Part shown: in pieces, positions 1 to 64,000 of the stretch | Layout of the letters: each line of letters begins with the position of its first letter | Position numbering within the stretch: the stretch's first letter is position 1 | From: Gammaproteobacteria bacterium | GTDB taxonomy: Bacteria; Pseudomonadota; Gammaproteobacteria; Pseudomonadales; Pseudohongiellaceae | NCBI GenBank assembly: GCA_009844085.1 | Contig: VYCF01000017.1 | Span: 1 to 64,000, forward strand | Reading direction: 5' to 3' | DNA length: 64,000 nt | Program-made: the position numbers and the translations under genes | The notes under the pieces: model-generated | Database searches by the model: none | What the model was told of the DNA's origin: nothing | What the model saw: the letters and a program-made list of their open reading frames with translations, nothing else

Positions 1-69
1 GGTTGTCGCAACCCATTGATTCTATTGGAATACGATTTTCAGCGGGAATCGCTGCGAAGCCACTACAAT

Positions 70-594
70 CTAGACTTCGGGCTGGGAATCGGCGAGGAAG
101 CGCTTGATCAGGCGGGCGTCGTGGTCCACGCAGCCGGCGCTGTTGTCGTAGATGTATTCGGCGCTGGCCGCGGCGATGGCGTCGCCCTTGCGTACGGTCT
201 GCCTGAAAGTCTCGATTTCCATCGGCGGCACACCGCGGTTCTGGTAGATGCCGATCAGCAGGCGCAACTCCTTTTCGCTGAGATGGTCGGCCAGGATGCG
301 GGCGATGCCCTCGGCGAAATTTTCCCAGGCGTAGGTCCGGCTGTAGCATTCGGCGATGGCGTCGCGAACGTGCCGGGGCAGGGAACGGTCGGCCGAACTG
401 GCGACGATGAGGGAATAGGTGCGGATGATTTCCCTGGTCTGTTCCCGCGTAGTCGAATCGAACAACTCGCCGGTTCCCGTCACGCGCAACAGCCGGTTGG
501 CTTCCTCGATCGACTCTTCCTCCCCTGCGGCGCAAAGGCCGGCGAGACTGAAGACGCAGATCAGGGCCGCCCTGACCGGGAGCAATCTCGGCAT
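70..594 (-). CDS. DUF2059-like secreted protein
   Basis: About 174 residues starting with a basic, hydrophobic signal peptide (PRLLPVRAALICVFSLAGLC). The C-terminal half contains LSEKELRLLIGIYQNRG, which resembles the helical DUF2059 pattern of a helix followed by an aromatic and Gly; family function is unknown and the protein is probably periplasmic. Two upstream in-frame starts exist (ATG at 612, TTG at 618). I chose 594 because GGAAA lies about 7 nt ahead and the signal peptide then begins cleanly. It lies directly downstream of tRNA-Pro on the same strand and may be read from that promoter. The family call is moderate; the existence of the gene is likely. Confidence 0.65.
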   Translation of the reverse strand: MPRLLPVRAALICVFSLAGLCAAGEEESIEEANRLLRVTGTGELFDSTTREQTREIIRTYSLIVASSADRSLPRHVRDAIAECYSRTYAWENFAEGIARILADHLSEKELRLLIGIYQNRGVPPMEIETFRQTVRKGDAIAAASAEYIYDNSAGCVDHDARLIKRFLADSQPEV

Positions 595-652
595 GATCGG
601 TTTCCAGGACATCGGCAAGGCAGTCGGTCCTCTCTGACGGCAATTCGGAAAG

Positions 653-729
653 TGGTCGGAATGGCAGGATTTGAACCTGCGACCCCTGCCTCCCGAAGGC
701 AGTGCTCTACCAGGCTGAGCTACACTCCG
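653..729 (-). tRNA. tRNA-Pro (anticodon CGG)
   Basis: A 77-nt cloverleaf on the minus strand. The acceptor stem CGGAGTG pairs with CATTCCG, the discriminator is A and the 3' CCA is encoded. The anticodon stem CTGCC/GGCAG holds the loop TTCGGGA with anticodon CGG, reading CCG. The T arm carries GTTCAAATC. Confidence 0.95.
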
Positions 730-765
730 ACGTCCGCATTCCCGGCGGGAAAATCGCGAAAACGA

Positions 766-771
766 ATTATA
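766..771 (-). promoter_or_regulatory. -10 element for tRNA-Pro
   Basis: On the minus strand TATAAT lies about 37 nt before the mature tRNA 5' end, in an AT-rich stretch, followed by a GC-rich discriminator as expected for a stable-RNA promoter. No convincing -35 at 17 nt was seen. The rest of 730-985 shows no gene. Confidence 0.45.
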
Positions 772-985
772 GGCATATTTGTCCGGGTCGTTCGAATTGA
801 TGAATTTTGAAAATATTTTCCATTAAATTGCCACACATTGAATTTCCCGCCAATATGAGGGGATTCCGGCGCCGGCGATATCGCCGGATGCCGAAAATCA
901 GATTGCCGGCAATACGGTAAAATCAATCCGTCAATGATTCAGACGCGTATCGTTCGCGTCGGAGTCCGGAACATCAGGTGCCCAA

Positions 986-2548
986 TTGAGTAAAAGTCTG
1001 CCGCGAGCCCTTTATCGGGCGGAGCAGGTTCGCGAACTGGACCGGCTCGCCATCGAAGCGCTGGGTATCGAAGAATTCGAACTCATGCGGCGGGCCGGCG
1101 CCGCGGCCTTTTCCCGGTTGCAGGAACGCTGGCCGCGCGCCGGACGCCTCCTCGTCCTCGCGGGCGCAGGCAACAACGGCGGCGACGGCTATGTCATCGC
1201 GGCGCTTGCGGCCAAAATCGGCCTGCGAGTCCAGATCGTGTACCTGTCGAATCCCGAAAACCTCGACGGCGCCGCCGCCCGGGCCTGGCGCATGGCGGCC
1301 GAGAACGGCGCTCCCATGTGCTCGTTCCAGGAATTCAGATCCCGGCAATGGCAGGACTTCGAACTGGTGGCCGACGCCTTGTTCGGCACGGGCCTGAATC
1401 GCGCGGCCGAAGGCGAATGGCTCGAAGCGATCGAGTGGATCAACGCCAGCGGTCTGCCGGTGCTGGCCGTGGACATTCCCAGCGGACTGCATGCCGATAC
1501 CGGCACGCCGATGGGCGCCGCGGTGCGCGCCCGATTGACGGTGACTTTCATCGGCATGAAGCGGGGACTGCTCACCCATCGGGGTCCGGATTGCACGGGC
1601 GAGCTGATTTTCGAGGATCTCGACGCCCAAGCGAAGATTCAAGGCGCCGGCGCATCCACCGCGGCCGAAGTCAAACGCATCGACATACATTCCAGCACCG
1701 GTTTTCTTCCGCCGCGCGAGCCCTCTTCCCACAAGGGCAGCAACGGCCATGTCCTGCTGCTCGGCGGCGATCATGGCATGGGAGGGGCCATTATCCTGGC
1801 GGCCGAGGCGGCCCTGCGCAGCGGGGCGGGACTTGTCAGCGTAGTGACCCGGTCCGGACATCGTCCCGCCTTGCTTGCCAGGCGGCCGGAGATCATGGTC
1901 ACCGGCACCGAAGACGGCCGGGTGGACTTGCCGGCGCTGTTCGACCGGGCTAGCAATATCGTCATCGGGCCGGGTCTCGGACTTGGCGAGTGGTCGCGGA
2001 ATCTGCTGCAGGCCGCGCTCGCCGGCCATTCGACCCGCGGCCTGCCGCTGGTGGCGGACGCCGACGCCTTGCGGCTGCTGGCGCAAAAAGCCGTGCCGGA
2101 AATCGATTTCCCGCAGGAAGACTGGGTTCTTACCCCGCATCCGGGAGAAGCCGCGGCATTGCTTGGCATCGACGTGGCGGAAGTGCAGCGGGACCGCTTC
2201 GCGGCGGCCGGCGAATTGCATCGCCGCTATGGCGGCCATTGTCTGCTCAAGGGAGCGGGCAGTCTCATTTGCATCCCCGGCAGTCCACCGCGAATCAAGC
2301 TTTGCTCCGAAGGAAATCCCGGCATGGCGAGCGCGGGCATGGGAGATGTGCTCAGCGGCATCATCGCGGGTCTGCACGCCCAGGGCCTTTCCCTTGAAGA
2401 CAGCCTCTGCTGCGCCGCCTGCATTCATGGGGAGGCTGCGGACCTGGCGGCGCGGGAAGCCGGGCAGCGCGGTCTGATCGCCACCGATCTCATGCCTTTC
2501 ATCAGACGGCTGGTCAATCCCTCAAGGTCTCACCCAGGGTTTCATTAA
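986..2548 (+). CDS. nnr: Bifunctional NAD(P)H-hydrate epimerase/ADP-dependent dehydratase
   Basis: A 520-residue fusion that repairs hydrated NAD(P)H. The N-terminal YjeF epimerase domain (about 1-215) carries NNGGDGY, and the C-terminal ribokinase-like dehydratase (about 225-510) carries GMGDVLSG with catalytic Asp454. Length matches the usual gammaproteobacterial fusion (about 500). The start is TTG: no ATG in frame precedes the conserved N-terminus SLPRALYRAEQVRELDR. tsaE follows 14 nt later and the conserved nnr-tsaE-amiC-mutL order supports co-transcription. Cytosolic housekeeping enzyme. Confidence 0.95.
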   Translation: MSKSLPRALYRAEQVRELDRLAIEALGIEEFELMRRAGAAAFSRLQERWPRAGRLLVLAGAGNNGGDGYVIAALAAKIGLRVQIVYLSNPENLDGAAARAWRMAAENGAPMCSFQEFRSRQWQDFELVADALFGTGLNRAAEGEWLEAIEWINASGLPVLAVDIPSGLHADTGTPMGAAVRARLTVTFIGMKRGLLTHRGPDCTGELIFEDLDAQAKIQGAGASTAAEVKRIDIHSSTGFLPPREPSSHKGSNGHVLLLGGDHGMGGAIILAAEAALRSGAGLVSVVTRSGHRPALLARRPEIMVTGTEDGRVDLPALFDRASNIVIGPGLGLGEWSRNLLQAALAGHSTRGLPLVADADALRLLAQKAVPEIDFPQEDWVLTPHPGEAAALLGIDVAEVQRDRFAAAGELHRRYGGHCLLKGAGSLICIPGSPPRIKLCSEGNPGMASAGMGDVLSGIIAGLHAQGLSLEDSLCCAACIHGEAADLAAREAGQRGLIATDLMPFIRRLVNPSRSHPGFH

Positions 2549-2562
2549 GAGAAGAAGCGAGG

Positions 2563-3072
2563 ATGCGGGATTTCAACGGACAACTGGAAAACGAAGCCGC
2601 GACCTTGCACATCGGAAGGCTGCTCGCGGCCGCTACCCTGGAAGGATTGCAAGCCCCGGACGGAAGCGCGACCGTGATTCACCTGCATGGCGAACTCGGC
2701 GCGGGCAAGACCACCCTGGCGCGCGGAATCCTGCGCGGCTATGGCTATGAAGGTCCGGTCAAGAGCCCTACCTATACCCTGGTGGAGCCGTATGAACTCG
2801 ATCGCCGGCGCATATATCATTTCGATTTGTATCGCCTCGCCGACCCCGGCGAAGTGGAGTTTCTCGGCACGGAAGACTATTTCGCGGGCGGAAACCTGTG
2901 CATCGTCGAATGGGCGCGGCGCGGCGGCGAACGAATTCCCTCGGCCGATCTCGAAATAGAGCTGTGGGGAGAAGGCGCGGGCCGCTCGATCGCCTGTACC
3001 GCGCACACCGGCGCAGGAATCGAAATGGTCACTGAAATAGTCAAGAAATTGCGGGCAGGGGTCGATGTTTAG
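2563..3072 (+). CDS. tsaE: tRNA t6A synthesis ATPase TsaE
   Basis: A 169-residue P-loop protein with GELGAGKTT (Lys49, Thr50), SPTYTLVEPY as switch-like segment, and YHFDLYRL with the conserved Asp-Leu-Tyr-Arg. It is the ATPase partner of TsaB/TsaD in N6-threonylcarbamoyladenosine modification of ANN-decoding tRNAs. Length agrees with the family (about 150-170). It sits between nnr and amiC, the usual place, and amiC begins 27 nt downstream. Confidence 0.95.
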   Translation: MRDFNGQLENEAATLHIGRLLAAATLEGLQAPDGSATVIHLHGELGAGKTTLARGILRGYGYEGPVKSPTYTLVEPYELDRRRIYHFDLYRLADPGEVEFLGTEDYFAGGNLCIVEWARRGGERIPSADLEIELWGEGAGRSIACTAHTGAGIEMVTEIVKKLRAGVDV

Positions 3073-3099
3073 AGAAGCCCTGATACTCAGAATGCCGCC

Positions 3100-4617
3100 A
3101 TGAGACTGTACGGCCAACGGCTGAATGCCTGGTTCGCGGCCGCGGGTTGCGCGCTCGGACTCTGTCTTGCGCCCGGCGGCCCCGCGGCAGGCGCCGAAGT
3201 CGAAGGCGTCAGAATCTGGCGCGCGCCGGAGCGGACCCGCCTGGTATTCGATCTCGACGGCGAAGTCAGCTACCAGTTGATCCGGCTCGACGGGGCCGGG
3301 CAATTGCTCATCGATCTCGAAAATTCCACTGTCGCCCCGGCCTTCGACGATCTCGACAACCTGGCCGCCGCGGACGGACCCGTAACCGGACTGCGCCTGG
3401 AAGAGGCGCCCGAGGGAATCCTGCGTTTCGTCGTCGAACTCGACGCGCCGGTCGAACCCCGCGGATTCATTTTGCCGCCCATCCAGCAATACGGCGACCG
3501 GTTCGTGCTCGATCTGTACGACATCGTGCGGGAGCCTGCGCGGCCGATTTCCATTCCCGTGCCGGCGCCGGACGAGTCCGGGACTCCGGTCGCCGGGGAA
3601 TCCGACCCGCCGCCCTTGCGCGACATCGTCGTGGCGATATCGGCCGGACATGGCGGCGAAGACCCCGGCGCCGTGGTCGGTTCCAACTTCGAGAAGAACA
3701 TCACGCTCCCGATTTCCCGCTATCTGGACGAAATCCTGCGGCGGGAGCCCGGTTATCGGTCGATCATGATTCGCGACGGCGACTACTACGTCCCCCTGAG
3801 GCGCAGAACCGAGATTGCCCGGGAGCATCGGGCCGACTTGCTCGTGGCCATCCACGCCGACGCCTACCGTTCGAGCAGCGCCAGCGGAATGACGATTTAC
3901 GCGCTGTCCGGCGAGCGCGCCGACCGGGAAAACGCCGCCAGGGTCGCGCGCAAGGAAAACACGTCCGATCTCATCGCCGGCGTACATAGCGACCTGCGCC
4001 TCGGCGACTTCGACGACGACGTGGCCATGACGCTGGTCTCGGTTCACATGGGCTGGAGCCTCGAACAAAGCCAGTTGGCCGGGTCGCATATTCTCGCGGC
4101 TTCTGACGAGGTCACGCGGCTGCGCAGGGACAAGGTGCAACAGGCCTCGCTGCAAGTGCTGAATTCGCCGGATATCCCCTCGATTCTGGTGGAAACCGGC
4201 TACATGACCAATCCGGCGGAACTGGAACGCCTGAACTCGCCCGCATTCCAGCGGCGACTCGCGGAATCCCTGGCATTCGGCATCATGAGATATTTCGACG
4301 AGCGCGCTCCCGACGGAACGCTTGTCGCCTGGCGACAGTCAAACGGTGCTCTTTCAGCCGCGGCGCCACCGGCCGCCGAGACTCCGGCCGACGAAGTCGA
4401 CGACATGGCGAGCGCGCTGGTCGACGCGTTGATCGGCGCTGAGCCCACGGATGGCGGCGAGCAGGCCGAGTCCGCCGTTACCTACGTCGTTCGGGGCGGT
4501 GATACACTGTCCGAAATCGCGAACCGCTATTCGGTAAGCCTGTCGCGCCTGCGCGAACTGAACGGTCTGTCGAACGACCGAATCGCCGTGGGCAGTGAGT
4601 TGAAAATCCCCCGCTGA
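3100..4617 (+). CDS. amiC: N-acetylmuramoyl-L-alanine amidase with AMIN and LysM domains
   Basis: A 505-residue periplasmic septal amidase. It has a signal peptide (about 1-31, ending AAGA), an AMIN domain (about 32-145) for peptidoglycan/septal targeting, and an Amidase_3 zinc domain (about 175-395). Visible zinc ligands are the His of [10 protein letters not shown], the Glu of NFEKNI and the His of [10 protein letters not shown], plus the catalytic Glu of [12 protein letters not shown] linker precedes a C-terminal LysM ([18 protein letters not shown]). The enzyme cleaves the amide bond between MurNAc and the stem peptide. The AMIN-Amidase_3-LysM layout beside mutL is typical of AmiB/AmiC; which paralogue it is cannot be told, so the symbol is provisional. 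Confidence 0.9.
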
Positions 4618-4621
4618 GGAA

Positions 4622-6457
4622 ATGAACCGCATCAATCGACTGAGTCCGCGCCTGGCCAACCAGATCGCAGCAGGCGAAGTGGTCGAGCGCCCGGCTTCGG
4701 TGCTCAAGGAACTGCTCGAAAACAGCCTCGACGCCGGCGCGCGGCGCGTGGACGTCGAAGTGGAGCAGGGCGGCAAGAAGCTGTTGCGGGTGCGCGACGA
4801 CGGCGGCGGCATTCACAAGGACGATCTCGCGCTTGCCCTGAGCCGCCACGCCACGAGCAAGATTTCCCGGCCGGAGGATCTGGCGGCGATCGACAGCCTC
4901 GGATTCCGCGGCGAGGCGCTGGCCAGCATCGGTTCGGTCTCGCGGCTGGAGTTGTCCTCCCGGGCGGCGGAGACCGACAGCGAAACCGGCTGGACGGTGC
5001 GGGCCGAAGGCCAGCAGATGGAGACTTCGCTCGAGCCTTGCCAGCATGGCGTCGGCGCCACCGTCGAAGTGCGCGACCTGTTCTTCAACACACCGGCGCG
5101 CAAGAAATTCCTCAAGACCGAAAGAACCGAATTCGGCCGCATCGACGAGGTGCTCAAACGTCTCGCGCTGAGCCGGTTCGATGTGCAATTCAATCTGCGC
5201 CACAACCAGCGCACGGTCCACGAGTTGCGGCCGGCGCTGAGCGAGTTGGATCAGCGCCGCCGGATCGGCCTCGTCTGCGGCCCCGCCTTTCTGGAAAACT
5301 CGGTCGAGGTGGACCAGCGCGCCGCCGGACTGCGCCTGTGGGGCTGGATCAGCCTGCCCGCCTTCTCGCGCAGCCAGGCGGACCTGCAATATTTCTATGT
5401 AAACGGGCGCATCGTGCGCGACAAGATCGTCAGCCACGCGATCAGGCAGGCCTACCAGGACGTGCTCTATCAAGGCCGCCATCCCGCTTACGTGCTTTTT
5501 CTCGAACTCGACCCGGCCGCGGTGGACGTCAACGTGCATCCGACCAAGCACGAAGTGCGTTTCCGCGACAGCCGCCTGGTGCACGATTTCCTGTTCCGCT
5601 CGCTGCATCGTGAACTGGCGGATATCAAGCCGGAAGTCCCGGGTTCAAATCAGCTTTCGGATCAGGTTCCGCCGGAGACATCCCGGGAAGCATCCGAACG
5701 CGGCGATTCCGAACCATGGGCTCAAACCGCAGCCCAGGCCGCCTTGCCTTTACGCGACGCCGCTCCGATTCGCGAAGCGGGCGGCGAGTACCGCTTCCCC
5801 ACGCAGGCGTCGCCGGCAAGTCCCGCCGTTACGCCGGAGCAATACGCGAAGCTGTTCGGCGGCGGCGAGGAGGCTCCGCCCCTGGGCTATGCCCTGGCGC
5901 AATTGCACGGAGTCTACATCCTCGCCCAGAACAGGGACGGCCTGATCATCGTGGACATGCACGCGGCGCACGAGCGCATCACCTACGAGCGGATGAAGCA
6001 GGCGCTGGAGGAGGAAAGCCTCAGGCGGCAGAACCTGCTGGTGCCCCTGTCGCTGGCCGTCAGCGAAGCAGAAGCGGACTGCGCGGAAGCCCATCGCGAA
6101 AGCCTGCTCGCGCTCGGCCTGGAACTCGAGCGCGTCGCCGCGGAATCCGTGGTCGTACGCCAGGTTCCGGCCTTGCTGAAAGACGGCGACATCGAGCAAC
6201 TCGTGCGCGATGTGCTGTCGGACCTGCTCGAATTCGGCAGCAGCGACAGGCTGGAAAATCGCCGCAACGAGTTGTTGTCGACCATGGCCTGCCATGGCTC
6301 GGTGCGCGCAAACCGCCGCCTCGGCATCGACGAGATGAACGCCCTGCTGCGGGACATGGAGGCGACCGAACGCAGCGGCCAATGCAACCATGGCCGGCCC
6401 ACCTGGGTGTGGCAATCCATGGACGAACTCGACAAGCTGTTCCTGCGCGGCCGCTAG
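4622..6457 (+). CDS. mutL: DNA mismatch repair protein MutL (nuclease-motif type)
   Basis: A 611-residue GHKL ATPase that couples MutS recognition to strand removal. N-terminal motifs are [14 protein letters not shown] and GFRGEAL. The C-terminal dimerisation domain carries [12 protein letters not shown], matching the metal-binding endonuclease pattern DQHA-X2-E-X4-E with Gln replaced by Met, plus [11 protein letters not shown] and CNHGRPT. MutL of E. coli lacks this pattern, whereas Pseudomonas-type MutL has it, so strand incision by MutL rather than MutH is likely. The start lies 4 nt after the amiC stop; GAGGAA overlaps that stop. Confidence 0.95.
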
Positions 6458-6458
6458 C

Positions 6459-7430
6459 TTGGCTTCATCCCGGCGCCAGTTCGAGGAAACCGGGGCGGAC
6501 GTGATCTGCCTGACCGGTCCCACGGCGGCGGGCAAGACCGCGCTGGCGGTGGAACTGGCCCAACGCCGCCCGCTGGAAATCGTCAGCGTCGATTCGGCCC
6601 AGATCTACCGGGACATGGATATCGGCACCGGCAAACCGGATACGCGCACCCGTTCGCTGGCGCCCCATCGGCTGATCGACATCCGCGATCCGTCCGAGTC
6701 GTATTCGGCGGCGAATTTTCGCGACGACGCGCTCGTCGAGATGCGCGACATTCACGCCCGGGGCAAGACCCCTCTGTTGGTCGGCGGAACCATGCTGTAT
6801 TTCCAGGTATTGCGAAGAGGGCTCGCGGCGATGCCCGCGGCGAATCCCGAAGTGCGGCGGGAAATCGAGGAGCAGGCGGCGCGGGAAGGCTGGGAAGCGA
6901 TCCATCGCCGGCTCGCCGAAGTCGATCCGGAAGCGGCGGCGCGGATTCATCCCAATGATCCCCAGCGTCTGCAAAGAGCCCTGGAGATTTTTCTGGTCAC
7001 CGGGGAAAAGATCAGCAGTTTTCATCGGGAAAGAAAAAACCGGCCGAACCGGTCTACATCTTTCAAGCTGCATTTTCTGGCAATCCACCCGAGCGAACGA
7101 AGCGAAATACACAAGTGTATAGATGCTCGATTCAAACGAATGCTGGCTGACGGACTGGTTGCGGAAGTGGAGCGGCTGTATCGGCGGGAAGACCTCCATC
7201 CCGGTCTGCCGTCCATGAAATCGGTGGGATATCGCCAGATATGGCAATATCTCGATGGACGGATGGCTTATCCGGAAATGGTGGAAAAAAGCGTTGCGGC
7301 TACCAGGCAACTCGCGAAGAGGCAATTGACCTGGCTGCGGGGCTGGCCCGAGGTGCGCAACTTTACCGGGAATTCGGAACGGAATCCGGATAATGTATTG
7401 AAATTTGTAGATTCGCTCGCAATCTGGTAA
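6459..7430 (+). CDS. miaA: tRNA dimethylallyltransferase
   Basis: About 323 residues that prenylate A37 of UNN-decoding tRNAs. The P-loop GPTAAGKT, the substrate motif VDSAQIYRDMDIGTGKP and the C-terminal YRQIWQYLDG are characteristic. The start is uncertain. TTG at 6459, 1 nt after the mutL stop, gives a normal leader, while GTG at 6501 would begin six codons before the P-loop. An ATG at 6390 deep inside mutL is unlikely. mutL-miaA-hfq is a conserved operon, and stress promoters for hfq often lie within miaA. Confidence 0.92.
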   Translation: MASSRRQFEETGADVICLTGPTAAGKTALAVELAQRRPLEIVSVDSAQIYRDMDIGTGKPDTRTRSLAPHRLIDIRDPSESYSAANFRDDALVEMRDIHARGKTPLLVGGTMLYFQVLRRGLAAMPAANPEVRREIEEQAAREGWEAIHRRLAEVDPEAAARIHPNDPQRLQRALEIFLVTGEKISSFHRERKNRPNRSTSFKLHFLAIHPSERSEIHKCIDARFKRMLADGLVAEVERLYRREDLHPGLPSMKSVGYRQIWQYLDGRMAYPEMVEKSVAATRQLAKRQLTWLRGWPEVRNFTGNSERNPDNVLKFVDSLAIW

Positions 7431-7498
7431 TCAGGAAGCAGGAAATTCCCTGAGAGTAGACGTACTGCGAGGAACGCAGAGAGCATGGGAGAACAAGA

Positions 7499-7762
7499 AT
7501 GTCCAAGGGACATAGCTTACAGGACCCGTTCCTGAACGCATTGCGCAAGAATCGCGTACCGGTTTCGATTTATCTGGTAAGCGGCATCAAGTTGCAGGGA
7601 CAGATCGAGTCATTCGATCAGTTCGTGATATTGCTCAAGAATGCCGTCAGCCAAATGGTCTACAAGCACGCAATATCTACCGTGGTGCCGGGTCGGATGG
7701 TAAAGATTCAGGTAAATCACCCTGCCGAAGATCAGGATGACGAAGCTGATTATCAGGGCTAG
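7499..7762 (+). CDS. hfq: RNA chaperone Hfq
   Basis: An 87-residue Sm-like hexamer subunit that pairs small RNAs with mRNAs. The Sm1 region ([31 protein letters not shown]) and Sm2 region ([10 protein letters not shown]) are intact, including Gln8-equivalent and YKHA residues that bind poly(U) RNA. A short acidic C-terminal tail replaces the longer E. coli tail. GGGAGAACAAG precedes the ATG. A candidate small RNA in this window (25928-26114) ends in a GC hairpin plus U-run, the kind of 3' end Hfq uses. Confidence 0.97.
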
Positions 7763-7784
7763 GATTCGGGCGTGAGGCATTTCC

Positions 7785-9122
7785 TTGTTTTTTGAGCGGC
7801 CTGACTCCGGCGAAACCTGTGTGCTGGTGCACATCGACTTTGCCACAGGACTTGATCAGGAAAACTTGACCGAATTCGGGGAACTGGCGATTTCCGCGGG
7901 AGCCGATCCCGTGGCGATCGTCACGGGCTCACGCGGCCGGCCGGAATCCGCGACTTTTCTGGGCGCCGGCAAGCTGGCGGAACTGGCGGAAATCCGGCAG
8001 TCCCACGATGCCGGACTGGTGCTGTTCAATCATTCGCTGACGCCGAGCCAGGAGCGCAATCTCGAACGGCGGCTGGGCTGCAGGGTGCTTGACCGGAATG
8101 GACTGATCCTGGACATATTCGCCCAGCGGGCCCGTTCGCACGAAGGCAAGTTGCAGGTCGAACTCGCCCAGTTGCGGCATTTGAGCACGCGTCTGAAACG
8201 CGGCTGGTCCCATCTGGACCGGCAGAAAGGCGGTATCGGCCTGCGCGGCGCCGGCGAAAAGCAACTCGAACTCGACCAGCGCATGATCGGGCAGCGCATC
8301 AAGTCCATTCGCAAGAGCCTCGCGCGGGTCCACAGCCGGCGCGAACTCGGCCGCGGCGCGCGCCGGCGGGCGAACCTGGCGACGATTTCCCTCGTCGGAT
8401 ACACGAACGCTGGCAAGACTTCGCTGTTCAACCTGCTTACGGGCGCGGAGGATTACGCCGCGGATCAATTGTTCGCGACGCTGGACCCGCGCCTGCGGCG
8501 CGTCAAACTGCCGGCCTACGGCGCCGCGATCCTGGCGGACACCGTGGGTTTCATAAGCCATTTGCCTCACCAACTGGTGGAAGCCTTCAAGGCGACCCTG
8601 GAAGAAACCGTGGCGGCGCAACTGCTGGTGCACGTCGTCGACGCGGCCGGAGCCAGAGTCGAGGAACATGTCGAACAGGTTCATGCCGTACTTGCGGAAA
8701 TCGGGGCGGCGGACATTCCGCGCTTGCAGGTCCGCAACAAGATCGATCTTCGCCCCGGGTTCAGGCCGCGTATCGACCGGGACCGCGAGGGCCGGCCGAC
8801 CCGGGTATGGATGTCCGCGCGCACCGGCGCCGGCGAAGAGGAATTGCGGCGCGCGCTGGGCGAACTGCTCGGCGAGGACATGCGGCAACAGGCGCTGGTG
8901 CTGCCGCCGTCCCAGGCGGGACTGCGCTCGCGCTTGCTGGCGCGCGGCTGTATCGACTCGGAACGCGTGGACGAGCAGGGAAACTTTCATTTACTGGCGC
9001 GACTGGCTCCCGACGAGGCGCGGCGTATCGCCTCGCTCGAAGGCTGCAGCTTCGAGCAATCCGATTATCGGACGCCGGGCACTGTGTCTGGACGCCAAAA
9101 TTCGGTAAAATTCCGCTTTTAA
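7785..9122 (+). CDS. hflX: Ribosome-associated GTPase HflX
   Basis: A 445-residue GTPase that splits stalled ribosomes. The N-terminal HflX domain contains FLGAGKLAEL and FNHSLTPSQERNLE, then a glycine-rich linker GGIGLRGAGEKQLELD, then the G domain with GYTNAGKTS (G1), DTVGF (G3) and NKID (G4). The start is TTG at 7785, because MFFERPDSGETCVLVHIDF matches the family N-terminus and no in-frame ATG is available. It sits in the conserved hfq-hflX-hflK-hflC order. Confidence 0.95.
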   Translation: MFFERPDSGETCVLVHIDFATGLDQENLTEFGELAISAGADPVAIVTGSRGRPESATFLGAGKLAELAEIRQSHDAGLVLFNHSLTPSQERNLERRLGCRVLDRNGLILDIFAQRARSHEGKLQVELAQLRHLSTRLKRGWSHLDRQKGGIGLRGAGEKQLELDQRMIGQRIKSIRKSLARVHSRRELGRGARRRANLATISLVGYTNAGKTSLFNLLTGAEDYAADQLFATLDPRLRRVKLPAYGAAILADTVGFISHLPHQLVEAFKATLEETVAAQLLVHVVDAAGARVEEHVEQVHAVLAEIGAADIPRLQVRNKIDLRPGFRPRIDRDREGRPTRVWMSARTGAGEEELRRALGELLGEDMRQQALVLPPSQAGLRSRLLARGCIDSERVDEQGNFHLLARLAPDEARRIASLEGCSFEQSDYRTPGTVSGRQNSVKFRF

Positions 9123-9160
9123 GCATTCGTGTTGACGAAAGTCTGACGACGGAGAACCCG

Positions 9161-10372
9161 ATGGCCTGGAATGAACCCGGCAACAATGGCAACGATCCCG
9201 ATCCCTGGGGTGGCGGCGGTCGCCGCGGCGGCGGCAATCAGGGCCCGCCCGATATCGATGAGGTAATCAGAAATCTGCTGGGCCGATTCGGCATTCTCGG
9301 CGGCGGCTCGAAGGGCGGCTCCGGCGGCGGCAAGAAAGCGTCCGGCAAGGGCATGTCCGGCGGCCTGCTCGCGGGTTTCGTCGTCGTCGCCCTCGTGGTC
9401 TGGGGATTCCTGGGCTTTTATATCGTCGACGAGGCCGAACGCGCCGTGGTGCTGCGATTCGGCCGCGTGCTCGACAATACCGTGACCCCGGGGCTGCACT
9501 GGAATCCGCCGCTCGTAGACGAGGTCAACAAGGTCAACGTCTCGGAACTCAACTCCAAGGAGTATCAGAACCGGGCGATGTTGACCACCGATGAAAACAT
9601 CATCGACATCGTGGTGACGGTGCAATACCGCATCGACGATCCGGTCAAATACGTCATTGCCGTGCAGGATCCCGAACGCAGTCTCGACAATGCCTCGGAA
9701 TCCGCGATCCGGCATGTGGTCGGCGGCAATTTCATGGACCAGATCCTGACCGAGGGTCGTCCTCTCGTGGCGGCCGACGTGCATGACCGCTTGCAGAATT
9801 ACATGGATCTGTACAACACCGGCATTTACATCAGCCAGGTCAACGTCGCCGCCGTCAATCCGCCGGAAGCCGTGCGACCGGCCTTCGAGGACGTGATCGA
9901 GGCGCGGGAGGATGAGCAGCGGGCCCAGAACCAGGCGCAACAATACGCCAACCGCGTCATTCCCGAGGCCCGCGGCGAAGCCCAGCGGCAGATCGAACAG
10001 GCCAACGCCTACAAGGAAGAAGTGATCGCCAGGGCGGAAGGCGACGCCTCGCGATTCGACCAGTTGCTGCTCGAGTACCAGAAGGCGCCCGAAGTGACGC
10101 GGCAACGCATGTATATCGATTCGATCCAGGACGTGATGACCGCGTCGAGCAAGATCATGATCGACGTCGAAGGCGGCAACAACATGCTCTACGTCCCGCT
10201 CGACAAGATTCTCGAACAGAACACGTCCGTCACGGGGGCGGCCAGGCCGCGCTCGGCTGCCGAATGGCGCGACTTCGCCGACGAGCTGGTGCCGTATCTG
10301 CCCAACATTTCCAGCGGCGCGATCGACGCGTCGCGCCTTTCCGACGCCAGAAGCGGGGTATCGCGACCATGA
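9161..10372 (+). CDS. hflK: FtsH modulator HflK (SPFH/band 7 membrane protein)
   Basis: 403 residues. The N-terminus is a Gly- and Asn-rich cytoplasmic segment (about 1-68), followed by one transmembrane helix (LLAGFVVVALVVWGFLGFYIV) and a periplasmic SPFH domain starting DEAERAVVLRFGR. A long coiled-coil region follows (EAREDEQRAQNQAQQYANRV). With HflC it encloses FtsH and limits its proteolysis. The ATG at 9161 has GGAG 6 nt upstream. The gene overlaps hflC by ATGA. Confidence 0.95.
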   Translation: MAWNEPGNNGNDPDPWGGGGRRGGGNQGPPDIDEVIRNLLGRFGILGGGSKGGSGGGKKASGKGMSGGLLAGFVVVALVVWGFLGFYIVDEAERAVVLRFGRVLDNTVTPGLHWNPPLVDEVNKVNVSELNSKEYQNRAMLTTDENIIDIVVTVQYRIDDPVKYVIAVQDPERSLDNASESAIRHVVGGNFMDQILTEGRPLVAADVHDRLQNYMDLYNTGIYISQVNVAAVNPPEAVRPAFEDVIEAREDEQRAQNQAQQYANRVIPEARGEAQRQIEQANAYKEEVIARAEGDASRFDQLLLEYQKAPEVTRQRMYIDSIQDVMTASSKIMIDVEGGNNMLYVPLDKILEQNTSVTGAARPRSAAEWRDFADELVPYLPNISSGAIDASRLSDARSGVSRP

Positions 10373-11247
10373 AGAATTATTACGTTTTGGGGCTGGCGGT
10401 ACTGCTGCTGATTCTGGCCGCCAACAGCCTGTTCGTGGTGCGCGAAACCGAGCGCGCCGTAATGCTGCGGTTCGGCGAACTCGTCAATGCCGATATTTCG
10501 CCCGGATTGCACGTGAAGATTCCCTGGGTGAATCAGGTGCGCAAGTTTGACGCCCGCATCCAGATTGAAGATTCGGTGCCCGCGGATTTCTTTACGCTGG
10601 AACAGAAAGCCCTGGTAGTCGATTCCTACGCCAAGTGGCGGATCGTCGACGTGGGTCAGTTTTACGTTTCCACCCAGGGCGAAGTGTCCAGGGCCGGTAC
10701 GCTGCTCGCGCAACGCGTCAACGACGGCTTGCGCGACCAGATCGGCGAGCGCACCTTGCAGGAGGTCGTCGCCGGCGAACGCGACCAGCTCATGCTCGAT
10801 CTGACCGCGAACCTCAACATGGATTCCGCGGTCGATATCGGTATCGAAGTCATCGATGTGCGCGTCAAACGCATCGACTTGCCTGAAGACGTGCGCGATT
10901 CCGTATACGAACGCATGATTACCGAGCGGAACCGGGAAGCCCAGGAACTGCGCTCCCGCGGTGATGAACTCGCTATCGGCATCCGCGCCGACGCCGACCG
11001 GCAGGCAATCATTTTCGAAGCCGAGGCCTATCGCGACGCCGAGAACATTCGCGGCGAAGGCGACGCCCGCGCGACAGCGGTTTATGCCGACGCCTACAAC
11101 AAGGATCCGGAATTCTACGCCTTCACCCGCAGCTTGAACGCCTATCGGGAAACCTTCAAGAACAAGGGTGACGTGTTGTTGCTCGACCCGGACAGCGAAT
11201 ACTTCAGGTATCTCAAGGACCTCGATAACGGCGAGCCGGAACAGTAA
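10369..11247 (+). CDS. hflC: FtsH modulator HflC (SPFH/band 7 membrane protein)
   Basis: 292 residues. An N-terminal signal-anchor helix (VLGLAVLLLILAANSLFVV) is followed by the SPFH domain beginning RETERAVMLRFGEL and by a coiled coil (MITERNREAQELRSRGDE). It partners HflK in the periplasmic cage around FtsH. The start overlaps the hflK stop as ATGA, which implies translational coupling and fixes this ATG against the longer upstream frame. Confidence 0.95.
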   Translation: MKNYYVLGLAVLLLILAANSLFVVRETERAVMLRFGELVNADISPGLHVKIPWVNQVRKFDARIQIEDSVPADFFTLEQKALVVDSYAKWRIVDVGQFYVSTQGEVSRAGTLLAQRVNDGLRDQIGERTLQEVVAGERDQLMLDLTANLNMDSAVDIGIEVIDVRVKRIDLPEDVRDSVYERMITERNREAQELRSRGDELAIGIRADADRQAIIFEAEAYRDAENIRGEGDARATAVYADAYNKDPEFYAFTRSLNAYRETFKNKGDVLLLDPDSEYFRYLKDLDNGEPEQ

Positions 11248-11290
11248 CAAGCACGCTTTCCGCCCGGTTGCAGACCAGATCCAGCCGTTT

Positions 11291-11316
11291 CCGGCCGCTG
11301 ACCGTGTGGCGGCCGG
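11291..11316 (+). terminator. Stem-loop after hflC
   Basis: CCGGCCGC and GCGGCCGG form a perfect 8-bp stem around a 10-nt loop, followed by only TTTA. It lies between hflC and the DUF2065 gene and may reduce read-through; the short T-run makes it a weak terminator call. Confidence 0.35.
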
Positions 11317-11343
11317 TTTACATTCGACGCGCCGGACGTTTCC

Positions 11344-11529
11344 ATGTGGCATGATCTCGCGGTGGCATTCTGTTTGCTGCTGGTCATCGAGGGCTTGTTG
11401 CCCGCGATCAATCCGGGATTGTGGAAACGGATGGTGTTGACCTTGAGCGAAGCGCCCGAACGCCACATACGGCTGGCCGGTCTGGGTTTCCTGGTCACCG
11501 GCGCTTTCGTCCTGTATCTGATCAGCTAA
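11344..11529 (+). CDS. DUF2065 (YjeT-like) small membrane protein
   Basis: 61 residues with two predicted membrane helices (LAVAFCLLLVIEGLLPAI and LAGLGFLVTGAFVLYLIS) separated by NPGLWKRMVLTLSEAPERHIR. Size, the EGLLPAINP segment and its place between hflC and hisZ match the YjeT/DUF2065 family, whose function is unknown. It is probably an inner-membrane protein co-transcribed with hisZ 12 nt downstream. Confidence 0.85.
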   Translation: MWHDLAVAFCLLLVIEGLLPAINPGLWKRMVLTLSEAPERHIRLAGLGFLVTGAFVLYLIS

Positions 11530-11541
11530 AGAGAAAACGGC

Positions 11542-14042
<2,501 letters not shown>

Positions 14043-14045
14043 AAC

Positions 14046-14987
14046 TCAAGCCGCGGCTTCTTCCAGGCTCCACAGACAGGCCGCGCCTCGCGCCCCGCTG
14101 GCGTCGCCGAAACGCGGCGGGGAGATTTTCGTCAGCACATTGTCGGTGAAAACGTACTCCGGCAACATTTTCGGGACCAGCTTGTAGATTTGCTGGATGT
14201 TCGACAGTCCGCCGCCGAAAACGACCATTTCCGGGTCGATCACGTTGATGACTGTGGCGACGCATTGCGCGAGTTGCCGGCAATACAATTCCAGGCAGGC
14301 CGCGGCCGGCTGGTCTCCATTCGCCGCCAGGCGCGCGATCTCGCCCGCATCGATTTCCTCACCGCTGGTCTCGGCGAAAGTACGCTTGAGTCCGGCGCCG
14401 CAAAGCACGGTTTCGATGCAGTTCCAGCGGCCGCAATAGCATTTTCGATCCGCCTTGATCGAATCGCGCACGCTGGCGGGAATGCAGTTATGGCCCCATT
14501 CCCCGGCGATGCGGTTGGGGCCGGTGAGCAGCTTTCCGTCCACGACGATCCCGCCGCCGGTTCCCGTGCCGACGATGACGCCGAACACCGAGCGGCAGCC
14601 GCGCCCCGCGCCGTAATGCGCCTCCGACAAGGCAAAGCAATTGGCGTCGTTCTCCATCCGCACCTCGTAGCCGAGCCGCTGCTCTATATCGCGCTTCAGG
14701 GGCTTGCCGTTGAAACAGGTCGAATTGGAGTTCTTGATCGTTTCCGATGGCGCGGCCAGGGCCCCCGGATGCCCTATGCCGACTTTCAGCCGCCGGTCTT
14801 GCTGCAGGCCCGTGATGAGCCCGCAGATTTCCGCCAGTACTTCCTCATAGGATTCCGGCGGCGTGGGCCGCCGGATCAGGTCGATCGCCTCGCCGTCCGC
14901 GGTCAACACGATGCCTTCCATCTTGGTGCCGCCGATATCGACGCCGATGCGCAATTGCCTTTCCCGATCCATCTTCGATACAGCCAT
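14046..14987 (-). CDS. ROK-family sugar kinase (N-acetylglucosamine/fructokinase-like)
   Basis: About 313 residues. The N-terminal phosphate loop DIGGTKMEG, the sugar site GHPGALA with catalytic Asp in NDANCFALSEAHYG, and GTGTGGG are ROK hallmarks. CYCGRWNCIETVLCG is the CxCGxxxCxE zinc motif of bacterial ROK kinases. It probably phosphorylates GlcNAc, fructose or glucose; the substrate cannot be set from sequence. I start it at ATG 14987 (AVSKMDRERQLRIGVDIGG); ATG 14972 is equally possible. No transporter or regulator of sugar use is adjacent. Confidence 0.85.
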   Translation of the reverse strand: MAVSKMDRERQLRIGVDIGGTKMEGIVLTADGEAIDLIRRPTPPESYEEVLAEICGLITGLQQDRRLKVGIGHPGALAAPSETIKNSNSTCFNGKPLKRDIEQRLGYEVRMENDANCFALSEAHYGAGRGCRSVFGVIVGTGTGGGIVVDGKLLTGPNRIAGEWGHNCIPASVRDSIKADRKCYCGRWNCIETVLCGAGLKRTFAETSGEEIDAGEIARLAANGDQPAAACLELYCRQLAQCVATVINVIDPEMVVFGGGLSNIQQIYKLVPKMLPEYVFTDNVLTKISPPRFGDASGARGAACLWSLEEAAA

Positions 14988-15040
14988 TTTTCTATATATA
15001 TGGTTTGACTTTGCAGAAACAACACTATATGTTGGGCCAA

Positions 15041-15077
15041 TCGACCGCCGAATCACATAACGGAACCAAGCGGTCGA
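15041..15077. repeat. Inverted repeat between ROK kinase and small coiled-coil gene
   Basis: TCGACCGC and GCGGTCGA flank a 21-nt spacer in the divergent intergenic region (14988-15125). The area also has an AT-rich run (TCTATATATATGG) and a TTGACT hexamer at 15004. It could be an operator or the transcript start region of either neighbour; nothing proves its use. Confidence 0.35.
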
Positions 15078-15125
15078 CCGGCGCCGGAGCGCACCAGGCC
15101 CGAATGGCCGATGAGGTTATCAGGA

Positions 15126-15317
15126 ATGGCCCAATTAGCACAGGACACCGAAGCCGAATTGCAGGAAACCGTCAAGAAGACGAGAAGGAAAGCCAGCGAC
15201 CAGCTTCAGTTGTTGCTTGAAAAGCGCAAGCGCGAAGACGAAATCCGCGAAAAGCTTGCGGCTTTCGCCGAAGAAATGGAGCGCGAACGCGAGAAGCGCG
15301 CCGGGCAGCCGTTGTGA
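15126..15317 (+). CDS. Small coiled-coil hypothetical protein
   Basis: 63 residues, almost entirely charged helix (ETVKKTRRKASDQLQLLLEKRKRED, then KLAAFAEEMEREREKRAGQ, with heptad-like Leu/Ala/Met spacing). There is no signal peptide or membrane segment. GAGGTTATCAGGA precedes ATG 15126. It runs into the CopC-like gene, whose possible GTG start overlaps its stop, so the two are likely co-transcribed. I do not recognise the family. Confidence 0.6.
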   Translation: MAQLAQDTEAELQETVKKTRRKASDQLQLLLEKRKREDEIREKLAAFAEEMEREREKRAGQPL

Positions 15318-15328
15318 ACGGGCGAAAC

Positions 15329-15694
15329 ATGCATCGATTCCTTCCGGCAGTAATATCCGTATTGCTCGCCGCCTGTGCCGGCGGGCCCGAATACACGCCG
15401 ATCGTCAATTCCGAACCGGCCGCCGATTCCATCCAGACGCGCATGCCCCGCACCTTGCGCCTCTACTACAACGCGTTGCCCGACGTCGAACGCAGCAGCC
15501 TGAGCCTGGTCGGTCCGGGCGGTGAAGTCGAACTGCGCGGCCTGCACACCATGGCCGCCGACGATCTCATGATCGAAATCATGGAGCCCCTCGCCAACGG
15601 CGACTACGCCGTCCATTGGACCACCATCGTCGGCGACGACCCCGCCGAATACACCGGCGAAGTCCGATTCCAGGTCCAGGTGGAACAGGAGTGA
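15329..15694 (+). CDS. CopC-domain-like lipoprotein
   Basis: 121 residues. The N-terminus (RFLPAVISVLLAACAGG) is a lipoprotein signal with lipobox LAAC. The mature part follows the CopC/YobA beta-sandwich pattern: MPRTLRLYYNALPDVERSSLSLVGPGGEVEL, then PLANGDYAVHWTTIVGDD and TGEVRFQV. The usual copper-site His residues are not evident (canonical SxDGH reads VGDDPAE), so copper binding is doubtful. An alternative GTG start lies at 15314. Confidence 0.65.
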   Translation: MHRFLPAVISVLLAACAGGPEYTPIVNSEPAADSIQTRMPRTLRLYYNALPDVERSSLSLVGPGGEVELRGLHTMAADDLMIEIMEPLANGDYAVHWTTIVGDDPAEYTGEVRFQVQVEQE

Positions 15695-15907
15695 AAGACT
15701 CGAAACGATCGCGCAGGAATAAGTATCAGCGAACCCGCGACTCAGACCCCCACGTAACGTCTAGCGAACACCATCTCAACTTGATTGATCGTGATATGGA
15801 AACCCGGACAACCATTGCTCACATCATGCGCGGTCTGGATGACATCGCCAAAGGTCGCTTTTCCAGGTATTCCATCCTCGATATTGCTGAAGAGAACTGA
15901 TCCTTTG
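15695..15907. other. Intergenic stretch, no confident gene
   Basis: 213 bp with slightly lower GC than its neighbours. A plus-strand frame (stop near 15900, ending RYSILDIAEEN) and a minus-strand frame (ending VFARRYVGV) are both open but mutually exclusive and have no ribosome-binding site. One may be the remnant of a lost accessory gene beside the VapBC pair. Confidence 0.3.
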
Positions 15908-16321
15908 CTAAACCGCCGCGTCCAGCACCCGCACGTGCCCGCTCTCGGCATACGAGAGGATAGCCTTGTCTGCGGTTAAAAGCGCAATATCGAAATGGCG
16001 GGCTGTAGCGATAATGAGGCGGTCCGCGGGGTCGGCATGGAAGGCGCCGGGTAGGCGTACGCTATCGATCGCTATCCGGGGTTCGATGGCCGCCAGCCGA
16101 ACGCCAGGCGATGCCATTGCGGCCTCGATCCATTGCCCGACTTCCTGACCCAGCCTCAATCGGCCTTTTTCGGCGAGCAAGGCTATTTCCCAGGGGCTTA
16201 TGGCCGAAACCAGAATGCCGTCACTGCGGGCATGCCGCTCGATCAGACTTCGCGCATTCTTTCCGAGACGGTCATCGTCAGCGACGGACCATATCAGTAC
16301 ATGCGTGTCGACTACGATCAT
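15908..16321 (-). CDS. vapC: PIN-domain toxin VapC
   Basis: 137-residue PIN RNase. The acidic active-site segments are all present: VVDTHVLIW (first Asp), SAISPWEIALLAEKGRL (Glu), and DPADRLIIATARHFDIALLTADKAIL (third and fourth acidic positions). VapC toxins cleave tRNA or rRNA and are neutralised by the cognate antitoxin. The start overlaps the vapB stop by ATGA, so the pair is translationally coupled. The toxin looks intact. Confidence 0.92.
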   Translation of the reverse strand: MIVVDTHVLIWSVADDDRLGKNARSLIERHARSDGILVSAISPWEIALLAEKGRLRLGQEVGQWIEAAMASPGVRLAAIEPRIAIDSVRLPGAFHADPADRLIIATARHFDIALLTADKAILSYAESGHVRVLDAAV

Positions 16322-16554
16322 TCCGAGGCGGACCAGTCGGACGGGTCCGCAGCCGGACCGAACGGATCCTCGAAACCGAGCACGGAACCGCGCAAGGCTC
16401 CTATCGGGGAATCGTCATCGGCGGGACGCATGGGCGAGAGCAAGGCGACCGGCCGGCCGCGATTGGTGATAGTCACCGGCTCCCGGTCCGAATTCATCTG
16501 TTTGATCACGCGCAAGCACCTCGCCTTGAATTCGGCTGCCGCCATGGTTTTCAT
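16318..16554 (-). CDS. vapB: Phd/YefM-family antitoxin (VapB)
   Basis: 78 residues. The N-terminus KTMAAAEFKARCLRVIKQM followed by PVTITNRGRPVALLSPM is the Phd/YefM DNA-binding fold, and the disordered C-terminus (SVLGFEDPFGPAADPSDW) would wrap the toxin. ATG 16554 is chosen because GAGGAGG lies 6 nt upstream; the frame is open to 16599. A palindromic operator begins 26 nt upstream of the start, consistent with autorepression by antitoxin or toxin-antitoxin complex. Confidence 0.9.
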   Translation of the reverse strand: MKTMAAAEFKARCLRVIKQMNSDREPVTITNRGRPVALLSPMRPADDDSPIGALRGSVLGFEDPFGPAADPSDWSASE

Positions 16555-16579
16555 GCTGGCCTCCTCGACCGAGATAACT

Positions 16580-16598
16580 TGTACATTTTTCATGTACA
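16580..16598 (-). promoter_or_regulatory. VapBC operator palindrome
   Basis: A perfect inverted repeat TGTACAT-N5-ATGTACA sits 26 nt ahead of the vapB start, in the promoter position. The 7-5-7 arrangement suits a dimeric antitoxin. It is an inference from position and symmetry. Confidence 0.7.
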
Positions 16599-16628
16599 TT
16601 ACGCAATTCCGGGCTCATGTGCAAGCGT

Positions 16629-16743
16629 CCGGAACGGCTGGCGCTGCTCGACCTCGCGCTGCCGGAGGTCGACGGCATCGAGTTGATGGAGCGGATCCCT
16701 GAGCTTTCGGATCTGCCGGTGATTTTGCTCTCCGTTTGCGGCC
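16629..16743 (+). pseudogene. Response-regulator receiver fragment
   Basis: In frame this reads RLALLDLALPEVDGIELMER and continues IPELSDLPVILLSV, the phosphoacceptor region of a receiver domain. It is closely similar at DNA level to 29364-29478 of the intact response regulator in this window. Neither the N-terminal acidic pair nor the DNA-binding domain is present, and the match stops abruptly at GGCC near 16743, where a transposase fragment on the other strand begins. It is a recombination scar, not a functional gene. Confidence 0.75.
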
Positions 16744-16847
16744 TGGAAGAGTTCGAGTCGGCGCAGGCGCTCGCGCGCCTCGACCGGGAGAGTGTCATTC
16801 ACCTTGAAGCTGCGGTACGATTTTACGCGCAGAGACTTGATCTGCAT
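16743..16847 (-). pseudogene. Transposase/integrase N-terminal fragment
   Basis: The minus strand opens with ATG at 16847 and encodes about 34 residues, QIKSLRVKSYRSFKVNDTLP followed by VEARERLRRLELF. I recognise this as the N-terminus of a helix-turn-helix transposase of the integrase-core type. Translation then passes into the antisense of the response-regulator fragment. Only the start of the gene survives, so the element is dead. The exact IS family is inferred from memory. Confidence 0.6.
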
Positions 16848-17258
16848 GGTTCGGGTTCCTTTTTTGCTTAGTCACAAACAAGGGTACCCCGAACCGGCGT
16901 TCCGGCGCGCTTCGGCGTGCCGGGGCGCGTTGCGGATTCCAGTCGCTTCGCTCCTTTCATCCGCAGCGCGCCAAACCTTCATCCGTGGACCGTATCAACC
17001 GTCACCGGATCGTCGGTCCAGTCTCACATGTATCTGAACCTAAACACGCGACATTCGACTGATTTCCGGGAATGGCAGATCGCCTGTCAAAAGGTGAGTG
17101 GCGAGCGTTGCATGGCGGGCCAAGGTTAATTTGCGTCCCGGCAACCATAACATGCACCCCCGACGATCCGGTTACTTGATCGATATGCCAGCGGGAGATG
17201 TAGAATGCCCCTTCTCCAGGCGCCCTTCCGCCCGAAAACGCAAAATGGAGCGACTGAC
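16848..17258. other. Intergenic region with 14-bp inverted repeat
   Basis: 411 bp without a supportable gene. At 16924-16937 and 16959-16972 lies a 14-bp inverted repeat (GGCGCGTTGCGGAT, one mismatch) around a 21-nt loop, possibly the end of the lost insertion element whose transposase start lies at 16847. The last 50 bp carry the leader of the oxygenase gene. Confidence 0.4.
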
Positions 17259-19637
17259 ATGACGGATTTCGACATCGACTACGCCTCGGGCCGGCGGCCG
17301 CTTGAGCGGCTGCTGGAATCCGTGGACCGGCCGGGCGATTACTGCGTCCATGGTCGCCTGACCGTTCCGATGCCAAGATTGGAAGTGGACGCAGTGGGGC
17401 TGCTGTCCTTTCCGGTCCCCGAAACCCAGATTCTGGCCTTGATCGGCGTCGCCGACCGCGCGCCCTACGGCAGGGGCGAGGAGACGCTGTTGGATACGTC
17501 CGTCCGCAACTGCCTTCAGATCGACAGCTCCCGCATTCGACTGGACGGCGCGGCCTGGGATAAGACATTTTGCCGGCTTATGCATGCCGCCGCCGACGGT
17601 CTCGGCTGCCCGCGCGAGCGGCTCGACGCACGGCTCTACAAGCTGCTCATCTACGAAACCGGCGGGTTCTTCACGGAGCATCGCGACACCGAGAAAGTCG
17701 ACGGGATGGTCGCGACTTTATCCGTATCCCTGCCGGTATCGGGCGCCGGCGGCGAACTTGTCGTGCGACACGGAGACCGCGCAGCGACGATCGACATGAG
17801 CGCCGTGGAGCCGTCTGAACTGGCATACGCCGCGTTCTACGCCGATTGCGCGCACGAGACGCGGCCGGTTACCGAAGGTTTTCGGCTGTCGCTGGTTTTC
17901 AATGTGTTTATGCGTCCGGAAGATTCCAAAACGTATCGGCGCGCACCCGATTACACGGACCTCGTTGAGCCGGTCGCCAAAGAGTTGACTGCTTGGGGCG
18001 AAGACGGCCCGGACAAGCTCGTCTGGCTGCTCGAACACGACTACAGCGAGGCCGGATTGTCTTTCGACACGCTGAAGAACACCGATGCGGCCGTGGGCGG
18101 CGTACTCAAGCGTGCGGCGAAACGCGCGGACTGCGCCTTGCATGCGGCTATCGTCCATATCAGCGAAACCGGTACGGCCAGCTACGCCGACGGGACATAC
18201 TACGACGGCTGGGATTACCGGGGCGGCGACCACGCCGAAGCGGTGCTCGGCGAAGTTCTCGACGGTCAATATTGGCTTGACAGTTGGGCCAGCGCAGACG
18301 GCGGGCGACCCGAATTTGGAGAGATTGTCCTGGAAGCCGGGGAGCTGCTGCCAGCCGGCGCCCTCGACGGCGCGGCGCCCGATGAACAGCGGGTGCACGA
18401 GGCAAGCGGCAACGCGGGCGTGACCGTTGAGCGGGCCTATCGTCACGCGGCCATCGTAATCTGGCCGCGGCAAAGAACCCTGGACATCCTGACCGAAGCG
18501 AACGTTGCCCGAGCCGTAGCATGGGTCGGGAGTTGCATGGCGCGGAATGTCGAAGACGGATGCGCCCTGCTTGCCCGCCTGGTCGGCGCATGGCCGGAAA
18601 CGGCGCGGCGCTACCGGGGGCTCGAAAACGATGCGCAGGCCCGGAGCGAAGCGCTGGGCCTGCTGGCGGATGCCGGCGACCCGGAGTTGGCGTCGCGATT
18701 TCTGCGCGAGGTAATGCAAACCAGATTCGACGGCAGCGAAAACAGCCGCATTCCAGGCGCACTTGCCCTGCTGGCCCCCGCCGACGCCGCCGAATGGCTT
18801 GCCGGTCTGGTGCGGGGGCGATTCTCCCGCAGGCCCGGGGCGGTGCTGGAACTGCTGCTCCGGGTGGGAGCAACTCCGGGATTCGGCTGGCGGGAAACGC
18901 TTCCCGAAAGCGTTCGCGCAGCGGTGACCGAGTTGCCCGGGGCACTGGATCTTTCACCGGACCAAGGCGTCTTTGCGTGGACGCCCGGCGGTCAGCTTGA
19001 TGTGCCCCGGCGACCGGTAGGTGCGGCGGCGATCAGCGATTTATTCGTCCTGAGCTGGCGGTGCGGTCTGAACGAAGAAGCCGAATCCGCGGCGACAGCC
19101 ATCTGCGCGCGTCCCGGCAAGGCCACGCCCGAGCGAGCCGTGCCGGCATCCCTGAAGTCGCTGGCCGAACGGGAGGAACGCATCAGCGGCAGCGCCGCCT
19201 ATCGTTCCCTGTGGCGGACAGCGGTCGACGCGTTGCTGAAACGCAGCGCCAGGCATCCCGAAGCGCCGCAAGACTGGGTCATACCCGCCAACCTCGGTTG
19301 CGACTGCAAGCATTGCAGGCAACTCGCGGCGTTTTGCGCGGACCCTGATGCTAGGGTTGGCCGTTTTCCGCTGCGCAAGGACTTGCGCCAGCACCTCCAC
19401 GGCCAGATCGATGGCCATCGCCTTGACATGTCCCATGTGACCGAACGGCGTGGCAGTCCCTTCACCCTAGTCTGTACGAAAAACCGGGCGAGCTATGAGC
19501 GGCGGCTGGAGGAATACGCCGAAGACGTGGAATGGATGCGGACCTTGATGCGCATACCGCCAACTGGCGACGCGGCGGACGATACCGTCGCGATGAGCCT
19601 GCGCTGCCTGGAGGAAGCGATTGCCGCGCCGGCATGA
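17259..19637 (+). CDS. Large 2OG-Fe(II) dioxygenase-fold protein
   Basis: 792 residues. The N-terminal third is a prolyl-hydroxylase-like double-stranded beta helix: LLIYETGGFFTEHRDTEK gives iron ligands His141 and Asp143, the distal His199 is in CAHETRP, and Arg209 (EGFRLSLVFN) would bind 2-oxoglutarate. GGELVVRHGD lies between. Residues about 220-640 form a helical region of unknown function, and near the C-terminus CDCKHC (Cys681, 683, 686) may bind zinc. Start 17259 has GGAG upstream. The substrate is unknown. It stands alone between a transposon scar and a secreted nuclease. Confidence 0.75.
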   Translation: MTDFDIDYASGRRPLERLLESVDRPGDYCVHGRLTVPMPRLEVDAVGLLSFPVPETQILALIGVADRAPYGRGEETLLDTSVRNCLQIDSSRIRLDGAAWDKTFCRLMHAAADGLGCPRERLDARLYKLLIYETGGFFTEHRDTEKVDGMVATLSVSLPVSGAGGELVVRHGDRAATIDMSAVEPSELAYAAFYADCAHETRPVTEGFRLSLVFNVFMRPEDSKTYRRAPDYTDLVEPVAKELTAWGEDGPDKLVWLLEHDYSEAGLSFDTLKNTDAAVGGVLKRAAKRADCALHAAIVHISETGTASYADGTYYDGWDYRGGDHAEAVLGEVLDGQYWLDSWASADGGRPEFGEIVLEAGELLPAGALDGAAPDEQRVHEASGNAGVTVERAYRHAAIVIWPRQRTLDILTEANVARAVAWVGSCMARNVEDGCALLARLVGAWPETARRYRGLENDAQARSEALGLLADAGDPELASRFLREVMQTRFDGSENSRIPGALALLAPADAAEWLAGLVRGRFSRRPGAVLELLLRVGATPGFGWRETLPESVRAAVTELPGALDLSPDQGVFAWTPGGQLDVPRRPVGAAAISDLFVLSWRCGLNEEAESAATAICARPGKATPERAVPASLKSLAEREERISGSAAYRSLWRTAVDALLKRSARHPEAPQDWVIPANLGCDCKHCRQLAAFCADPDARVGRFPLRKDLRQHLHGQIDGHRLDMSHVTERRGSPFTLVCTKNRASYERRLEEYAEDVEWMRTLMRIPPTGDAADDTVAMSLRCLEEAIAAPA

Positions 19638-19816
19638 CGCCCTGCTAATCGGCAAGCGGCGACCGTCCCCTGCTCCAGCCAGCCCACGAATCGATGGCTT
19701 CTCCGTCATGGGCCAGCATGAATTCGAGCGCGAAGATACGGCCGCCGGGGAATACGCTAATGCGTTCGCCACTTGGAGACGATTTATGAAGTAAGGTAAT
19801 TCGACGGCGATTCGAA
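19638..19816. other. Intergenic region with possible gene remnant
   Basis: On the minus strand from about 19790 down to a stop near 19650, one frame reads GERISVFPGGRIFALEFMLA followed by HDGEAIDSWAGWSRGRSPLA, which looks like natural protein sequence but has no start or ribosome-binding site. It may be the C-terminal remnant of a lost gene. The family is not recognised. Confidence 0.3.
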
Positions 19817-20596
19817 ATGCGGGAGTTGCTTGCGCTTCTATTCTGTGCGGTGGCCTATCAGGCGGCGGCGCAAGACACATGGCGCGGTCTGACGGTGGCG
19901 CAGGAAAATCGTTGCAGCGATTACCGCAGCCAGGACTATTCCTATCCGCAATCGGTCGAGGACGAACTCACTGCGCTGTATGGCGGCGCATACAGTCCGT
20001 ACACGGGAGAATGGTTCGACTCCGACGCGAAAACCGACATAGAACACATGGTCGCCAGGTCCGAGGCCCATGACAGCGGTCTGTGCTCCGCTTCGAACGA
20101 GCGCAGGAAATCCTTCGCCAGAGACCTCCTCGGTCTCACTTTGGCGGACCCGGGCACGAACAGGGACCGGAAGTCGGCGAAAGACGCCGCGGAATGGCTG
20201 CCCGAACTGAACCGGTGCTGGTTCGCGAATCGGGTGCTGGCCGTAAAACTGAAATACGGCCTGACGGTGGACCCGGCGGAGAGGGACGCGCTGGAGGACG
20301 TGCTCTCCGCCTGCTACAGCGTCGACCTCGTGATCTATCCCCCGAACGCGGGCCCGCTATCGGGAATCTACACCTCGGCGGCGGGGCGGGAAGCCGTGGT
20401 CATCACGCAAGACCATTTCGGGGAAACGATCAGTTTGACTCTGTTCTACGAAATCGGCCCGGCCGGAGAGATTATCCCCGGAGCCTGGCGGGCGGAAGTC
20501 GGCCGCGTGGAAGAAGCGCCAGTCGGATACAGCCGGTATTTTCCCGCCGGCGCCGCTACCGTAATCGCCGAAGAACCCGCGTCCCCAAGCCGCTAG
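19817..20596 (+). CDS. Secreted HNH-family endonuclease-like protein
   Basis: 259 residues with a short signal peptide (RELLALLFCAVAYQAAAQ). DIEHMVARSEAHDSG (His77, His85), followed by ARDLLGLTLADPGTNRDRKS and a conserved Trp-Leu-Pro segment, matches the secreted HNH/DUF1524-type nuclease core, in which the Asp/Glu-His pair binds metal and the Asn completes the site. Cys33, Cys90, Cys134 and Cys165 could form disulfides. The C-terminal ~90 residues are a separate beta-rich region. A role in extracellular DNA degradation or nutrient scavenging is possible. No neighbour suggests a partner. Confidence 0.7.
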   Translation: MRELLALLFCAVAYQAAAQDTWRGLTVAQENRCSDYRSQDYSYPQSVEDELTALYGGAYSPYTGEWFDSDAKTDIEHMVARSEAHDSGLCSASNERRKSFARDLLGLTLADPGTNRDRKSAKDAAEWLPELNRCWFANRVLAVKLKYGLTVDPAERDALEDVLSACYSVDLVIYPPNAGPLSGIYTSAAGREAVVITQDHFGETISLTLFYEIGPAGEIIPGAWRAEVGRVEEAPVGYSRYFPAGAATVIAEEPASPSR

Positions 20597-20717
20597 CTGC
20601 GGGCGCGAAAGACGCTCGATGAGCACTCTCGCGCCCTTGCGCACGAGTTCAAGCGCCGGCGGCTCCGGTTCGCCATGCGAAAACCCGGAACGGTCGATCA
20701 TTCGATTGACGCGCCCG

Positions 20718-21258
20718 CGCCGGATCGACCGCATGCAGGATGTGGCCGAACACGGCGTTACTCCCATCGAAATGGACGTTTCCAAAGGGGAGGACAACGA
20801 GCGGGCCGTGCGCCAGACCGTCGAAGCCGAGGGACGCATCGACGTGCTCATCAACAACGCGGGCTACGGTCTCTACGGCGCGGTGGAGGGCTGGTCGGAC
20901 TGCCTCCGCATAGAGACCGCTCTCTTCGGCATACAGGTCGTTCTGATTCAGCCTGGCCTGATCAAAACCGAGTTCAACGAAGTCGTCGGGGGCGGATTTC
21001 AAAAGTATTACCCCGGCAGCCCCTGCAAGGCTGCGCTGGACAGGCTCTTCGCGGCGTACTCGGACCCGAAGAACGCCGAGCGCGGCGCCGACGCCGAGGT
21101 CCTCGCCCGAATCTCCGTCGAGGCGGACAAGCCGCGCCGCCGCTACGTGGAAGGCGCGATGGCGCGTCCGATGATGTTCATGCGCAAGTGGTTCGGAGAC
21201 GGATTCTACGAATCCATGCTGCGCCGCAACTTCGGCCGAAGCATAGCTTCCAGCAGTA
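20718..21258 (+). pseudogene. Short-chain dehydrogenase with missing N-terminus and catalytic core
   Basis: The frame begins mid-Rossmann fold (RRIDRMQDVAEHGVTPIEMD), keeps VLINNAGYGLYGAVEG, and then jumps directly to WSDCLRIETALFGIQVVLIQ. The segment holding the catalytic Ser and YxxxK is gone, a deletion of roughly 60 codons at about 20884-20893. The glycine-rich cofactor loop is also missing upstream. The C-terminal part (MRKWFGDGFYESMLRRNFGR) is intact and runs without a stop into the next coding segment. It cannot be an active reductase. Confidence 0.75.
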
Positions 21259-21372
21259 GGGAGGCGAGCCTGAAAATAATTCGCAAGCTCCTCGTTTGCG
21301 GGCTCGTCCTGCTGCACATGCCGGCGGTTCTGGCGCAGCCGGCCGCCGAAATTCCGCGCCGTTTTCGTTCCG

Positions 21373-21705
21373 GTGCGCATGCCCGGCGAAGACGCCTGGC
21401 ACGAGGATCTCGATCCCGAAGCGCTGATGGCGGGAACGCTTGCGTTCATGCCGATCGCCGACGACTTCGACGCGCGAATCGGTCCGCCCATCGAAATCGA
21501 AGACGGCGATATCGACGAAGCCTTGCTGCAACTGTTCATGTTGTGGAACGCCGAAGCCGAACCGGACGAGTTCTGGCACGGCGTCGTCAACGATAGTGTC
21601 GGCGGCGTCGCGTTGCTTGCGGAGCAGGTGGCGGTGAGCGAACTCTCGATTCTCGACGCCCAGGGCAACGAACTGTTGCGCCAGACGCTGACCGGACTGA
21701 ATTGA
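21373..21705 (+). CDS. Hypothetical protein, probably frameshifted from its signal peptide
   Basis: 110 residues, acidic, starting RMPGEDAWHEDLDPEALMAG; family not recognised. Just upstream in another frame (21271-21357), after GGAGGCGAGC, lies LKIIRKLLVCGLVLLHMPAV followed by LAQPAAEIP, a good signal peptide that starts with CTG instead of ATG. A single-base slip near 21355 would join the two as one secreted protein (AEIPRR then FVPVRMPGEDAW). Either the gene is broken or the sequence contains an error. GTG 21367 is an alternative start. Confidence 0.45.
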   Translation: MRMPGEDAWHEDLDPEALMAGTLAFMPIADDFDARIGPPIEIEDGDIDEALLQLFMLWNAEAEPDEFWHGVVNDSVGGVALLAEQVAVSELSILDAQGNELLRQTLTGLN

Positions 21706-21814
21706 TCGAACCACGCAGCGTTCCCTCGCTCATTCGGGCAAGACCGGCTGGTCTTGTGCTACGGTTGCGGTTGAATCGATTACATTGCGGGCAAAACCAA
21801 GAAAGGGGGAAATC

Positions 21815-22693
21815 ATGGAACTGAACGGGAAAACCGCCGTCGTGACGGGCGGCGGCAACGGCATCGGCAAGGCGCTTTGCCTGGCGCTCGCTGGAGCGGG
21901 CGTTAATGTGGCGGTCGCCGATATCGAGGAGGCGGCGGCCAAGTCTGTCGCGGAGAAAGCCGCCGAACGCGGCGTCAAGTCGATCGGCGTGGCCGCCGAC
22001 GTTGCCGACGAGGCCAACGTGGCCGCATTGGCCGATGCGGCCTGGAACGCGTTCGGCGATGTGGACATCCTGATCAACAACGCCGGCGTGATGCCGCCGG
22101 CAATGCCGCTCGCGGCGACGAACGCGGCGGATTTTAACTGGGTCTTCGCGGTCAACGTCGGCGGAGTCATGAACGGCATCCGGACCTTCGTTCCGAGATT
22201 CGCCGCCTCGGGCCGCGAATGCGTCGTGGTAAACACGGCTTCGGAGCATTCTTTCGGCGTTCCCCACATCGGCGGCGGACTGTATACGGCAACCAAACAC
22301 GCCGTGCTCGGAATTTCCGACGTGTTGCGGCAGGAAGCGCCCGAAAACCTCAAGGTCTGCGTGTTTTGCCCCGGCATTGTCGACTCGACGATCTGGCGCG
22401 CCTCGGAGCGCCGGCAGGAGAGTTACGGCGGCGCTTCGCCCGGCGAGGAAGCCGCCGGCGAACTCGTCCGCCAGATCGGCATGCCGGCGGATGAAGTGGC
22501 CGCAAAGGCCATCGAAGGCATCCGGGCGGAGCGGTTCCTCATCGTCACCCATCCCCACGCGGCGAGCATCGCCGAGGCGCGCTGGGCCGAGATCGAGCGG
22601 GCCTTCGCCGAGCAGGCGCCTCGCTATGAAGGGGACGAGAAGTATGATCTCGGGCCGATCATTCGCCAGCTCGCTATGCAATCGGCGCCGTAG
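21815..22693 (+). CDS. Short-chain dehydrogenase/reductase
   Basis: 292-residue classical SDR. TGGGNGIG is the cofactor loop and DIEEA after the second strand favours NAD(H); NNAG is present and the catalytic pair is Tyr157-x3-Lys161 (LYTATKHAV) with a Ser in NTASEHS. ATG 21815 has GGGGG upstream and gives the standard ELNGKTAVVTGGG beginning. It faces a P450 gene across a palindromic intergenic region; joint oxidation of hydrophobic or steroid-like substrates is possible but only suggested by proximity. Confidence 0.9.
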   Translation: MELNGKTAVVTGGGNGIGKALCLALAGAGVNVAVADIEEAAAKSVAEKAAERGVKSIGVAADVADEANVAALADAAWNAFGDVDILINNAGVMPPAMPLAATNAADFNWVFAVNVGGVMNGIRTFVPRFAASGRECVVVNTASEHSFGVPHIGGGLYTATKHAVLGISDVLRQEAPENLKVCVFCPGIVDSTIWRASERRQESYGGASPGEEAAGELVRQIGMPADEVAAKAIEGIRAERFLIVTHPHAASIAEARWAEIERAFAEQAPRYEGDEKYDLGPIIRQLAMQSAP

Positions 22694-22734
22694 CCGCCAG
22701 GCAATTCTCTCTATGGCGTCGGGTTCGCCCCCAC

Positions 22735-22774
22735 CAAAACCGCTGCGCGGTTTTGACTCCCCCGGAGGGGGAGT
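22735..22774. repeat. Twin hairpins between convergent SDR and P450 genes
   Basis: Two adjacent perfect inverted repeats: CAAAACCGC-TGC-GCGGTTTTG (22735-22755) and ACTCCCCC-GGA-GGGGGAGT (22756-22774). They lie between two gene 3' ends and may act as a bidirectional terminator, or be a REP-like element. No second copy was found in the window. Confidence 0.55.
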
Positions 22775-22791
22775 ACGCGAATCCGTGCGCG

Positions 22792-24030
22792 TTACTCCGG
22801 CGTAAACGCCACCGGCATCTTGACGATCGCGTTGAACCAGATGCTTCTGAGCATTTCCATCTCGCCGTCGGGGCGAATGTCGGGGATTCGGGTCACGATC
22901 TCCTTGAGCAGCGCCGTGAGCTGGTAGCGGGCCAGTCTCGCGCCGAGGCAGATATGGGGTCCGGTGCCGAAGGCCAGGTGCCGATTGGCGTTGGGGCGGG
23001 TGATGTCGAACTTGTGGGGATCCGAAAACACCGCCGGATCCCGGTTGGCCGCCGGGTAGGAAAGGTAGATCTTATCGCCCTTCTCAAGCTTGCGGCCGCC
23101 GATCTCGGTATCCGCCATAACCGTGCGGCGGAACTTGATCACCGGGGGCGAATGGCGCAGCACTTCCTCGATGGCGTTGGGCAGGTGCCTGTCGATGTCG
23201 CCGCGCAGCAATTCGTATTGGTCCGGATTTTCGTGCATGAGCCGCACGAAGTGAGCGGCGGTGCTGCGGGTGGTCTCGTGCCCGGCGATCGAAAGCGTTA
23301 CGAAAAACATCTGGATATTGGCTTCGTCGAGCCGTTCGCCGTCGACTTCGCCGTGGACGATGCGGCTCAACATCGAATCGTCAGGCGTGGCGCGCTTTTC
23401 CCCGGCGAGCTGGTGGGCGATGCCGAAGAGGCCTTGCATGGCGGCCCGCGGATCGTCGGCCCGGTCGGGATTTTCCGTGTCGGCCATCTGATTGCCGAGG
23501 GTGAACACCGTATCGCGCAGATCGTCCGGGACGCCGAGCAGTTTGCAGAAAGTGTAAACCGGCAGTTTCGACGCGACCTCGAAGACAAACTCGCATTGGC
23601 CGCGGCCCGCCACCGAGTCGACGATGGAGGCGGCAAGGCGGTCGATTTCGGGATAGAACTTCGCCAATTCGACCGCCGCGAACGGCGGCATGACGAGCTT
23701 GCGCACCGCCTTGTGGTCGGCTGGCCGCATTCCCATTATGCCGGCGCGCTGTTCCTCGAGTTGTTTGGCTTCGAAATCCCAGATTGTCGGGCCGCCCTCG
23801 TGGGACGAGAACAATTCCTGGTCGCGGGACACCTCGACGACATCCTCGTAGCGGGTCAGCACCCAGAAACCCTGGCTCAGCGTCACGCCCGGAGTCATGG
23901 TGTCGTAACCCTCCACCGGCGGATTCCAGTGAACGGGGTCAGACTCGCGCCAGGCGTCGAACGATTCGTGCGGCGGCCCGCCGGCCGCGGGTATCAGGTC
24001 CGGGTCGATGAGATTGTCTGCGGAAATCAT
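22792..24030 (-). CDS. Cytochrome P450
   Basis: 412-residue soluble bacterial P450. The I-helix oxygen-activation motif AGHETT (249-254), the K-helix ExxR (EEVLR) and the haem loop [15 protein letters not shown] with axial Cys361 are all present. Bacterial members of this size hydroxylate terpenes, fatty acids or sterol side chains with ferredoxin partners. No ferredoxin or reductase gene is adjacent, so electron donors must be elsewhere. The start is ATG 24030, with an AGGAGG-type site upstream (CAGGAGGAACGCC). Confidence 0.95.
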
Positions 24031-24074
24031 GGCGTTCCTCCTGCTGCCGAAAACCTAGTATATCAGCGTTGATC

Positions 24075-24108
24075 GCCCTGGTTCCGAAACCATGTCCGGA
24101 ACCAGGGC
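24075..24108. terminator. 12-bp stem-loop downstream of the DUF2235 gene
   Basis: GCCCTGGTTCCG and CGGAACCAGGGC form a perfect 12-bp stem with a 10-nt loop between the DUF2235 stop (24168) and the P450 start (24030), both minus strand. There is no T-run, so it may be a terminator-like mRNA-end structure or an operator of the P450 gene. Confidence 0.4.
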
Positions 24109-24167
24109 CGGGATAACTTGCCCGTGCAGGTACACCCACCCACGGCAGCCGCTCATTCGGTCAGAAC

Positions 24168-25361
24168 CTAGCCATTCATCTTCTCGTTGCGCGGCCGCTG
24201 GTCGAGATCCGAGCGAAGCCCCGTGATGCCGGTCAACCTTTTCTTCGCGCCCGAGCCGGGGAGCAGCAAATCGAAATTCAGCCCCCGCAGCGACGCGGGC
24301 CGATAGTGCGGCACCAGGTCGAACCGCGCCTTTACCGAGTGATGCAGCAGCGGCGGGTGCGTGTCGGCGGGCAGCGCTTCGTTGTTCTCGCGCACGCATA
24401 CGTTTCGCACCGCCCTGTCATAGAGCTTTCCAAGTCCTTCGGGACGCGTCCGCGAGACGCAGGTGACGTTCGGATGCATCAGGATGTCGTCCATATCGAG
24501 AAAACCAAGCGCATCGCCTTGCCCGTTCAGCAGATTTCGAACCTCGCCCGGGCTGCGCGAATCCGCGATCAGGATATGGCCGCCCAGGCACGCCTGGCAC
24601 TGTTCGATCATGTATTGCAGCGCGATGTCGCTGAGGCCGTCGCTCCAGTAACCGCCCCCGACGTCGCTGTGCGCGCCCGGAAACCAGATCTCCGTGATGC
24701 GGTCGGGATCGCCTGCGTCGCGGTTGATCTGCGTCGGCTCGAAGGCGACGCGTTCCTCGTCGAGCGAAAGGATGTGTACCGCGCGTTTCACGCGCCGGTC
24801 CACCGTGCCGTTCTCGAACACCACGTCGCTGACGATCTTTTCGCCTTTCCGGTGAATGCCGCTCATTGCGGCAACCGTGTCGAACACGCCGAGGAAGGCC
24901 ACCTCCAGTTCCTGGCGCTCCTGCAGAATGAGACTGGCGAACTTTCTCGCCAGCGCCGCGCCCCGGCTGAATCCGAACACGACGATGCGGTCTTCCGGCT
25001 TCGGCTCCGCCTCCGTCAAGTCCGCTTTGGCCTCGTTCAGAATCCTTCTGGCGTCGCCCCATTTCGGCGCCAGCGCGCTGTTCACCAGCTCGGCCATGCT
25101 GGTGATCATCCAGCCGACGAGCGGTATGTCCTCTCCGTTTTCCCGCGTCCCGATGCCGTTGTAATACCAGGTTCGTTGTGGCGCGCCGAGCGGGGTCCGG
25201 GTTTCCGTCAGGTCTCTCCGCAGCCCTCCCCCCATGAGGACATGCAACTTGAGCACGTTGCTGATGCTTTCGTCACGTTCGAACTTACCGGCGTCGCAGG
25301 GCTCGTTGCCCGTGCCGTCGAAGCTGAAGACCAGGGTGCGGCCGGTGTCCGTCGTTGCCAT
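24168..25361 (-). CDS. DUF2235 alpha/beta-hydrolase-like protein
   Basis: 397 residues. FSFDGTGNEP at the start, GFSRGAALARKFA (GxSxG nucleophile elbow) and FPGAHSDVGGGYWSDGLSD are DUF2235 hallmarks. Members include T6SS phospholipase effectors (Tle1) and stand-alone proteins of unknown role. No T6SS, VgrG or immunity gene is near and no signal peptide is seen, so it is probably cytosolic. It has a strong AAGGAGG site and follows the ribbon-helix-helix gene by 15 nt, forming a two-gene operon under one palindromic operator. Confidence 0.85.
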   Translation of the reverse strand: MATTDTGRTLVFSFDGTGNEPCDAGKFERDESISNVLKLHVLMGGGLRRDLTETRTPLGAPQRTWYYNGIGTRENGEDIPLVGWMITSMAELVNSALAPKWGDARRILNEAKADLTEAEPKPEDRIVVFGFSRGAALARKFASLILQERQELEVAFLGVFDTVAAMSGIHRKGEKIVSDVVFENGTVDRRVKRAVHILSLDEERVAFEPTQINRDAGDPDRITEIWFPGAHSDVGGGYWSDGLSDIALQYMIEQCQACLGGHILIADSRSPGEVRNLLNGQGDALGFLDMDDILMHPNVTCVSRTRPEGLGKLYDRAVRNVCVRENNEALPADTHPPLLHHSVKARFDLVPHYRPASLRGLNFDLLLPGSGAKKRLTGITGLRSDLDQRPRNEKMNG

Positions 25362-25376
25362 TGCCTGCCTCCTTGG

Positions 25377-25667
25377 CTAGAGAAGCGAATTGATCGTCTT
25401 GATGCCGTCGAGCAGGTCGAGCAGTTCGCCGATGTTGTCGAGCTCGACTCCGCGGCGAACTCCCATGGGCCGGGATCGAACGCGAAACGGCCTGACAAGC
25501 TCGTCTTCCGTCGGCAGTTCAAGACCGCGCCGCAGGCTGTCGTTGAGCGCCTCCTTGAAGCTCGCTCCCGATCGGGCCATACGGTCATTCAAATTCGCAA
25601 CGACATCGTCTTCCAGCGTGACCGTAGTTCTCAGGGGATTTTTCCTGTTCGCCAAACAATGAAGCAC
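25377..25667 (-). CDS. Ribbon-helix-helix antitoxin-like regulator
   Basis: 96 residues. LRTTVTLEDDVVANLNDRMA, then SGASFKEALNDSLRRGLE, is the strand-helix-helix of VapB/DUF2191-type antitoxins. The C-terminal half is acidic and extended (ELDNIGELLDLLDGI), like a toxin-binding tail. No PIN or RelE toxin follows; the next gene is the DUF2235 hydrolase. GTG 25667 is the first start; TTG 25655 also fits. A 7-5-7 palindrome lies 16 nt upstream, which suggests autoregulation. Confidence 0.75.
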   Translation of the reverse strand: MLHCLANRKNPLRTTVTLEDDVVANLNDRMARSGASFKEALNDSLRRGLELPTEDELVRPFRVRSRPMGVRRGVELDNIGELLDLLDGIKTINSLL

Positions 25668-25682
25668 AAGGATGCTAACAAA

Positions 25683-25701
25683 TTGATGCTTTTTGCATCA
25701 A
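25683..25701 (-). promoter_or_regulatory. Operator palindrome of the RHH-DUF2235 operon
   Basis: A perfect inverted repeat TTGATGC-N5-GCATCAA, with a further GATGC half-site at 25671, lies just ahead of the GTG start. It has the same 7-5-7 geometry as the VapBC operator at 16580-16598 but a different sequence. Confidence 0.65.
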
Positions 25702-25892
25702 ACGCTACCCATGGTCGCCATGGCCGGCCCGAGAAGCCAGCGACCGCGCCGATAACAGTACGGCGGTTCTTGAGCGCACGGCCCGGCGGACGCTTCGGGA
25801 AAGCCGGGACTGGGCAGCGAACCCTATTGCCCCCGCTGAATCAGTGGACGAAGTCGCCGGCCGGCCAGTTCCGCCGCCTGCCGGGCCAGCAT

Positions 25893-25921
25893 TTTTGGTA
25901 GCGCGGGATTGTGCTGCTATA
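25893..25921 (+). promoter_or_regulatory. Sigma-70 promoter of candidate small RNA
   Basis: TTGGTA and TATACT are separated by exactly 17 nt. The next coding start is 230 nt away, and a terminator intervenes, so the promoter probably serves an RNA. The stretch 25702-25892 upstream shows no supportable gene. Confidence 0.6.
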
Positions 25922-25927
25922 CTGATC

Positions 25928-26114
25928 CTCACAAAAATGAAGCTCGGCGATAGCGACACTCGACCGGGCTTCTGAAACCGCGTAAGGCTGTGAATGGCTG
26001 GACGCGGTGTCGGTAAAGAGCCGGCCCTGACTCCGACGTACAGATTTAGCGGGAACGCGTCAAGAACCTAACCTCCCTATTGCCCGCAGCCCCGGTCACT
26101 GGCCGGGGCTTTTT
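25928..26114 (+). ncRNA. Candidate structured small RNA (~187 nt)
   Basis: Between a consensus-like promoter and a rho-independent terminator lie successive potential stems: GAAGCTCGG/CCGGGCTTC (9 bp with one G-U), CCGCGT/ACGCGG (6 bp), GTCGG/CCGAC (5 bp) and GCGGG/CCCGC closing a 29-nt loop with CCTAACCTCCCT. No frame with a ribosome-binding site spans it. I do not recognise it as 6S, tmRNA, SRP RNA or a known riboswitch. The C-rich unpaired CCTCCC stretch could pair with Shine-Dalgarno sequences. Confidence 0.5.
26088..26114 (+). terminator. Rho-independent terminator
   Basis: AGCCCCGG and CCGGGGCT form an 8-bp stem with a 7-nt loop followed by TTTTT. It ends 38 nt before the metalloprotease start, so it closes the upstream RNA and insulates that gene. 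Confidence 0.8.
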
Positions 26115-26151
26115 CTCGCGGGCGCGGGGGGCACGTTCGGGGGAACTGTTC

Positions 26152-27309
26152 ATGAATCGGCGAATTGCAGGAATTTTCGCGGCCGCGGCGCTTGCGGGAG
26201 CGGGCGGCGGGGCATTCGCGTGGCAGCCGCTGTTCGACGACGCCGAAGCGCTGCCGCTCAGGGACAACCGCCTTGTCTGGCACGTCTGGGTGCCGGGGGA
26301 GTCCGACGACGGCGATGCCTGGGATCCGCTGTTTCACGATTCCGTCCGCTACTGGAACGCCGAGATTCCCTGGTTCGATCTCAGCGCCACAACCCGCAAC
26401 AACGAGGACTGCACGAACGGATCTTCTCGCAACCAGGTCAATACCGCCACCTGGCGCGAGACGAACTGCGGCGGCGGTTCGATGTTGCACGCCGCCGGCT
26501 GGGCGCAGACTTTTCTCGGTGGGTTCGGGGATGCGAGGGTAATCGACGAAGGCGACGTCTACTTCAACGAAACGTTCGAACACGCCGAAGGCGGCGCCGA
26601 ACAGATGGTGTTCGACGAAACGAGCTTTTATTCGGTGGCCTTGCACGAGATCGGCCACAATCTCGGCCTCGGCCACGGCATTTTCGATGGCGCGGTCATG
26701 GCCTATGGACCCACCCATAAATGGCACAAGCGCCTGTCGCCCGACGACATCTGCGGAGTCGCGGTGGTTTCCGGCAATCGCGGGCACTGCCCGATCGGGC
26801 TCGGCGCAGCCGTCACCTTGAGCGGCGCAGGGACCGAGGCGCATTTTTCCGGCTACGCCAGCGCCGACGCCGGTTCGACCGCGAGGGAGGCCTTGCGGCC
26901 GTGGCAGGAATTCAACATATATGCGACCGTGCTGATCGATCCGGCGCACCGCTACCGGGCCGGCAATCTGCACGTCGTCGCCGAAACCGAAGCCGGCGAG
27001 TTTCACGCCCGCAACGCCGGCGGCGAATGGCGTCCCTGGAGCGGCGGCGAACTGCCCCCGGCCAACGATTCAGATTATCTCGGTCACGCCATGGAACTCG
27101 TGATACTCGGCCGCAACGGCATCTCCCGCGGCGAGCCGATATTCGATCCGGGCCACGGCTACCGGCTTTACCGGGAAGCGCTTACCGGGATGCGCCTCGG
27201 CCTCGAAGGCGTCAGGCTCAAGTTCTGGGTCGCCTACAGCACCGAAGCGGCCCCGGACGATCTTGTCTACGGCAGCGAACCCATCCGCGTCGAATGGACG
27301 CTTGAATAA
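26152..27309 (+). CDS. Secreted metzincin-type zinc metalloprotease
   Basis: 385 residues with a signal peptide (NRRIAGIFAAAALAGAGGGA). HEIGHNLGLGH gives zinc ligands His165, His169 and His175 with catalytic Glu166, and AVMAYG (Met183) is the Met-turn, so it belongs to the matrixin-like metzincins. The mature N-terminus WQPLFDDAEALPLRDNRLVW would be a processed or short propeptide region. Residues about 220-385 form a beta-rich C-terminal domain of unknown role. ATG 26152 has GGGGGA upstream. Probably digests extracellular protein. Confidence 0.85.
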   Translation: MNRRIAGIFAAAALAGAGGGAFAWQPLFDDAEALPLRDNRLVWHVWVPGESDDGDAWDPLFHDSVRYWNAEIPWFDLSATTRNNEDCTNGSSRNQVNTATWRETNCGGGSMLHAAGWAQTFLGGFGDARVIDEGDVYFNETFEHAEGGAEQMVFDETSFYSVALHEIGHNLGLGHGIFDGAVMAYGPTHKWHKRLSPDDICGVAVVSGNRGHCPIGLGAAVTLSGAGTEAHFSGYASADAGSTAREALRPWQEFNIYATVLIDPAHRYRAGNLHVVAETEAGEFHARNAGGEWRPWSGGELPPANDSDYLGHAMELVILGRNGISRGEPIFDPGHGYRLYREALTGMRLGLEGVRLKFWVAYSTEAAPDDLVYGSEPIRVEWTLE

Positions 27310-27345
27310 TCCCGGCCCGGGCGACGCACGCGCTCGCTCGACGAC

Positions 27346-28452
27346 TCAGGGCGCCGCCTGCATCAGCGCACCCCAGAATTCGTCGTCGAAGGCCGCGAAT
27401 CGATAGCCGCTTGCCGAGCCGAGCCGGACCACGATCAGGTTCATGCTCGGAACCACATAGAGCTTGCGGTCGAGCGCGCCCCTGGCCAACAGGAGATCGG
27501 GCGGAGCTGCGGGTATCAACCGTCCCGGCATACGGTTTCTGCCGGCGCCGACAGCGCGCGAAAACTCCCCTCCGTTGAGCCACCACAGGTAGCCATAGGA
27601 AGGATTGTCCTGTTGCGAAGGCGACAACATAACCTCAAGAAAGTTCCGGTCGCTGAGAACGGGTTCGCCGTTCCAGGCGCCGGCGGCCTGCACCAGCAGA
27701 CCGAAACGGGCCAGATCCCGCGCATTGACGGCAAGGCCGAGATGCATGTTGGCCGCGGACCAGGGCCGGACCGTCCAGGACGTGTGCGCCATGCCGAGGC
27801 GTCCGGCCAGCCAGCGGCCGGTGAGTTCGTTGGCGTCCATGCCGGTAGCGGCGGACAGCGCCTCCATGATCCTGTGGTAGGCGATGGTGTTGTAGCGCCA
27901 CAACTCCCCCGGCGGCGCCTCGTATTCCAGATCGCTCGTCAGTCCGCTTGTCATGCTCATCAGGTGGCGAACCGTGATCCGCCGCTCCTGATCCGCGCTC
28001 GCCCGGCTCCAGCCCGCGTCGAGATATTCGTTCACGGCATCGTCGATGGCCAGGACGCCGCGTTCCCGGGCGATGCCAACCAGCACCGCGACGAGGTTTT
28101 TCTGTATCGAAGCCACGTCTTCGATCGGACGGCCCTGCAGATCCTCGCCCAGACGCTTGTTGACATAACCCTGGGGCACGTCCCGCGGCTCCCAATAGCG
28201 CTCGGCCAGGATGCGCCCGCCATGCAGGATCAGGAGCGCGCTCGAGTTGCGCTCTTCCGCCAGATCCAGCACCGCTTCGAGCGCCCCGGCATCCCAGCCG
28301 GCCTCTCCCGGGCTGACGGTTTCCCAATGCTCGTCGCCTTGGGGAAAATACAGGTTTGAATCCGTTGCCGGCGTGCAACTTGCGGCCAGCGCCAGACAGG
28401 CGGCGGCGAACTGCCGGAAAAATCGTTCACGGGCCGGATCGACGGTTTGCAT
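27346..28452 (-). CDS. Serine hydrolase, class C beta-lactamase family lipoprotein
   Basis: 368 residues. A lipoprotein signal ends at LAASC (Cys26). The catalytic SxxK is VASIQK (Ser115, Lys118), and LWRYNT (Tyr187) stands in the YxN position, so the protein belongs to the penicillin-binding/esterase EstB-like group rather than true beta-lactamases. YGYLWWLNGG and ALDRKLYVVPSMNLIVVRLG are typical of this family's C-terminus. A GGAG site precedes ATG 28452. The substrate is unknown, and resistance should not be assumed. Confidence 0.85.
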   Translation of the reverse strand: MQTVDPARERFFRQFAAACLALAASCTPATDSNLYFPQGDEHWETVSPGEAGWDAGALEAVLDLAEERNSSALLILHGGRILAERYWEPRDVPQGYVNKRLGEDLQGRPIEDVASIQKNLVAVLVGIARERGVLAIDDAVNEYLDAGWSRASADQERRITVRHLMSMTSGLTSDLEYEAPPGELWRYNTIAYHRIMEALSAATGMDANELTGRWLAGRLGMAHTSWTVRPWSAANMHLGLAVNARDLARFGLLVQAAGAWNGEPVLSDRNFLEVMLSPSQQDNPSYGYLWWLNGGEFSRAVGAGRNRMPGRLIPAAPPDLLLARGALDRKLYVVPSMNLIVVRLGSASGYRFAAFDDEFWGALMQAAP

Positions 28453-28603
28453 TTGTCCGCTCCCGCACAGCCCAGGCGCCTGTTTCGGAAGACTGCGCAC
28501 GGCAACGCCAAAACTCGGGAAAAGGCTGCGTTTTATTCGATTATAGCCACTTGGCCGCCAAATGCCATAAAGCCCGCATTCTCACAATTCGTAGTTTCAA
28601 GAG

Positions 28604-28754
28604 GGGGCTTATATCGAATGGTTGGCATCGTGAACCCTGGCGGGCGAGGCATGCCTCGCCCCTACAACAAGACCGCATGAAGCCGTAGGGGCTGGGCATG
28701 CCCAGCCCGTGGTCGGGTCAATCGCCTTCGCGCCAACCATTCGATATAAGCCCC
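28604..28754. mobile_element. 151-bp MITE-like element with perfect 23-bp terminal inverted repeats
   Basis: Positions 28604-28626 and 28732-28754 are perfect reverse complements (GGGGCTTATATCGAATGG then TTGGC). Inside are two 20-bp palindromes, GGGCGAGGCATGCCTCGCCC (28642-28661) and GGGCTGGGCATGCCCAGCCC (28689-28708), bordered by CCCCTAC and GTAGGGG facing each other. The right half (28685-28727) recurs at 35182-35224. Flanks read AAGAG before and AAGAA after, a possible imperfect target duplication. There is no coding capacity, so it would need a transposase in trans. Confidence 0.75.
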
Positions 28755-28787
28755 AAGAAAAAGTTCCACGACATCCAAAGAGCGCGA

Positions 28788-28868
28788 TCAGCGTGAAACT
28801 GAGCGATCGACCTTGCCTGCGCCAATCTTGCGCAACTCGGACACTACATTGGTATCGAGCAGATACAT
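28788..28868 (-). pseudogene. Truncated VapC (PIN) toxin
   Basis: The minus strand encodes YLLDTNVVSELRKIGAGKVD followed by RSVSR and a stop: the first strand and helix of a PIN toxin with its first Asp, then nothing. The remaining ~110 residues are missing. The break is 34 bp from the MITE-like element, whose arrival may be linked. Confidence 0.65.
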
Positions 28869-29047
28869 CAGGCCAGATTGGCCTTACGCGGATACTCGCG
28901 GCGGTCGGGAATCGGCAGTTCGATATTCTCCGACCCTGGAAGGGCGAGCAGTTCGGCTATGTTGCGCCGGTCTCCGCCATCGATGGAACGCCCATGCGAG
29001 CCTGCCGGGAACAGCAGCGCGAACCTGCGTGTATACTTCTCTCGCAA
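28868..29047 (-). pseudogene. C-terminal remnant of a probable antitoxin
   Basis: The frame ends IAELLALPGSENIELPIPDR then REYPRKANLA, with its TGA sharing one base with the ATG of the truncated VapC, the usual antitoxin-toxin coupling. No intact DNA-binding N-terminus or start is visible upstream. The antitoxin assignment rests mainly on this junction. Confidence 0.45.
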
Positions 29048-29132
29048 GCGTAGCGGACGACCGCGGCCGGAAGCGTGGAACCACTACGCACGAACAGGCA
29101 TAAGGTGGGAACTGAAGCGGAGGCGGCCGGCG

Positions 29133-29921
29133 ATGGATCAGGAAAGAACTGGGGGGCAGGAAAACGGGAAGGCCGGCTGCGACGCCGCGTTGCCGGAGCC
29201 CGCGCCGCCGCGCGGGCGAGTCCAGGGCGCGAAGCCGACAGTCCTGATGGTCAACGACGATCCTCGCACACTGCGCTTCGTGCGCCAGACGCTCCACGCG
29301 GAAGGCTACGCCGTGGTGGAGACCGGCGAACCCGGCAAGGTGGCCGAACTCATCCAGGCCGAGCGGCCGCGGCTGGCGCTGCTCGACCTCTTGCTGCCGG
29401 AAACCGACGGCATTGAGCTTATGGAGCGGATTCCGGAACTTTCGGACCTGCCGGTAATCTTCATCTCCGTCTACGGCCGCGACGAGACGATCGCGCGGGC
29501 GTTCGAGAAGGGCGCCGTCGACTACATCGTCAAGCCGTTCTCGCCGACTGAACTCGTCGCGCGGGTCGGCGCGGCCCTGCGCGGGCGCGTACCCGTGGAG
29601 CCGTTCGCGCTCGATGGGCTCGTCATCGACTACGAGCGCCGCCGCGTGACGGTCGAAGGCGAGGAAGTGACGCTTACGGCCACCGAGTACGAGTTGCTGC
29701 GCATTCTATCGGCCGAGGCGCCGCGGGTCGTAAGCACCGCTTCGCTGCTGCGGTGGGCGTGGAAAGGGGAATTCGATCCGAAACTGCGGTTCGATACGCA
29801 CCGCGTACGTACCTTCGTGCTCAAGTTGCGCCGCAAGCTCGGCGACAACGGTCCCAGGCCCCGGCTGATTCTCAACGAGTGGGGCGTCGGCTACCGCATG
29901 GGGGCGCCGGAGGGGGAGTGA
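29133..29921 (+). CDS. Orphan OmpR/PhoB-type response regulator
   Basis: 262 residues. The receiver domain (about 36-152) has acidic Asp42/Asp43, phosphoacceptor Asp85 (LALLDLLLPETDG), Ser112 and Lys134 (IVKPFSPTE). The C-terminal winged helix (about 160-258) includes LTATEYELLRILS and RVRTFVLKLRRKLGD, with the wing ILNEWGVGYRM. It binds DNA as a dimer when phosphorylated. ATG 29133 has GGAGG upstream. No histidine kinase is adjacent. A fragment of the same receiver type occurs at 16629-16743. Confidence 0.9.
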   Translation: MDQERTGGQENGKAGCDAALPEPAPPRGRVQGAKPTVLMVNDDPRTLRFVRQTLHAEGYAVVETGEPGKVAELIQAERPRLALLDLLLPETDGIELMERIPELSDLPVIFISVYGRDETIARAFEKGAVDYIVKPFSPTELVARVGAALRGRVPVEPFALDGLVIDYERRRVTVEGEEVTLTATEYELLRILSAEAPRVVSTASLLRWAWKGEFDPKLRFDTHRVRTFVLKLRRKLGDNGPRPRLILNEWGVGYRMGAPEGE

Positions 29922-29952
29922 TGTCCTGCCAACGGGCATGCACAAGCTGATT

Positions 29953-30039
29953 TGGTGCCCAGGAGAGGACTCGAACCTCCACGACCTTTCGATCACTAGC
30001 ACCTGAAGCTAGCGTGTCTACCAATTTCACCACCTGGGC
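29953..30039 (-). tRNA. tRNA-Leu (anticodon CAG)
   Basis: An 87-nt class II tRNA on the minus strand. The acceptor GCCCAGG pairs with CCTGGGC, then discriminator A and encoded CCA. GGTAGACACGCTAG and the loop CTTCAGGTG give anticodon CAG; a long variable arm (TGATCGAAAGGTCG) is present. It lies just upstream of rnr, as in many gammaproteobacteria, and marks one edge of the 14-30 kb accessory stretch. Confidence 0.95.
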
Positions 30040-30068
30040 AAGCGGGGCGCGCCGATTGTAACACCGAT

Positions 30069-30098
30069 GGGACACCCATGCGGGCCTGCATGTATAAT
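30069..30098 (+). promoter_or_regulatory. Promoter of rnr-rlmB
   Basis: TATAAT at 30093-30098 with GGGACA 18 nt upstream. The expected start of transcription (about 30105) is only about 8 nt before the rnr ATG, so the message would be nearly leaderless. This supports 30113 as the real start of the shortened RNase. Confidence 0.55.
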
Positions 30099-30112
30099 CC
30101 GCGCGCATCCGC

Positions 30113-31831
30113 ATGAATTCACCTTCCACAGCGCTTGACGACCTCCGCCCCGATCTCAGGGCCGCCATTGCCGGTCATGGGCTGCCCTTTGCCTGGCCCG
30201 AAGCCGCCCGCGGCGAGGCGCGGCGGCTCGGCGGCAAGGTCAAGCCCGCCGAGGTCGCGCAGCGGCGCGATTTGCGCGAACTGCCTTTCGTCACCATCGA
30301 CGGCGAGGACGCGAAGGATTTCGATGACGCGGTCTTTGCCCGTCGCGAGGATTCCGGCGACTGGACCCTGTTCGTGGCGATCGCCGATGTTTCCCACTAC
30401 GTGGCCGCGGGCGGCGCGCTCGATATGGAAGCGCGCGAACGGGGCACTTCGGCGTACTTCCCGGATTTTGTCGTTCCCATGTTGCCGGAAGAACTTTCGA
30501 ACGAATTGTGTTCGCTCAAGCCCCGGGTCGACCGGCTCGCTCTCGCCTGCGAAATACGTATCGCTTCCGATGGCGAGATGCTCGACTACAGCTTTCATGA
30601 AACGGTGATTCACTCCCGCGCCAGGCTCACCTACAACCAGGTCGCGGCCATGGCGTTGCCGGCAGGCGCCGCTGGTGGCCAGGTCAAACGCCAGGTCAAG
30701 CAAAAGACCCTGAAGCGTTACGAGGCTCTGCGCGGGCATCTCGACGATCTGCACGAGTTGTTCAAGGTGCTTCGAAAACACCGCGGCGATTCCGGCTCGA
30801 TCGAGTTCGAGACCGTGGAAACACGCATCGTGCTCGACAGCGACGGCGCCGTGCGCGACATCGTTACCATTCAGCGCAATGACGCTCATCGCCTGATCGA
30901 GGAATGCATGCTTTGCGCCAATGTGGCGGCGGCGCGCCTGTTGCAGGAGTCGGGTCTGCCGGCGCTTTATCGCGTCCACCAGGGACCGGACGAGGAAAAG
31001 CTCGCCGACCTGCGCGAATACCTGCGCGGCCTCGGGCTCACGCTCAAGGGGGGCGGCAAACCGCGACCCGCGGATTATCAGCGCCTGCTCGGCCAACTCG
31101 CCGGCCGGCCCGACCGCGAACTGTTGCAGACCCTGTTGATCCGTTCGCTTTCCCAGGCGGTCTATCAGCCGGAGAATATCGGCCATTTCGGCCTCAACTT
31201 CCCGGGATACGCGCATTTCACATCGCCGATTCGCCGCTATCCCGACTTGCTCGTGCATCGCGCAATTCGTTTCCTGATCCGCAACCGCGCCCGGAGAAAA
31301 ATCTATCCCTACAACAGCTTCGCCATGGAAGAACTCGGCGAGATCTGCTCCGCCGCGGAGCGCAGGGCCGACGCCGCCGGTTACCAATCGGTCAACTGGC
31401 TCAAATGCGAATACATGCGCGATCGTGTCGGTGACGAATTCGAAGGCATCGTCAGCGCCGTGACCGGTTTCGGCCTGTTCGTGCAGTTGAAGGACTTCCA
31501 TATCGATGGGCTCGTCCATATCAGCGCATTGGGCGATGATTACTACCATCACGATCCGGTGCAGCACTTGCTCGAAGGCGAACGCAAGCGGGTGATTTAC
31601 AGGCTCGGCGACCTGGTCACGGTTCAGGTGATCAGTGTGATACCTGAAGAGCAGAAGATCGAGTTGCGTCTGGCGCAGGCAGGCGAAGAGGCCGGCCATG
31701 GCGGGAACGGCAACAAAAAGAACCGCAACGGCAAGCGCGGCGGGCGGCGAAACGGTTTTCCAGGCCGCGGCGGAAAGCGGACTTCGCCCGGCGGCGCCCG
31801 CCGCGGCCCCGCAGGCCGCAGACGAAGATGA
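30113..31831 (+). CDS. rnr: RNase R/II-family exoribonuclease lacking N-terminal domains
   Basis: 572 residues against about 800 for RNase R. The protein begins just before the RNB domain (FVTIDGEDAKDFDDAV, catalytic Asp cluster within 63-72), so the helix-turn-helix and both cold-shock domains are absent. RNB (about 55-390), the S1 domain (VGDEFEGIVSAVTGFGLFVQ) and a Lys/Arg/Gly-rich tail remain. It should degrade RNA 3' to 5', but with altered substrate entry. Upstream DNA is tRNA-Leu, so the missing part is not hidden there. It overlaps rlmB by ATGA, the normal rnr-rlmB order. Confidence 0.88.
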   Translation: MNSPSTALDDLRPDLRAAIAGHGLPFAWPEAARGEARRLGGKVKPAEVAQRRDLRELPFVTIDGEDAKDFDDAVFARREDSGDWTLFVAIADVSHYVAAGGALDMEARERGTSAYFPDFVVPMLPEELSNELCSLKPRVDRLALACEIRIASDGEMLDYSFHETVIHSRARLTYNQVAAMALPAGAAGGQVKRQVKQKTLKRYEALRGHLDDLHELFKVLRKHRGDSGSIEFETVETRIVLDSDGAVRDIVTIQRNDAHRLIEECMLCANVAAARLLQESGLPALYRVHQGPDEEKLADLREYLRGLGLTLKGGGKPRPADYQRLLGQLAGRPDRELLQTLLIRSLSQAVYQPENIGHFGLNFPGYAHFTSPIRRYPDLLVHRAIRFLIRNRARRKIYPYNSFAMEELGEICSAAERRADAAGYQSVNWLKCEYMRDRVGDEFEGIVSAVTGFGLFVQLKDFHIDGLVHISALGDDYYHHDPVQHLLEGERKRVIYRLGDLVTVQVISVIPEEQKIELRLAQAGEEAGHGGNGNKKNRNGKRGGRRNGFPGRGGKRTSPGGARRGPAGRRRR

Positions 31832-32577
31832 GCGAGTCACTTCAGGTATACGGCCTGCACGCAGTCGCCGAGATTCTCGGCCGCAATCCGTCGGCGGTGA
31901 AGGAATTGCTGCTGCTGCGAGGAAGGAAGGACCGGCGCCTTGCGGCCATGCGCGAAAAGGCCGAGCGCATCGGCGTTCCCTGCCGCGAACTCGAACGGAG
32001 CGAACTCGACGCCCTGGCGTCCGGAAAGCACCAGGGAGTGATCGCCGTCGTCGGCGATGACGCGCCCGCGCCCTCTCTCGACGAACGCGGATTGCTTGAG
32101 TTGCTGGCAACGAGAGGAACCGAAGCCTTCCTGCTCATACTCGACTCGATCACCGACCCGCACAATCTCGGCGCCTGTCTGCGCAGCGCCGACGCCGCCG
32201 GGGTCGATGCCGTGGTCATTCCCGCCAACAAGTCCGTGCGGGTCAACGCCACCGTGCGCAAGACCGCCAGCGGCGCCGCCGAGACCGTTCCCGTGGTCAC
32301 GGTCACCAATCTCGCGCGTTTTCTCGACCGGCTCAAGCAGACTGGAATCTGGATTGCCGGCGCCGCAGAGGATGCCCCGGCCGCAATCTTCGATCAGGAT
32401 CTGACCGGACCCATCGCTCTCGTCCTCGGCTCGGAAGGCAAAGGCATCCGCCGCCTGGTGCGGGAAAAATGCGACTATCTGGTCGCCATCCCCATGGGCG
32501 GTTCATTGCGCAGCCTGAACGTTTCCGTGGCGGCCGGTATCTGCCTGTTCGAAGTCGTGCGCCAGCGCCGCGCATAG
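31828..32577 (+). CDS. rlmB: 23S rRNA (guanosine-2'-O-)-methyltransferase RlmB
   Basis: 249-residue SPOUT enzyme. The substrate-binding N-terminus ([15 protein letters not shown]) is followed by the TrmH core: [21 protein letters not shown] (motif 1), [14 protein letters not shown] (motif 2) and [22 protein letters not shown] (motif 3), which form the trefoil knot binding S-adenosylmethionine. It methylates G2251 of 23S rRNA in E. coli. It is coupled to rnr. Confidence 0.95.
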
Positions 32578-32588
32578 CCCCGGCGCTA

Positions 32589-32617
32589 TTGCATCCTCGA
32601 TATGCTTTCACTAGAAT
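32589..32617 (+). promoter_or_regulatory. Promoter of the rpsF operon
   Basis: TTGCAT and TAGAAT are separated by 17 nt. The resulting leader of about 95 nt includes a GC-rich hairpin candidate (CCGCGCCGCGCGCTGG around 32675-32692) that could be an S6:S18 autoregulatory site, though I cannot confirm the characteristic bulge. Confidence 0.6.
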
Positions 32618-32717
32618 GCGCGGTCTTTACGCGGAGCAGTGCTTCGCGCCGCAGCAACTCCTTGCCTTACCACCGCGCCGCGCGCTGGTTGGAAGGCTGA
32701 AACCGAGAGGAGTCTTG

Positions 32718-33476
32718 ATGAGACACTACGAAGTCGTATTCCTGGTGCATCCCGACCAGTCCGCGCAAGTTCCCGGCATGGTCGAGCGCTACACGCAACT
32801 TATCGCCGACAGCGGCGGCACGGTCCATCGCATGGAGGACTGGGGCCGGCGTCAACTCGCCTATCCGATCAACAAGATTCACAAGGCGCATTACATCCTG
32901 ATGAACGTCGAATGCGGCCGGGAAGCGCTGCAGGAACTCGGCACGCTGTTCCGCTACAACGACGCGGTGATTCGCGACCTGTTCATAAAGAAGCAAGAAG
33001 CGATTACCGGCGAATCGCTCATCCTCAAGGGCGAGCGCGAGTCTCGCGAACGCAAGGCGAGAGCCGAACAGCGGCGCAAGCTGCGCGAACAGGAAGTCGC
33101 TGAACAGGAGGCCACGGAACAGGAAACGGCAAAGGCCGATGAAGAATCGGACGACGCGGAGGCGCCCGGACAGGAAGTAGCCGCCGAGGACGAGACAGCC
33201 GTGGAAGCGGAGCAGGAAGCGCAAGAGGAGCCGGCGGCCGCTGAAGATGCGGTCGAGGAAGCGCAGGAGTCTCCGGAAGAAGCGGAAGAGGCGCAGGCGT
33301 CCGAACCGGAAGAGCCCTCGGCAGAAGCAGAGGCAGGGGCAGAAGCAGAGGCAGGGGCAGAAGCAGAGGCCCCCGCCGAGACGGAAGAGAAGCCTGCCAA
33401 GAAGCCGGCGAAGAAAACGACCCGGAAAACCACGAAGAAAGCCGCGGAAGAATCCGCTGAGGAGACTGCAGAATGA
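32718..33476 (+). CDS. rpsF: 30S ribosomal protein S6 with long C-terminal extension
   Basis: 252 residues, about twice the usual 95-135. Residues 1-100 are canonical S6 ([32 protein letters not shown]). After a basic helix come about 90 residues rich in Glu and Ala, including a tandem EAEAG repeat, then a Lys-rich [20 protein letters not shown] tail. S6 binds S18 on the platform of the 30S subunit; the low-complexity tail probably protrudes. GAGAGGAG precedes ATG 32718, and the stop overlaps rpsR by ATGA. Confidence 0.96.
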
Positions 33477-33703
33477 GTCGATATTTCCGGCGGCGCAAGT
33501 TTTGCAAATTTACCGCCGAGGGCACGAAGGAGATCGATTACAAGGATCTGGAAACCTTGAAAGCGTATATCTCCGAAACCGGGAAGATCATTCCCAGCCG
33601 CATAACCGGCACCAAGGCGCGCTATCAGCGCCAGTTGGCGACGGCGGTGAAGCGCGCGCGGTACCTGGCGCTGATTCCCTACACGGACGGCCACCAGGTA
33701 TAG
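33473..33703 (+). CDS. rpsR: 30S ribosomal protein S18
   Basis: 76 residues, normal length. [35 protein letters not shown] and [20 protein letters not shown] match the family. It forms a heterodimer with S6 on 16S rRNA and is translationally coupled to rpsF by ATGA. Confidence 0.98.
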
Positions 33704-33709
33704 AAAACC

Positions 33710-34543
33710 ATGTTGCGCGGCCTTGCCGAATTCGTAATGGCAGGACGCAAACAGGCCGTGCTGGCTATCGTTCTGCTCGGCCTGCCGCCGCTGGTGAATC
33801 TGCTGACGCCCGCGCTGGTGGCGATGGTGGGAATGCGCAAGGGCATGACGGCGGGGTCGGCCATGTTGCTCTGGGCGTTGTTGCCGGCCGGCGTCTGGTT
33901 GCTGCTTTGGGGAAACTCGTTCCCGCTGCTGCTGTTGTTCGGCGTCTTCGTGCTCGCGGCCGTGTTGCGGGCCACGGAGTCCTGGCAGAATGTGCTGCTT
34001 GCGGGAATCGGCGTCGGCGCGATGTTCGAGTTTTATCTGCGCGCCCAGCCGGCCATGCTCGACCTGGTGTTCGAGCAACTGGAACTGTACGTCCGCGCCA
34101 ATAATCTGGAAGACGTGCAACTCGATGATGTGCGGGAGGTGATGACCACCTTCCTGGCCGCGTTCTACATGGCCCTGTCGGTTGCGTTGCTGATGCTGGG
34201 GCGGTCGATGCAGGCGATGTTGTACAACCCGGGCGGATTCCAGGAGGAATTTCATGCCTTGCGGATCGGTCAAACCACGACGCTTGTCCTGGTTGGCATG
34301 ATCCTGCTGGTCAACATCGTGGAAGGCCTGCCGGAGGCGTGGATTTTCTATCTGGCCGCGCCCTTCGCGTTCGCCGGGCTGGCCCTGGCTCACGCGCTGG
34401 TGGCCCGGAAGAGCGCTTCGGTCTTCTGGCTGGTAGCGATGTACATGTTGCTGATTTTCCCCACCATGATGTACCTGCTCATCCTGGTGGCGATCGTCGA
34501 CAGTTGGTATGACTTTCGCGCGCGCGTGCCGAAAAGCAGTTGA
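33710..34543 (+). CDS. DUF2232-like polytopic membrane protein
   Basis: 277 residues with about seven or eight hydrophobic helices (for example QAVLAIVLLGLPPLVNLL, MLLWALLPAGVWLLLWG, LVLVGMILLVNIVEG, MYMLLIFPTMMYLLILVAIV). A membrane protein of this kind between rpsR and rplI is common in gammaproteobacteria and is annotated as DUF2232 or YybS-like, function unknown. It starts 6 nt after rpsR and is clearly in the ribosomal operon. Confidence 0.85.
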   Translation: MLRGLAEFVMAGRKQAVLAIVLLGLPPLVNLLTPALVAMVGMRKGMTAGSAMLLWALLPAGVWLLLWGNSFPLLLLFGVFVLAAVLRATESWQNVLLAGIGVGAMFEFYLRAQPAMLDLVFEQLELYVRANNLEDVQLDDVREVMTTFLAAFYMALSVALLMLGRSMQAMLYNPGGFQEEFHALRIGQTTTLVLVGMILLVNIVEGLPEAWIFYLAAPFAFAGLALAHALVARKSASVFWLVAMYMLLIFPTMMYLLILVAIVDSWYDFRARVPKSS

Positions 34544-34572
34544 GCGAAGCGGAGTGAATTGAGGAATATGCA

Positions 34573-35178
34573 ATGAACATAATTCTGCTGGAAAAAATCG
34601 CCAAGCTCGGCGACATCGGCGAGGCTGTCAAGGTCAAGTCCGGCTACGCCCGGAACTTCCTGTTTCCACAGGGCAAGGCCGTCCCCGCGACCAAGGCGAA
34701 CCTGGAACAATTCGAGCAGCGCCGCGCGGAACTGCTCGCCGCGCACAACGAGAAGATCGCCCACGCCCAGACCCGGGCCGGGAAGCTGGCGGGAGTATCC
34801 ATAGCCATCGAAGTCAACGCCAGCGACGAAGGCCGCCTATTCGGTTCGGTCGCTGCCCGCGACGTCGCCGAAGCCGTCAACGAGAAGGCCGGCAGCGACC
34901 TCGCCAGATCCGAAGTGATCCTGCCCGGCGGCTCGATTCGCCAATGCGGCGACTACGAAGTCATCGCCGATCTCGGCTTCGAAGTGACCGCGACTTTCGC
35001 GCTATCGGTCATCAGCCGCGGGGCTCCGGTGCAGTTCGATGACGAAGAGGGCGAAGCCGAATCCGAACCCGAAGCGGCAGCCGAAGCATCGGCCGACGAA
35101 AGCGCCGAAATAGCAGCGGAAGCCCTCGCTGACGAACCCGAGACCGCCTCGGACGAAGAAGAAAAGCCGGCGGAGTAA
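34573..35178 (+). CDS. rplI: 50S ribosomal protein L9 with acidic C-terminal tail
   Basis: 201 residues against the usual 149. Residues 1-150 are standard L9: NIILLEKIAKLGDIGEAVKV, then SGYARNFLFPQGKA, the connecting helix and a C-terminal domain. Beyond residue 157 is a Glu/Ala/Asp tail (DDEEGEAESEPEAAAEASAD). Both S6 and L9 of this genome carry such tails. dnaB, normally next, lies 7.7 kb away because of an insertion. Confidence 0.97.
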   Translation: MNIILLEKIAKLGDIGEAVKVKSGYARNFLFPQGKAVPATKANLEQFEQRRAELLAAHNEKIAHAQTRAGKLAGVSIAIEVNASDEGRLFGSVAARDVAEAVNEKAGSDLARSEVILPGGSIRQCGDYEVIADLGFEVTATFALSVISRGAPVQFDDEEGEAESEPEAAAEASADESAEIAAEALADEPETASDEEEKPAE

Positions 35179-35181
35179 CCT

Positions 35182-35226
35182 GTAGGGGCTGGGCATGCCC
35201 AGCCCGCAATCGGACCAATCGCCTTC
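35182..35226. repeat. REP-like palindrome, second copy of MITE half
   Basis: It begins 3 nt after the rplI stop. GTAGGGG is followed by the 20-bp palindrome centred on GCATGC, then CGG-CAATCGCCTT-type sequence, matching 28685-28728 closely. Only this half of the element is present, without the terminal inverted repeats. It could also protect or end the rplI message. Confidence 0.7.
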
Positions 35227-35258
35227 TTGAGGACAATTTTTTACTGATTTACCAGCCG

Positions 35259-35281
35259 TTGCGTCCAAATGTGACGCAACA
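35259..35281. repeat. Stem-loop upstream of small cysteine-rich gene
   Basis: GTTGCGTC-N7-GACGCAAC is a perfect 8-bp inverted repeat, 59 bp before the next start. It may be an operator or a transcript structure. Confidence 0.4.
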
Positions 35282-35339
35282 GGCGTGTAGCTTGAGGGAT
35301 AAGCAAATTCCCGACGAAGTTCCACGAGGTAAAGTCAGC

Positions 35340-35594
35340 ATGAAACAACACTCCAAAGTCGCTGCTAAATATGGCGACGGATCGAAGAAATACTTGGCCG
35401 TTTGCGGCAAATGGATTGACAAAAAGGCCTTCAAGCGCGTACCAACCTGCAAGAAGTGCCTCGATCCTTTCAAATGCGACCGCCAAGTCCTCTGCCTTAA
35501 GTCGGCAAGGAATCCCGAAGCAAACGAGGTTCCTGGAGAAATCGAGTCCGCGAAGGCCGAGAAGCTGCTGGCGGACTTGCTCATCGCCGCTTGA
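35340..35594 (+). CDS. Small cysteine-containing hypothetical protein
   Basis: 84 residues, basic. KYLAVCGKWIDKKAFKRVPT is followed by CKKCLDPFKCDRQVLCLKSA, giving five Cys in about 35 residues and suggesting a small zinc site (CxxC plus two more). GAGGTAA precedes ATG 35340. It is the first gene of the insertion between rplI and dnaB, and converges on the WYL regulator. The family is not recognised. Confidence 0.55.
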   Translation: MKQHSKVAAKYGDGSKKYLAVCGKWIDKKAFKRVPTCKKCLDPFKCDRQVLCLKSARNPEANEVPGEIESAKAEKLLADLLIAA

Positions 35595-35671
35595 TCGCGA
35601 AGTTATATGGTTCAGCGTAAAGGTCGAGATTATCCGGGTTACGGGAGACTGCAAAGACCAGATTCATCCGG

Positions 35672-36697
35672 TTAGTCGTCCCGATGATGATTCGCCAAGG
35701 TATCGCACATCCGCGTCATCTGCTCACGCAACTTTGCCGGCTTCAGGATTTGCACGCTCTCGCCCCAAGTCACCAAGTGCCAGCACATCTCGTTCAGGCC
35801 GCCTGCCTTGAAGCGCACGGTGACCGTGCCGTTTTCATGCCGTTCGATGGACTGATCCGGGTGGAACTGGAACGAAGCCGCATCTTTCGCCGCGACTTTG
35901 TTGAAAAGCAATTCGACCTCCACGGGCTCGTCTTGGAATGTGCCAAACGAGCGACGTGCGAAGTCTTGCAGATCGAAATCAGGGTCGCATTCAAACACAT
36001 TTCCGGTGAGGCGGACTTCACTTATATTGCTGATTCGCCATAGGCGAGTATCCGCATATCCGCTGTGCTTTCCGACCAGGAAGGGGCGGTTTCCGTATAG
36101 AAGACCGTACGGTTCGACTTTCTGTGTACTCCTTTTGCCAGAATGTCGCCCGGAATAGGAAAATTTGATCGTGCGACCACCAAGAATCGCCTCGCGCAAC
36201 AGCGAAAGCAGGGCCGGGTCGATCGGCTGCCGCGGGCCGGGACGCATCGCCAGACCTTCGGCCTGCACCAGCGTTTCCAGGTCGGAATCGATGTTTGCAA
36301 GGCTTTCCGGGCGTTGCATGGCGCGCAATTTTGTTTCGACATCCGACAGACTGGTGGCGAGATTGCCGAGGCCTGATTGACGCAAAGCCGAGATTGCCGT
36401 TGCGAGAGAGGCAAGATTATCGGCCGTTATGGGAACAAGCCTGCGCAAGGCGTTGGACTCCAGCCGCCAGTGCAATTTATTGTCCCCGGCGGGAACGGTT
36501 TCGAGGCCCGCAAACGCCCATTCCACTGTATTGCGCATGCGCTCGGCGGTCCGTCGGCTGACCGACAGTTCCTCTTGTATCTCATCGATGGTCATGCCGC
36601 CACGCGCGGCTTGCAGGCGAATCGCAAGATCCAGAACGTCTTTTACCCGTTCGTAGCGAATTGTCGATTTCTTCTCTTGCATCTCCGAAGTCTCCAT
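35672..36697 (-). CDS. WYL-domain transcriptional regulator
   Basis: 341 residues. An N-terminal winged helix (VKDVLDLAIRLQAARGGMTI, EELSVSRRTAERMRNTVEWA) is followed by a WYL domain: TIKFSYSG, then VEPYGLLYGNRPFLVG and DTRLWRISNISEV. Here PFLVG stands at the WYL signature. A C-terminal WCX-like extension follows. WYL proteins sense nucleic acid or nucleotide ligands and often control defence loci. It lies 77 nt downstream of the AAA+ ATPase gene on the same strand. Confidence 0.9.
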   Translation of the reverse strand: METSEMQEKKSTIRYERVKDVLDLAIRLQAARGGMTIDEIQEELSVSRRTAERMRNTVEWAFAGLETVPAGDNKLHWRLESNALRRLVPITADNLASLATAISALRQSGLGNLATSLSDVETKLRAMQRPESLANIDSDLETLVQAEGLAMRPGPRQPIDPALLSLLREAILGGRTIKFSYSGRHSGKRSTQKVEPYGLLYGNRPFLVGKHSGYADTRLWRISNISEVRLTGNVFECDPDFDLQDFARRSFGTFQDEPVEVELLFNKVAAKDAASFQFHPDQSIERHENGTVTVRFKAGGLNEMCWHLVTWGESVQILKPAKLREQMTRMCDTLANHHRDD

Positions 36698-36730
36698 TTA
36701 TCGCAAGGGCAGCAGCGGAACTATACCCGC

Positions 36731-36753
36731 ACCGGGAGCATCCGGCTCCCGGT
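36731..36753 (-). promoter_or_regulatory. Stem-loop between the ATPase and WYL genes
   Basis: ACCGGGAGC-N5-GCTCCCGGT is a perfect 9-bp inverted repeat in the 77-nt gap. It has no T-run. It could attenuate read-through into the regulator, or be the regulator's own binding site. Confidence 0.45.
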
Positions 36754-36774
36754 ACGTTACTGCTCCCTGCGCCG

Positions 36775-38886
36775 CTAGCCGAGGAATCCGATGGATTTCG
36801 GGCGATTCGGCTTCGCGTCGCATTCGGCCCGCAGCATGGCCGCGAGCGTGTCGGGCTCTCCCAGGCAGCCGAGCACATCGGCTTTCTTGCGCACCACGGC
36901 AAAGTCTCCCGGCGTCAAGCCCGAGATCAGATTCAACCCGGTCGGCGGTTCCAGAGCGAAGAACTTGCCGAACGCGAAGCGAGCCTGCTCCGCCGTCAGG
37001 TAATCCAACCCGATCTTGAACGTGAAGCGCCGCAAGGTCGCCTCGTCGAGCCGGTCGACGAAGTTCGTCGTGCAGGCGAACGGCAGCGGGTGGCTTTCCA
37101 TCCAGGTCAGCATTTCATTTACCTGGCTAACTTCCCAACTTCTTTCCGCTCGTCGGCGATCCGACAGCAGCGAATCCGCCTCGTCAAAGATTAAGAAGGC
37201 TTCAGCATCGCGGGCCTCGGCAAACGCGCCGGCGATGAGCCGCTCGGTCTGGCCCACCCACATGGACTTGAGGTCCGATGCGCGTTTATGTATGACCTCC
37301 AGCCCAAGACGTTCCGCCAGGTATCTGGCGAACGCGCTTTTTCCGGTTCCCGGCGGCCCTTGCAGGCAGAGCGAAAAATCGCGTCTTGCAGTGGATACGA
37401 TTCGGCCGGCCAGCAACTCCGGGTCGGTGTCGGCCCGAATCAGGTCCAGTTCAAACTCGGCCGGGGCTTGCTGTGGCGGCTTGTTGGAACCCAGGAGTTT
37501 TGAAAGACTGCGAACGCCGAAGCGTACGGTGTCCAGGCTGCCGTCTCCTATGCGCGCCGCCGCAGTCGCACCGGCGGCCAATGCCGGCGTGGCGTCGAAT
37601 TCCCGGGCCAGTTCTCGCACTTCATTGGGTGCCGCAGCAATGTTGTTCCTTTCAAGTTGCCGGACCCAGACGCGCTCTCTGATGCTGGCATCGGGCTTGC
37701 GCAATTCCAGCGCAAACATCATGCGCCGAAGTATTGTGGGACTGACCGAAAGGGCGTCGTTCATGGTCCAGAGAATCGGGACCGGTGTTTCTTCCAGCAG
37801 CCGGTGCATGAACACCTTGGACTCGCCCTGGCGATGGCCCGTCCCGATTTTCGGCCCGAAAATCGCCGCGAGATCAAGCGTATCTCCAAGCAAATCTTCC
37901 ATCTCATCGAACAGCAACAGGGAATTGCTGTCGTTTGCGAGCAATCGCTGGGCCACGATCAACTCCTGCTGCCGGTCCTTGCGGGAAGGCTCGAAACCGT
38001 CGTCGTCCGCCTCGCCGGCGGCGTACAGCGTTACGCCAAGACGCTCGGCCAGCACTTTGCAGAATTCCGTCTTGCCGGTTCCGGGGGTGCCATATAGCAA
38101 GATGTTCACTCCTTTTGCCCGGCTTTCCAGCGCACCCTTCAATAGCGTTTCGATATGGTCCCGGTGCTTGGCGATATGGTCGAAATCGCTCCACTCCAGT
38201 TCGCTCGCCGAGGCGGAATCGAACAGGATTCGCATGATGTCCGTTGTATTGTTGCCGGGTTCGTTGACGAGCCGAAGCAGCCAGCACGGCACATCGAGGT
38301 CGCCGTCCCGGTCGATCTGGACCAGGCCCGAGCGCACCAGCGGCGAATTGGATCCCAACCGCGATTGGATGCTCCGCGGTCTGCGTCCGAGCAGTATCGA
38401 CATCACATAACCGGACACATGGAGTTGATTCATTCGGGGACCGGGCCGATCGAAAATATCGTCGATCAGAGACTCGAATGCGTAATGGGTGGCGTAACGC
38501 AGCAACAGTTCGAGCACCTCCCGGTCGAGTGCGCTCAGGCCAGTGGCCTTGCCGAGCCGACGTAGCCGCCGGGCCGTACGATCCGCACTTGGCGCTCTGG
38601 TGGGAAGTGCGGTCTGAAGCGATTCACGGACATTTTCGAGGGTTTTCGCGTTTACAGGCGTCTTCTTGTCGCGCTGTCGATTTACCTTTCGTCGGTACTT
38701 TCTCAAGTTCCTGCTGTCATGGAGCTTCGTCTCGCTTGCTTTAACATTGCACGCGTATTCGTGCTTGGGCCACTCGGCCGCCATCCATTCGACTAAGCCC
38801 TCGGCTTCCGGGGATCTGCGGTCGACTCCCGCAGCGATGTTGACGAGACAGGTTTGCAATAGGTAGCTTTCGTAAGCATTCAGCAT
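36775..38886 (-). CDS. Tandem AAA+ ATPase
   Basis: 703 residues. The N-terminal helical region (1-240) has no known domain. AAA1 has Walker A GTPGTGKT (266-273) and Walker B LLLFDEMED (Asp327, Glu328). AAA2 has Walker A GPPGTGKS (510-517), Walker B FLIFDEADS (Asp568, Glu569) and the arginine-finger region DEATLRRF (619-620). Both sites look competent, so a hexameric remodelling or translocating machine is likely. GGAGGAA lies 6 nt before the ATG. With the WYL regulator downstream it forms a two-gene unit. The substrate is unknown. Confidence 0.85.
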   Translation of the reverse strand: MLNAYESYLLQTCLVNIAAGVDRRSPEAEGLVEWMAAEWPKHEYACNVKASETKLHDSRNLRKYRRKVNRQRDKKTPVNAKTLENVRESLQTALPTRAPSADRTARRLRRLGKATGLSALDREVLELLLRYATHYAFESLIDDIFDRPGPRMNQLHVSGYVMSILLGRRPRSIQSRLGSNSPLVRSGLVQIDRDGDLDVPCWLLRLVNEPGNNTTDIMRILFDSASASELEWSDFDHIAKHRDHIETLLKGALESRAKGVNILLYGTPGTGKTEFCKVLAERLGVTLYAAGEADDDGFEPSRKDRQQELIVAQRLLANDSNSLLLFDEMEDLLGDTLDLAAIFGPKIGTGHRQGESKVFMHRLLEETPVPILWTMNDALSVSPTILRRMMFALELRKPDASIRERVWVRQLERNNIAAAPNEVRELAREFDATPALAAGATAAARIGDGSLDTVRFGVRSLSKLLGSNKPPQQAPAEFELDLIRADTDPELLAGRIVSTARRDFSLCLQGPPGTGKSAFARYLAERLGLEVIHKRASDLKSMWVGQTERLIAGAFAEARDAEAFLIFDEADSLLSDRRRAERSWEVSQVNEMLTWMESHPLPFACTTNFVDRLDEATLRRFTFKIGLDYLTAEQARFAFGKFFALEPPTGLNLISGLTPGDFAVVRKKADVLGCLGEPDTLAAMLRAECDAKPNRPKSIGFLG

Positions 38887-38943
38887 GATCAGTTCCTCCA
38901 GGGATTTTCAGGTAAGTCCACACAACAGGTTTTAAGGCTGCGT

Positions 38944-38963
38944 AAAGGCTTTTTGGAAAAGCC
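38944..38963 (-). terminator. Possible terminator after coiled-coil gene
   Basis: On the minus strand GGCTTTT-N3-AAAAGCC is followed by TTT. It lies between the coiled-coil gene (stop 39155) and the ATPase gene (start 38886); no gene was found in 38887-39154. Confidence 0.4.
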
Positions 38964-39154
38964 GGCGGCAAAACAGCCGCTGCGGCGTTTCCGACATGGC
39001 AACGGTAATTGCCGCATGTGTCAGATTTGGCCGCACTGAGGTGCCGGAAAATTCGATTTGTTCGTTTCGTGTCGATGTGGGCGCTTAACCCAAACACCGG
39101 AAGAGCAGAATGAAATGTGGCGCTGTTGTCGTTTGGGCTCCCCAGCCCGGGATT

Positions 39155-39496
39155 TCAGGGATTTTGCCGCTGCCCGCTTTCGGGCGGGTGAAAGAAGCGG
39201 ACTACTTCTTCCAATCCGCCGACGCGCACCTCCACCGCCGCCGTGCGTTCTCGCAATTGTGCGATAAGTTCGCCGTTGTGCCTGATCAAATCTGCGTTGC
39301 GGTCTATGCGTTCGCCGTTCGCGTCGATTTTTTCTTCCAGTCGCTGGACGGCGTCCGCGACGGTTGCGTCCATCTCGGATTGCGCGGACTGATACAGCAC
39401 CCACCCGCCCCCGGCGATTGCCAGCATTTGGACACTGGCGACAATCAGAATAGCGTTCAGAATACGGTGTGGCATATCGGGCATTTGCATCTGCAT
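39155..39496 (-). CDS. Membrane-anchored coiled-coil protein, copy 1
   Basis: 113 residues. One transmembrane helix (ILNAILIVASVQMLAIAGGG then WVLYQSA) is followed by a repeat-like coiled coil (LEEKIDANGERIDRNADLIR HNGELIAQL... pattern) and a C-terminal RTAAVEVRVGGLEEVVRFFH motif. It is clearly paralogous to the protein at 42155-42604. The start MQMQMPDMP has AAGGAGA upstream. No enzymatic motif is seen. A role as membrane tether, sensor or scaffold is possible. It stands divergent from the DUF1643 gene. Confidence 0.7.
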   Translation of the reverse strand: MQMQMPDMPHRILNAILIVASVQMLAIAGGGWVLYQSAQSEMDATVADAVQRLEEKIDANGERIDRNADLIRHNGELIAQLRERTAAVEVRVGGLEEVVRFFHPPESGQRQNP

Positions 39497-39550
39497 TCTC
39501 AGGGTCTCCTTGTCGAGAGTTGCATTCCGTGCACTTTCATTTATTATAGG

Positions 39551-39567
39551 TTGCCCGAAAAAGGCAA
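39551..39567 (-). promoter_or_regulatory. Conserved hairpin upstream of coiled-coil copy 1
   Basis: TTGCC-N7-GGCAA (with a GAAAAA core on the plus strand) lies 55 nt ahead of the start. The same element lies 54 nt ahead of copy 2. On the minus strand CCTATAATAAATG follows at once, so it overlaps the likely promoter. Confidence 0.5.
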
Positions 39568-39756
39568 ATTTTGGCGAAATTCGTTCAATGGCGCGTCCGA
39601 ATCTGGCGCATCTGGCCGTTAGCCTCCGAAACTACAGGCTTGCTGTTGTATTCTTGCCAAGCTTTGTAACCGGTTGACTGACCATAGGCTAACCGAGACC
39701 GGTTCGAATGTACTGGAGATTGTTTGCGTGACCAATGAAAGCGAGCAGGAGGAAGA

Positions 39757-40347
39757 ATGAACGGCGTTGATCCACTGGCCGAACTGCTGCGCCGCGCTCC
39801 GGTCGGCGCGAGGCTGGATTCGAATCGGCTCAATCGATATTCCCTTACCCGTAAAATCGCGGATGATTTCGACGGTAGCCAAGCGAACAGGCCGATTCTG
39901 TTCTGCGGCTACAACCCTTCGACCGCTGACGAAACCACCGATGACCGTACGCTCCGGCGTGAAATCGCCTTCGCCAGAGACTTGGGCGGGACTTATCTCG
40001 TCAAAGTGAACCTGCTGTCCCAACGGGCCACGAAACCGGAGAAAATTGATATCGCAGAGGCTGAGCGGAGTTTCGATGAGAACGTAACGCTCGTAACTGA
40101 ACTGGCCGCACTGACTCTTCGGGCAGGCGGAAAAATCATTGCCGCATGGGGCATCCCCAAGGGGCGGAAAAAGGTCCGCGCATTGGCGGCCAAAGCGGAA
40201 AACCTGCTTACCGGCAAAAGCGAGCTCGTCGGTCAATGGCAGACTTTCGGCCTTACCGGCAACGGCCACCCCCGGCACCCCCTCTATCTTCCCAAGACCG
40301 CGTGGAAAAACCTGATAGGTTTTGCGGTTCCTGCTGGAAGTGGCTAA
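39757..40347 (+). CDS. DUF1643 protein
   Basis: 196 residues. ILFCGYNPSTADETTDDRTLRRE and GGTYLVKVNLLSQRATKP, then AWGIPKGRKKV, and a C-terminal GHPRHPLYLP are DUF1643 hallmarks. The family resembles uracil-DNA-glycosylase-like folds and has no established activity, but it occurs repeatedly in accessory and phage-related loci. AGGAGGAAG precedes ATG 39757. The nuclease gene follows 72 nt downstream on the same strand. Confidence 0.88.
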   Translation: MNGVDPLAELLRRAPVGARLDSNRLNRYSLTRKIADDFDGSQANRPILFCGYNPSTADETTDDRTLRREIAFARDLGGTYLVKVNLLSQRATKPEKIDIAEAERSFDENVTLVTELAALTLRAGGKIIAAWGIPKGRKKVRALAAKAENLLTGKSELVGQWQTFGLTGNGHPRHPLYLPKTAWKNLIGFAVPAGSG

Positions 40348-40419
40348 GCTGCCACTGGACTTGGGTAACTGATGGAAGCGAGAAATCTCGAACAATTCTT
40401 GAGCAGTGTAGACGAGTGA

Positions 40420-41895
40420 TTGCAAGAAATGCGATTGGAATTCAAAAAAAAAGTCGAAAATCTCTTTGTTGAACTAAATCCCGCATTGGAAGCGGCGCGA
40501 AAGCTGGACCGGGAAATGAATCGTGTCTTCGCGCATCGGTTCAATGTACTCGATTACGTCCACACCAAGGAACTCGGCCTGTCACGCATTATCGCGGACC
40601 TTTTCGACCCAAATGCCAGTCATGGGCAGGGGACGTTTTTCATAAAGTCATTGTTGACCAGATTGAAGAACGAGCGTAGTTGCGTTGTTGACGAAAAATG
40701 GCTTGATTTCGATAGTAAAGGCATACATGTAAGTTTAGAAAAGACGATTAAGGCAAATCGCCGTATTGACATTTATGTGACGATTAAGAGTAAATCAAGA
40801 ACAACATACCGCCTCGCCATAGAAAACAAGCCGTATGCTGACGATCAGGAAAATCAGGTGGCAGACTATTTGAAACATCTCAAGGAAAATGAAGAAAATT
40901 TCCTATTTATTTATTTATCCTCCCGTGGTCAAAAACCTACACAGAAAAGCCTGCCGGAGTCCGAATACCCAAAGCCCGAAAACCAAGAAAAAGATGAATG
41001 GATGAGTCCCTTTAAGATTATGGCTTATCACAATGAGGCAGGTATTGCGGAAATAGAGTCCGATTCTACAGAAACGAACAATACAAGGGAACGGGGGGAC
41101 GATACAGATGCGGATGATGAACTTGCGGACTATCGCATCTCTTTTTCCTTGGCAAATTGGTTGTCTGAGTGCCGAAAGAATTGCGAAGTTGATCGTTTGA
41201 GATCATTTCTGCGTGATGCGGAACAATTCTGCATTAAGAGATTTGGAGATAGTAACATGGTAAATGATAGTGAAATGCAGGCAGTTAAGGAAGTAATTTA
41301 TTCTGGTGATATACAGAGAAATTTTGAGATCGCTATGGCAGTTAGTGGTGCATGGCCAATTTTGGAAGAAGAGTTTTATAATAAGTATGTTTGCTTTCTC
41401 AAGAGCGAGATTGAGCAAAAATTGAAAGAAGAAGAACTTTTTGAGAATTGTAAGGTAGAATGCCGTTCCAATGGAATAGGAGCGCATCAGAACGGAATTT
41501 GGATGTTCCGAGAGGCTTGGAAACAGTATGATTTAGAGAAACAGGATGGCAGAAGAACGACAGCAATATATATGAAAAATGATCATAACGGACCAAAAAC
41601 TTGGATAAGAGGAATTGCCTCACCAATTGGATTGGATGAGATGAGTGAAGTAGATAAGATCAGGCGCGAGGAACTCAAGAGTTCTTTGCAAAAAGTTTTC
41701 AAGAGAGCAACAACCGGTGATTTTTGGTTGTATTCAGAGTATGTTGATCCAAGCGTCTGGAAAAAAGAAATTCCCAAACTGGAATTAGAACTTAAAAAAG
41801 GTGGTGGAGAATTTACCAATAAACTGGTTGACAGATTTTTGGAAATAGCGCGTCTAGCGATTCCAGAGATAGACAGATTGGAGATGGGAGTATAG
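40420..41895 (+). CDS. PD-(D/E)XK nuclease superfamily protein, AT-rich
   Basis: 491 residues. The N-terminal ~150 residues match the PD-(D/E)XK_4 pattern: LGLSRIIADLFDPNASHGQG, then RRIDIYV (Asp117) and LAIENKPYADDQENQVADY, giving E135-x-K137. The C-terminal two thirds are mixed charged sequence without a recognised domain. Its base composition is visibly AT-rich, with many AAA, GAA and ATA codons, unlike the GC-rich neighbours, which points to recent transfer. TTG 40420 or ATG 40429 may be the start. Abi-like or restriction function is conceivable. Confidence 0.82.
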   Translation: MQEMRLEFKKKVENLFVELNPALEAARKLDREMNRVFAHRFNVLDYVHTKELGLSRIIADLFDPNASHGQGTFFIKSLLTRLKNERSCVVDEKWLDFDSKGIHVSLEKTIKANRRIDIYVTIKSKSRTTYRLAIENKPYADDQENQVADYLKHLKENEENFLFIYLSSRGQKPTQKSLPESEYPKPENQEKDEWMSPFKIMAYHNEAGIAEIESDSTETNNTRERGDDTDADDELADYRISFSLANWLSECRKNCEVDRLRSFLRDAEQFCIKRFGDSNMVNDSEMQAVKEVIYSGDIQRNFEIAMAVSGAWPILEEEFYNKYVCFLKSEIEQKLKEEELFENCKVECRSNGIGAHQNGIWMFREAWKQYDLEKQDGRRTTAIYMKNDHNGPKTWIRGIASPIGLDEMSEVDKIRREELKSSLQKVFKRATTGDFWLYSEYVDPSVWKKEIPKLELELKKGGGEFTNKLVDRFLEIARLAIPEIDRLEMGV

Positions 41896-41939
41896 ATTTA
41901 CGCGTTTTGACTGATCACGCCGAAGTGCTTGCCGTTCGG

Positions 41940-42125
41940 CTAGTCTGCGGGTCCGAGTATTTCCGTAAGTCTTTCCTGAAATTCTTTTGCCTTTGCTTGC
42001 TCATATGCTGGTAACGTGAAGAACAGTATTGCGACAAGCACGACCGTCCCCACAAAATGGAAAGTGAGGCCAATCAGAAGCGCATACAAGAATTCGCAAC
42101 ATTGGCATGGGTCTTTCTCTTGCAT
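41940..42125 (-). CDS. Small single-pass membrane protein
   Basis: 61 residues: a Cys-containing N-terminus (QEKDPCQCCEFLYALL), one hydrophobic helix (FHFVGTVVLVAILFF) and a charged C-terminal helix (YEQAKAKEFQERLTEILG). AAGGAGA lies upstream, and it follows the coiled-coil gene (copy 2) by 29 nt on the same strand, so the two are probably one operon and may interact in the membrane. The family is not recognised. Confidence 0.6.
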   Translation of the reverse strand: MQEKDPCQCCEFLYALLIGLTFHFVGTVVLVAILFFTLPAYEQAKAKEFQERLTEILGPAD

Positions 42126-42154
42126 AGTTCCGGATCTCCTTGGCGACTAACGAT

Positions 42155-42604
42155 TCAGGGTTCCTGTTGCAACTGATTTTCGGGCGGGTGGAAGAACCGG
42201 ACTACTTCTTCGAGGGCGCCGACGCGCACTTCCACCGCGGCCGTGCGTTCCCGAAGTTGCGTTATGAGTTCACCGTTGCGGTCGATACGTTCCGCATTTT
42301 GCATGATCAGATCCGCATTCCGAGCGATCAGTTCCGCATTGCGGTCGACGCGTTCGCCGATTTGGGCGATGAGAACCGAGTTCCGCTCCACGCGCTCACC
42401 GAGCGTGCCGATTCGTTCGCCGTTCGCGTCAATTCTCTCTTCCAGGCGCCCCACGGCATCCGCGACAGTCGCATCCATGTCCGTGATCGCTGACTGGTAC
42501 AGCACCCACCCGCCCGCGGCGGTTAAGACTAGGTGGCCTGACAGAGCGATCAGTAACGTGGTCGCGTTTCGCTGTGGTGTGTCGTCGGTTGTTGGCATCT
42601 GCAT
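42155..42604 (-). CDS. Membrane-anchored coiled-coil protein, copy 2
   Basis: 149 residues: a transmembrane helix (LLIALSGHLVLTAAGGWVLY) followed by a longer coiled coil built of repeated I-G-E-R-V-D-R-N-A-E-L-type units, and the same C-terminal RTAAVEVRVGALEEVVRFFH motif as copy 1. It is about 36 residues longer than copy 1 because of extra repeat units. The start at 42604 (MQMPTTDD) has AAGGATAT upstream and matches copy 1; the frame is open to 42622. Confidence 0.7.
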   Translation of the reverse strand: MQMPTTDDTPQRNATTLLIALSGHLVLTAAGGWVLYQSAITDMDATVADAVGRLEERIDANGERIGTLGERVERNSVLIAQIGERVDRNAELIARNADLIMQNAERIDRNGELITQLRERTAAVEVRVGALEEVVRFFHPPENQLQQEP

Positions 42605-42657
42605 CTTGGATATCCTTGGCAAGGGGTTGCTTTCCGTGCCCTTTCATATAGGACGGG

Positions 42658-42674
42658 TTGCCTGAAAAAGGCAA
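42658..42674 (-). promoter_or_regulatory. Conserved hairpin upstream of coiled-coil copy 2
   Basis: TTGCC-N7-GGCAA, 54 nt before the start, matches the element before copy 1 in sequence and spacing. CCTATATG follows on the minus strand. The rest of 42675-42834 shows no gene. Confidence 0.5.
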
Positions 42675-42834
42675 GTTTTCGACGGAAATAATTCGAAAGG
42701 CCGTGACCCGTTGAGCCGCAGTTGGCGGTTGTGGACCGACCGGCGGAAGGGTTCCCGGGACGGTGCCGGCGAATTGCATCGCAGGTCGGGCATATTGCCG
42801 GTCTTTGTAGTACACTGCCATTGCGGCAGCGTTT

Positions 42835-42862
42835 TTGCGCTCCTGTAACATATTGATATAAA
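42835..42862 (+). promoter_or_regulatory. Promoter of dnaB
   Basis: TTGCGC and TATAAA are separated by 16 nt in an AT-rich island, 65 nt before the dnaB start. dnaB therefore has its own promoter, as expected now that it is separated from rplI. Confidence 0.5.
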
Positions 42863-42927
42863 TAGATAATTTCGGCAGCCGAGCGAGCCCGCCAATTTGG
42901 GCCGCACCACCGCCGGAAGGTCGGATC

Positions 42928-44352
42928 ATGGCCACAGCAGCGCAACCCTTCCCGGATCCCAGCGAAGACTCCGAATCGCGGCAACTCAGCGTTCCTCCGC
43001 ATTCCCGCGACGCCGAACAGGCAGTTCTCGGCGGGCTGATGCTCGTTGGCGAGAGTTGGTTCGAGGCATCGGATCTGCTGCTCGCCGAAGACTTCTATTT
43101 CCCCGAGCATCGTCAAATCTACGAGGCAATGCTGGAGCAGGACAGGGACGGCAAACCCATCGACACGCTGACCCTGGCCGAGTTGCTGATTTCCCATGGA
43201 AAACTGGAAGCCGCCGGGGGTGCGGGTTATCTCGGCGATCTTGCGGAGAACGCCCGCGGCACGGCGAATCTGCGGCACTACGCTGAAATCGTTCACGACC
43301 GGGCCGTGTTGCGCAAGCTGATCGGCGCCGGCAATAAGATCATCGACAATTGCTACAACACCGAAGGCGCTCCGGTCACGGAAATTCTCGACCAGGCCGA
43401 ACAGCGGATATTCGGCATCGCCAATGAGCGTCCCAAGGACAAGGGACCCGAAGCGCTCAATCCATTGCTGGGTAAAGCCATGGATCGAATCGAGGAGTTG
43501 AGGACATCGGGTTCCGATCTCACCGGCATGTCCAGCGGTTTCGTCGATCTAGACAGAATTACTTCCGGCTGGCAGAAATCCGATCTCATCGTGGTAGCAG
43601 GCCGGCCGTCCATGGGCAAGACGGCGTTTGCCATGAACGCAGTCGAACACGCAATTTTGCATCAGGAACTGCCAGTGCTCGTCTTCAGCCTCGAAATGCC
43701 GGCGCAAAGCCTGATCTTTCGTATGCTCTCCTCGGTCGGGCGCATCGATCATTCGAAAATCCGGGTCGGTAAGCTGTCCGCCAATGAGCTTTCCAAACTG
43801 GATGGGACCATGCGCCGGCTGAAGGACAAACCCTTGTATATCGATGACGCTTCCGGACTCTCGCCAACCGACATGCGCGCCCGCGCGCGCCGCATTTGCC
43901 AGCAGCATGACGGCGAGCTGGGACTTATCGTGGTGGACTATCTGCAACTCATGCACCTGAGTAGAACGACGGAAAACCGCGTCGGAGAAATCTCGGAGAT
44001 TTCCAGGTCCATGAAACTGATGGCGCGTGAGTTCGAATGCCCGGTGATGGCGCTGTCGCAATTGAATCGTGGCCTCGAACAACGGCCGAACAAGCGACCG
44101 ATCATGTCGGACCTGCGCGAATCCGGCGCCATCGAGCAGGACGCGGACCTGATCGTTTTTCTATATCGCGAAGAGGTATATAAGAAGGAAGACACCAAGG
44201 AAGAAGACAAGGGAGTTGCCGAAGTCATCATTGGCAAGCACCGCAACGGCGAAATCGGAACCGTGAAACTGAGTTTCCTGCACAATCTCACAAAATTCGA
44301 AAACCTTGCGAGGCAGGACGATTTCTCCCGCTATCACGATCCGCAAGCATGA
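42928..44352 (+). CDS. dnaB: Replicative DNA helicase DnaB
   Basis: 474-residue hexameric helicase. The N-terminal domain (HSRDAEQAVLGGLMLVGESW) binds primase, and the RecA-like C-terminal domain has Walker A GRPSMGKTAF, Walker B LIVVDYLQLM, ALSQLNRGLEQRPNKRP and the DLRESGAIEQDAD arginine-finger region. It unwinds the fork in 5'-3' direction. There is no intein. It overlaps alr by ATGA, the usual dnaB-alr order. Confidence 0.97.
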   Translation: MATAAQPFPDPSEDSESRQLSVPPHSRDAEQAVLGGLMLVGESWFEASDLLLAEDFYFPEHRQIYEAMLEQDRDGKPIDTLTLAELLISHGKLEAAGGAGYLGDLAENARGTANLRHYAEIVHDRAVLRKLIGAGNKIIDNCYNTEGAPVTEILDQAEQRIFGIANERPKDKGPEALNPLLGKAMDRIEELRTSGSDLTGMSSGFVDLDRITSGWQKSDLIVVAGRPSMGKTAFAMNAVEHAILHQELPVLVFSLEMPAQSLIFRMLSSVGRIDHSKIRVGKLSANELSKLDGTMRRLKDKPLYIDDASGLSPTDMRARARRICQQHDGELGLIVVDYLQLMHLSRTTENRVGEISEISRSMKLMAREFECPVMALSQLNRGLEQRPNKRPIMSDLRESGAIEQDADLIVFLYREEVYKKEDTKEEDKGVAEVIIGKHRNGEIGTVKLSFLHNLTKFENLARQDDFSRYHDPQA

Positions 44353-45485
44353 GTTCTCCCCAACGGGCCTGGGCCACCATCGATCTCGCAGCCTTGCGGC
44401 ACAATCTCGGCCGTGTGCGCGAACTCTGCCCTGAAGCCGGCATCATCGCCGTAGTCAAGGCCGACGCTTACGGCCATGGCATGGCCGAATGCGCCGAAGC
44501 GTTGCGCGACGCCGAAGCCGGCATTTGCGGCTTCGCCGTGGCGACCATGGACGAGGCGCGCCGCTTGCGGAAGTTTCAGCCGGACTTGCCGATCCTGTGC
44601 CTTAACGGGTTCCGCGACGGCAACGAATTGCAGGATTGCGCAACGCTCGATTTCCAGCCGGTCCTGCATGAGGAGAACCAGTTGCGCCTGTTGCGCGAGT
44701 TCAGCATGGAGCAGGACGGGCGCCTGACGGTCTGGCTGAAGCAGAACACGGGGATGAACCGGCTCGGATTGTCGGCGGCAAGCTGTCTGTCCGCGGGCGT
44801 GGAACTGGGCCGGCGCAAAGACCTGGAAATCCGGCTGATGTCGCATCTGGCCTGGGCCGACAATCTGGACGATCCGGGTTCGGCGGCCTTCACCCGGGAA
44901 CAACTCCTCGCATTCGAACATCTGCATCGCGATCTCGCGTCCGAACTCGACGCGCCGCCGCCGAGCAGCATGTCGGCTTCTTCGGGCATTCTGTGCCTGC
45001 CCGACGCCCATTACGATTTCGTTCGCCCGGGCATCATGCTTTACGGCAGTTCGCCCCTGGCCGGCAACAGCGCCGCCGAACTCGGACTGATCCCGGCCAT
45101 GAGCTTGCGCGCGCGGCTGCTTGCCGTACGCGAAGTGAAGGCCGGCGAAGCCGTCGGCTATAGCGCGACCTGGCGCTTCCCGCGCGATACGCGCATGGGC
45201 GTGGTTTCAATCGGCTATGCGGACGGTTATCCGCGCTCGGCGGTCAACGGTACGCCGGTGCTCGTCGCGAGCGGCGGCGGCTGGGAGCCTTGCAAGCTCT
45301 TGGGCCGCGTGTCCATGGACATGATCACGGTGGACCTTGGCGAACTGGATGGCGTGGGGCCGGGCAGCGAAGTCATTCTCTGGGGCGAGGGACTCGACGC
45401 GGACGAAGTCGCCGCGCGCGCGGGCACGATCGCATACGAACTTTTCACCCGCGTCACCGCGCGGGTGCCGAAAATCCATATCTGA
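44349..45485 (+). CDS. alr: Alanine racemase
   Basis: 378 residues. PLP-binding Lys37 lies in AVVKADAYGHG, and the second catalytic base Tyr271 in VGYSATWRF. It interconverts L- and D-alanine for peptidoglycan. RVSMDMITVDLG and WGEGLDADEVA are typical. It is coupled to dnaB by ATGA and followed by radA after 11 nt. Confidence 0.96.
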   Translation: MSSPQRAWATIDLAALRHNLGRVRELCPEAGIIAVVKADAYGHGMAECAEALRDAEAGICGFAVATMDEARRLRKFQPDLPILCLNGFRDGNELQDCATLDFQPVLHEENQLRLLREFSMEQDGRLTVWLKQNTGMNRLGLSAASCLSAGVELGRRKDLEIRLMSHLAWADNLDDPGSAAFTREQLLAFEHLHRDLASELDAPPPSSMSASSGILCLPDAHYDFVRPGIMLYGSSPLAGNSAAELGLIPAMSLRARLLAVREVKAGEAVGYSATWRFPRDTRMGVVSIGYADGYPRSAVNGTPVLVASGGGWEPCKLLGRVSMDMITVDLGELDGVGPGSEVILWGEGLDADEVAARAGTIAYELFTRVTARVPKIHI

Positions 45486-45496
45486 AGGCGTCGCCC

Positions 45497-46897
45497 GTGG
45501 CCAAAGCGAAAACCGCCTTCGTATGCAGTGACTGCGGCGCAGACTACGCCAAATGGCAGGGACAATGCGGCGCCTGCAACGCCTGGAATACCCTGGTGCA
45601 GTTCAATCCCGGCCCGGCCGAGAGCGGCCGCGGAGCGCGCAGGCAGGGCTATGCCGGCGCGCAAAGCGAAGTAACGCAACTCGCCGATATCGATCTCGCC
45701 GAATTGCCCAGATTTTCCAGCGGGCTGGCTGAACTCGACCGGGTGCTCGGCGGCGGCCTCGTCTCAGGTTCGGTCGTGTTGGTCGGCGGCAATCCGGGCG
45801 CCGGCAAGAGCACCTTGCTGTTGCAGGTCATGTGCGTACTGGCCGGGCAGGACAGGCAGGCGCTCTATGTCACCGGCGAGGAGTCCCCGCAACAGGTGGG
45901 CATGCGCGCGCGCCGGCTGCAATTGCCGCGGGACAATCTCAAGTTGCTCTCGGAAACCGGCGTCGAAGAGATTCTCAAGGCCGCCGCCCGGCACAAGCCT
46001 GAATTACTGGTGGTGGACTCAATCCAGGTAATGCATAGCGCGGAAATTCCCTCCGCGCCGGGCAGCGTGACCCAGGTGCGCGAATGCGCGGCCCACCTGA
46101 TCCAGTACGCCAAGCAGACCGACACCGTGCTGTTCCTGGTCGGCCATGTGACCAAGGAAGGCAATCTCGCCGGGCCCAAGGTGCTCGAACACATGATCGA
46201 CTGTTTCCTCATGCTCGAAGGAGGCAACGAATCGCGCTATCGAATCTTGCGCGCGCACAAGAATCGCTTCGGCGCGGTCAACGAACTCGGCGTCTTCGCC
46301 ATGACCGAAACCGGCCTGAAGGAAGTGCGCAATCCCTCCGCGATCTTTCTCGCCCGGGCCGAAGAGGAAGCGCCGGGTTCGCTCGTGGTCGCCTTGTGGG
46401 AAGGCACTCGTCCGCTGTTGGTCGAGATCCAGGCCCTGGTCGACGCCAGCGCGCTGGGCAATCCGCGCCGCGTGGCCGTGGGGCTGGAACACAACCGGCT
46501 CGCGATGCTGCTCGCGGTGTTGCATCGCCATGGCGGCCTGTTCATGGCCGACCAGGACGTGTTCGTGAACGTGGTCGGCGGGGTCAAGGTATCCGAGACC
46601 AGCGCCGATCTGGCGCTGTTGCTGGCCGTCGTTTCCAGCTTTCGCGACCGGCCCCTGCCGCGGGACCTGGTCGTATTCGGCGAAGTGGGCCTGGCCGGCG
46701 AAATCCGCCCGGTTCCCGGCGGCCAGGAACGCCTGCGCGAAGCGGCCAAACACGGCTTTCGCCACGCCATCGCACCAGGCGCCAACGCGCCACGCAAGCC
46801 GCTTGCCGGCCTGGAAGTGCATGGAGTGACGAGTGTTTCCCAAGCTCTCGAAGCCGCGGAAAATCTCACGCAGGAGCGTTCTCGAAGTCCTGCCTGA
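45497..46897 (+). CDS. radA: DNA repair protein RadA
   Basis: 466 residues with a GTG start. A four-Cys zinc finger (Cys10, 13, 24, 27), a RecA-like core with Walker A GGNPGAGKST, the RadA-specific KNRFGAVNELG and a C-terminal Lon-like domain (DLVVFGEVGLAGEIRPVPGG) are intact. It promotes branch migration of recombination intermediates. Its 3' end overlaps the convergent MFS gene by 32 nt. Confidence 0.95.
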   Translation: MAKAKTAFVCSDCGADYAKWQGQCGACNAWNTLVQFNPGPAESGRGARRQGYAGAQSEVTQLADIDLAELPRFSSGLAELDRVLGGGLVSGSVVLVGGNPGAGKSTLLLQVMCVLAGQDRQALYVTGEESPQQVGMRARRLQLPRDNLKLLSETGVEEILKAAARHKPELLVVDSIQVMHSAEIPSAPGSVTQVRECAAHLIQYAKQTDTVLFLVGHVTKEGNLAGPKVLEHMIDCFLMLEGGNESRYRILRAHKNRFGAVNELGVFAMTETGLKEVRNPSAIFLARAEEEAPGSLVVALWEGTRPLLVEIQALVDASALGNPRRVAVGLEHNRLAMLLAVLHRHGGLFMADQDVFVNVVGGVKVSETSADLALLLAVVSSFRDRPLPRDLVVFGEVGLAGEIRPVPGGQERLREAAKHGFRHAIAPGANAPRKPLAGLEVHGVTSVSQALEAAENLTQERSRSPA

Positions 46898-48206
46898 TGG
46901 TGCGGGCGCTCCAGTAGTAGTGGGCGGCGCACCAGACATTGACCATCACCGTGATCGCCATGGCGTAGCGCAGGGCGTCGTTGCCGAACGAAGGCTCAAG
47001 AGCGTCGCTGACGAATCCCGTGATCATCGGGCCGAGACCGAGGCCGATCAGGTTGAGTACGAACAGCAGCACCGCCGTACCCATGGCGCGCATGCGCAAG
47101 CCCACCAGGAACTGCGTCGAGGCGAGGCAGGGCGCCAGGTACCAGCCGCCGCAGAACACCGGCAGCAGGTAGGAATAGGCGGCGATGTAGCCGTTCGGCA
47201 TGAGCAGCAACGTGTTCAGCGCGAAGGGAATCGCGATCACGGTGGAGATGAAGGGAATCCAGACGTACCAGGTCTTGTCTCCGGTCCGCTTCGCCGTGCG
47301 GTCTGAAATCCAGCCGCCGAAATACGTGCCCGCGAGGCCGCCGATGCCTGCGACCAGGCCGTAATACCAGCCGATGTCGATGATGGGCATGCCATGCACG
47401 CGGCCGAGAAACAGCGGCATGAAATTGCCCATGCCGTAGGTTACGAATGCGTGCAGGGCGCAGGCAAACGAAAGGTGGCGAAAGGACTTGCGCTGCCAGA
47501 GAAAGCCCAGCACCTGCAAAAATCCCGGCGGCGCCGCGTCGCGTCGCGCCTCTGCCATGCCCCGCGGCGGCTCCTTGATGAACAGGCGCACGAGCACGGC
47601 CAGCAGCAGGCCGGGGAGGCCCACGACCACGAAGGCCGTGCGCCAGTCGAACATTTGCACGAGATAGGCGCCGCCGATGGTGCTGACGAGAATGCCGCCA
47701 TATACGCCGAGCGAATAGATCGAAAGGGCGGTGGCGCGCTGCTCCACGGGGAAGATGTCGGAAACGATCGAGTGGGCCGGCGGAGAGCCGCCGGCTTCGC
47801 CGACCCCGACGCCGAATCGCGCCATGAACAACTGGACGAAGTTCTGCGCCGTCCCGCATAGCACCGTCATCGTGCTCCAGACGGTGACCGCGAGGGCGAT
47901 GATGTTGCGCCGGTTGCCCAGGTCGGCCCAGCGCGCGATGGGAATGCCGAGTGTAGTGTAAATGGCGGCGAAGGCGAGACCCGAGAGCATGCCGAACTGG
48001 CCGTCGCTGAGTTGCAGGTCTTCGATGATGTATGCCGCCAGGACGTTGATTACCTGGCGGTCGATGAAGTTGAAAACGTAAACGACCGTGAGCAGCCCCA
48101 ATACGAAATAACGGTATGCGGGCTTGCGGTAGGCCTCGGCAATTGCCTGTTGCGTGTCGGTCAATGTTGACCCGACATCGGTCCTGTCGGCGATTCCGTT
48201 ACTCAT
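46866..48206 (-). CDS. MFS transporter, spinster-like
   Basis: 446 residues with 12 predicted membrane helices. VYVFNFIDRQVINVLAAYI in helix 1, GIPIARWADLGNRRNIIALA in the loop 2-3 signature and RFGVGVGEAGGSPPAHSIVS in helix 4 are the pattern of spinster-type MFS carriers. Substrates in bacteria are unclear (lipid-like or organic acids). It converges with radA and is divergent from the Fur-regulated operon, so the intergenic Fur site could influence it too. Confidence 0.9.
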   Translation of the reverse strand: MSNGIADRTDVGSTLTDTQQAIAEAYRKPAYRYFVLGLLTVVYVFNFIDRQVINVLAAYIIEDLQLSDGQFGMLSGLAFAAIYTTLGIPIARWADLGNRRNIIALAVTVWSTMTVLCGTAQNFVQLFMARFGVGVGEAGGSPPAHSIVSDIFPVEQRATALSIYSLGVYGGILVSTIGGAYLVQMFDWRTAFVVVGLPGLLLAVLVRLFIKEPPRGMAEARRDAAPPGFLQVLGFLWQRKSFRHLSFACALHAFVTYGMGNFMPLFLGRVHGMPIIDIGWYYGLVAGIGGLAGTYFGGWISDRTAKRTGDKTWYVWIPFISTVIAIPFALNTLLLMPNGYIAAYSYLLPVFCGGWYLAPCLASTQFLVGLRMRAMGTAVLLFVLNLIGLGLGPMITGFVSDALEPSFGNDALRYAMAITVMVNVWCAAHYYWSARTIRQDFENAPA

Positions 48207-48354
48207 TTTGCCGGGCCTCGATGTTTTTGTCCGCGGGACGCGGGCACGGCGGATGAAAGCATTTATTCCCGGGCAAGTCTACGAACCGATTTCGAGCTTG
48301 ACAGGATTTCCGGGAAGCCAGGACAAAGTGTGCGAAGGCGGTTTACGCAGTTAT

Positions 48355-48369
48355 TGATAATCGTTATCA
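48355..48369 (+). promoter_or_regulatory. Fur box
   Basis: TGATAA-TCG-TTATCA is a perfect 6-3-6 palindrome inside ATTGATAATCGTTATCAT, close to the Fur consensus, 37 nt before the first gene of the iron operon and next to a TTATACAT -10 candidate. Fe2+-Fur would repress transcription here. The remainder of 48207-48405 holds no gene. Confidence 0.85.
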
Positions 48370-48405
48370 TTTGCGATTCGTTATACATACGCACAGGAAA
48401 TTTCA

Positions 48406-49212
48406 ATGAATCTCCAGAAGCTGAAATTCGACTGCCTGATCCCGGCGCTGGGGCTGGCAGCCATGCTGGCGGTCGGCAATGCCGCCGCAGACGGTCCCAT
48501 CGGCGATCATGTCAATGACCTGCAGGCGCATCTGCTGGAATACGGCGATGAGGTGGTCTGGCTGATCGAACAGTTCGACGGCATCGTCGATAGCTACGAA
48601 AGCGGCGGTCTGGCGGCGTCGAATCCGGAAGCCGTGATGGAGCATTGGGAAGCGGTCATCTTTCACGATGCGATCGAAACCAACTACATCCCGATTTACG
48701 CATCCATCTGGCAGGGTCTATTCGGCGTGCGACAGGCGATCGAGGCGGAAGCGCCGGTCGCCGACGTGCGCGTCCAGCAGGCAATGCTGGAACAGTCGCT
48801 GTGGCAGGCCCTGGGTGCGGTCAAGATGGCCGCCCAGTTCCAGCAGCGGGGACTTACCGCGGTAATCGAGGTCACCGAGGCGACCACACCGACTGAAACG
48901 CTGGACGAAATCAAGCAGCGTCTCGACCGGGTCGTGGCCAAATACGCCGAGCAGTTGCCGGAAGAGGCGACCAGCATCGTATTCGACACATACCTGACTC
49001 GTTTCGAAGGCGTGGAAGGCATGCTGATCGAACAGGACGCGGACCTGGTGGTAGACCTTGAGGTGGACTTCAATGTGACCTTGCCGCAGGCCATGGAAAG
49101 CGGCGCCAGCCTCGACAATGTGCGCGGCGTGGTGCAGGCGATGCAAAGCAAGCTGGACCGGGCCAAGTCGCTGCTGGAAGAAGCCGAACAGGATCGGGCC
49201 AGCGTCTTCTGA
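48406..49212 (+). CDS. Periplasmic protein of the iron operon, family unknown
   Basis: 268 residues with a signal peptide (cleavage near GNAAADG). The mature protein is acidic and mainly helical: DHVNDLQAHLLEYGDEVVWL, VMEHWEAVIFHDAIETNYIP and a C-terminal Glu-rich helix. There is no Cys and no lipobox. Scattered His/Glu/Asp pairs (MEHWE, FHDAIE) could bind iron, loosely recalling EfeO/imelysin-type helical proteins, but I cannot assign it. It is first in the Fur-box operon and abuts the binding-protein gene with no gap, so a role in iron capture is inferred. Confidence 0.75.
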   Translation: MNLQKLKFDCLIPALGLAAMLAVGNAAADGPIGDHVNDLQAHLLEYGDEVVWLIEQFDGIVDSYESGGLAASNPEAVMEHWEAVIFHDAIETNYIPIYASIWQGLFGVRQAIEAEAPVADVRVQQAMLEQSLWQALGAVKMAAQFQQRGLTAVIEVTEATTPTETLDEIKQRLDRVVAKYAEQLPEEATSIVFDTYLTRFEGVEGMLIEQDADLVVDLEVDFNVTLPQAMESGASLDNVRGVVQAMQSKLDRAKSLLEEAEQDRASVF

Positions 49213-50250
49213 ATGAGGCGTCGATCTTTTCTGCAATGCCTGGCCATGTCGGGCGCCATGGGCTCTCTGCCGCTGGCGCCCGCCAGCGGTTTCGCCCAGC
49301 CTTCCGAAGCGGTTCCGGTTGACGAACTGCCCGCGCTGGAAGGCGAACTCACGCTTTATCTCGGCCGAGGCGAAGGCGGCTTGTACGAAAACGTGCTGGC
49401 GGCGGTCGAAGAGCGCAATCCCGATTTCACGTTGAATATTCGCCGGGGTCCGACCGCGGCCCTGGCAAACGCGATCGTCGCGGAGGCGGAAGCGGGCGTG
49501 CGACGCGCCGATCTGTTCTGGGCCGTCGACTCGGGCGCCATCGGCATGATCAACGAAGCCGGCCTGGCGCGCGAATTGCCCGACGATCTGACGAGCCAAC
49601 TCCAGCCGGGTTTCCGCTACCCCCAATGGGCGCCCGTCACGGGACGAATTCGAACGCTGCCATTCAATACGGAACAACTTTCGGTCGAGCGCATTCCTGC
49701 CGACGTCATGTCGCTGCCCGACAGCGGGCTCGGCATCGGCTGGGCGCCTGCCTATGCATCGTTTCAGTCGTTTGTCACCGCCATGCGCCTGCTCGAAGGC
49801 GACCGGGCCACGGCCGATTGGCTGCGCGGCATCAACGAGACCGCGACGTCCTATGCGGGAGAACTCGGCGTCGTCATGGGCGTGGAGCGCGGCGAGGTAC
49901 AGCTCGGCTTCGCCAATCACTATTACACCTTGCGTCTGAAATCGGGTATGCCCGACGCCCGCGTGGCGATGGCCTTCACCAATAATGACGCAGGCTGCCT
50001 GGTCAACGCTTCCGGCATTCTCTCCCTCGCCGGGGGCGACCTGCCAATCGACTTCATTCGCTACCTGCTTACCAGGGAAGTACAGACATACCTGGCAAAC
50101 GAAGCTTTCGAGATTCCGCTGGTGGGCGGCGTCGCAACGCCGCAAGGGCTGCCGGACCTGGCCAGCATCGCTCCTCCCGAGATTGACCTGACCCTGCTTG
50201 CCGACTTGCGCCCGACGCTGGATCTGATGCGCGAAGTCGGCGTCCTATGA
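49213..50250 (+). CDS. Ferric-iron ABC transporter substrate-binding protein
   Basis: 345 residues. An RRRSF twin-arginine-like signal is followed by the FbpA/AfuA fold: GELTLYLGRGEGGLYENVLA, RRADLFWAVDSGAIG and NHYYTLRL, whose Tyr pair supplies Fe3+ ligands in FbpA. It delivers iron from periplasm to the permease. It starts immediately after the preceding stop and overlaps the permease gene by ATGA. The iron substrate is supported by the Fur box. Confidence 0.88.
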   Translation: MRRRSFLQCLAMSGAMGSLPLAPASGFAQPSEAVPVDELPALEGELTLYLGRGEGGLYENVLAAVEERNPDFTLNIRRGPTAALANAIVAEAEAGVRRADLFWAVDSGAIGMINEAGLARELPDDLTSQLQPGFRYPQWAPVTGRIRTLPFNTEQLSVERIPADVMSLPDSGLGIGWAPAYASFQSFVTAMRLLEGDRATADWLRGINETATSYAGELGVVMGVERGEVQLGFANHYYTLRLKSGMPDARVAMAFTNNDAGCLVNASGILSLAGGDLPIDFIRYLLTREVQTYLANEAFEIPLVGGVATPQGLPDLASIAPPEIDLTLLADLRPTLDLMREVGVL

Positions 50251-51767
50251 CACGCTGGCCGAAGTCCTATCCGTTTGCCTTGGTAATATCGCTGCTGGCT
50301 GTATTGCCGGTGCTGGTGCTGTTCGGTCTGCTCGGCGACGATCCGGAATTCTTCGCGGCTCGAAATCTGGATCTGCTGGCGAACACGTTGTTGCTGGTGT
50401 TCCTGACCGTTGCCGGCGCATTGCTGCTAGGTGTCCCTCTGGCTTTGTTAACGGCTTACGTGCGCCTGCCCTGGTCACGGCTGTGGCTTGTTCTGCTGGC
50501 GGCCCCGCTCGCCATGCCGAGCTATATCGGCGCGTTCACGTTTTACGCCGCCTTTGGCCCCGGCGGCGAACTCGATAACCTGTTCGGTCTGACGACGCCC
50601 TCGGCGCGCGGACTTTCCGGGGCAGCGCTGGTCATGACGTTGTATACCTACCCTTTCGTCCTGCTGACTACGCGGGCTGCGTTATTGAGCCAGGACGCCA
50701 GCCTGATCAATGCCGCGCGCACGCTCGGCTTGAGTCTGCCGCGCAGTCTGTGGCGCGTGGCGCTGCCGCGGGCGGCGACCGGGATGGCCGCCGGCAGCCT
50801 GCTAGCGGCGCTGTATGCCTTTTCGGATTTCGGCACGCCGGCGATCATGGGGCTCGACACCTTCACTCGGGCAATTTATGTGGAATACAACGCCTTCGGA
50901 CTCGAACAGGCAGCCATGCTGTCGCTGCAGTTGCTAGTCATCGTCGGTCTCGTGCTGTTCCTGGAATCGAGAATTTCCGCGACGCCGGAACGTCCGGGCC
51001 GCGCTCTGGCGATATGGCCGCGGACGTGGCAGACAGCCCTGTACCTGACAGCCATGGCGCCGGCCATTCTGCTTGCCATCGTGCTGCCGCTGGCGATTTT
51101 CAGCGTCTGGCTGCTGCGCGACGGAAGCGGTGGCTTCGAATTCAGTCTTGCCTGGAATTCCACCCTGGCCTCCTTGCTCGCCGCGTGCGTAGCCGTGGCG
51201 CTGGCCTTGCCGGTCGCCTTCGCGGCGGTCAGCGGCAGGCTGGGCCGGCTGCTGGAACGGGTGACGTATCTGGGATTCGGCGTGCCCGGCATCGTCATGG
51301 GCACGGCGCTGGTCTATATCGGTTTGCAGGCGCCTTTCCTGTATCAGACTCTTGGTCTGCTGGTATTTGCCTACGTGCTGCGATTCCTGCCTTTGGCCGT
51401 GGGTTCGATCCGATCCGCGGCGGAACAGCTCGACACCAGCCTGATCAATGCCGCCAGGGTGTTGGGCGCCGGGCCGCGGGAAGTGTTGCGGCGAGTGTCC
51501 CTGCCCTTGACGCTCCGCGGCATGGTGGCGGGCGGCGCCCTGGTCTTTCTCGAAGCGATGCGCGAATTGCCGGCTACCTTGCTGCTGGCCCCGACCGGAT
51601 TCGAGACGCTTGCCACCTATTTGTGGCGGGTATATGAAGCGGGTTATTTTGGCCGCGCGGCCGTTCCCGGCCTGATGCTGGTATTGATGTCCGGGCTGGG
51701 TCTCGCCCTGATGCTGTCGGGGGAGCGGCGGTCCGCTTTTCCGCTGATTGAGGAAAGGCAAGGATAA
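50247..51767 (+). CDS. Ferric-iron ABC transporter permease
   Basis: 506 residues with about 12 membrane helices in two homologous halves, each with an EAA-type loop (INAARTLGLSLPRSLWRVAL and INAARVLGAGPREVLRRVSL). This fused double permease is the FbpB arrangement. Its stop and the next start overlap as TAATG. Confidence 0.92.
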   Translation: MTRWPKSYPFALVISLLAVLPVLVLFGLLGDDPEFFAARNLDLLANTLLLVFLTVAGALLLGVPLALLTAYVRLPWSRLWLVLLAAPLAMPSYIGAFTFYAAFGPGGELDNLFGLTTPSARGLSGAALVMTLYTYPFVLLTTRAALLSQDASLINAARTLGLSLPRSLWRVALPRAATGMAAGSLLAALYAFSDFGTPAIMGLDTFTRAIYVEYNAFGLEQAAMLSLQLLVIVGLVLFLESRISATPERPGRALAIWPRTWQTALYLTAMAPAILLAIVLPLAIFSVWLLRDGSGGFEFSLAWNSTLASLLAACVAVALALPVAFAAVSGRLGRLLERVTYLGFGVPGIVMGTALVYIGLQAPFLYQTLGLLVFAYVLRFLPLAVGSIRSAAEQLDTSLINAARVLGAGPREVLRRVSLPLTLRGMVAGGALVFLEAMRELPATLLLAPTGFETLATYLWRVYEAGYFGRAAVPGLMLVLMSGLGLALMLSGERRSAFPLIEERQG

Positions 51768-52777
51768 TGCTCGAAGTCAGCAAGCTGTGTGTGGATTACG
51801 GAACCACGAGGGTGATCGACGAGGTGAGTTTCGTGCTGGCCCGGGACGAGATTCTTACCCTGGTCGGCCCTACCGCGTGCGGCAAGACCACTATTTTACA
51901 CGCCATCGCCGGCCTCGTTCCCATTGCCGCCGGAGAAATTCGGATGGACCGATGGCGGGCATCTGCAAGCGCCGCCATTCCTCCCGAACGGCGCAATGTG
52001 GGCATGGTTTTCCAGGACTTCGCCCTGTTTCCGCATCTGACCGTGCTGGAAAACGCCGGCTTCCGACTGAAGGACAGCGCGCGGGCGGACCATTGGCTGC
52101 GACTACTGGGACTTCACGATTTTCGTCATGCAATGCCTGCCACGCTTTCCGGCGGTCAAAAACAGCGGGTTGCGCTGGCGCGGACGCTGGCGCACGAACC
52201 CGCGCTGGTACTGCTCGACGAACCGCTTTCCAATCTCGACGCAGCGCTCAAGGACAGCCTGCGCCGGGAGATTCGCGAGGCGCTCAAGGCGGCGGGCATT
52301 CCAGCGGTCTGGGTGACCCACGATCAGGAAGAGGCCCTGTCGGTCGGAGATCGCCTCGGCGTTCTGCACCAGGGCCGGCTGGAACAATTGGCCGACCCCG
52401 AATGCTGCTTTTCACGACCCGCCAGTCGATTTGTCGCTTCCTTTCTCGGCGAGGCCAGCTTTCTTCCCGGCCGGGCGGACGGCGCGACCGTGGCGACCGG
52501 CCTTGGAACGGTCACGGCGACAGCCGCCGCAAACGGCGAAGTCGACGTCCTGTTGCGGCCAGACGATCTGTCGCTGGCGCGAACCGCCGGCGACAGCAAT
52601 GGCGTAATCGTGTCAGCGCAATACGAAGGCGAAACCTGGCTATATCGCGTTGGACTCGACGCGGGTATCGCCGTACAGGTGCGCACCAATCACGAGAACC
52701 GGCTCTATCCCGGTTCCCGCGTAGTCGTAAAGATAAATTCCGGACAGCCGCTCGCGACGTTTGAACGCGGCGACTAG
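51767..52777 (+). CDS. Ferric-iron ABC transporter ATP-binding protein
   Basis: 336 residues. Walker A GPTACGKTT, the signature LSGGQKQRVALART, Walker B ALVLLDEPLSNLD and the switch His in VTHDQEEAL are intact. The C-terminal TOBE-like region (DVLLRPDDLSLART) agrees with FbpC. It powers iron uptake by the preceding permease. The operon ends here, with no clear terminator before the convergent cupin gene. Confidence 0.92.
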   Translation: MLEVSKLCVDYGTTRVIDEVSFVLARDEILTLVGPTACGKTTILHAIAGLVPIAAGEIRMDRWRASASAAIPPERRNVGMVFQDFALFPHLTVLENAGFRLKDSARADHWLRLLGLHDFRHAMPATLSGGQKQRVALARTLAHEPALVLLDEPLSNLDAALKDSLRREIREALKAAGIPAVWVTHDQEEALSVGDRLGVLHQGRLEQLADPECCFSRPASRFVASFLGEASFLPGRADGATVATGLGTVTATAAANGEVDVLLRPDDLSLARTAGDSNGVIVSAQYEGETWLYRVGLDAGIAVQVRTNHENRLYPGSRVVVKINSGQPLATFERGD

Positions 52778-52828
52778 ACCCGGCGCTCTGCCTACTCCCT
52801 GGCCAGCCTGCGAATCAATACGACCTCT

Positions 52829-53143
52829 TCAGTTGTGGAACCAGAATTCGACTTCGGTGGTGTCTTCGAGGAATTCCGCCGCGTGTATTGTCCCGGCGGG
52901 CACATGATACCAGTCCCCCGGCCCGAGGCGCTCGGACTTGCCTTCCATGGTGAGCAGGATCGCTCCACGGGTTACTACGCCGACATTATCGGTTTCGTGA
53001 TTATGGGGCTCAAGCACCGTGCCCGCCGTATACGTAGCGAATACGACATCGCAGCCTTCGGCGTCCAGTTTCATCGCGCCCTCGTGCCCCGCAAGCGGCG
53101 GCAGCCGGCGGATCGGCTCCGGGAATTCGGTATTTTTCGGCAT
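52829..53143 (-). CDS. Small cupin-domain protein
   Basis: 104-residue single cupin. Motif 1 is EPHNHETDNVGVVTRGAILL, with metal-type ligands in HNHETD, and motif 2 is PGDWYHVPAGTIHAAEF. AGAGGA precedes the ATG. It may be an enzyme or sensor of small molecules; no specific role is visible. It is divergent from the amine oxidase gene 47 nt away and could be linked to that pathway. Confidence 0.85.
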   Translation of the reverse strand: MPKNTEFPEPIRRLPPLAGHEGAMKLDAEGCDVVFATYTAGTVLEPHNHETDNVGVVTRGAILLTMEGKSERLGPGDWYHVPAGTIHAAEFLEDTTEVEFWFHN

Positions 53144-53190
53144 GGCTGTCCTCTGATAGAATCGTCTGGTCGGGGGGATTCGATTATCAC

Positions 53191-54759
53191 ATGCCTGTAA
53201 GCAGACGTGAATTTCTCAACTTGCTCGCGGCGGCCGGGGGCGCCGGGGCGGTTGTAAAGGCGGGCGCGGCGCTCGGAATCATGCCGGCTGACGCGGCAGC
53301 TTCGACGCTGGATCTCGCCGCCGGCAACGGCCGCAGCGCGGTCATTCTCGGCGGCGGCATTTCGGGACTCGCAACCGCCTACGAACTCGGCAAGGCGGGA
53401 TGGGATTGCACCGTGCTCGAAGCCTCCCATCGCTGCGGCGGCCGCATCTTTACCGTGCGCCATGGCACGCTCATCGACGAACTGGGCAACCGGCAATATT
53501 GCGAGTTCGACGACGAGCCGCATATGTACTTCAACGCCGGGGCAGCGCGCATTCCCAATACCCACCGCACCTTGCTCAGTTATTGCAAGGAACTCGGCGT
53601 CGAACTCGAAATCTTCATCAACGAGAACAAGACCTGCTGGGTGCAGGACGACGCCCTGCTCGGCGGCAAGCCCGTGCGTAACATCGAATACACCACCCAC
53701 ATGCGCGGATTTGTCGCCGAATTGATGGCCAAGGCCATGCACGAATCCGACATGGACGAACCGTTTACCGAGGCAGAAGCCGAAACCCTGCTCGGCATGA
53801 TCCGCAGCTTCGGCGACCTCTCCGAAGACAATGTCTATCGCGGCAGCTTCAATGCAGGCTTCGCTTCCGGCGGCTTTCTCAACGAGGGCGTGCAGAAAGA
53901 CATCATCGCATTCCGCGACTTGCTCAAGACGCCGTTTGCAATGACCCTGTTGCGCACCAACGAAGGCGAAACCGGCCCCATCCTGCTGCAAGCCCGGGGC
54001 GGCATGGACCGGATCACCGAAGGATTCCTGCGCCAGGTCGGCGACCGCGTCAGTTACCGCGCCATGGTCGCATCGATCCAGGTGCGCGACGACGGCGTTG
54101 AAGTCGCCTACGACCAGGACGGCGCGCGCCGGCAGATCCGGGCCGACTATTGCTTCAACTGCATACCGACGCACCTCGTCACGGGTCTCGATCACAATTT
54201 CCCCGCCCACTACGTGCGGGCGCTAAAATTCGTGCTCCGCGGCGAAGCCTACAAGGCCGCCTTCCAGGCGAAGGAGCGCTTCTGGGAAAAGCAGGACATC
54301 TATGGCGGCATTTCCTGGATGAACAACCGCAGCCAGCAGATCTGGTATCCCGTGGCCGGCATTCACCAGCAGAAGGGCGTCATTCTTGCCGCTTACGATT
54401 ACGGCGGCGGCATGTACCACACCCGCATGACGCAACAGGAACGCGTCGAAGCCCATCTCGCCGACGGCGAGAAAGTGCATCGTGACTATCGCAATCTCGT
54501 CGAAAAGCCGGTTACCGTGGGCTGGCATCGCATGAATCACATGCTCGGCTGCTCCGCGCGTTGGAGACGCAGCTTCCGCGAAGGCTGGACCGGCGAGACC
54601 GAAGATCACTACCGCACGCTGCAAGCGCCGGTGAACGGCAGGCATTACTTGATCGGCGACCAGGTCAGCATGCGTTCGGCCTGGATGGAAAGCGCGCTGC
54701 TCTCTGCGCACTGGGCCATGAACGACCTCGACCGCCGCTTGCGGAATGCGCCGGCATGA
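53191..54759 (+). CDS. Tat-exported flavin monoamine/L-amino-acid oxidase
   Basis: 522 residues. SRREFLNLLAAAGGAGAV is a twin-arginine signal. The FAD domain has VILGGGISGLATAYELGKAG and LEASHRCGGRIFT (dinucleotide fold plus GG motif), and the C-terminus has NGRHYLIGDQVSMRSAWMES, the FAD pyrophosphate-contact region. Members oxidise primary amines or L-amino acids to imines. Coupling by ATGA to a dihaem cytochrome suggests electrons go to the respiratory chain instead of O2, an inference. Confidence 0.88.
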   Translation: MPVSRREFLNLLAAAGGAGAVVKAGAALGIMPADAAASTLDLAAGNGRSAVILGGGISGLATAYELGKAGWDCTVLEASHRCGGRIFTVRHGTLIDELGNRQYCEFDDEPHMYFNAGAARIPNTHRTLLSYCKELGVELEIFINENKTCWVQDDALLGGKPVRNIEYTTHMRGFVAELMAKAMHESDMDEPFTEAEAETLLGMIRSFGDLSEDNVYRGSFNAGFASGGFLNEGVQKDIIAFRDLLKTPFAMTLLRTNEGETGPILLQARGGMDRITEGFLRQVGDRVSYRAMVASIQVRDDGVEVAYDQDGARRQIRADYCFNCIPTHLVTGLDHNFPAHYVRALKFVLRGEAYKAAFQAKERFWEKQDIYGGISWMNNRSQQIWYPVAGIHQQKGVILAAYDYGGGMYHTRMTQQERVEAHLADGEKVHRDYRNLVEKPVTVGWHRMNHMLGCSARWRRSFREGWTGETEDHYRTLQAPVNGRHYLIGDQVSMRSAWMESALLSAHWAMNDLDRRLRNAPA

Positions 54760-55361
54760 TTCGTCTCGCGTTCATCTGCCTTCTGTGCGTCGCCTCCCTG
54801 GCTTCGGCGGCGGAACGCGAGCCCTTCGACGACCGCTATTGCACCACCTGTCACGGCGCGGACGGACGCGGCAACGAAGGCGTGCAGGCGCCGCGGCTCG
54901 CGGGCATGGAGCCCTGGTACCTGAAGCGGCAACTCGAGAACTACCGGGACGGCATCCGCGGCACGCATCCCGACGATATCGAAGGCGTCGCCATGCAGCC
55001 CATGGCCGCCATGCTGACGGACGAGTCCATACAGGATATTATCGAGTGGGTAGGCGGCTGGAATTACGTTCCCGCGGAGCATACGATCAGCGGTGACATC
55101 GATGCCGGCAGGACGCTGTACCAGCCCTGCGCCACCTGTCACGGCGCGGACGCCGAAGGCAACGAGGCGCTGGGAGCGCCGGCCCTGGCGGGGCAGAACG
55201 ACTGGTACATGGTTACCCAGATCAGGAATTTCCTGGCCGGATACCGCGGCGTTCACCCGCAGGATGTCTATGGCGCGCAGATGCGCGTGATGACCACGGG
55301 GCTGAACGGCGAGAACGATATCAATAACGTGGTTGCCTACATAAACAGCTTGTCTGACTAG
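54756..55361 (+). CDS. Dihaem cytochrome c (c4-like)
   Basis: 201 residues, signal peptide ending ASAAE. Two similar halves carry the haem motifs CTTCH (Cys29-His33) and CATCH (Cys125-His129), each followed by GADGRGNEG or GADAEGNEA and a later Met (AMQPMAAML, AQMRVMTTG) as axial ligand. It is a periplasmic electron carrier, start overlapping the oxidase stop as ATGA. It is the probable acceptor for that flavoenzyme. Confidence 0.93.
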   Translation: MIRLAFICLLCVASLASAAEREPFDDRYCTTCHGADGRGNEGVQAPRLAGMEPWYLKRQLENYRDGIRGTHPDDIEGVAMQPMAAMLTDESIQDIIEWVGGWNYVPAEHTISGDIDAGRTLYQPCATCHGADAEGNEALGAPALAGQNDWYMVTQIRNFLAGYRGVHPQDVYGAQMRVMTTGLNGENDINNVVAYINSLSD

Positions 55362-55368
55362 AATTGGC

Positions 55369-55510
55369 TGAACAATTCCTTCCATGGAATTGTTCATTAC
55401 CGCAAAACAAAAGCGTGGTTTTGTTTTGCTCACGGATTCAATGGCTTGCGCCATCGAATCCGGCGGCACATCCATGTGCCGCGCGGAAGCTCTGATAAAT
55501 CAGAGCTTCC
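55369..55510. repeat. Array of five consecutive perfect or near-perfect hairpins
   Basis: In 142 bp, with gaps of 0-6 nt: (A) 55369-55396, TGAACAATTCC / GGAATTGTTCA, 11 bp; (B) 55402-55429, GCAAAACAAAA / TTTTGTTTTGC, 11 bp; (C) 55433-55462, CGGATTCAATGGC / GCCATCGAATCCG, 12 of 13 bp; (D) 55463-55482, GCGGCACA / TGTGCCGC, 8 bp; (E) 55485-55510, GGAAGCTCTGAT / ATCAGAGCTTCC, 12 bp. The stems are unrelated in sequence and the loops are 2-6 nt. The array fills most of the 209-bp gap between the cytochrome and symporter genes; a weaker GC-rich palindrome follows (55518-55540). Confidence 0.85.
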
Positions 55511-55570
55511 TTGACAGCGGCCGCATGGCGGTCAGCGGCCGGTTCAGAGCAGCCGGCGGGGAGAATTCGC

Positions 55571-56944
55571 ATGTCCTCCATGGCCATTTTCAATCTCGTC
55601 ATTTTCGCCGCCCTGCTGGGCTTTCTGTTCCAGTTGGCGCGCCGCGACATGGGACTGTCGCGCCGGGTGCTGATCGGACTGCTGATCGGCACGGGCTACG
55701 GCTTCTATCTGCAATTCGTATTCGGTACCGGCACGGCAGTCACGGGGCAGACGATCGAGTGGACCAATGTCATCGCCAACGGCTATGTCAACCTGTTGCG
55801 GCTGATCATCATGCCGCTGGTGCTGGTCATGATGATCGCTGCCGTGGTCAAGGTGCAGGAAATCCGTTCGCTCGGCAAGATCGGCGGCTCGATCGTCGGC
55901 CTGCTCGTGGGAACGACCGTGATCGCCGCCCTGGTCGGCATCGCCATGGCTTCGATTTTCGGCCTCAATGCCGGTGAACTTGCCGCCGGACCGGCGGAAC
56001 TGGCGCGGGCCGAGGCGCTCGAATCGCGCCAGGGCACGATCGCCGACATGACCTTTCCGCAACTGCTGGTCAGCTTCATTTCCAGCAATATCTTCCTTGA
56101 CCTTACCGGCGCGCGCGACACTTCCATCATCGCCGTGGTGGTCTTCGGCCTCTTGATCGGCATCGCCGCGCTGCTCGTCTGCGAGGACGACCCGGAGCAG
56201 GGTCCGCGCATTCGCGGCTTCCTCGACTCGGCCCAGGCCGTCATCATGAAGCTTGTGCATATCGTCATGGCGCTGACGCCTTATGGCGTGCTGGCGCTGA
56301 TGACGCGCGTCATCGCCACGTCCGACGGCAACGCCATCGTCACCCTGATCGGATTCGTGGTCGCATCCTATATTGCCATCGCCATCATGTTCGTCGTGCA
56401 CGCCTTCATGATAGGACTGATCGGCGCCAACGTGCCCGATTACTTTCGCAGGGTCTGGCCGGTGCTGACCTTCGCGTTCGTCACCCGCAGTTCGGCCGCG
56501 ACGATTCCGCTGACGATCCGCGCCCAGGTCGAGGAATTGAACGTGGCGCCTCCAGTCGCCAACATCGCCGCTTCCTTCGGCGCCACCATCGGACAGAACG
56601 GCTGCGCGGGCATCTATCCGGCGATGCTGGCGGTGATGGTCGCGCCGACCATGGGCGTCGATATCGATTTCGGATTCATCGCCAGCCTGGTATTGATCAT
56701 CGCCATCGGCTCCTTCGGCATCGCCGGGGTCGGCGGCGGCGCCACCGCCGCGGCGCTGGTGGTATTGCCGGCCATGGGCTTCCCGGTCACCGTGGCGGCC
56801 TTGCTCATTTCCATCGAACCGCTGATAGACATGGCGCGTACAGCGCTGAACGTCAACGGCGCCATAACCAGCGGCATGATCACCCAGCGATTCCTCGGCG
56901 CGGAAGCCGGGGGAGCCGAAGCCGCAGCACCATCCCATCAATGA
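55571..56944 (+). CDS. Dicarboxylate/amino-acid:cation symporter (DAACS family)
   Basis: 457 residues with about eight membrane helices and two re-entrant loops. TRSSAATIPLTIRAQ is the serine-rich hairpin 1, and GATIGQNGCAGIYPAMLAVM (NGC for the usual NMD/NG motif) and GIAGVGGGATAAALVVLPAM are the transport core. It imports dicarboxylates or neutral/acidic amino acids with Na+ or H+. GGGGAGA precedes ATG 55571. Its place between oxidase/cytochrome and RidA suggests amino-acid or keto-acid uptake. Confidence 0.9.
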   Translation: MSSMAIFNLVIFAALLGFLFQLARRDMGLSRRVLIGLLIGTGYGFYLQFVFGTGTAVTGQTIEWTNVIANGYVNLLRLIIMPLVLVMMIAAVVKVQEIRSLGKIGGSIVGLLVGTTVIAALVGIAMASIFGLNAGELAAGPAELARAEALESRQGTIADMTFPQLLVSFISSNIFLDLTGARDTSIIAVVVFGLLIGIAALLVCEDDPEQGPRIRGFLDSAQAVIMKLVHIVMALTPYGVLALMTRVIATSDGNAIVTLIGFVVASYIAIAIMFVVHAFMIGLIGANVPDYFRRVWPVLTFAFVTRSSAATIPLTIRAQVEELNVAPPVANIAASFGATIGQNGCAGIYPAMLAVMVAPTMGVDIDFGFIASLVLIIAIGSFGIAGVGGGATAAALVVLPAMGFPVTVAALLISIEPLIDMARTALNVNGAITSGMITQRFLGAEAGGAEAAAPSHQ

Positions 56945-56958
56945 TTGAGGAATATCCC

Positions 56959-57420
56959 ATGCAAGTATTCAAAACCGCTTTCGTCATCCTGGCTCTTGCG
57001 TTTACGCCGCTGGCCGCCGCGCAGGAAATCACCCGGCATAACGAAGGCAACCTGTTCTATACCGCCATTACCATTCCGCCGGGCGCCGAAACCCTGTACC
57101 TGAGCGGCTCAGGCGCGCGGCCGCAGGAAGACGGCTCCTGGGGCGACATACGCCAGCAGGCTATCGATACCTTCAGCCGCTTCAGGGACACGCTGGAAGG
57201 GCTGGGCTGGTCGATGAGCGATGTCGTGCAAGTGCGGGTATTCGCCGTGGCCGATGAAAACGGCGAAGTGGATTTCGCGGCATTCAACGAAGGGTATCTC
57301 GAATTCTTCGGCACCGAGGAAAATCCCAACAAGCCCGTGCGATCGTTTCTGGAAATAGCCGACCTGGTAGTGGACGGCTGGCTGCTGGAAATCGAGATTC
57401 GGGCCGCGCGCATGCCGTGA
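56959..57420 (+). CDS. Exported RidA/YjgF-family protein
   Basis: 153 residues. Unlike cytosolic RidA it has a signal peptide (QVFKTAFVILALAFTPLAAA). The core has LYLSGSGARPQEDGSW, MSDVVQVRVFAVADENGEVD and PVRSFLEIADLV, with the conserved PxRS Arg, and ends LEIEIRAARMP. RidA enzymes hydrolyse reactive imines to keto acids plus ammonia. ATG 56959 is preferred over 56941 because GAGGAA precedes it. Its neighbours make a partnership with the periplasmic oxidase plausible. Confidence 0.85.
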   Translation: MQVFKTAFVILALAFTPLAAAQEITRHNEGNLFYTAITIPPGAETLYLSGSGARPQEDGSWGDIRQQAIDTFSRFRDTLEGLGWSMSDVVQVRVFAVADENGEVDFAAFNEGYLEFFGTEENPNKPVRSFLEIADLVVDGWLLEIEIRAARMP

Positions 57421-57460
57421 CGAGGCGCGGCCTGCTCCCGCATCTGCGCTTTCGGGCCTG

Positions 57461-59317
57461 ATGATGAAGATCGGCAGGATTTTCCCGGTTGCGCTTCTGT
57501 GCGCCTGTTTGCAGGCCTGCGGGCCTGAAGCAGGCGCACAGTCCGTATATGAGACTTCGATCGCCGACTTGCAGCGGATGCTCGCAGGCGGCGAAGTCAC
57601 TTCCGTACAGCTCGTCGAGCAATATCTGGCGCGGATCGAAGCCTATGACCGCGCCGGTCCGCGCCTGAACAGCATCGTGCGAGTCAATCCCGACGCGCGC
57701 GAGATCGCAGGCCAACTCGACCGCGAACGCGCGGCCAGCGGCCCGCGCGGACCCTTGCACGGCATCCCGGTGCTGGTGAAGGACAATTACAACACGACCG
57801 ATATGCCGACCACCGGCAGTTCGGTGGCGCTGGCGGATTTCGTTCCCAACGCAGCAGCGACCCAGGTCGAGAAGTTGGTTGCCGCGGGCGCTGTCGTGCT
57901 GGCAAAAACCAGCTTGCACGAATACGCCTATGGCATCACCAGCGTCAATTCGCTGACCGGCCAGACGCGCAATCCCTACGATTACCGGCGCGTACCCGGC
58001 GGTTCGAGCGGCGGCACCGGAGCGGCGGTGGCGGCAAGCCTGGGCGCGGTCGGCATGGGCTCGGACACTTGCGGATCGATCCGCATTCCCTCGGCTTTCA
58101 ACAACCTGGTGGGACTGCGGCCCAGCAAGGGCGCCTCCAGCATTTACGGCGTGATGCCGCTGTCGCATACCCAGGACACCGCCGGACCGCTCGCCCGCAA
58201 TATCGACGATCTGGCCATCGTGCTCGACGCCGTGTCCGGTTACGACGCCAACGATCCCGCTACCGAGGCCGTGCGCGGCATGCCGCCGACGCGCTTTCGC
58301 GAAAGGCTCGGCGAAGTCAGCCTCGAAGGTCTCCGTTTCGGCAAGCTTGACGGATACTTCGAGCGCGCCGACGGCGCCACCCGCGGCGTCATCGAAGACG
58401 CGCTCGAATGGCTCGAAGAGCAAGGCGTGACCGTCGTTTCGGTGGAAATTCCCGAAGTGGCCGATCTGATCAGCCGTTCCGGCGTGATCGGACACGAATT
58501 CCACAGCGATCTCGATCGATATCTCGAACAGTTCGGCAGCGAACGGATCGCGGGATTGGCGGACATCGTCGATCTCGGACTCTACCATCAGGCCGTTACC
58601 GGGCAATTGACCCGCTCGCGCGATGCCGAGCGCGACGAAGAAGCTTACCAGGAGGCGCTGGCGACGCGCGGCGAGTTGCGAACGGCGGTCGAGCAGGTGT
58701 TCGAAAACAACGAACTCGACGCCATCGTCTACCCGACCATCGGGCAGATTCCCGTATTTATCGGCGAATCCCAGCCCGGCAACAATTGCAGCATCGCCGC
58801 CAATTCGGGACTGCCGGCGCTCTCGCTGCCGGCCGGATTCAGCGACTCCGGTCTGCCGGTCGGCATGGAATTGCTCGCCGGATTTCTCGAAGACGAGCGC
58901 CTGCTTGCCATCGGCCACGCATTCGAATCGGGCTATCCGCGGCGCCAGGCGCCGGCCGTGACGCCCGAACTTGTCGACGGCGCACCGCCGCCATTGCAAA
59001 CGAGCATATTGCAAGTCGATGGAGAAGGCTTTAGCTTGCAGGGTGAAATTCGCATAGACGCGGTTCTGAATCGACTTGAATACGAATTGCGACTGAGCGG
59101 CGCCGGCGATGTAAGTGCTGTAGTGCTTGCGCTCGATGAGGGTTCCGCGCCGGCGGCGCTGAATCTGATGGGCCCGGATGCGGAAGCCGCCGCCGGCAGC
59201 GAATTCATGACGCCGCGGCTGCGGCAGGCGGCCGCGGATCAGTCGCTGCGGATAAGAGTGTTCGGCTCGCGGCTGCCGCCGGAAGGCGTTGCGTTCCCGG
59301 TAGTTCTCGATAACTGA
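57461..59317 (+). CDS. Amidase-signature lipoprotein with C-terminal extension
   Basis: 618 residues. A lipoprotein signal ends LQACG. The amidase signature core (about 30-500) shows catalytic Lys in GIPVLVKDN, the cis-Ser in VPGGSSGGTGAAVA and the nucleophile region GSDTCGSIRIPS (Cys where Gly is common). About 110 further residues (ILQVDGEGFSLQGEIRIDAV, YELRLSGAGDVSAVVLALDE) look like a CHRD-like beta domain. It hydrolyses an amide to acid plus ammonia. It lies downstream of ridA by 40 nt. Confidence 0.88.
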   Translation: MMKIGRIFPVALLCACLQACGPEAGAQSVYETSIADLQRMLAGGEVTSVQLVEQYLARIEAYDRAGPRLNSIVRVNPDAREIAGQLDRERAASGPRGPLHGIPVLVKDNYNTTDMPTTGSSVALADFVPNAAATQVEKLVAAGAVVLAKTSLHEYAYGITSVNSLTGQTRNPYDYRRVPGGSSGGTGAAVAASLGAVGMGSDTCGSIRIPSAFNNLVGLRPSKGASSIYGVMPLSHTQDTAGPLARNIDDLAIVLDAVSGYDANDPATEAVRGMPPTRFRERLGEVSLEGLRFGKLDGYFERADGATRGVIEDALEWLEEQGVTVVSVEIPEVADLISRSGVIGHEFHSDLDRYLEQFGSERIAGLADIVDLGLYHQAVTGQLTRSRDAERDEEAYQEALATRGELRTAVEQVFENNELDAIVYPTIGQIPVFIGESQPGNNCSIAANSGLPALSLPAGFSDSGLPVGMELLAGFLEDERLLAIGHAFESGYPRRQAPAVTPELVDGAPPPLQTSILQVDGEGFSLQGEIRIDAVLNRLEYELRLSGAGDVSAVVLALDEGSAPAALNLMGPDAEAAAGSEFMTPRLRQAAADQSLRIRVFGSRLPPEGVAFPVVLDN

Positions 59318-59349
59318 CAACGATTAGGCGCGAATCCCGGAGGATAACC

Positions 59350-60747
59350 ATGTTGACCAGAGTTTTCGCATTCGGTGCGGCCATGTTGGCCAGCGCTGTC
59401 GGTTTTGCCCAGTCCGGCGAAATCGTTCCCGATTTCGACTATTTCATGAACGAGGTGCAGCCCATCTTCCTGGCGAAACGGGAAGGCAATGTGCGCTGCA
59501 TTCAATGCCATTACCGGTCGAGTAATTTCCGCCTGCAGACGCTTGAGGAAGGCGAATTTTTCTGGACCGAGGAACAGTCGCGGATGAACTACGAATCGGC
59601 GCTGACCATGGTGCGTCCCGGCGAAGATCCGCTGCTGAGCAGGCTGTTGACGCATGTTCTGGCGCGGGACGCCGGGGGCGATCCCTTTCATGGCGGCGGC
59701 ACGCATTTCCGGAGTCAGGACGACGCGGAATGGCGCATCATGGCCGACTGGGTAGCCGGCGCCACCGAGCGGCGCGAACCGGCGGAACTCGCGGTGCGCA
59801 TCATCCAGACCAATGCCGCCGGCGATGATTCTCACGTGATCGATCCCGAGACCAACGAGGTCATCGGCAGGATCACCGACATCGAGATTCCCCATGGCAT
59901 CGTCGGCGCTCCCGACGGCAGCCAGCTTTACATCACGAACGAGGCCATGCACGCGCTCGACGTGGTCGACGCCCGCACCATGCGAGTCAAGCGCCGCATC
60001 CACCTCAGCGGCCGGCCCAATAACGTCGCGGTCATGGGCGATGGCAGCAAGGTCTATGTCGGCATCATGGAAATGCCGGGCTCGGTGGACATCATCGACG
60101 TGGCGAGCATGAAGCTCGTCAAGACGCTGCCGGTGGAAGGCGCGATCCACAACATTTACACCACCCCTGACAGCAAGCACGCCGTGGCCGGTTCGATCCA
60201 GCGCAGCATGATCAATGTCATCGACACCGAAACCGACGAACTCGCCTGGACGCTGGAAATGAGTTCGGGCATCCGGCCGATGGCCTTCAACGCCAATCCC
60301 GACGGCTCGACGAAAAATATCTTCGTGCAATTGTCGGGCTTCCACGGCTTCGCGGTGGTCGATTTCGCCGCCCGCCGGGAAGTGGCGCGGGTCGAACATC
60401 CGCCGGTTCCCGGCGAGGAAGCGCATTATGACGGACTGCAAGGCGCTCCCGCCCATGGCCTCGGCGTCTCTCCCGACGGCAGTACGCTCTGGTCCACGAG
60501 CAAGGTCTACAGCCACGTCTATATTCACTCCTTGCCCGATCTGGAAGAAATCGGCCAGGTATTTGTCGGCCAGCATCCGGAATGGGTCACCTTTACGCCT
60601 GACGGCAAGACCGCTTACATGGGCGCCGCGGGAGACCATGTCACCTACGCGGTCGATGTGGAATCCATGGAAGTCGTCGCGGTGATCCCCGTCGGCCAGG
60701 TGCCCAAGCGTGTCGCCATGGTGCGGATGGCAGTAGACGAGGACTGA
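59350..60747 (+). CDS. Haem-c beta-propeller (YVTN-type) protein
   Basis: 465 residues with signal peptide. CIQCH (Cys50-His54) is a haem c motif near the N-terminus, in a region resembling planctomycete-type cytochromes (FLAKREGNVRCIQCHYRSSN). Residues about 150-460 are seven-bladed propeller repeats with YVTN-like units (LYITNEAMHALDVVDARTMR, VYVGIMEMPGSVDIIDVASM). GGAGGA precedes the ATG. It may carry electrons or scaffold an oxidation complex with the other envelope enzymes here. Confidence 0.85.
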   Translation: MLTRVFAFGAAMLASAVGFAQSGEIVPDFDYFMNEVQPIFLAKREGNVRCIQCHYRSSNFRLQTLEEGEFFWTEEQSRMNYESALTMVRPGEDPLLSRLLTHVLARDAGGDPFHGGGTHFRSQDDAEWRIMADWVAGATERREPAELAVRIIQTNAAGDDSHVIDPETNEVIGRITDIEIPHGIVGAPDGSQLYITNEAMHALDVVDARTMRVKRRIHLSGRPNNVAVMGDGSKVYVGIMEMPGSVDIIDVASMKLVKTLPVEGAIHNIYTTPDSKHAVAGSIQRSMINVIDTETDELAWTLEMSSGIRPMAFNANPDGSTKNIFVQLSGFHGFAVVDFAARREVARVEHPPVPGEEAHYDGLQGAPAHGLGVSPDGSTLWSTSKVYSHVYIHSLPDLEEIGQVFVGQHPEWVTFTPDGKTAYMGAAGDHVTYAVDVESMEVVAVIPVGQVPKRVAMVRMAVDED

Positions 60748-60750
60748 AAC

Positions 60751-62016
60751 ATGATCAGAACCTTGCTTGCGGGCGCCTTGCTGCTTTGCGCCCAGGCCGC
60801 CGCGGCGCAATCTTTCATCTATTGCGCGCGAATGATCGACGGAGTCGAACTTGCGGTTCATGAAGACATGACTATCGAGGTCCGTGACAACCGGATTTTC
60901 GCGGTTCACGACGGGCGGCATGAGGCCACCACGGTCGACCTGGGGGATTCGACCTGCATGCCGGGCTTGATCGACGCGCATGTGCATATTGCTTCCGAGC
61001 AAAGCCCGACCAACTTCGTCGACCGGTTTCGCCTCGACCCGGCCGATTACGCCCTCGCTGCGGTTCCCTACGCCGAACGGACATTGCTCGCCGGCTTTAC
61101 CACCGTGCGCGATCTCGGCAGCAGCGACAATCTTTCAATCAAATTGCGCGACGCAATCGACCGGGGCCACATCTCCGGGCCGAGAGTGATCACCGCCGGC
61201 AAATCGCTCGCGACCACCGGCGGCCATGCCGACCCGTCCAATGGCGTGAACATGGAACTGACTGGAGATCCCGGCCCGAAAGAGGGTGTCGTCAACGGTG
61301 CCGCCGAAGCCGCCGAGGGAGTGCGGCAGCGCTATAAGGAGCGCTCCGACCTTATCAAGATCACCGCTACCGGCGGCGTACTCAGCGAAGCCACCAGCGG
61401 CATGAACGCACAATTCAACGACGAGGAATTGCGGGCCATCGTCACCACAGCCAAGGACTACGGATTCAAGGTGGCGGCCCATGCCCACGGTGACGAGGGA
61501 ATGAGGCGGGCGGTAATTGCCGGCGTCGATTCCATCGAACACGGAACCTACATGAGCCTGGAAACCATGCGCTTGATGCGGGAGCGGGGAACCGCTTTCG
61601 TGCCGACCATAATTGCCGGCAGGTTTGTCGCGGAAATGGCCGAAATCGACGGTTACTTCAGTGAAACCGTGCGTCCGAAGGCGCGCGAGATCGGCCCGCT
61701 TATTCAGGACACTTTCGCCACGGCCTACGAGGAAGGCGTACACATCGTTTTCGGCACCGATTCGGGCGTTTCGCCCCATGGCGACAACTGGAAGGAATTC
61801 GGCTACATGGTGGAAGCGGGCATGCCCGAGATCGAAGCGCTGACCTCGGCGATGATGCCGGGGGCGGTTCTGCTCGACCGCGCCGGCGAACTGGGCTCGA
61901 TCGAAGCCGGCAAACTCGCGGACATCATCGCGGCGCCCGGCGACCCGACCAGCGACATCTCGCTGATGGGGCAGGTCCATTTCGTCATGAAGGACGGGCG
62001 GATCTACAAGCAGTAG
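60751..62016 (+). CDS. Secreted amidohydrolase
   Basis: 421 residues with a signal peptide ending AAAAQ. TIM-barrel metal-site motifs: DAHVHI (His77, His79), KITATGGVLSEA, AAHAHGDEGMRRAVIAGVDS then IEHGT, and FGTDSGVSPHGDN. This matches the imidazolonepropionase/Xaa-Pro-dipeptidase-related group that cleaves cyclic or peptide amides. It starts 3 nt after the propeller gene stop (GAGGACTG upstream). The substrate is unknown; the neighbours suggest nitrogen compounds. Confidence 0.9.
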   Translation: MIRTLLAGALLLCAQAAAAQSFIYCARMIDGVELAVHEDMTIEVRDNRIFAVHDGRHEATTVDLGDSTCMPGLIDAHVHIASEQSPTNFVDRFRLDPADYALAAVPYAERTLLAGFTTVRDLGSSDNLSIKLRDAIDRGHISGPRVITAGKSLATTGGHADPSNGVNMELTGDPGPKEGVVNGAAEAAEGVRQRYKERSDLIKITATGGVLSEATSGMNAQFNDEELRAIVTTAKDYGFKVAAHAHGDEGMRRAVIAGVDSIEHGTYMSLETMRLMRERGTAFVPTIIAGRFVAEMAEIDGYFSETVRPKAREIGPLIQDTFATAYEEGVHIVFGTDSGVSPHGDNWKEFGYMVEAGMPEIEALTSAMMPGAVLLDRAGELGSIEAGKLADIIAAPGDPTSDISLMGQVHFVMKDGRIYKQ

Positions 62017-62019
62017 GCG

Positions 62020-63495
62020 TCACAAGTTTCCTTTCACCGCATCGAAGCTGTCCAGCGCCGAGCGGAGGTTTTCCATGATCTCCTCGGCGAGAACATCGGG
62101 CTCGGGCAGGTTCTCCAGATCGGTCATCGAAGCGTCCTTGAGCCAGAATACGTCGAGGCTGGCCTTGTCGCGCTGGAGCAGTTCTTCGCGTGAGTAGACA
62201 CGCCAGCGGCCATCCGGCGTGTCTTCGCTCCACGTTTCCTTGCGAATATGGCGGTTCATCGGGTTGTAGCAGTCCACGAAATCGCGCAAGTGGTCGTAGG
62301 TCATCGGTTTCTGCTTGAGCGTGTGGTGGACGTTGGTGCGGTAGTCGTAGTACCAGACTTTCGAAGTTTGCGGATCGGGGCTGGCGGGGCGGTTGTCGAA
62401 GAAGATCACGTTCGCCTTGACGCCCTGGGCGTAGAAGATGCCCGTTGGCAGCCGCAATATGGTGTGCAGGTCGGTATTATGCAGCAGCTTTCGCCTTATC
62501 GTCTCGCCCGCGCCGCCCTCGAACAGCACGTTGTCGGGCACGACAACAGCAGCTCGGCCAGTCGTTCTCAGCATGGTGCGGATGTGCTGAACGAAGTTAA
62601 GTTGCTTGTTTGATGTGGTGGCCCAGAAATCCTGCCGATTGTAGGTCAGGCTTTCAGTTTCCTGTTCGCCTTCCTCGTTGGTGAAGCGCATCGAACTTTT
62701 CTTGCCGAACGGCGGATTGGCGAGGACGTAATCGAAAGTCAGGGAAGGAGGGGAGATCAGCGCGTCAGCGGAAGAAACGACGGTATCTCCGGTCATGTCT
62801 CCGATTCCATGGAGGAACAGGTTCATCAAGCAGAGCCGGCGCGTATTCGCCACGATCTCATTTCCGTAGAAGGTATTGTGTTTCAGGAACTGTTTTTGGT
62901 CCCTGTCGAGTGCGCAGTTTTCCGGGTTTGCAAGGAAATCGTGGGCCGCGAGAAAGAATCCCCCGGTTCCGCAGGCCGGATCGGCGATCGTCTTGCCGGG
63001 TTCGGGGCGCACACACTCCACCATGGCGCGAATCAGGGCGCGGGGCGTGAAATACTGGCCCGCGCCGGATTTGGTGTCGGCGGCGTTTCGTTCCAGTAAA
63101 TCCTCATAAATGTTGCCCTTGACGTCAGCGCCCAGCATGACCCAAGCCGTGCCGTCCACCATGTGGATCAGCCGGTAGAGTTTGGCCGGGTCGGTGATCT
63201 TGTTCTGCGACTTGGTGAAAATCTGGCCGAGCATTCCCTTTTGCTCACCGAGTTTGCGCAGAAGCATGACGTAGTGCTCCCCAAGATCCGCGCCTTGGCG
63301 GACGGTGAGGCTTTTCCAGTTGCAGTCTTCGGGAACGCCGACATCACGGTCGTACGGCGGCTTGGCGTATTCGTCCGCCATCTTGAGGAATATCAGGTAG
63401 GTGAGTTGCTCAAGATAATCGCCGTAGCCCACCCCGTCGTCTTTCAGCGTGTGGCAGAAGTTCCAGACTCTTGAGACGATGGGCGCTGTATTCAA
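62020..63495 (-). CDS. hsdM: Type I restriction-modification DNA methyltransferase HsdM
   Basis: 491 residues. The N-terminal HsdM domain (RVWNFCHTLKDDGVGYGDYL) is followed by the N6-adenine methylase core: GQYFTPRALIRAMVE, DPACGTGGFFLAAHDF (AdoMet site) and VLANPPFGKK (catalytic NPPF). The start is TTG 63495 with GGGGAG upstream, because the longer frame to 63594 adds unrelated sequence. No hsdS follows: the stop lies 3 nt from the convergent amidohydrolase. hsdR and hsdS must lie beyond the window or be absent. Confidence 0.92.
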   Translation of the reverse strand: MNTAPIVSRVWNFCHTLKDDGVGYGDYLEQLTYLIFLKMADEYAKPPYDRDVGVPEDCNWKSLTVRQGADLGEHYVMLLRKLGEQKGMLGQIFTKSQNKITDPAKLYRLIHMVDGTAWVMLGADVKGNIYEDLLERNAADTKSGAGQYFTPRALIRAMVECVRPEPGKTIADPACGTGGFFLAAHDFLANPENCALDRDQKQFLKHNTFYGNEIVANTRRLCLMNLFLHGIGDMTGDTVVSSADALISPPSLTFDYVLANPPFGKKSSMRFTNEEGEQETESLTYNRQDFWATTSNKQLNFVQHIRTMLRTTGRAAVVVPDNVLFEGGAGETIRRKLLHNTDLHTILRLPTGIFYAQGVKANVIFFDNRPASPDPQTSKVWYYDYRTNVHHTLKQKPMTYDHLRDFVDCYNPMNRHIRKETWSEDTPDGRWRVYSREELLQRDKASLDVFWLKDASMTDLENLPEPDVLAEEIMENLRSALDSFDAVKGNL

Positions 63496-63566
63496 TTTTG
63501 CGATCTCCCCTGATTGTTGGGCGCCATATGTTGCGGGTTCACAACCTGGTTGACTACAATGTGCAG

Positions 63567-63746
63567 ATGAAACGCAAGACGCTGATAGAGACAAATCCCC
63601 ACCTGCGCAACCGCGCCGAGGCGGCGCGGCAGACGATTCGCAGCGTGGCCAGTTCGACGGCGATCGAGACCGGAAAGCCGGTGCGGGAGATTGAAGAAAG
63701 GCTCACTCATCTTGCTTCCCATCCGCCTCGCGTAACGCTCGCCTGA
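63567..63746 (+). CDS. Small conserved-looking protein near fic
   Basis: 59 residues: KRKTLIETNPHLRNRAEAAR, QTIRSVASSTAIETGKPVRE and a basic tail. The SSTAIETG stretch resembles the inhibitory-helix motif (S/T)xxxE(G/N) of Fic antitoxins, with Thr at the last position. I recall similar small proteins near Fic or restriction genes, without known function. It is divergent from hsdM and overlaps the fic 3' end by 44 nt on the opposite strand. Confidence 0.6.
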   Translation: MKRKTLIETNPHLRNRAEAARQTIRSVASSTAIETGKPVREIEERLTHLASHPPRVTLA

Positions 63747-64000
63747 CCAGGCCCTGCATGGGTTCGTAGTCGTTGCTCAACCCCGCCCGTACGGCGGCAA
63801 AGTAGTCGGCTTTGCGTTCATCCCAAGACGTGTAATCCAGTTGTTGGCGGCCTGCTTGCAGCGCCATCACATTCGCGACCAGACGCGACAGCCGCCCATT
63901 TCCTTCCCTGAACGGATGGATCAATATCAACTCAACGTGAACGACGGCGATCGCTTCGGTCAGTTGATCTTCGGACATGTCCGCGCAAGGAGTGCGAACC
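63703..64000 (-). CDS. Fic-family protein, C-terminal part (runs off the window)
   Basis: About 99 codons are visible, open to the window edge. HPFREGNGRLSRLVANVMAL is the Fic active-site loop HPFxxGNGR, with catalytic His and the ATP-phosphate-binding Gly-Asn-Gly-Arg; IAVVHVELILIHPF is the preceding helix. Fic enzymes transfer AMP to proteins. The regulatory N-terminus lies outside, so class and inhibition cannot be judged. It sits just upstream of hsdM on the same strand. Confidence 0.88.
   Translation of the reverse strand, partial: VRTPCADMSEDQLTEAIAVVHVELILIHPFREGNGRLSRLVANVMALQAGRQQLDYTSWDERKADYFAAVRAGLSNDYEPMQGLVRRALREADGKQDE

Follow-up and report, generated by a model that had tools for sequence, protein, structure and literature searches.

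A composite cassette between rplI and dnaB with three main transcription units that probably form one DriD-type regulon

In this gammaproteobacterial genome (G000), rplI and dnaB are separated by an island that is composite in make-up, a cassette in which the three main transcription units appear to belong to a single DriD-type regulon. At the core of the island stand two paired genes, one for a tandem AAA+ ATPase and the other for a regulator of the WYL family. The unity of the island is regulatory, since the same operator, found de novo, precedes three of its transcription units and nothing comparable occurs in the rest of the window, by which we mean the whole 64-kb stretch of DNA that was analysed. 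The cassette's own DriD-type WYL protein probably controls the three units through -35-centred operators, as a nucleic-acid-triggered module. The features of the island are as follows:

35259..35279, plus strand: DriD-type operator TTGCGTCCAAATGTGACGCAA, 22.0 bits, with -10 element TAGCTT at 35288-35293; Cys-rich gene promoter
35340..35594, plus strand: small Cys-rich protein, 84 aa from the ATG at 35340 (open reading frame)
35672..36697, minus strand: WYL regulator, DriD-like (HTH + WYL + WCX; Pfam WYL and WCX over cut-off)
36775..38886, minus strand: tandem AAA+ ATPase, a Cdc48/p97-like double ATPase (two AAA stretches in Pfam)
39016..39036, minus strand: DriD-type operator GTGCGGCCAAATCTGACACAT (minus strand), 21.4 bits, with -10 element TACCGT at 39007-39002; AAA-WYL promoter
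39155..39496, minus strand: mcc1, N-terminal membrane helix and coiled coil, no named family (open reading frame, Pfam)
39551..39567, no strand: TTGCC-N7-GGCAA palindrome in the conserved block upstream of mcc1 (8 mcc copies aligned with flanks)
39591..39611, plus strand: DriD-type operator GCGCGTCCGAATCTGGCGCAT, 30.7 bits, with -10 element TAGCCT at 39620-39625; DUF1643-PDDEXK_4 promoter
39757..40347, plus strand: DUF1643 protein (PF07799, 4.5e-24)
40420..41895, plus strand: PDDEXK_4 nuclease-family protein, PADLOC candidate PDC-S26 (PF14281, 3.7e-28; PDC-S26, 2e-30, a model for which the PADLOC library gives no cut-off)
41940..42125, minus strand: small membrane protein, 61 aa (open reading frame)
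42155..42622, minus strand: mcc2, paralog of mcc1 (open reading frame, alignment)
42658..42674, no strand: TTGCC-N7-GGCAA palindrome in the conserved block upstream of mcc2 (8 mcc copies aligned with flanks)

The initial annotation had described an rplI-dnaB gap enlarged to about 7.7 kb, and the insert is real: the rplI stop (35178) and the dnaB start (42928) are 7.75 kb apart, whereas the matches to these genes are spaced by 0.15-0.94 kb in 18 of the 20 same-genus sites fetched. The eight insert genes that it listed, including two paralogous membrane coiled-coil proteins (mcc1 and mcc2), are all open and lie where it had placed them, and Pfam confirms WYL plus WCX, two AAA domains, DUF1643 and PDDEXK_4. 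Beyond that gene list, the insert contains three DriD-type operator/promoters. No Rfam match exceeded the gathering score in 34000-44000. The same site spans 2.2 kb in G022 and holds mcc-DUF1643-mcc only, and mcc-DUF1643 is likewise present there in G070; both are cases of DUF1643 without the ATPase. In G021 a related insert was found, its contig stopping short of rplI. The distribution of the core genes is patchy, with AAA in 2 of 25 same-genus genomes and WYL in 3 of 61 genomes, and ATPase relatives are also carried on plasmids and viral contigs. Sponge symbionts may be enriched among the relatives, many of whose MAG series names are presumably those of sponge-derived series.

De novo analysis of ATPase promoters from other genomes brought out the operator as a dyad, CGTC-N7-GACG. 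It was present in 17 of 38 such regions, and none of 20 shuffles gave it in more than 6; symmetric sites occur in 64 of 74 AAA upstream regions, which are the same regions that the model was fitted on. A -10 element of the form T-A-N3-T starts 9 nt past the operator (T in 46, A in 55 and T in 52 of 57). The operator is centred on the -35 element with the -10 at a fixed spacing, a geometry equal to that published for DriD, whose operator is given as ATACGAC-N7-GTCGTAT, overlapping the -35 (PMC12340889). The scoring matrix was trained on sites from other genomes with the window left out. The expression by which its 56 training sites were chosen was drawn up with other sites, among them those of the window, already in view. 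A random 410-bp control contains real sites (99% point 19.4) and was replaced by a scan of the window and of Markov copies. The window has three strong sites, all within the island (30.7, 22.0 and 21.4 bits), and the highest score in 40 Markov copies was 17.2 bits. Exact matches to the pattern in the whole genome number only two, before the Cys-rich gene and before AAA-WYL, both in the island. Among the published DriD promoters, didA scored 26.5 bits and CCNA_03891 25.8 bits under the model, and bapE only 3.7 bits. The matrix scan of the window gave no operator for mcc2 or the small membrane protein. The site at 39591..39611 may be divergent and serve mcc1 too; its opposite strand, towards mcc1, scores 11.3 bits.

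The operator recurs in relatives of the island, to differing extents. It precedes AAA in all six viral-contig relatives (23-26 bits) and DUF1643 in G021 (29.0 bits). The DUF1643 operator is thus present in G000 and G021, both of which have the WYL regulator, and no site of at least 9 bits was found before DUF1643 in G022 or G070, both without it. Of eight plasmid ATPase loci, four (L131, L133, L135 and L136) have sites of only 12.6-15 bits before AAA and two (L134 and L137) have none, and no site of at least 9 bits was found in six plasmid loci that have a DriD-like WYL and lack this ATPase. Given these weak or missing sites on plasmids, the operator code does not hold for the family as a whole. 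Where the locus has no DriD-like WYL, 4 of 33 upstream regions still exceed 16 bits.

Judged by its sequence, the closest solved relative of the WYL regulator is Caulobacter DriD. A phmmer search against the PDB returned 8tp8 (7e-59) and 9pfq (DriD; 3e-58) with similarity over nearly the whole length, 8tp8 having the same sequence as DriD in the alignment; the HTH models remained below their Pfam cut-offs. The recognition helix, RRTAERMR, is identical to that of DriD. The RNA polymerase contacts of DriD (R120, R121, R122, P125 and E128) correspond to L, A, N, S and E here, one of five being kept, and the regulator is called DriD-like rather than DriD because these residues are mostly changed. 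DriD is described as an ssDNA-activated activator (PMC12340889) with a damage response under its control (PMC4211646).

The best Foldseek matches of the ATPase are Rix7, p97, NVL and Cdc48 (AlphaFold2 model with mean pLDDT 82.2 and pTM 0.62). Walker A and B are intact in both AAA domains, the combination that marks the Cdc48/p97-like class, and their key residues are invariant in a 44-sequence alignment that includes the window and reach at least 90% conservation across 78 sequences, in agreement with the two putatively competent ATPase sites of the initial annotation. A WYL-family gene is present in 59 of the best 79 of 360 ATPase loci, which constitute the survey used throughout; in 44 it follows the ATPase gene immediately, on the same strand, and in 4 it lies divergently upstream. 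The ATPase and WYL proteins coevolve: the distances of AAA and DriD-like WYL proteins correlate with r = 0.86 over 39 pairs, that of the window among them, where 5000 permutations never exceeded 0.28. Over all 50 pairs the correlation is 0.63. Distant WYL proteins with a different recognition helix account for 11 of 50 ATPase partners, and many promoters of their loci have similar dyads. A 180-aa family that matches no Pfam family lies behind WYL in six loci.

The other genes associate loosely with this pair. In tblastn searches of the best 79 of 360 ATPase loci, DUF1643 and mcc genes were found only in L052 and PDDEXK_4 in 7, and no locus matched the small Cys-rich protein or the small membrane protein. 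The genes separate across ATPase loci and same-site genomes, which rules out a single eight-gene, co-inherited system. The proposal of an undescribed, defence-like locus is supported in part: it holds for the conserved ATPase-WYL pair, and joint inheritance of all eight genes is not supported. Its further statement that no described system has this set stands, as the defence-library search assigned none of the eight proteins to a complete known system; the best PADLOC matches are a partial IetA (AAA), CRISPR-associated WYL models and PDC-S26.

The PDDEXK_4 protein is 41% identical to its G021 copy, and AAA, WYL and DUF1643 are 80-85% identical to theirs. In 36 whole genomes, DUF2779 lies within 10 kb of AAA in 7 of 14 cases (0.08 expected; those near AAA are all gammaproteobacterial by their record titles) and PDDEXK_4 in 6 of 30 (0.16 expected), an enrichment of nuclease families that could stem from defence islands in general. 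Partners near related regulators or operators in other genomes include DUF2779, an AddAB-like pair, ADP-ribosylglycohydrolase and RtcB, and some ATPase relatives adjoin BREX-2 genes. DUF1643 has relatives in 118 phage records; in viral contigs two stretches matched it and none was confirmed. It may carry a uracil-DNA-glycosylase-like motif, and its AlphaFold model, from three sequences, was unusable (mean pLDDT 43.6).

No family in Pfam, the defence library or NCBIfam matched the small Cys-rich protein over cut-off. Its homolog in G050 (48%) gives independent support for the operator, having one of its own at 36.1 bits. A WYL gene, at a distance of about 2.1 kb, RtcB and a SpoU methylase are its neighbours. 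Relatives of mcc occur in 3 of 8 genomes searched (G000, G021 and G022) and at the same site in G070. In G021 the copies flank modules, and about 75 bp upstream, with the palindrome, are common to the copies; the mcc genes may be mobile units. One stray copy lies elsewhere in G021. The palindrome was considered as a WYL operator, its right arm being broken in the two copies of G022, which has no WYL. The idea was dropped because the sequence of the palindrome differs from that of the de novo operator. The small membrane protein matched no Pfam family and had no tblastn match in the best 79 of 360 loci or the G021 contig.

In the most likely reading, the WYL domain would bind a nucleic-acid signal of damage or invasion, with ssDNA as the first choice of ligand by analogy with DriD. 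The ligand-bound regulator would then occupy the operators and recruit RNA polymerase, turning on together the small Cys-rich protein, ATPase-WYL and DUF1643-PDDEXK_4 units. The Cdc48-like double ATPase would act on protein complexes by unfolding or stripping them, and nucleic acid would be cleaved by the PDDEXK_4 protein. The ligand, the mode of activation, the substrate of the ATPase, the activity of the nuclease and a defensive, anti-phage purpose are inferred here, and we regard the island as a candidate damage- or infection-triggered defence module.

Several other explanations were weighed. The cassette could be an SOS-independent DNA-damage or repair regulon that aids survival of the cell's own DNA breaks, as DriD, which runs a damage response (PMC4211646), does. 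In six more plasmid loci with DriD-like WYL proteins, a TM0106 RecB-like nuclease gene adjoins WYL in four. In three, a gene with the annotation DNA repair exonuclease lies nearby and a gene for a large AAA ATPase comes after it, a pair read as SbcD/SbcC-like; one locus has neither. The patchy spread, carriage on plasmids and viral contigs, changing partners and BREX-2 neighbourhood are, however, more typical of conflict systems, and we consider the repair regulon somewhat unlikely. An unlikely reading makes the WYL protein a repressor that senses ADP-ribose, cyclic-phosphate RNA ends or another nucleotide, a ligand class proposed by Iyer et al. (PMC9503650). ADP-ribosylglycohydrolase partners have their own operators (28.8 bits in L131, 33.9 in L132 and 27.6 in L182) and RtcB is also among the partners, but DriD, to which the protein is closest among solved structures, is an activator that responds to ssDNA, and the promoters that DriD activates have the same site geometry.

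Accidental accretion, at a single insertion hotspot, of several selfish or defence genes that are unrelated and do not function together would account for the separation of the modules, namely DUF1643 and mcc alone in G022 and G070, the diverged PDDEXK_4 of G021, and the lack of DUF1643 and mcc from 78, and of the Cys-rich protein from all 79, of the best 79 of 360 ATPase loci. It sits poorly with three units that have a common operator and an equally spaced -10, and with a DUF1643 operator that is missing where the regulator is missing, and is distinctly improbable. Membership of IetAS, an AAA ATPase with a protease, is scarcely credible and was rejected: in the defence library AAA matches IetA models best, but only the core aligns, at 88.5 bits against the 510-bit cut-off of NCBIfam IteA_antiphage, there are two AAA domains, and no protease is among the 25 families listed, of 40, for downstream neighbours.

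It is still mostly an open question how inducible immunity genes are turned on. If the DriD-type regulon is part of something wider, a cross-phylum, SOS-independent immune network can be envisaged, tentatively and with more doubt than confidence, in which mobile DriD-type activators and one operator code drive ssDNA-induced islands of exchangeable effectors. These would be the double AAA+ ATPase, PDDEXK_4, DUF2779 or AddAB-like nucleases, ADP-ribosylglycohydrolase, the RtcB RNA ligase and the small Cys-rich protein. Single-stranded DNA from infection or plasmid entry would then induce whole immunity islands at once, which would explain the joint action of genes without strict co-occurrence. 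Such a network would connect mobile cassettes of ATPase and nuclease genes, found in several phyla, with a family of ssDNA sensors whose structure is understood, and its operator would let further members be discovered by sequence alone.

Comparison with known systems reveals partial likenesses. IetAS, which contains a subtilase, shares the AAA ATPase core and differs from the island, which has two AAA domains and no protease partner; no protease was found in the island or among the 25 families listed, of 40, for 39 downstream neighbours of relatives. PDC-S26, which from its name we take to be a candidate single gene in PADLOC, is the family of the island's nuclease, which here follows DUF1643 behind a DriD-type operator. 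The ADP-ribosylglycohydrolase systems of Iyer et al. 2022 (PMC9503650) resemble the island and its relatives in having a WYL regulator, changing partners of the restriction-endonuclease fold and linked helicases. There WYL is proposed as a negative regulator, and the term 'AAA' is absent from the main text. The ADP-ribosylglycohydrolase itself was absent from this island in the Pfam search and is carried by some plasmid and viral-contig ATPase-WYL relatives. BrxR and CapW (BREX, CBASS) are also WYL regulators of defence genes and are not among the names of the nine PDB matches of the WYL protein, the best of which is DriD. With DriD of Caulobacter crescentus (PDB 9pfq and 7tzv) the island regulator shares the RRTAERMR helix, the operator consensus and the -35-centred geometry; DriD controls didA, bapE and other chromosomal genes, whereas the WYL gene of the island lies in an operon with an AAA ATPase, within a mobile-looking cassette.

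All the genes attributed to the insert between rplI and dnaB in the initial annotation are present. Pfam recognized WYL and WCX domains in the regulator, two AAA stretches in the tandem ATPase, DUF1643 and PDDEXK_4, and gave no family above cut-off for both membrane coiled-coil (mcc) proteins, the small membrane protein and the Cys-rich protein. The two ATPase sites, which had been described as competent, are both conserved. Modelled with AlphaFold2 from 44 sequences (mean pLDDT 82.2, pTM 0.62), the ATPase has a mostly helical N-terminal part. A Foldseek search with this model revealed the double AAA ATPases Rix7, p97, NVL and Cdc48 as the closest structures, at TM-scores of only 0.35–0.58, taken over both domains together.

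A comparison of 20 rplI-dnaB sites from the same genus shows that the order rpsR-membrane gene-rplI-dnaB is conserved in all 19 sites with rplI on the contig; the rplI and dnaB matches lie 0.15–0.94 kb apart in 18 of the 20. In G022, the nearest of 31 genomes by dnaB DNA, this distance is 2.2 kb and holds mcc-DUF1643-mcc. The site of genome G021 reads, outwards from dnaB, mcc-PDDEXK_4-DUF1643-mcc-AAA-WYL-mcc, followed by the contig end, and that of genome G070 contains one mcc gene and DUF1643. Because its contents vary in this way, the locus represents an occupied site whose modules are gained and lost. The ATPase, WYL and DUF1643 proteins of G021 are 80–85% identical to those of the window, against 41% for the PDDEXK_4 protein (46% over a shorter stretch in another search), and the nuclease has therefore been replaced or is fast-evolving. 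The mcc genes, of which G021 has three copies flanking the modules and the window's genome two, have about 75 bp of upstream sequence in common, with a TTGCC-N7-GGCAA palindrome (window 39551-39567 and 42658-42674; loci L142, L139 and L174) whose right arm neither G022 copy retains. The full-length ATPase occurs in 2 of 25 same-genus genomes, its own included. In draws of 61 genus genomes, the WYL protein (E <= 1e-15) was found in three, PDDEXK_4 protein matches in three, the Cys-rich protein in two and DUF1643 in 37, four of these close.

The initial annotation had raised the conservation of the ATPase-WYL pair apart from the other island genes, and this is borne out. A scan of GTDB contigs identified 360 relatives of the ATPase; the analysis used the 79 best loci of these 360, whose record titles indicate about ten phyla or classes. 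Of the 79, 59 contain a WYL-family gene, which immediately follows the ATPase in the same orientation in 44 and lies immediately upstream in divergent orientation in four. Among 41 alignable WYL proteins directly downstream of the ATPase, 34 are DriD-like (>45% identity to the window WYL), after the WYL regulator DriD of Caulobacter crescentus. Usable sequence was available for 50 pairs, window included, 39 DriD-like and 11 distant. ATPase and WYL distances correlate with r = 0.86 in the 39 DriD-like pairs (permutation maximum 0.28) and r = 0.63 in all 50 (permutation maximum 0.34). WYL stands directly behind the ATPase in 6/6 confirmed viral-contig relatives, one truncated by the locus end. 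A plasmid search returned 136 matching records, 12 covering at least 80% of the ATPase. Of eight plasmid loci examined (L131-L138), WYL directly adjoins the ATPase in L131, L132, L134, L135 and L136 and, by tblastn, in the unannotated L133; one gene separates the two in L137, and 4.1 kb in L138.

A de novo dyad search, performed without the DriD motif, covered 38 regions upstream of the ATPase in DriD-like pairs, that of the window among them. The best dyad, CGTC-N7-GACG, occurs in 17/38 regions (maximum of 6 among 20 shuffles). The refined operator is ATACGACCGAATCTGACGCAT, and its matrix took in 41 of 42 regions; the one left out, that of L086, has no operator site. A -10 element, T-A-N3-T, starts 9 nt past the site, its three letters being present in 46, 55 and 52 of 57 aligned sites. 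The scoring matrix comprises 36 columns and 56 training sites, window excluded; the expression used to select these sites was composed when the window's site was already known. A total of 1.2 Mb of reversed sequence gave three matches of at least 11 bits and one of at least 15, and 40 order-2 Markov copies of the window gave a maximum of 17.2 bits, with four matches of at least 15. Applied to published DriD promoters, the matrix scores didA at 26.5, CCNA_03891 at 25.8 and bapE at 3.7 bits. In the window it predicts three operators:

Predicted operators in the window (36-column matrix trained without the window)
39591, plus strand: before DUF1643-PDDEXK_4, 30.7 bits
35259, plus strand: before the Cys-rich gene, 22.0 bits
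39001-39036, minus strand: before the ATPase-WYL pair, 21.4 bits

The next scores are 11.3 bits (opposite strand of the 39591 site) and 9.2 bits (35696, minus strand). A search of the window's entire genome located TRCGNCCRDAWNTGNCRYA exactly at two positions, both inside the island, and with one mismatch at seven, of which the island holds one; the reversed-pattern control gave seven in all. The sole exact match in G021 stands before the ATPase. Eight G021 sites have one mismatch, including one before DUF1643 and another, scoring 25.9 bits, that precedes a second DriD-like WYL gene (49%; L209 1877-4959) by about 0.5 kb; this WYL gene adjoins a HipA gene and a membrane coiled-coil gene.

Viral-contig loci score 23–26 bits in 6/6 cases. 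Further sites precede ADP-ribosylglycohydrolase genes (L131, L132, L182) and DUF2779 genes (L079, 16.3 bits; L080, 27.1 bits), and others lie in the surroundings of PDDEXK_4 in L081 and L094. No site was found at DUF1643 in G022 or G070, both of which lack WYL. The generality of the operator is countered by six plasmid loci with a DriD-like WYL and without this ATPase (L183-L188), which hold no site of at least 9 bits, and by the low plasmid scores, since only L132 and L138 of the eight plasmid ATPase loci reach at least 20 bits before the ATPase. For this ATPase family, the operator result is strong. In L183-L188, from alphaproteobacterial plasmids, the regulator adjoins a TM0106 RecB-like nuclease gene in 4/6 and lies close to an ATPase paired with a DNA-repair exonuclease in 3/6; some of the loci also carry TIR, HEPN or Fic genes.

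Of 33 upstream regions from loci lacking a DriD-like WYL, four have scores above 16, and symmetric dyads resembling ATGCGAC-N7-GTCGCAT are present in many others. Fitted on 74 regions, a symmetric half-site model detects a site in 64 of these. Near-perfect ATGCGAC-N7-GTCGCAT-like dyads precede ATPase genes near distant WYL proteins (L106, L111, L114, L115 and others), often with the same -10 spacing, while the recognition helix of these proteins differs.

The Cys-rich protein looked the weakest member of the island and served as an independent check. The 61 genomes contain a single further homolog, in G050, whose contig also carries WYL, RtcB and SpoU-methylase genes by Pfam (L226 6752-10089). 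That WYL is 36% identical over 262 residues, in a frame with a stop in the search alignment. An operator of 36.1 bits stands directly upstream of the Cys-rich homolog and a second, of 33.4 bits, at the methylase gene. The locus is possibly an RNA-repair version of the regulon.

The partner genes of the ATPase vary. DUF2779 proteins are found near it in 10/79 loci, PDDEXK_4 in seven (tblastn with the window protein; none in the other 72) and in 2/39 downstream neighbours by Pfam, ADP-ribosylglycohydrolase in 3/39 downstream neighbours, and a PDDEXK_1 and UvrD gene pair, read as AddB/AddA-like, in 4/79. Enrichment was assessed in 36 whole genomes with the ATPase, for 36 of the 79 loci, chosen largely because their contigs are long. 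These genomes hold 14 DUF2779 genes, of which five lie within 5 kb of the ATPase (expected 0.04) and seven within 10 kb (0.08); of 30 PDDEXK_4 matches (28 over cut-off), five (0.09) and six (0.16), respectively. The Poisson values are too small because some of these genomes are related. By record title, the nearby PDDEXK_4 cases come from four phyla and the nearby DUF2779 cases are all gammaproteobacterial. The same nuclease-family enrichment would also arise from defence islands in general. In L081 and genome G088 (C1 4709418-4720181, titled Latescibacteria), a PDDEXK_4 gene lies between two tandem ATPase copies, one of which contains a stop, and one locus holds four DriD-type sites. Small proteins that combine a coiled coil with a hydrophobic C-terminal stretch, reminiscent of mcc, recur near the ATPase in L079, L080, L083 and L098; one has a weak CCDC90-like match below cut-off.

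We infer the ligand, activation and purpose of the island as follows. It may constitute a self-regulated cassette in which a nucleic-acid signal would bind the WYL regulator, the bound regulator would fire the three promoters, and the double AAA ATPase, the PDDEXK_4 nuclease and the accessory proteins would then act. Among the papers listed from open-licence PMC literature, none concerned a comparable ATPase-WYL pair by title and opening of the abstract, and the phrases "DriD-like", "DriD homolog", "DriD family" and "DriD ortholog" were absent from open-licence PMC, as was "AAA" from the text of PMC9503650. Novelty is provisional, because the survey covered open-licence literature. A WYL gene upstream of ddmDE has a suggested regulatory role, according to an excerpt of PMC12409362.

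The closest PDB matches of the window WYL in a phmmer search are DriD structures (8tp8, 7e-59; 9pfq, 3e-58). Excerpts of PMC12340889 and PMC4211646 describe DriD as activated by ssDNA, with a binding site, ATACGAC-N7-GTCGTAT, that overlaps the -35 element at a constant distance to the -10. The recognition helix RRTAERMR of the window WYL is identical to that of DriD. At the reported RNA polymerase contact positions, most residues differ (L, A, N, S, E).
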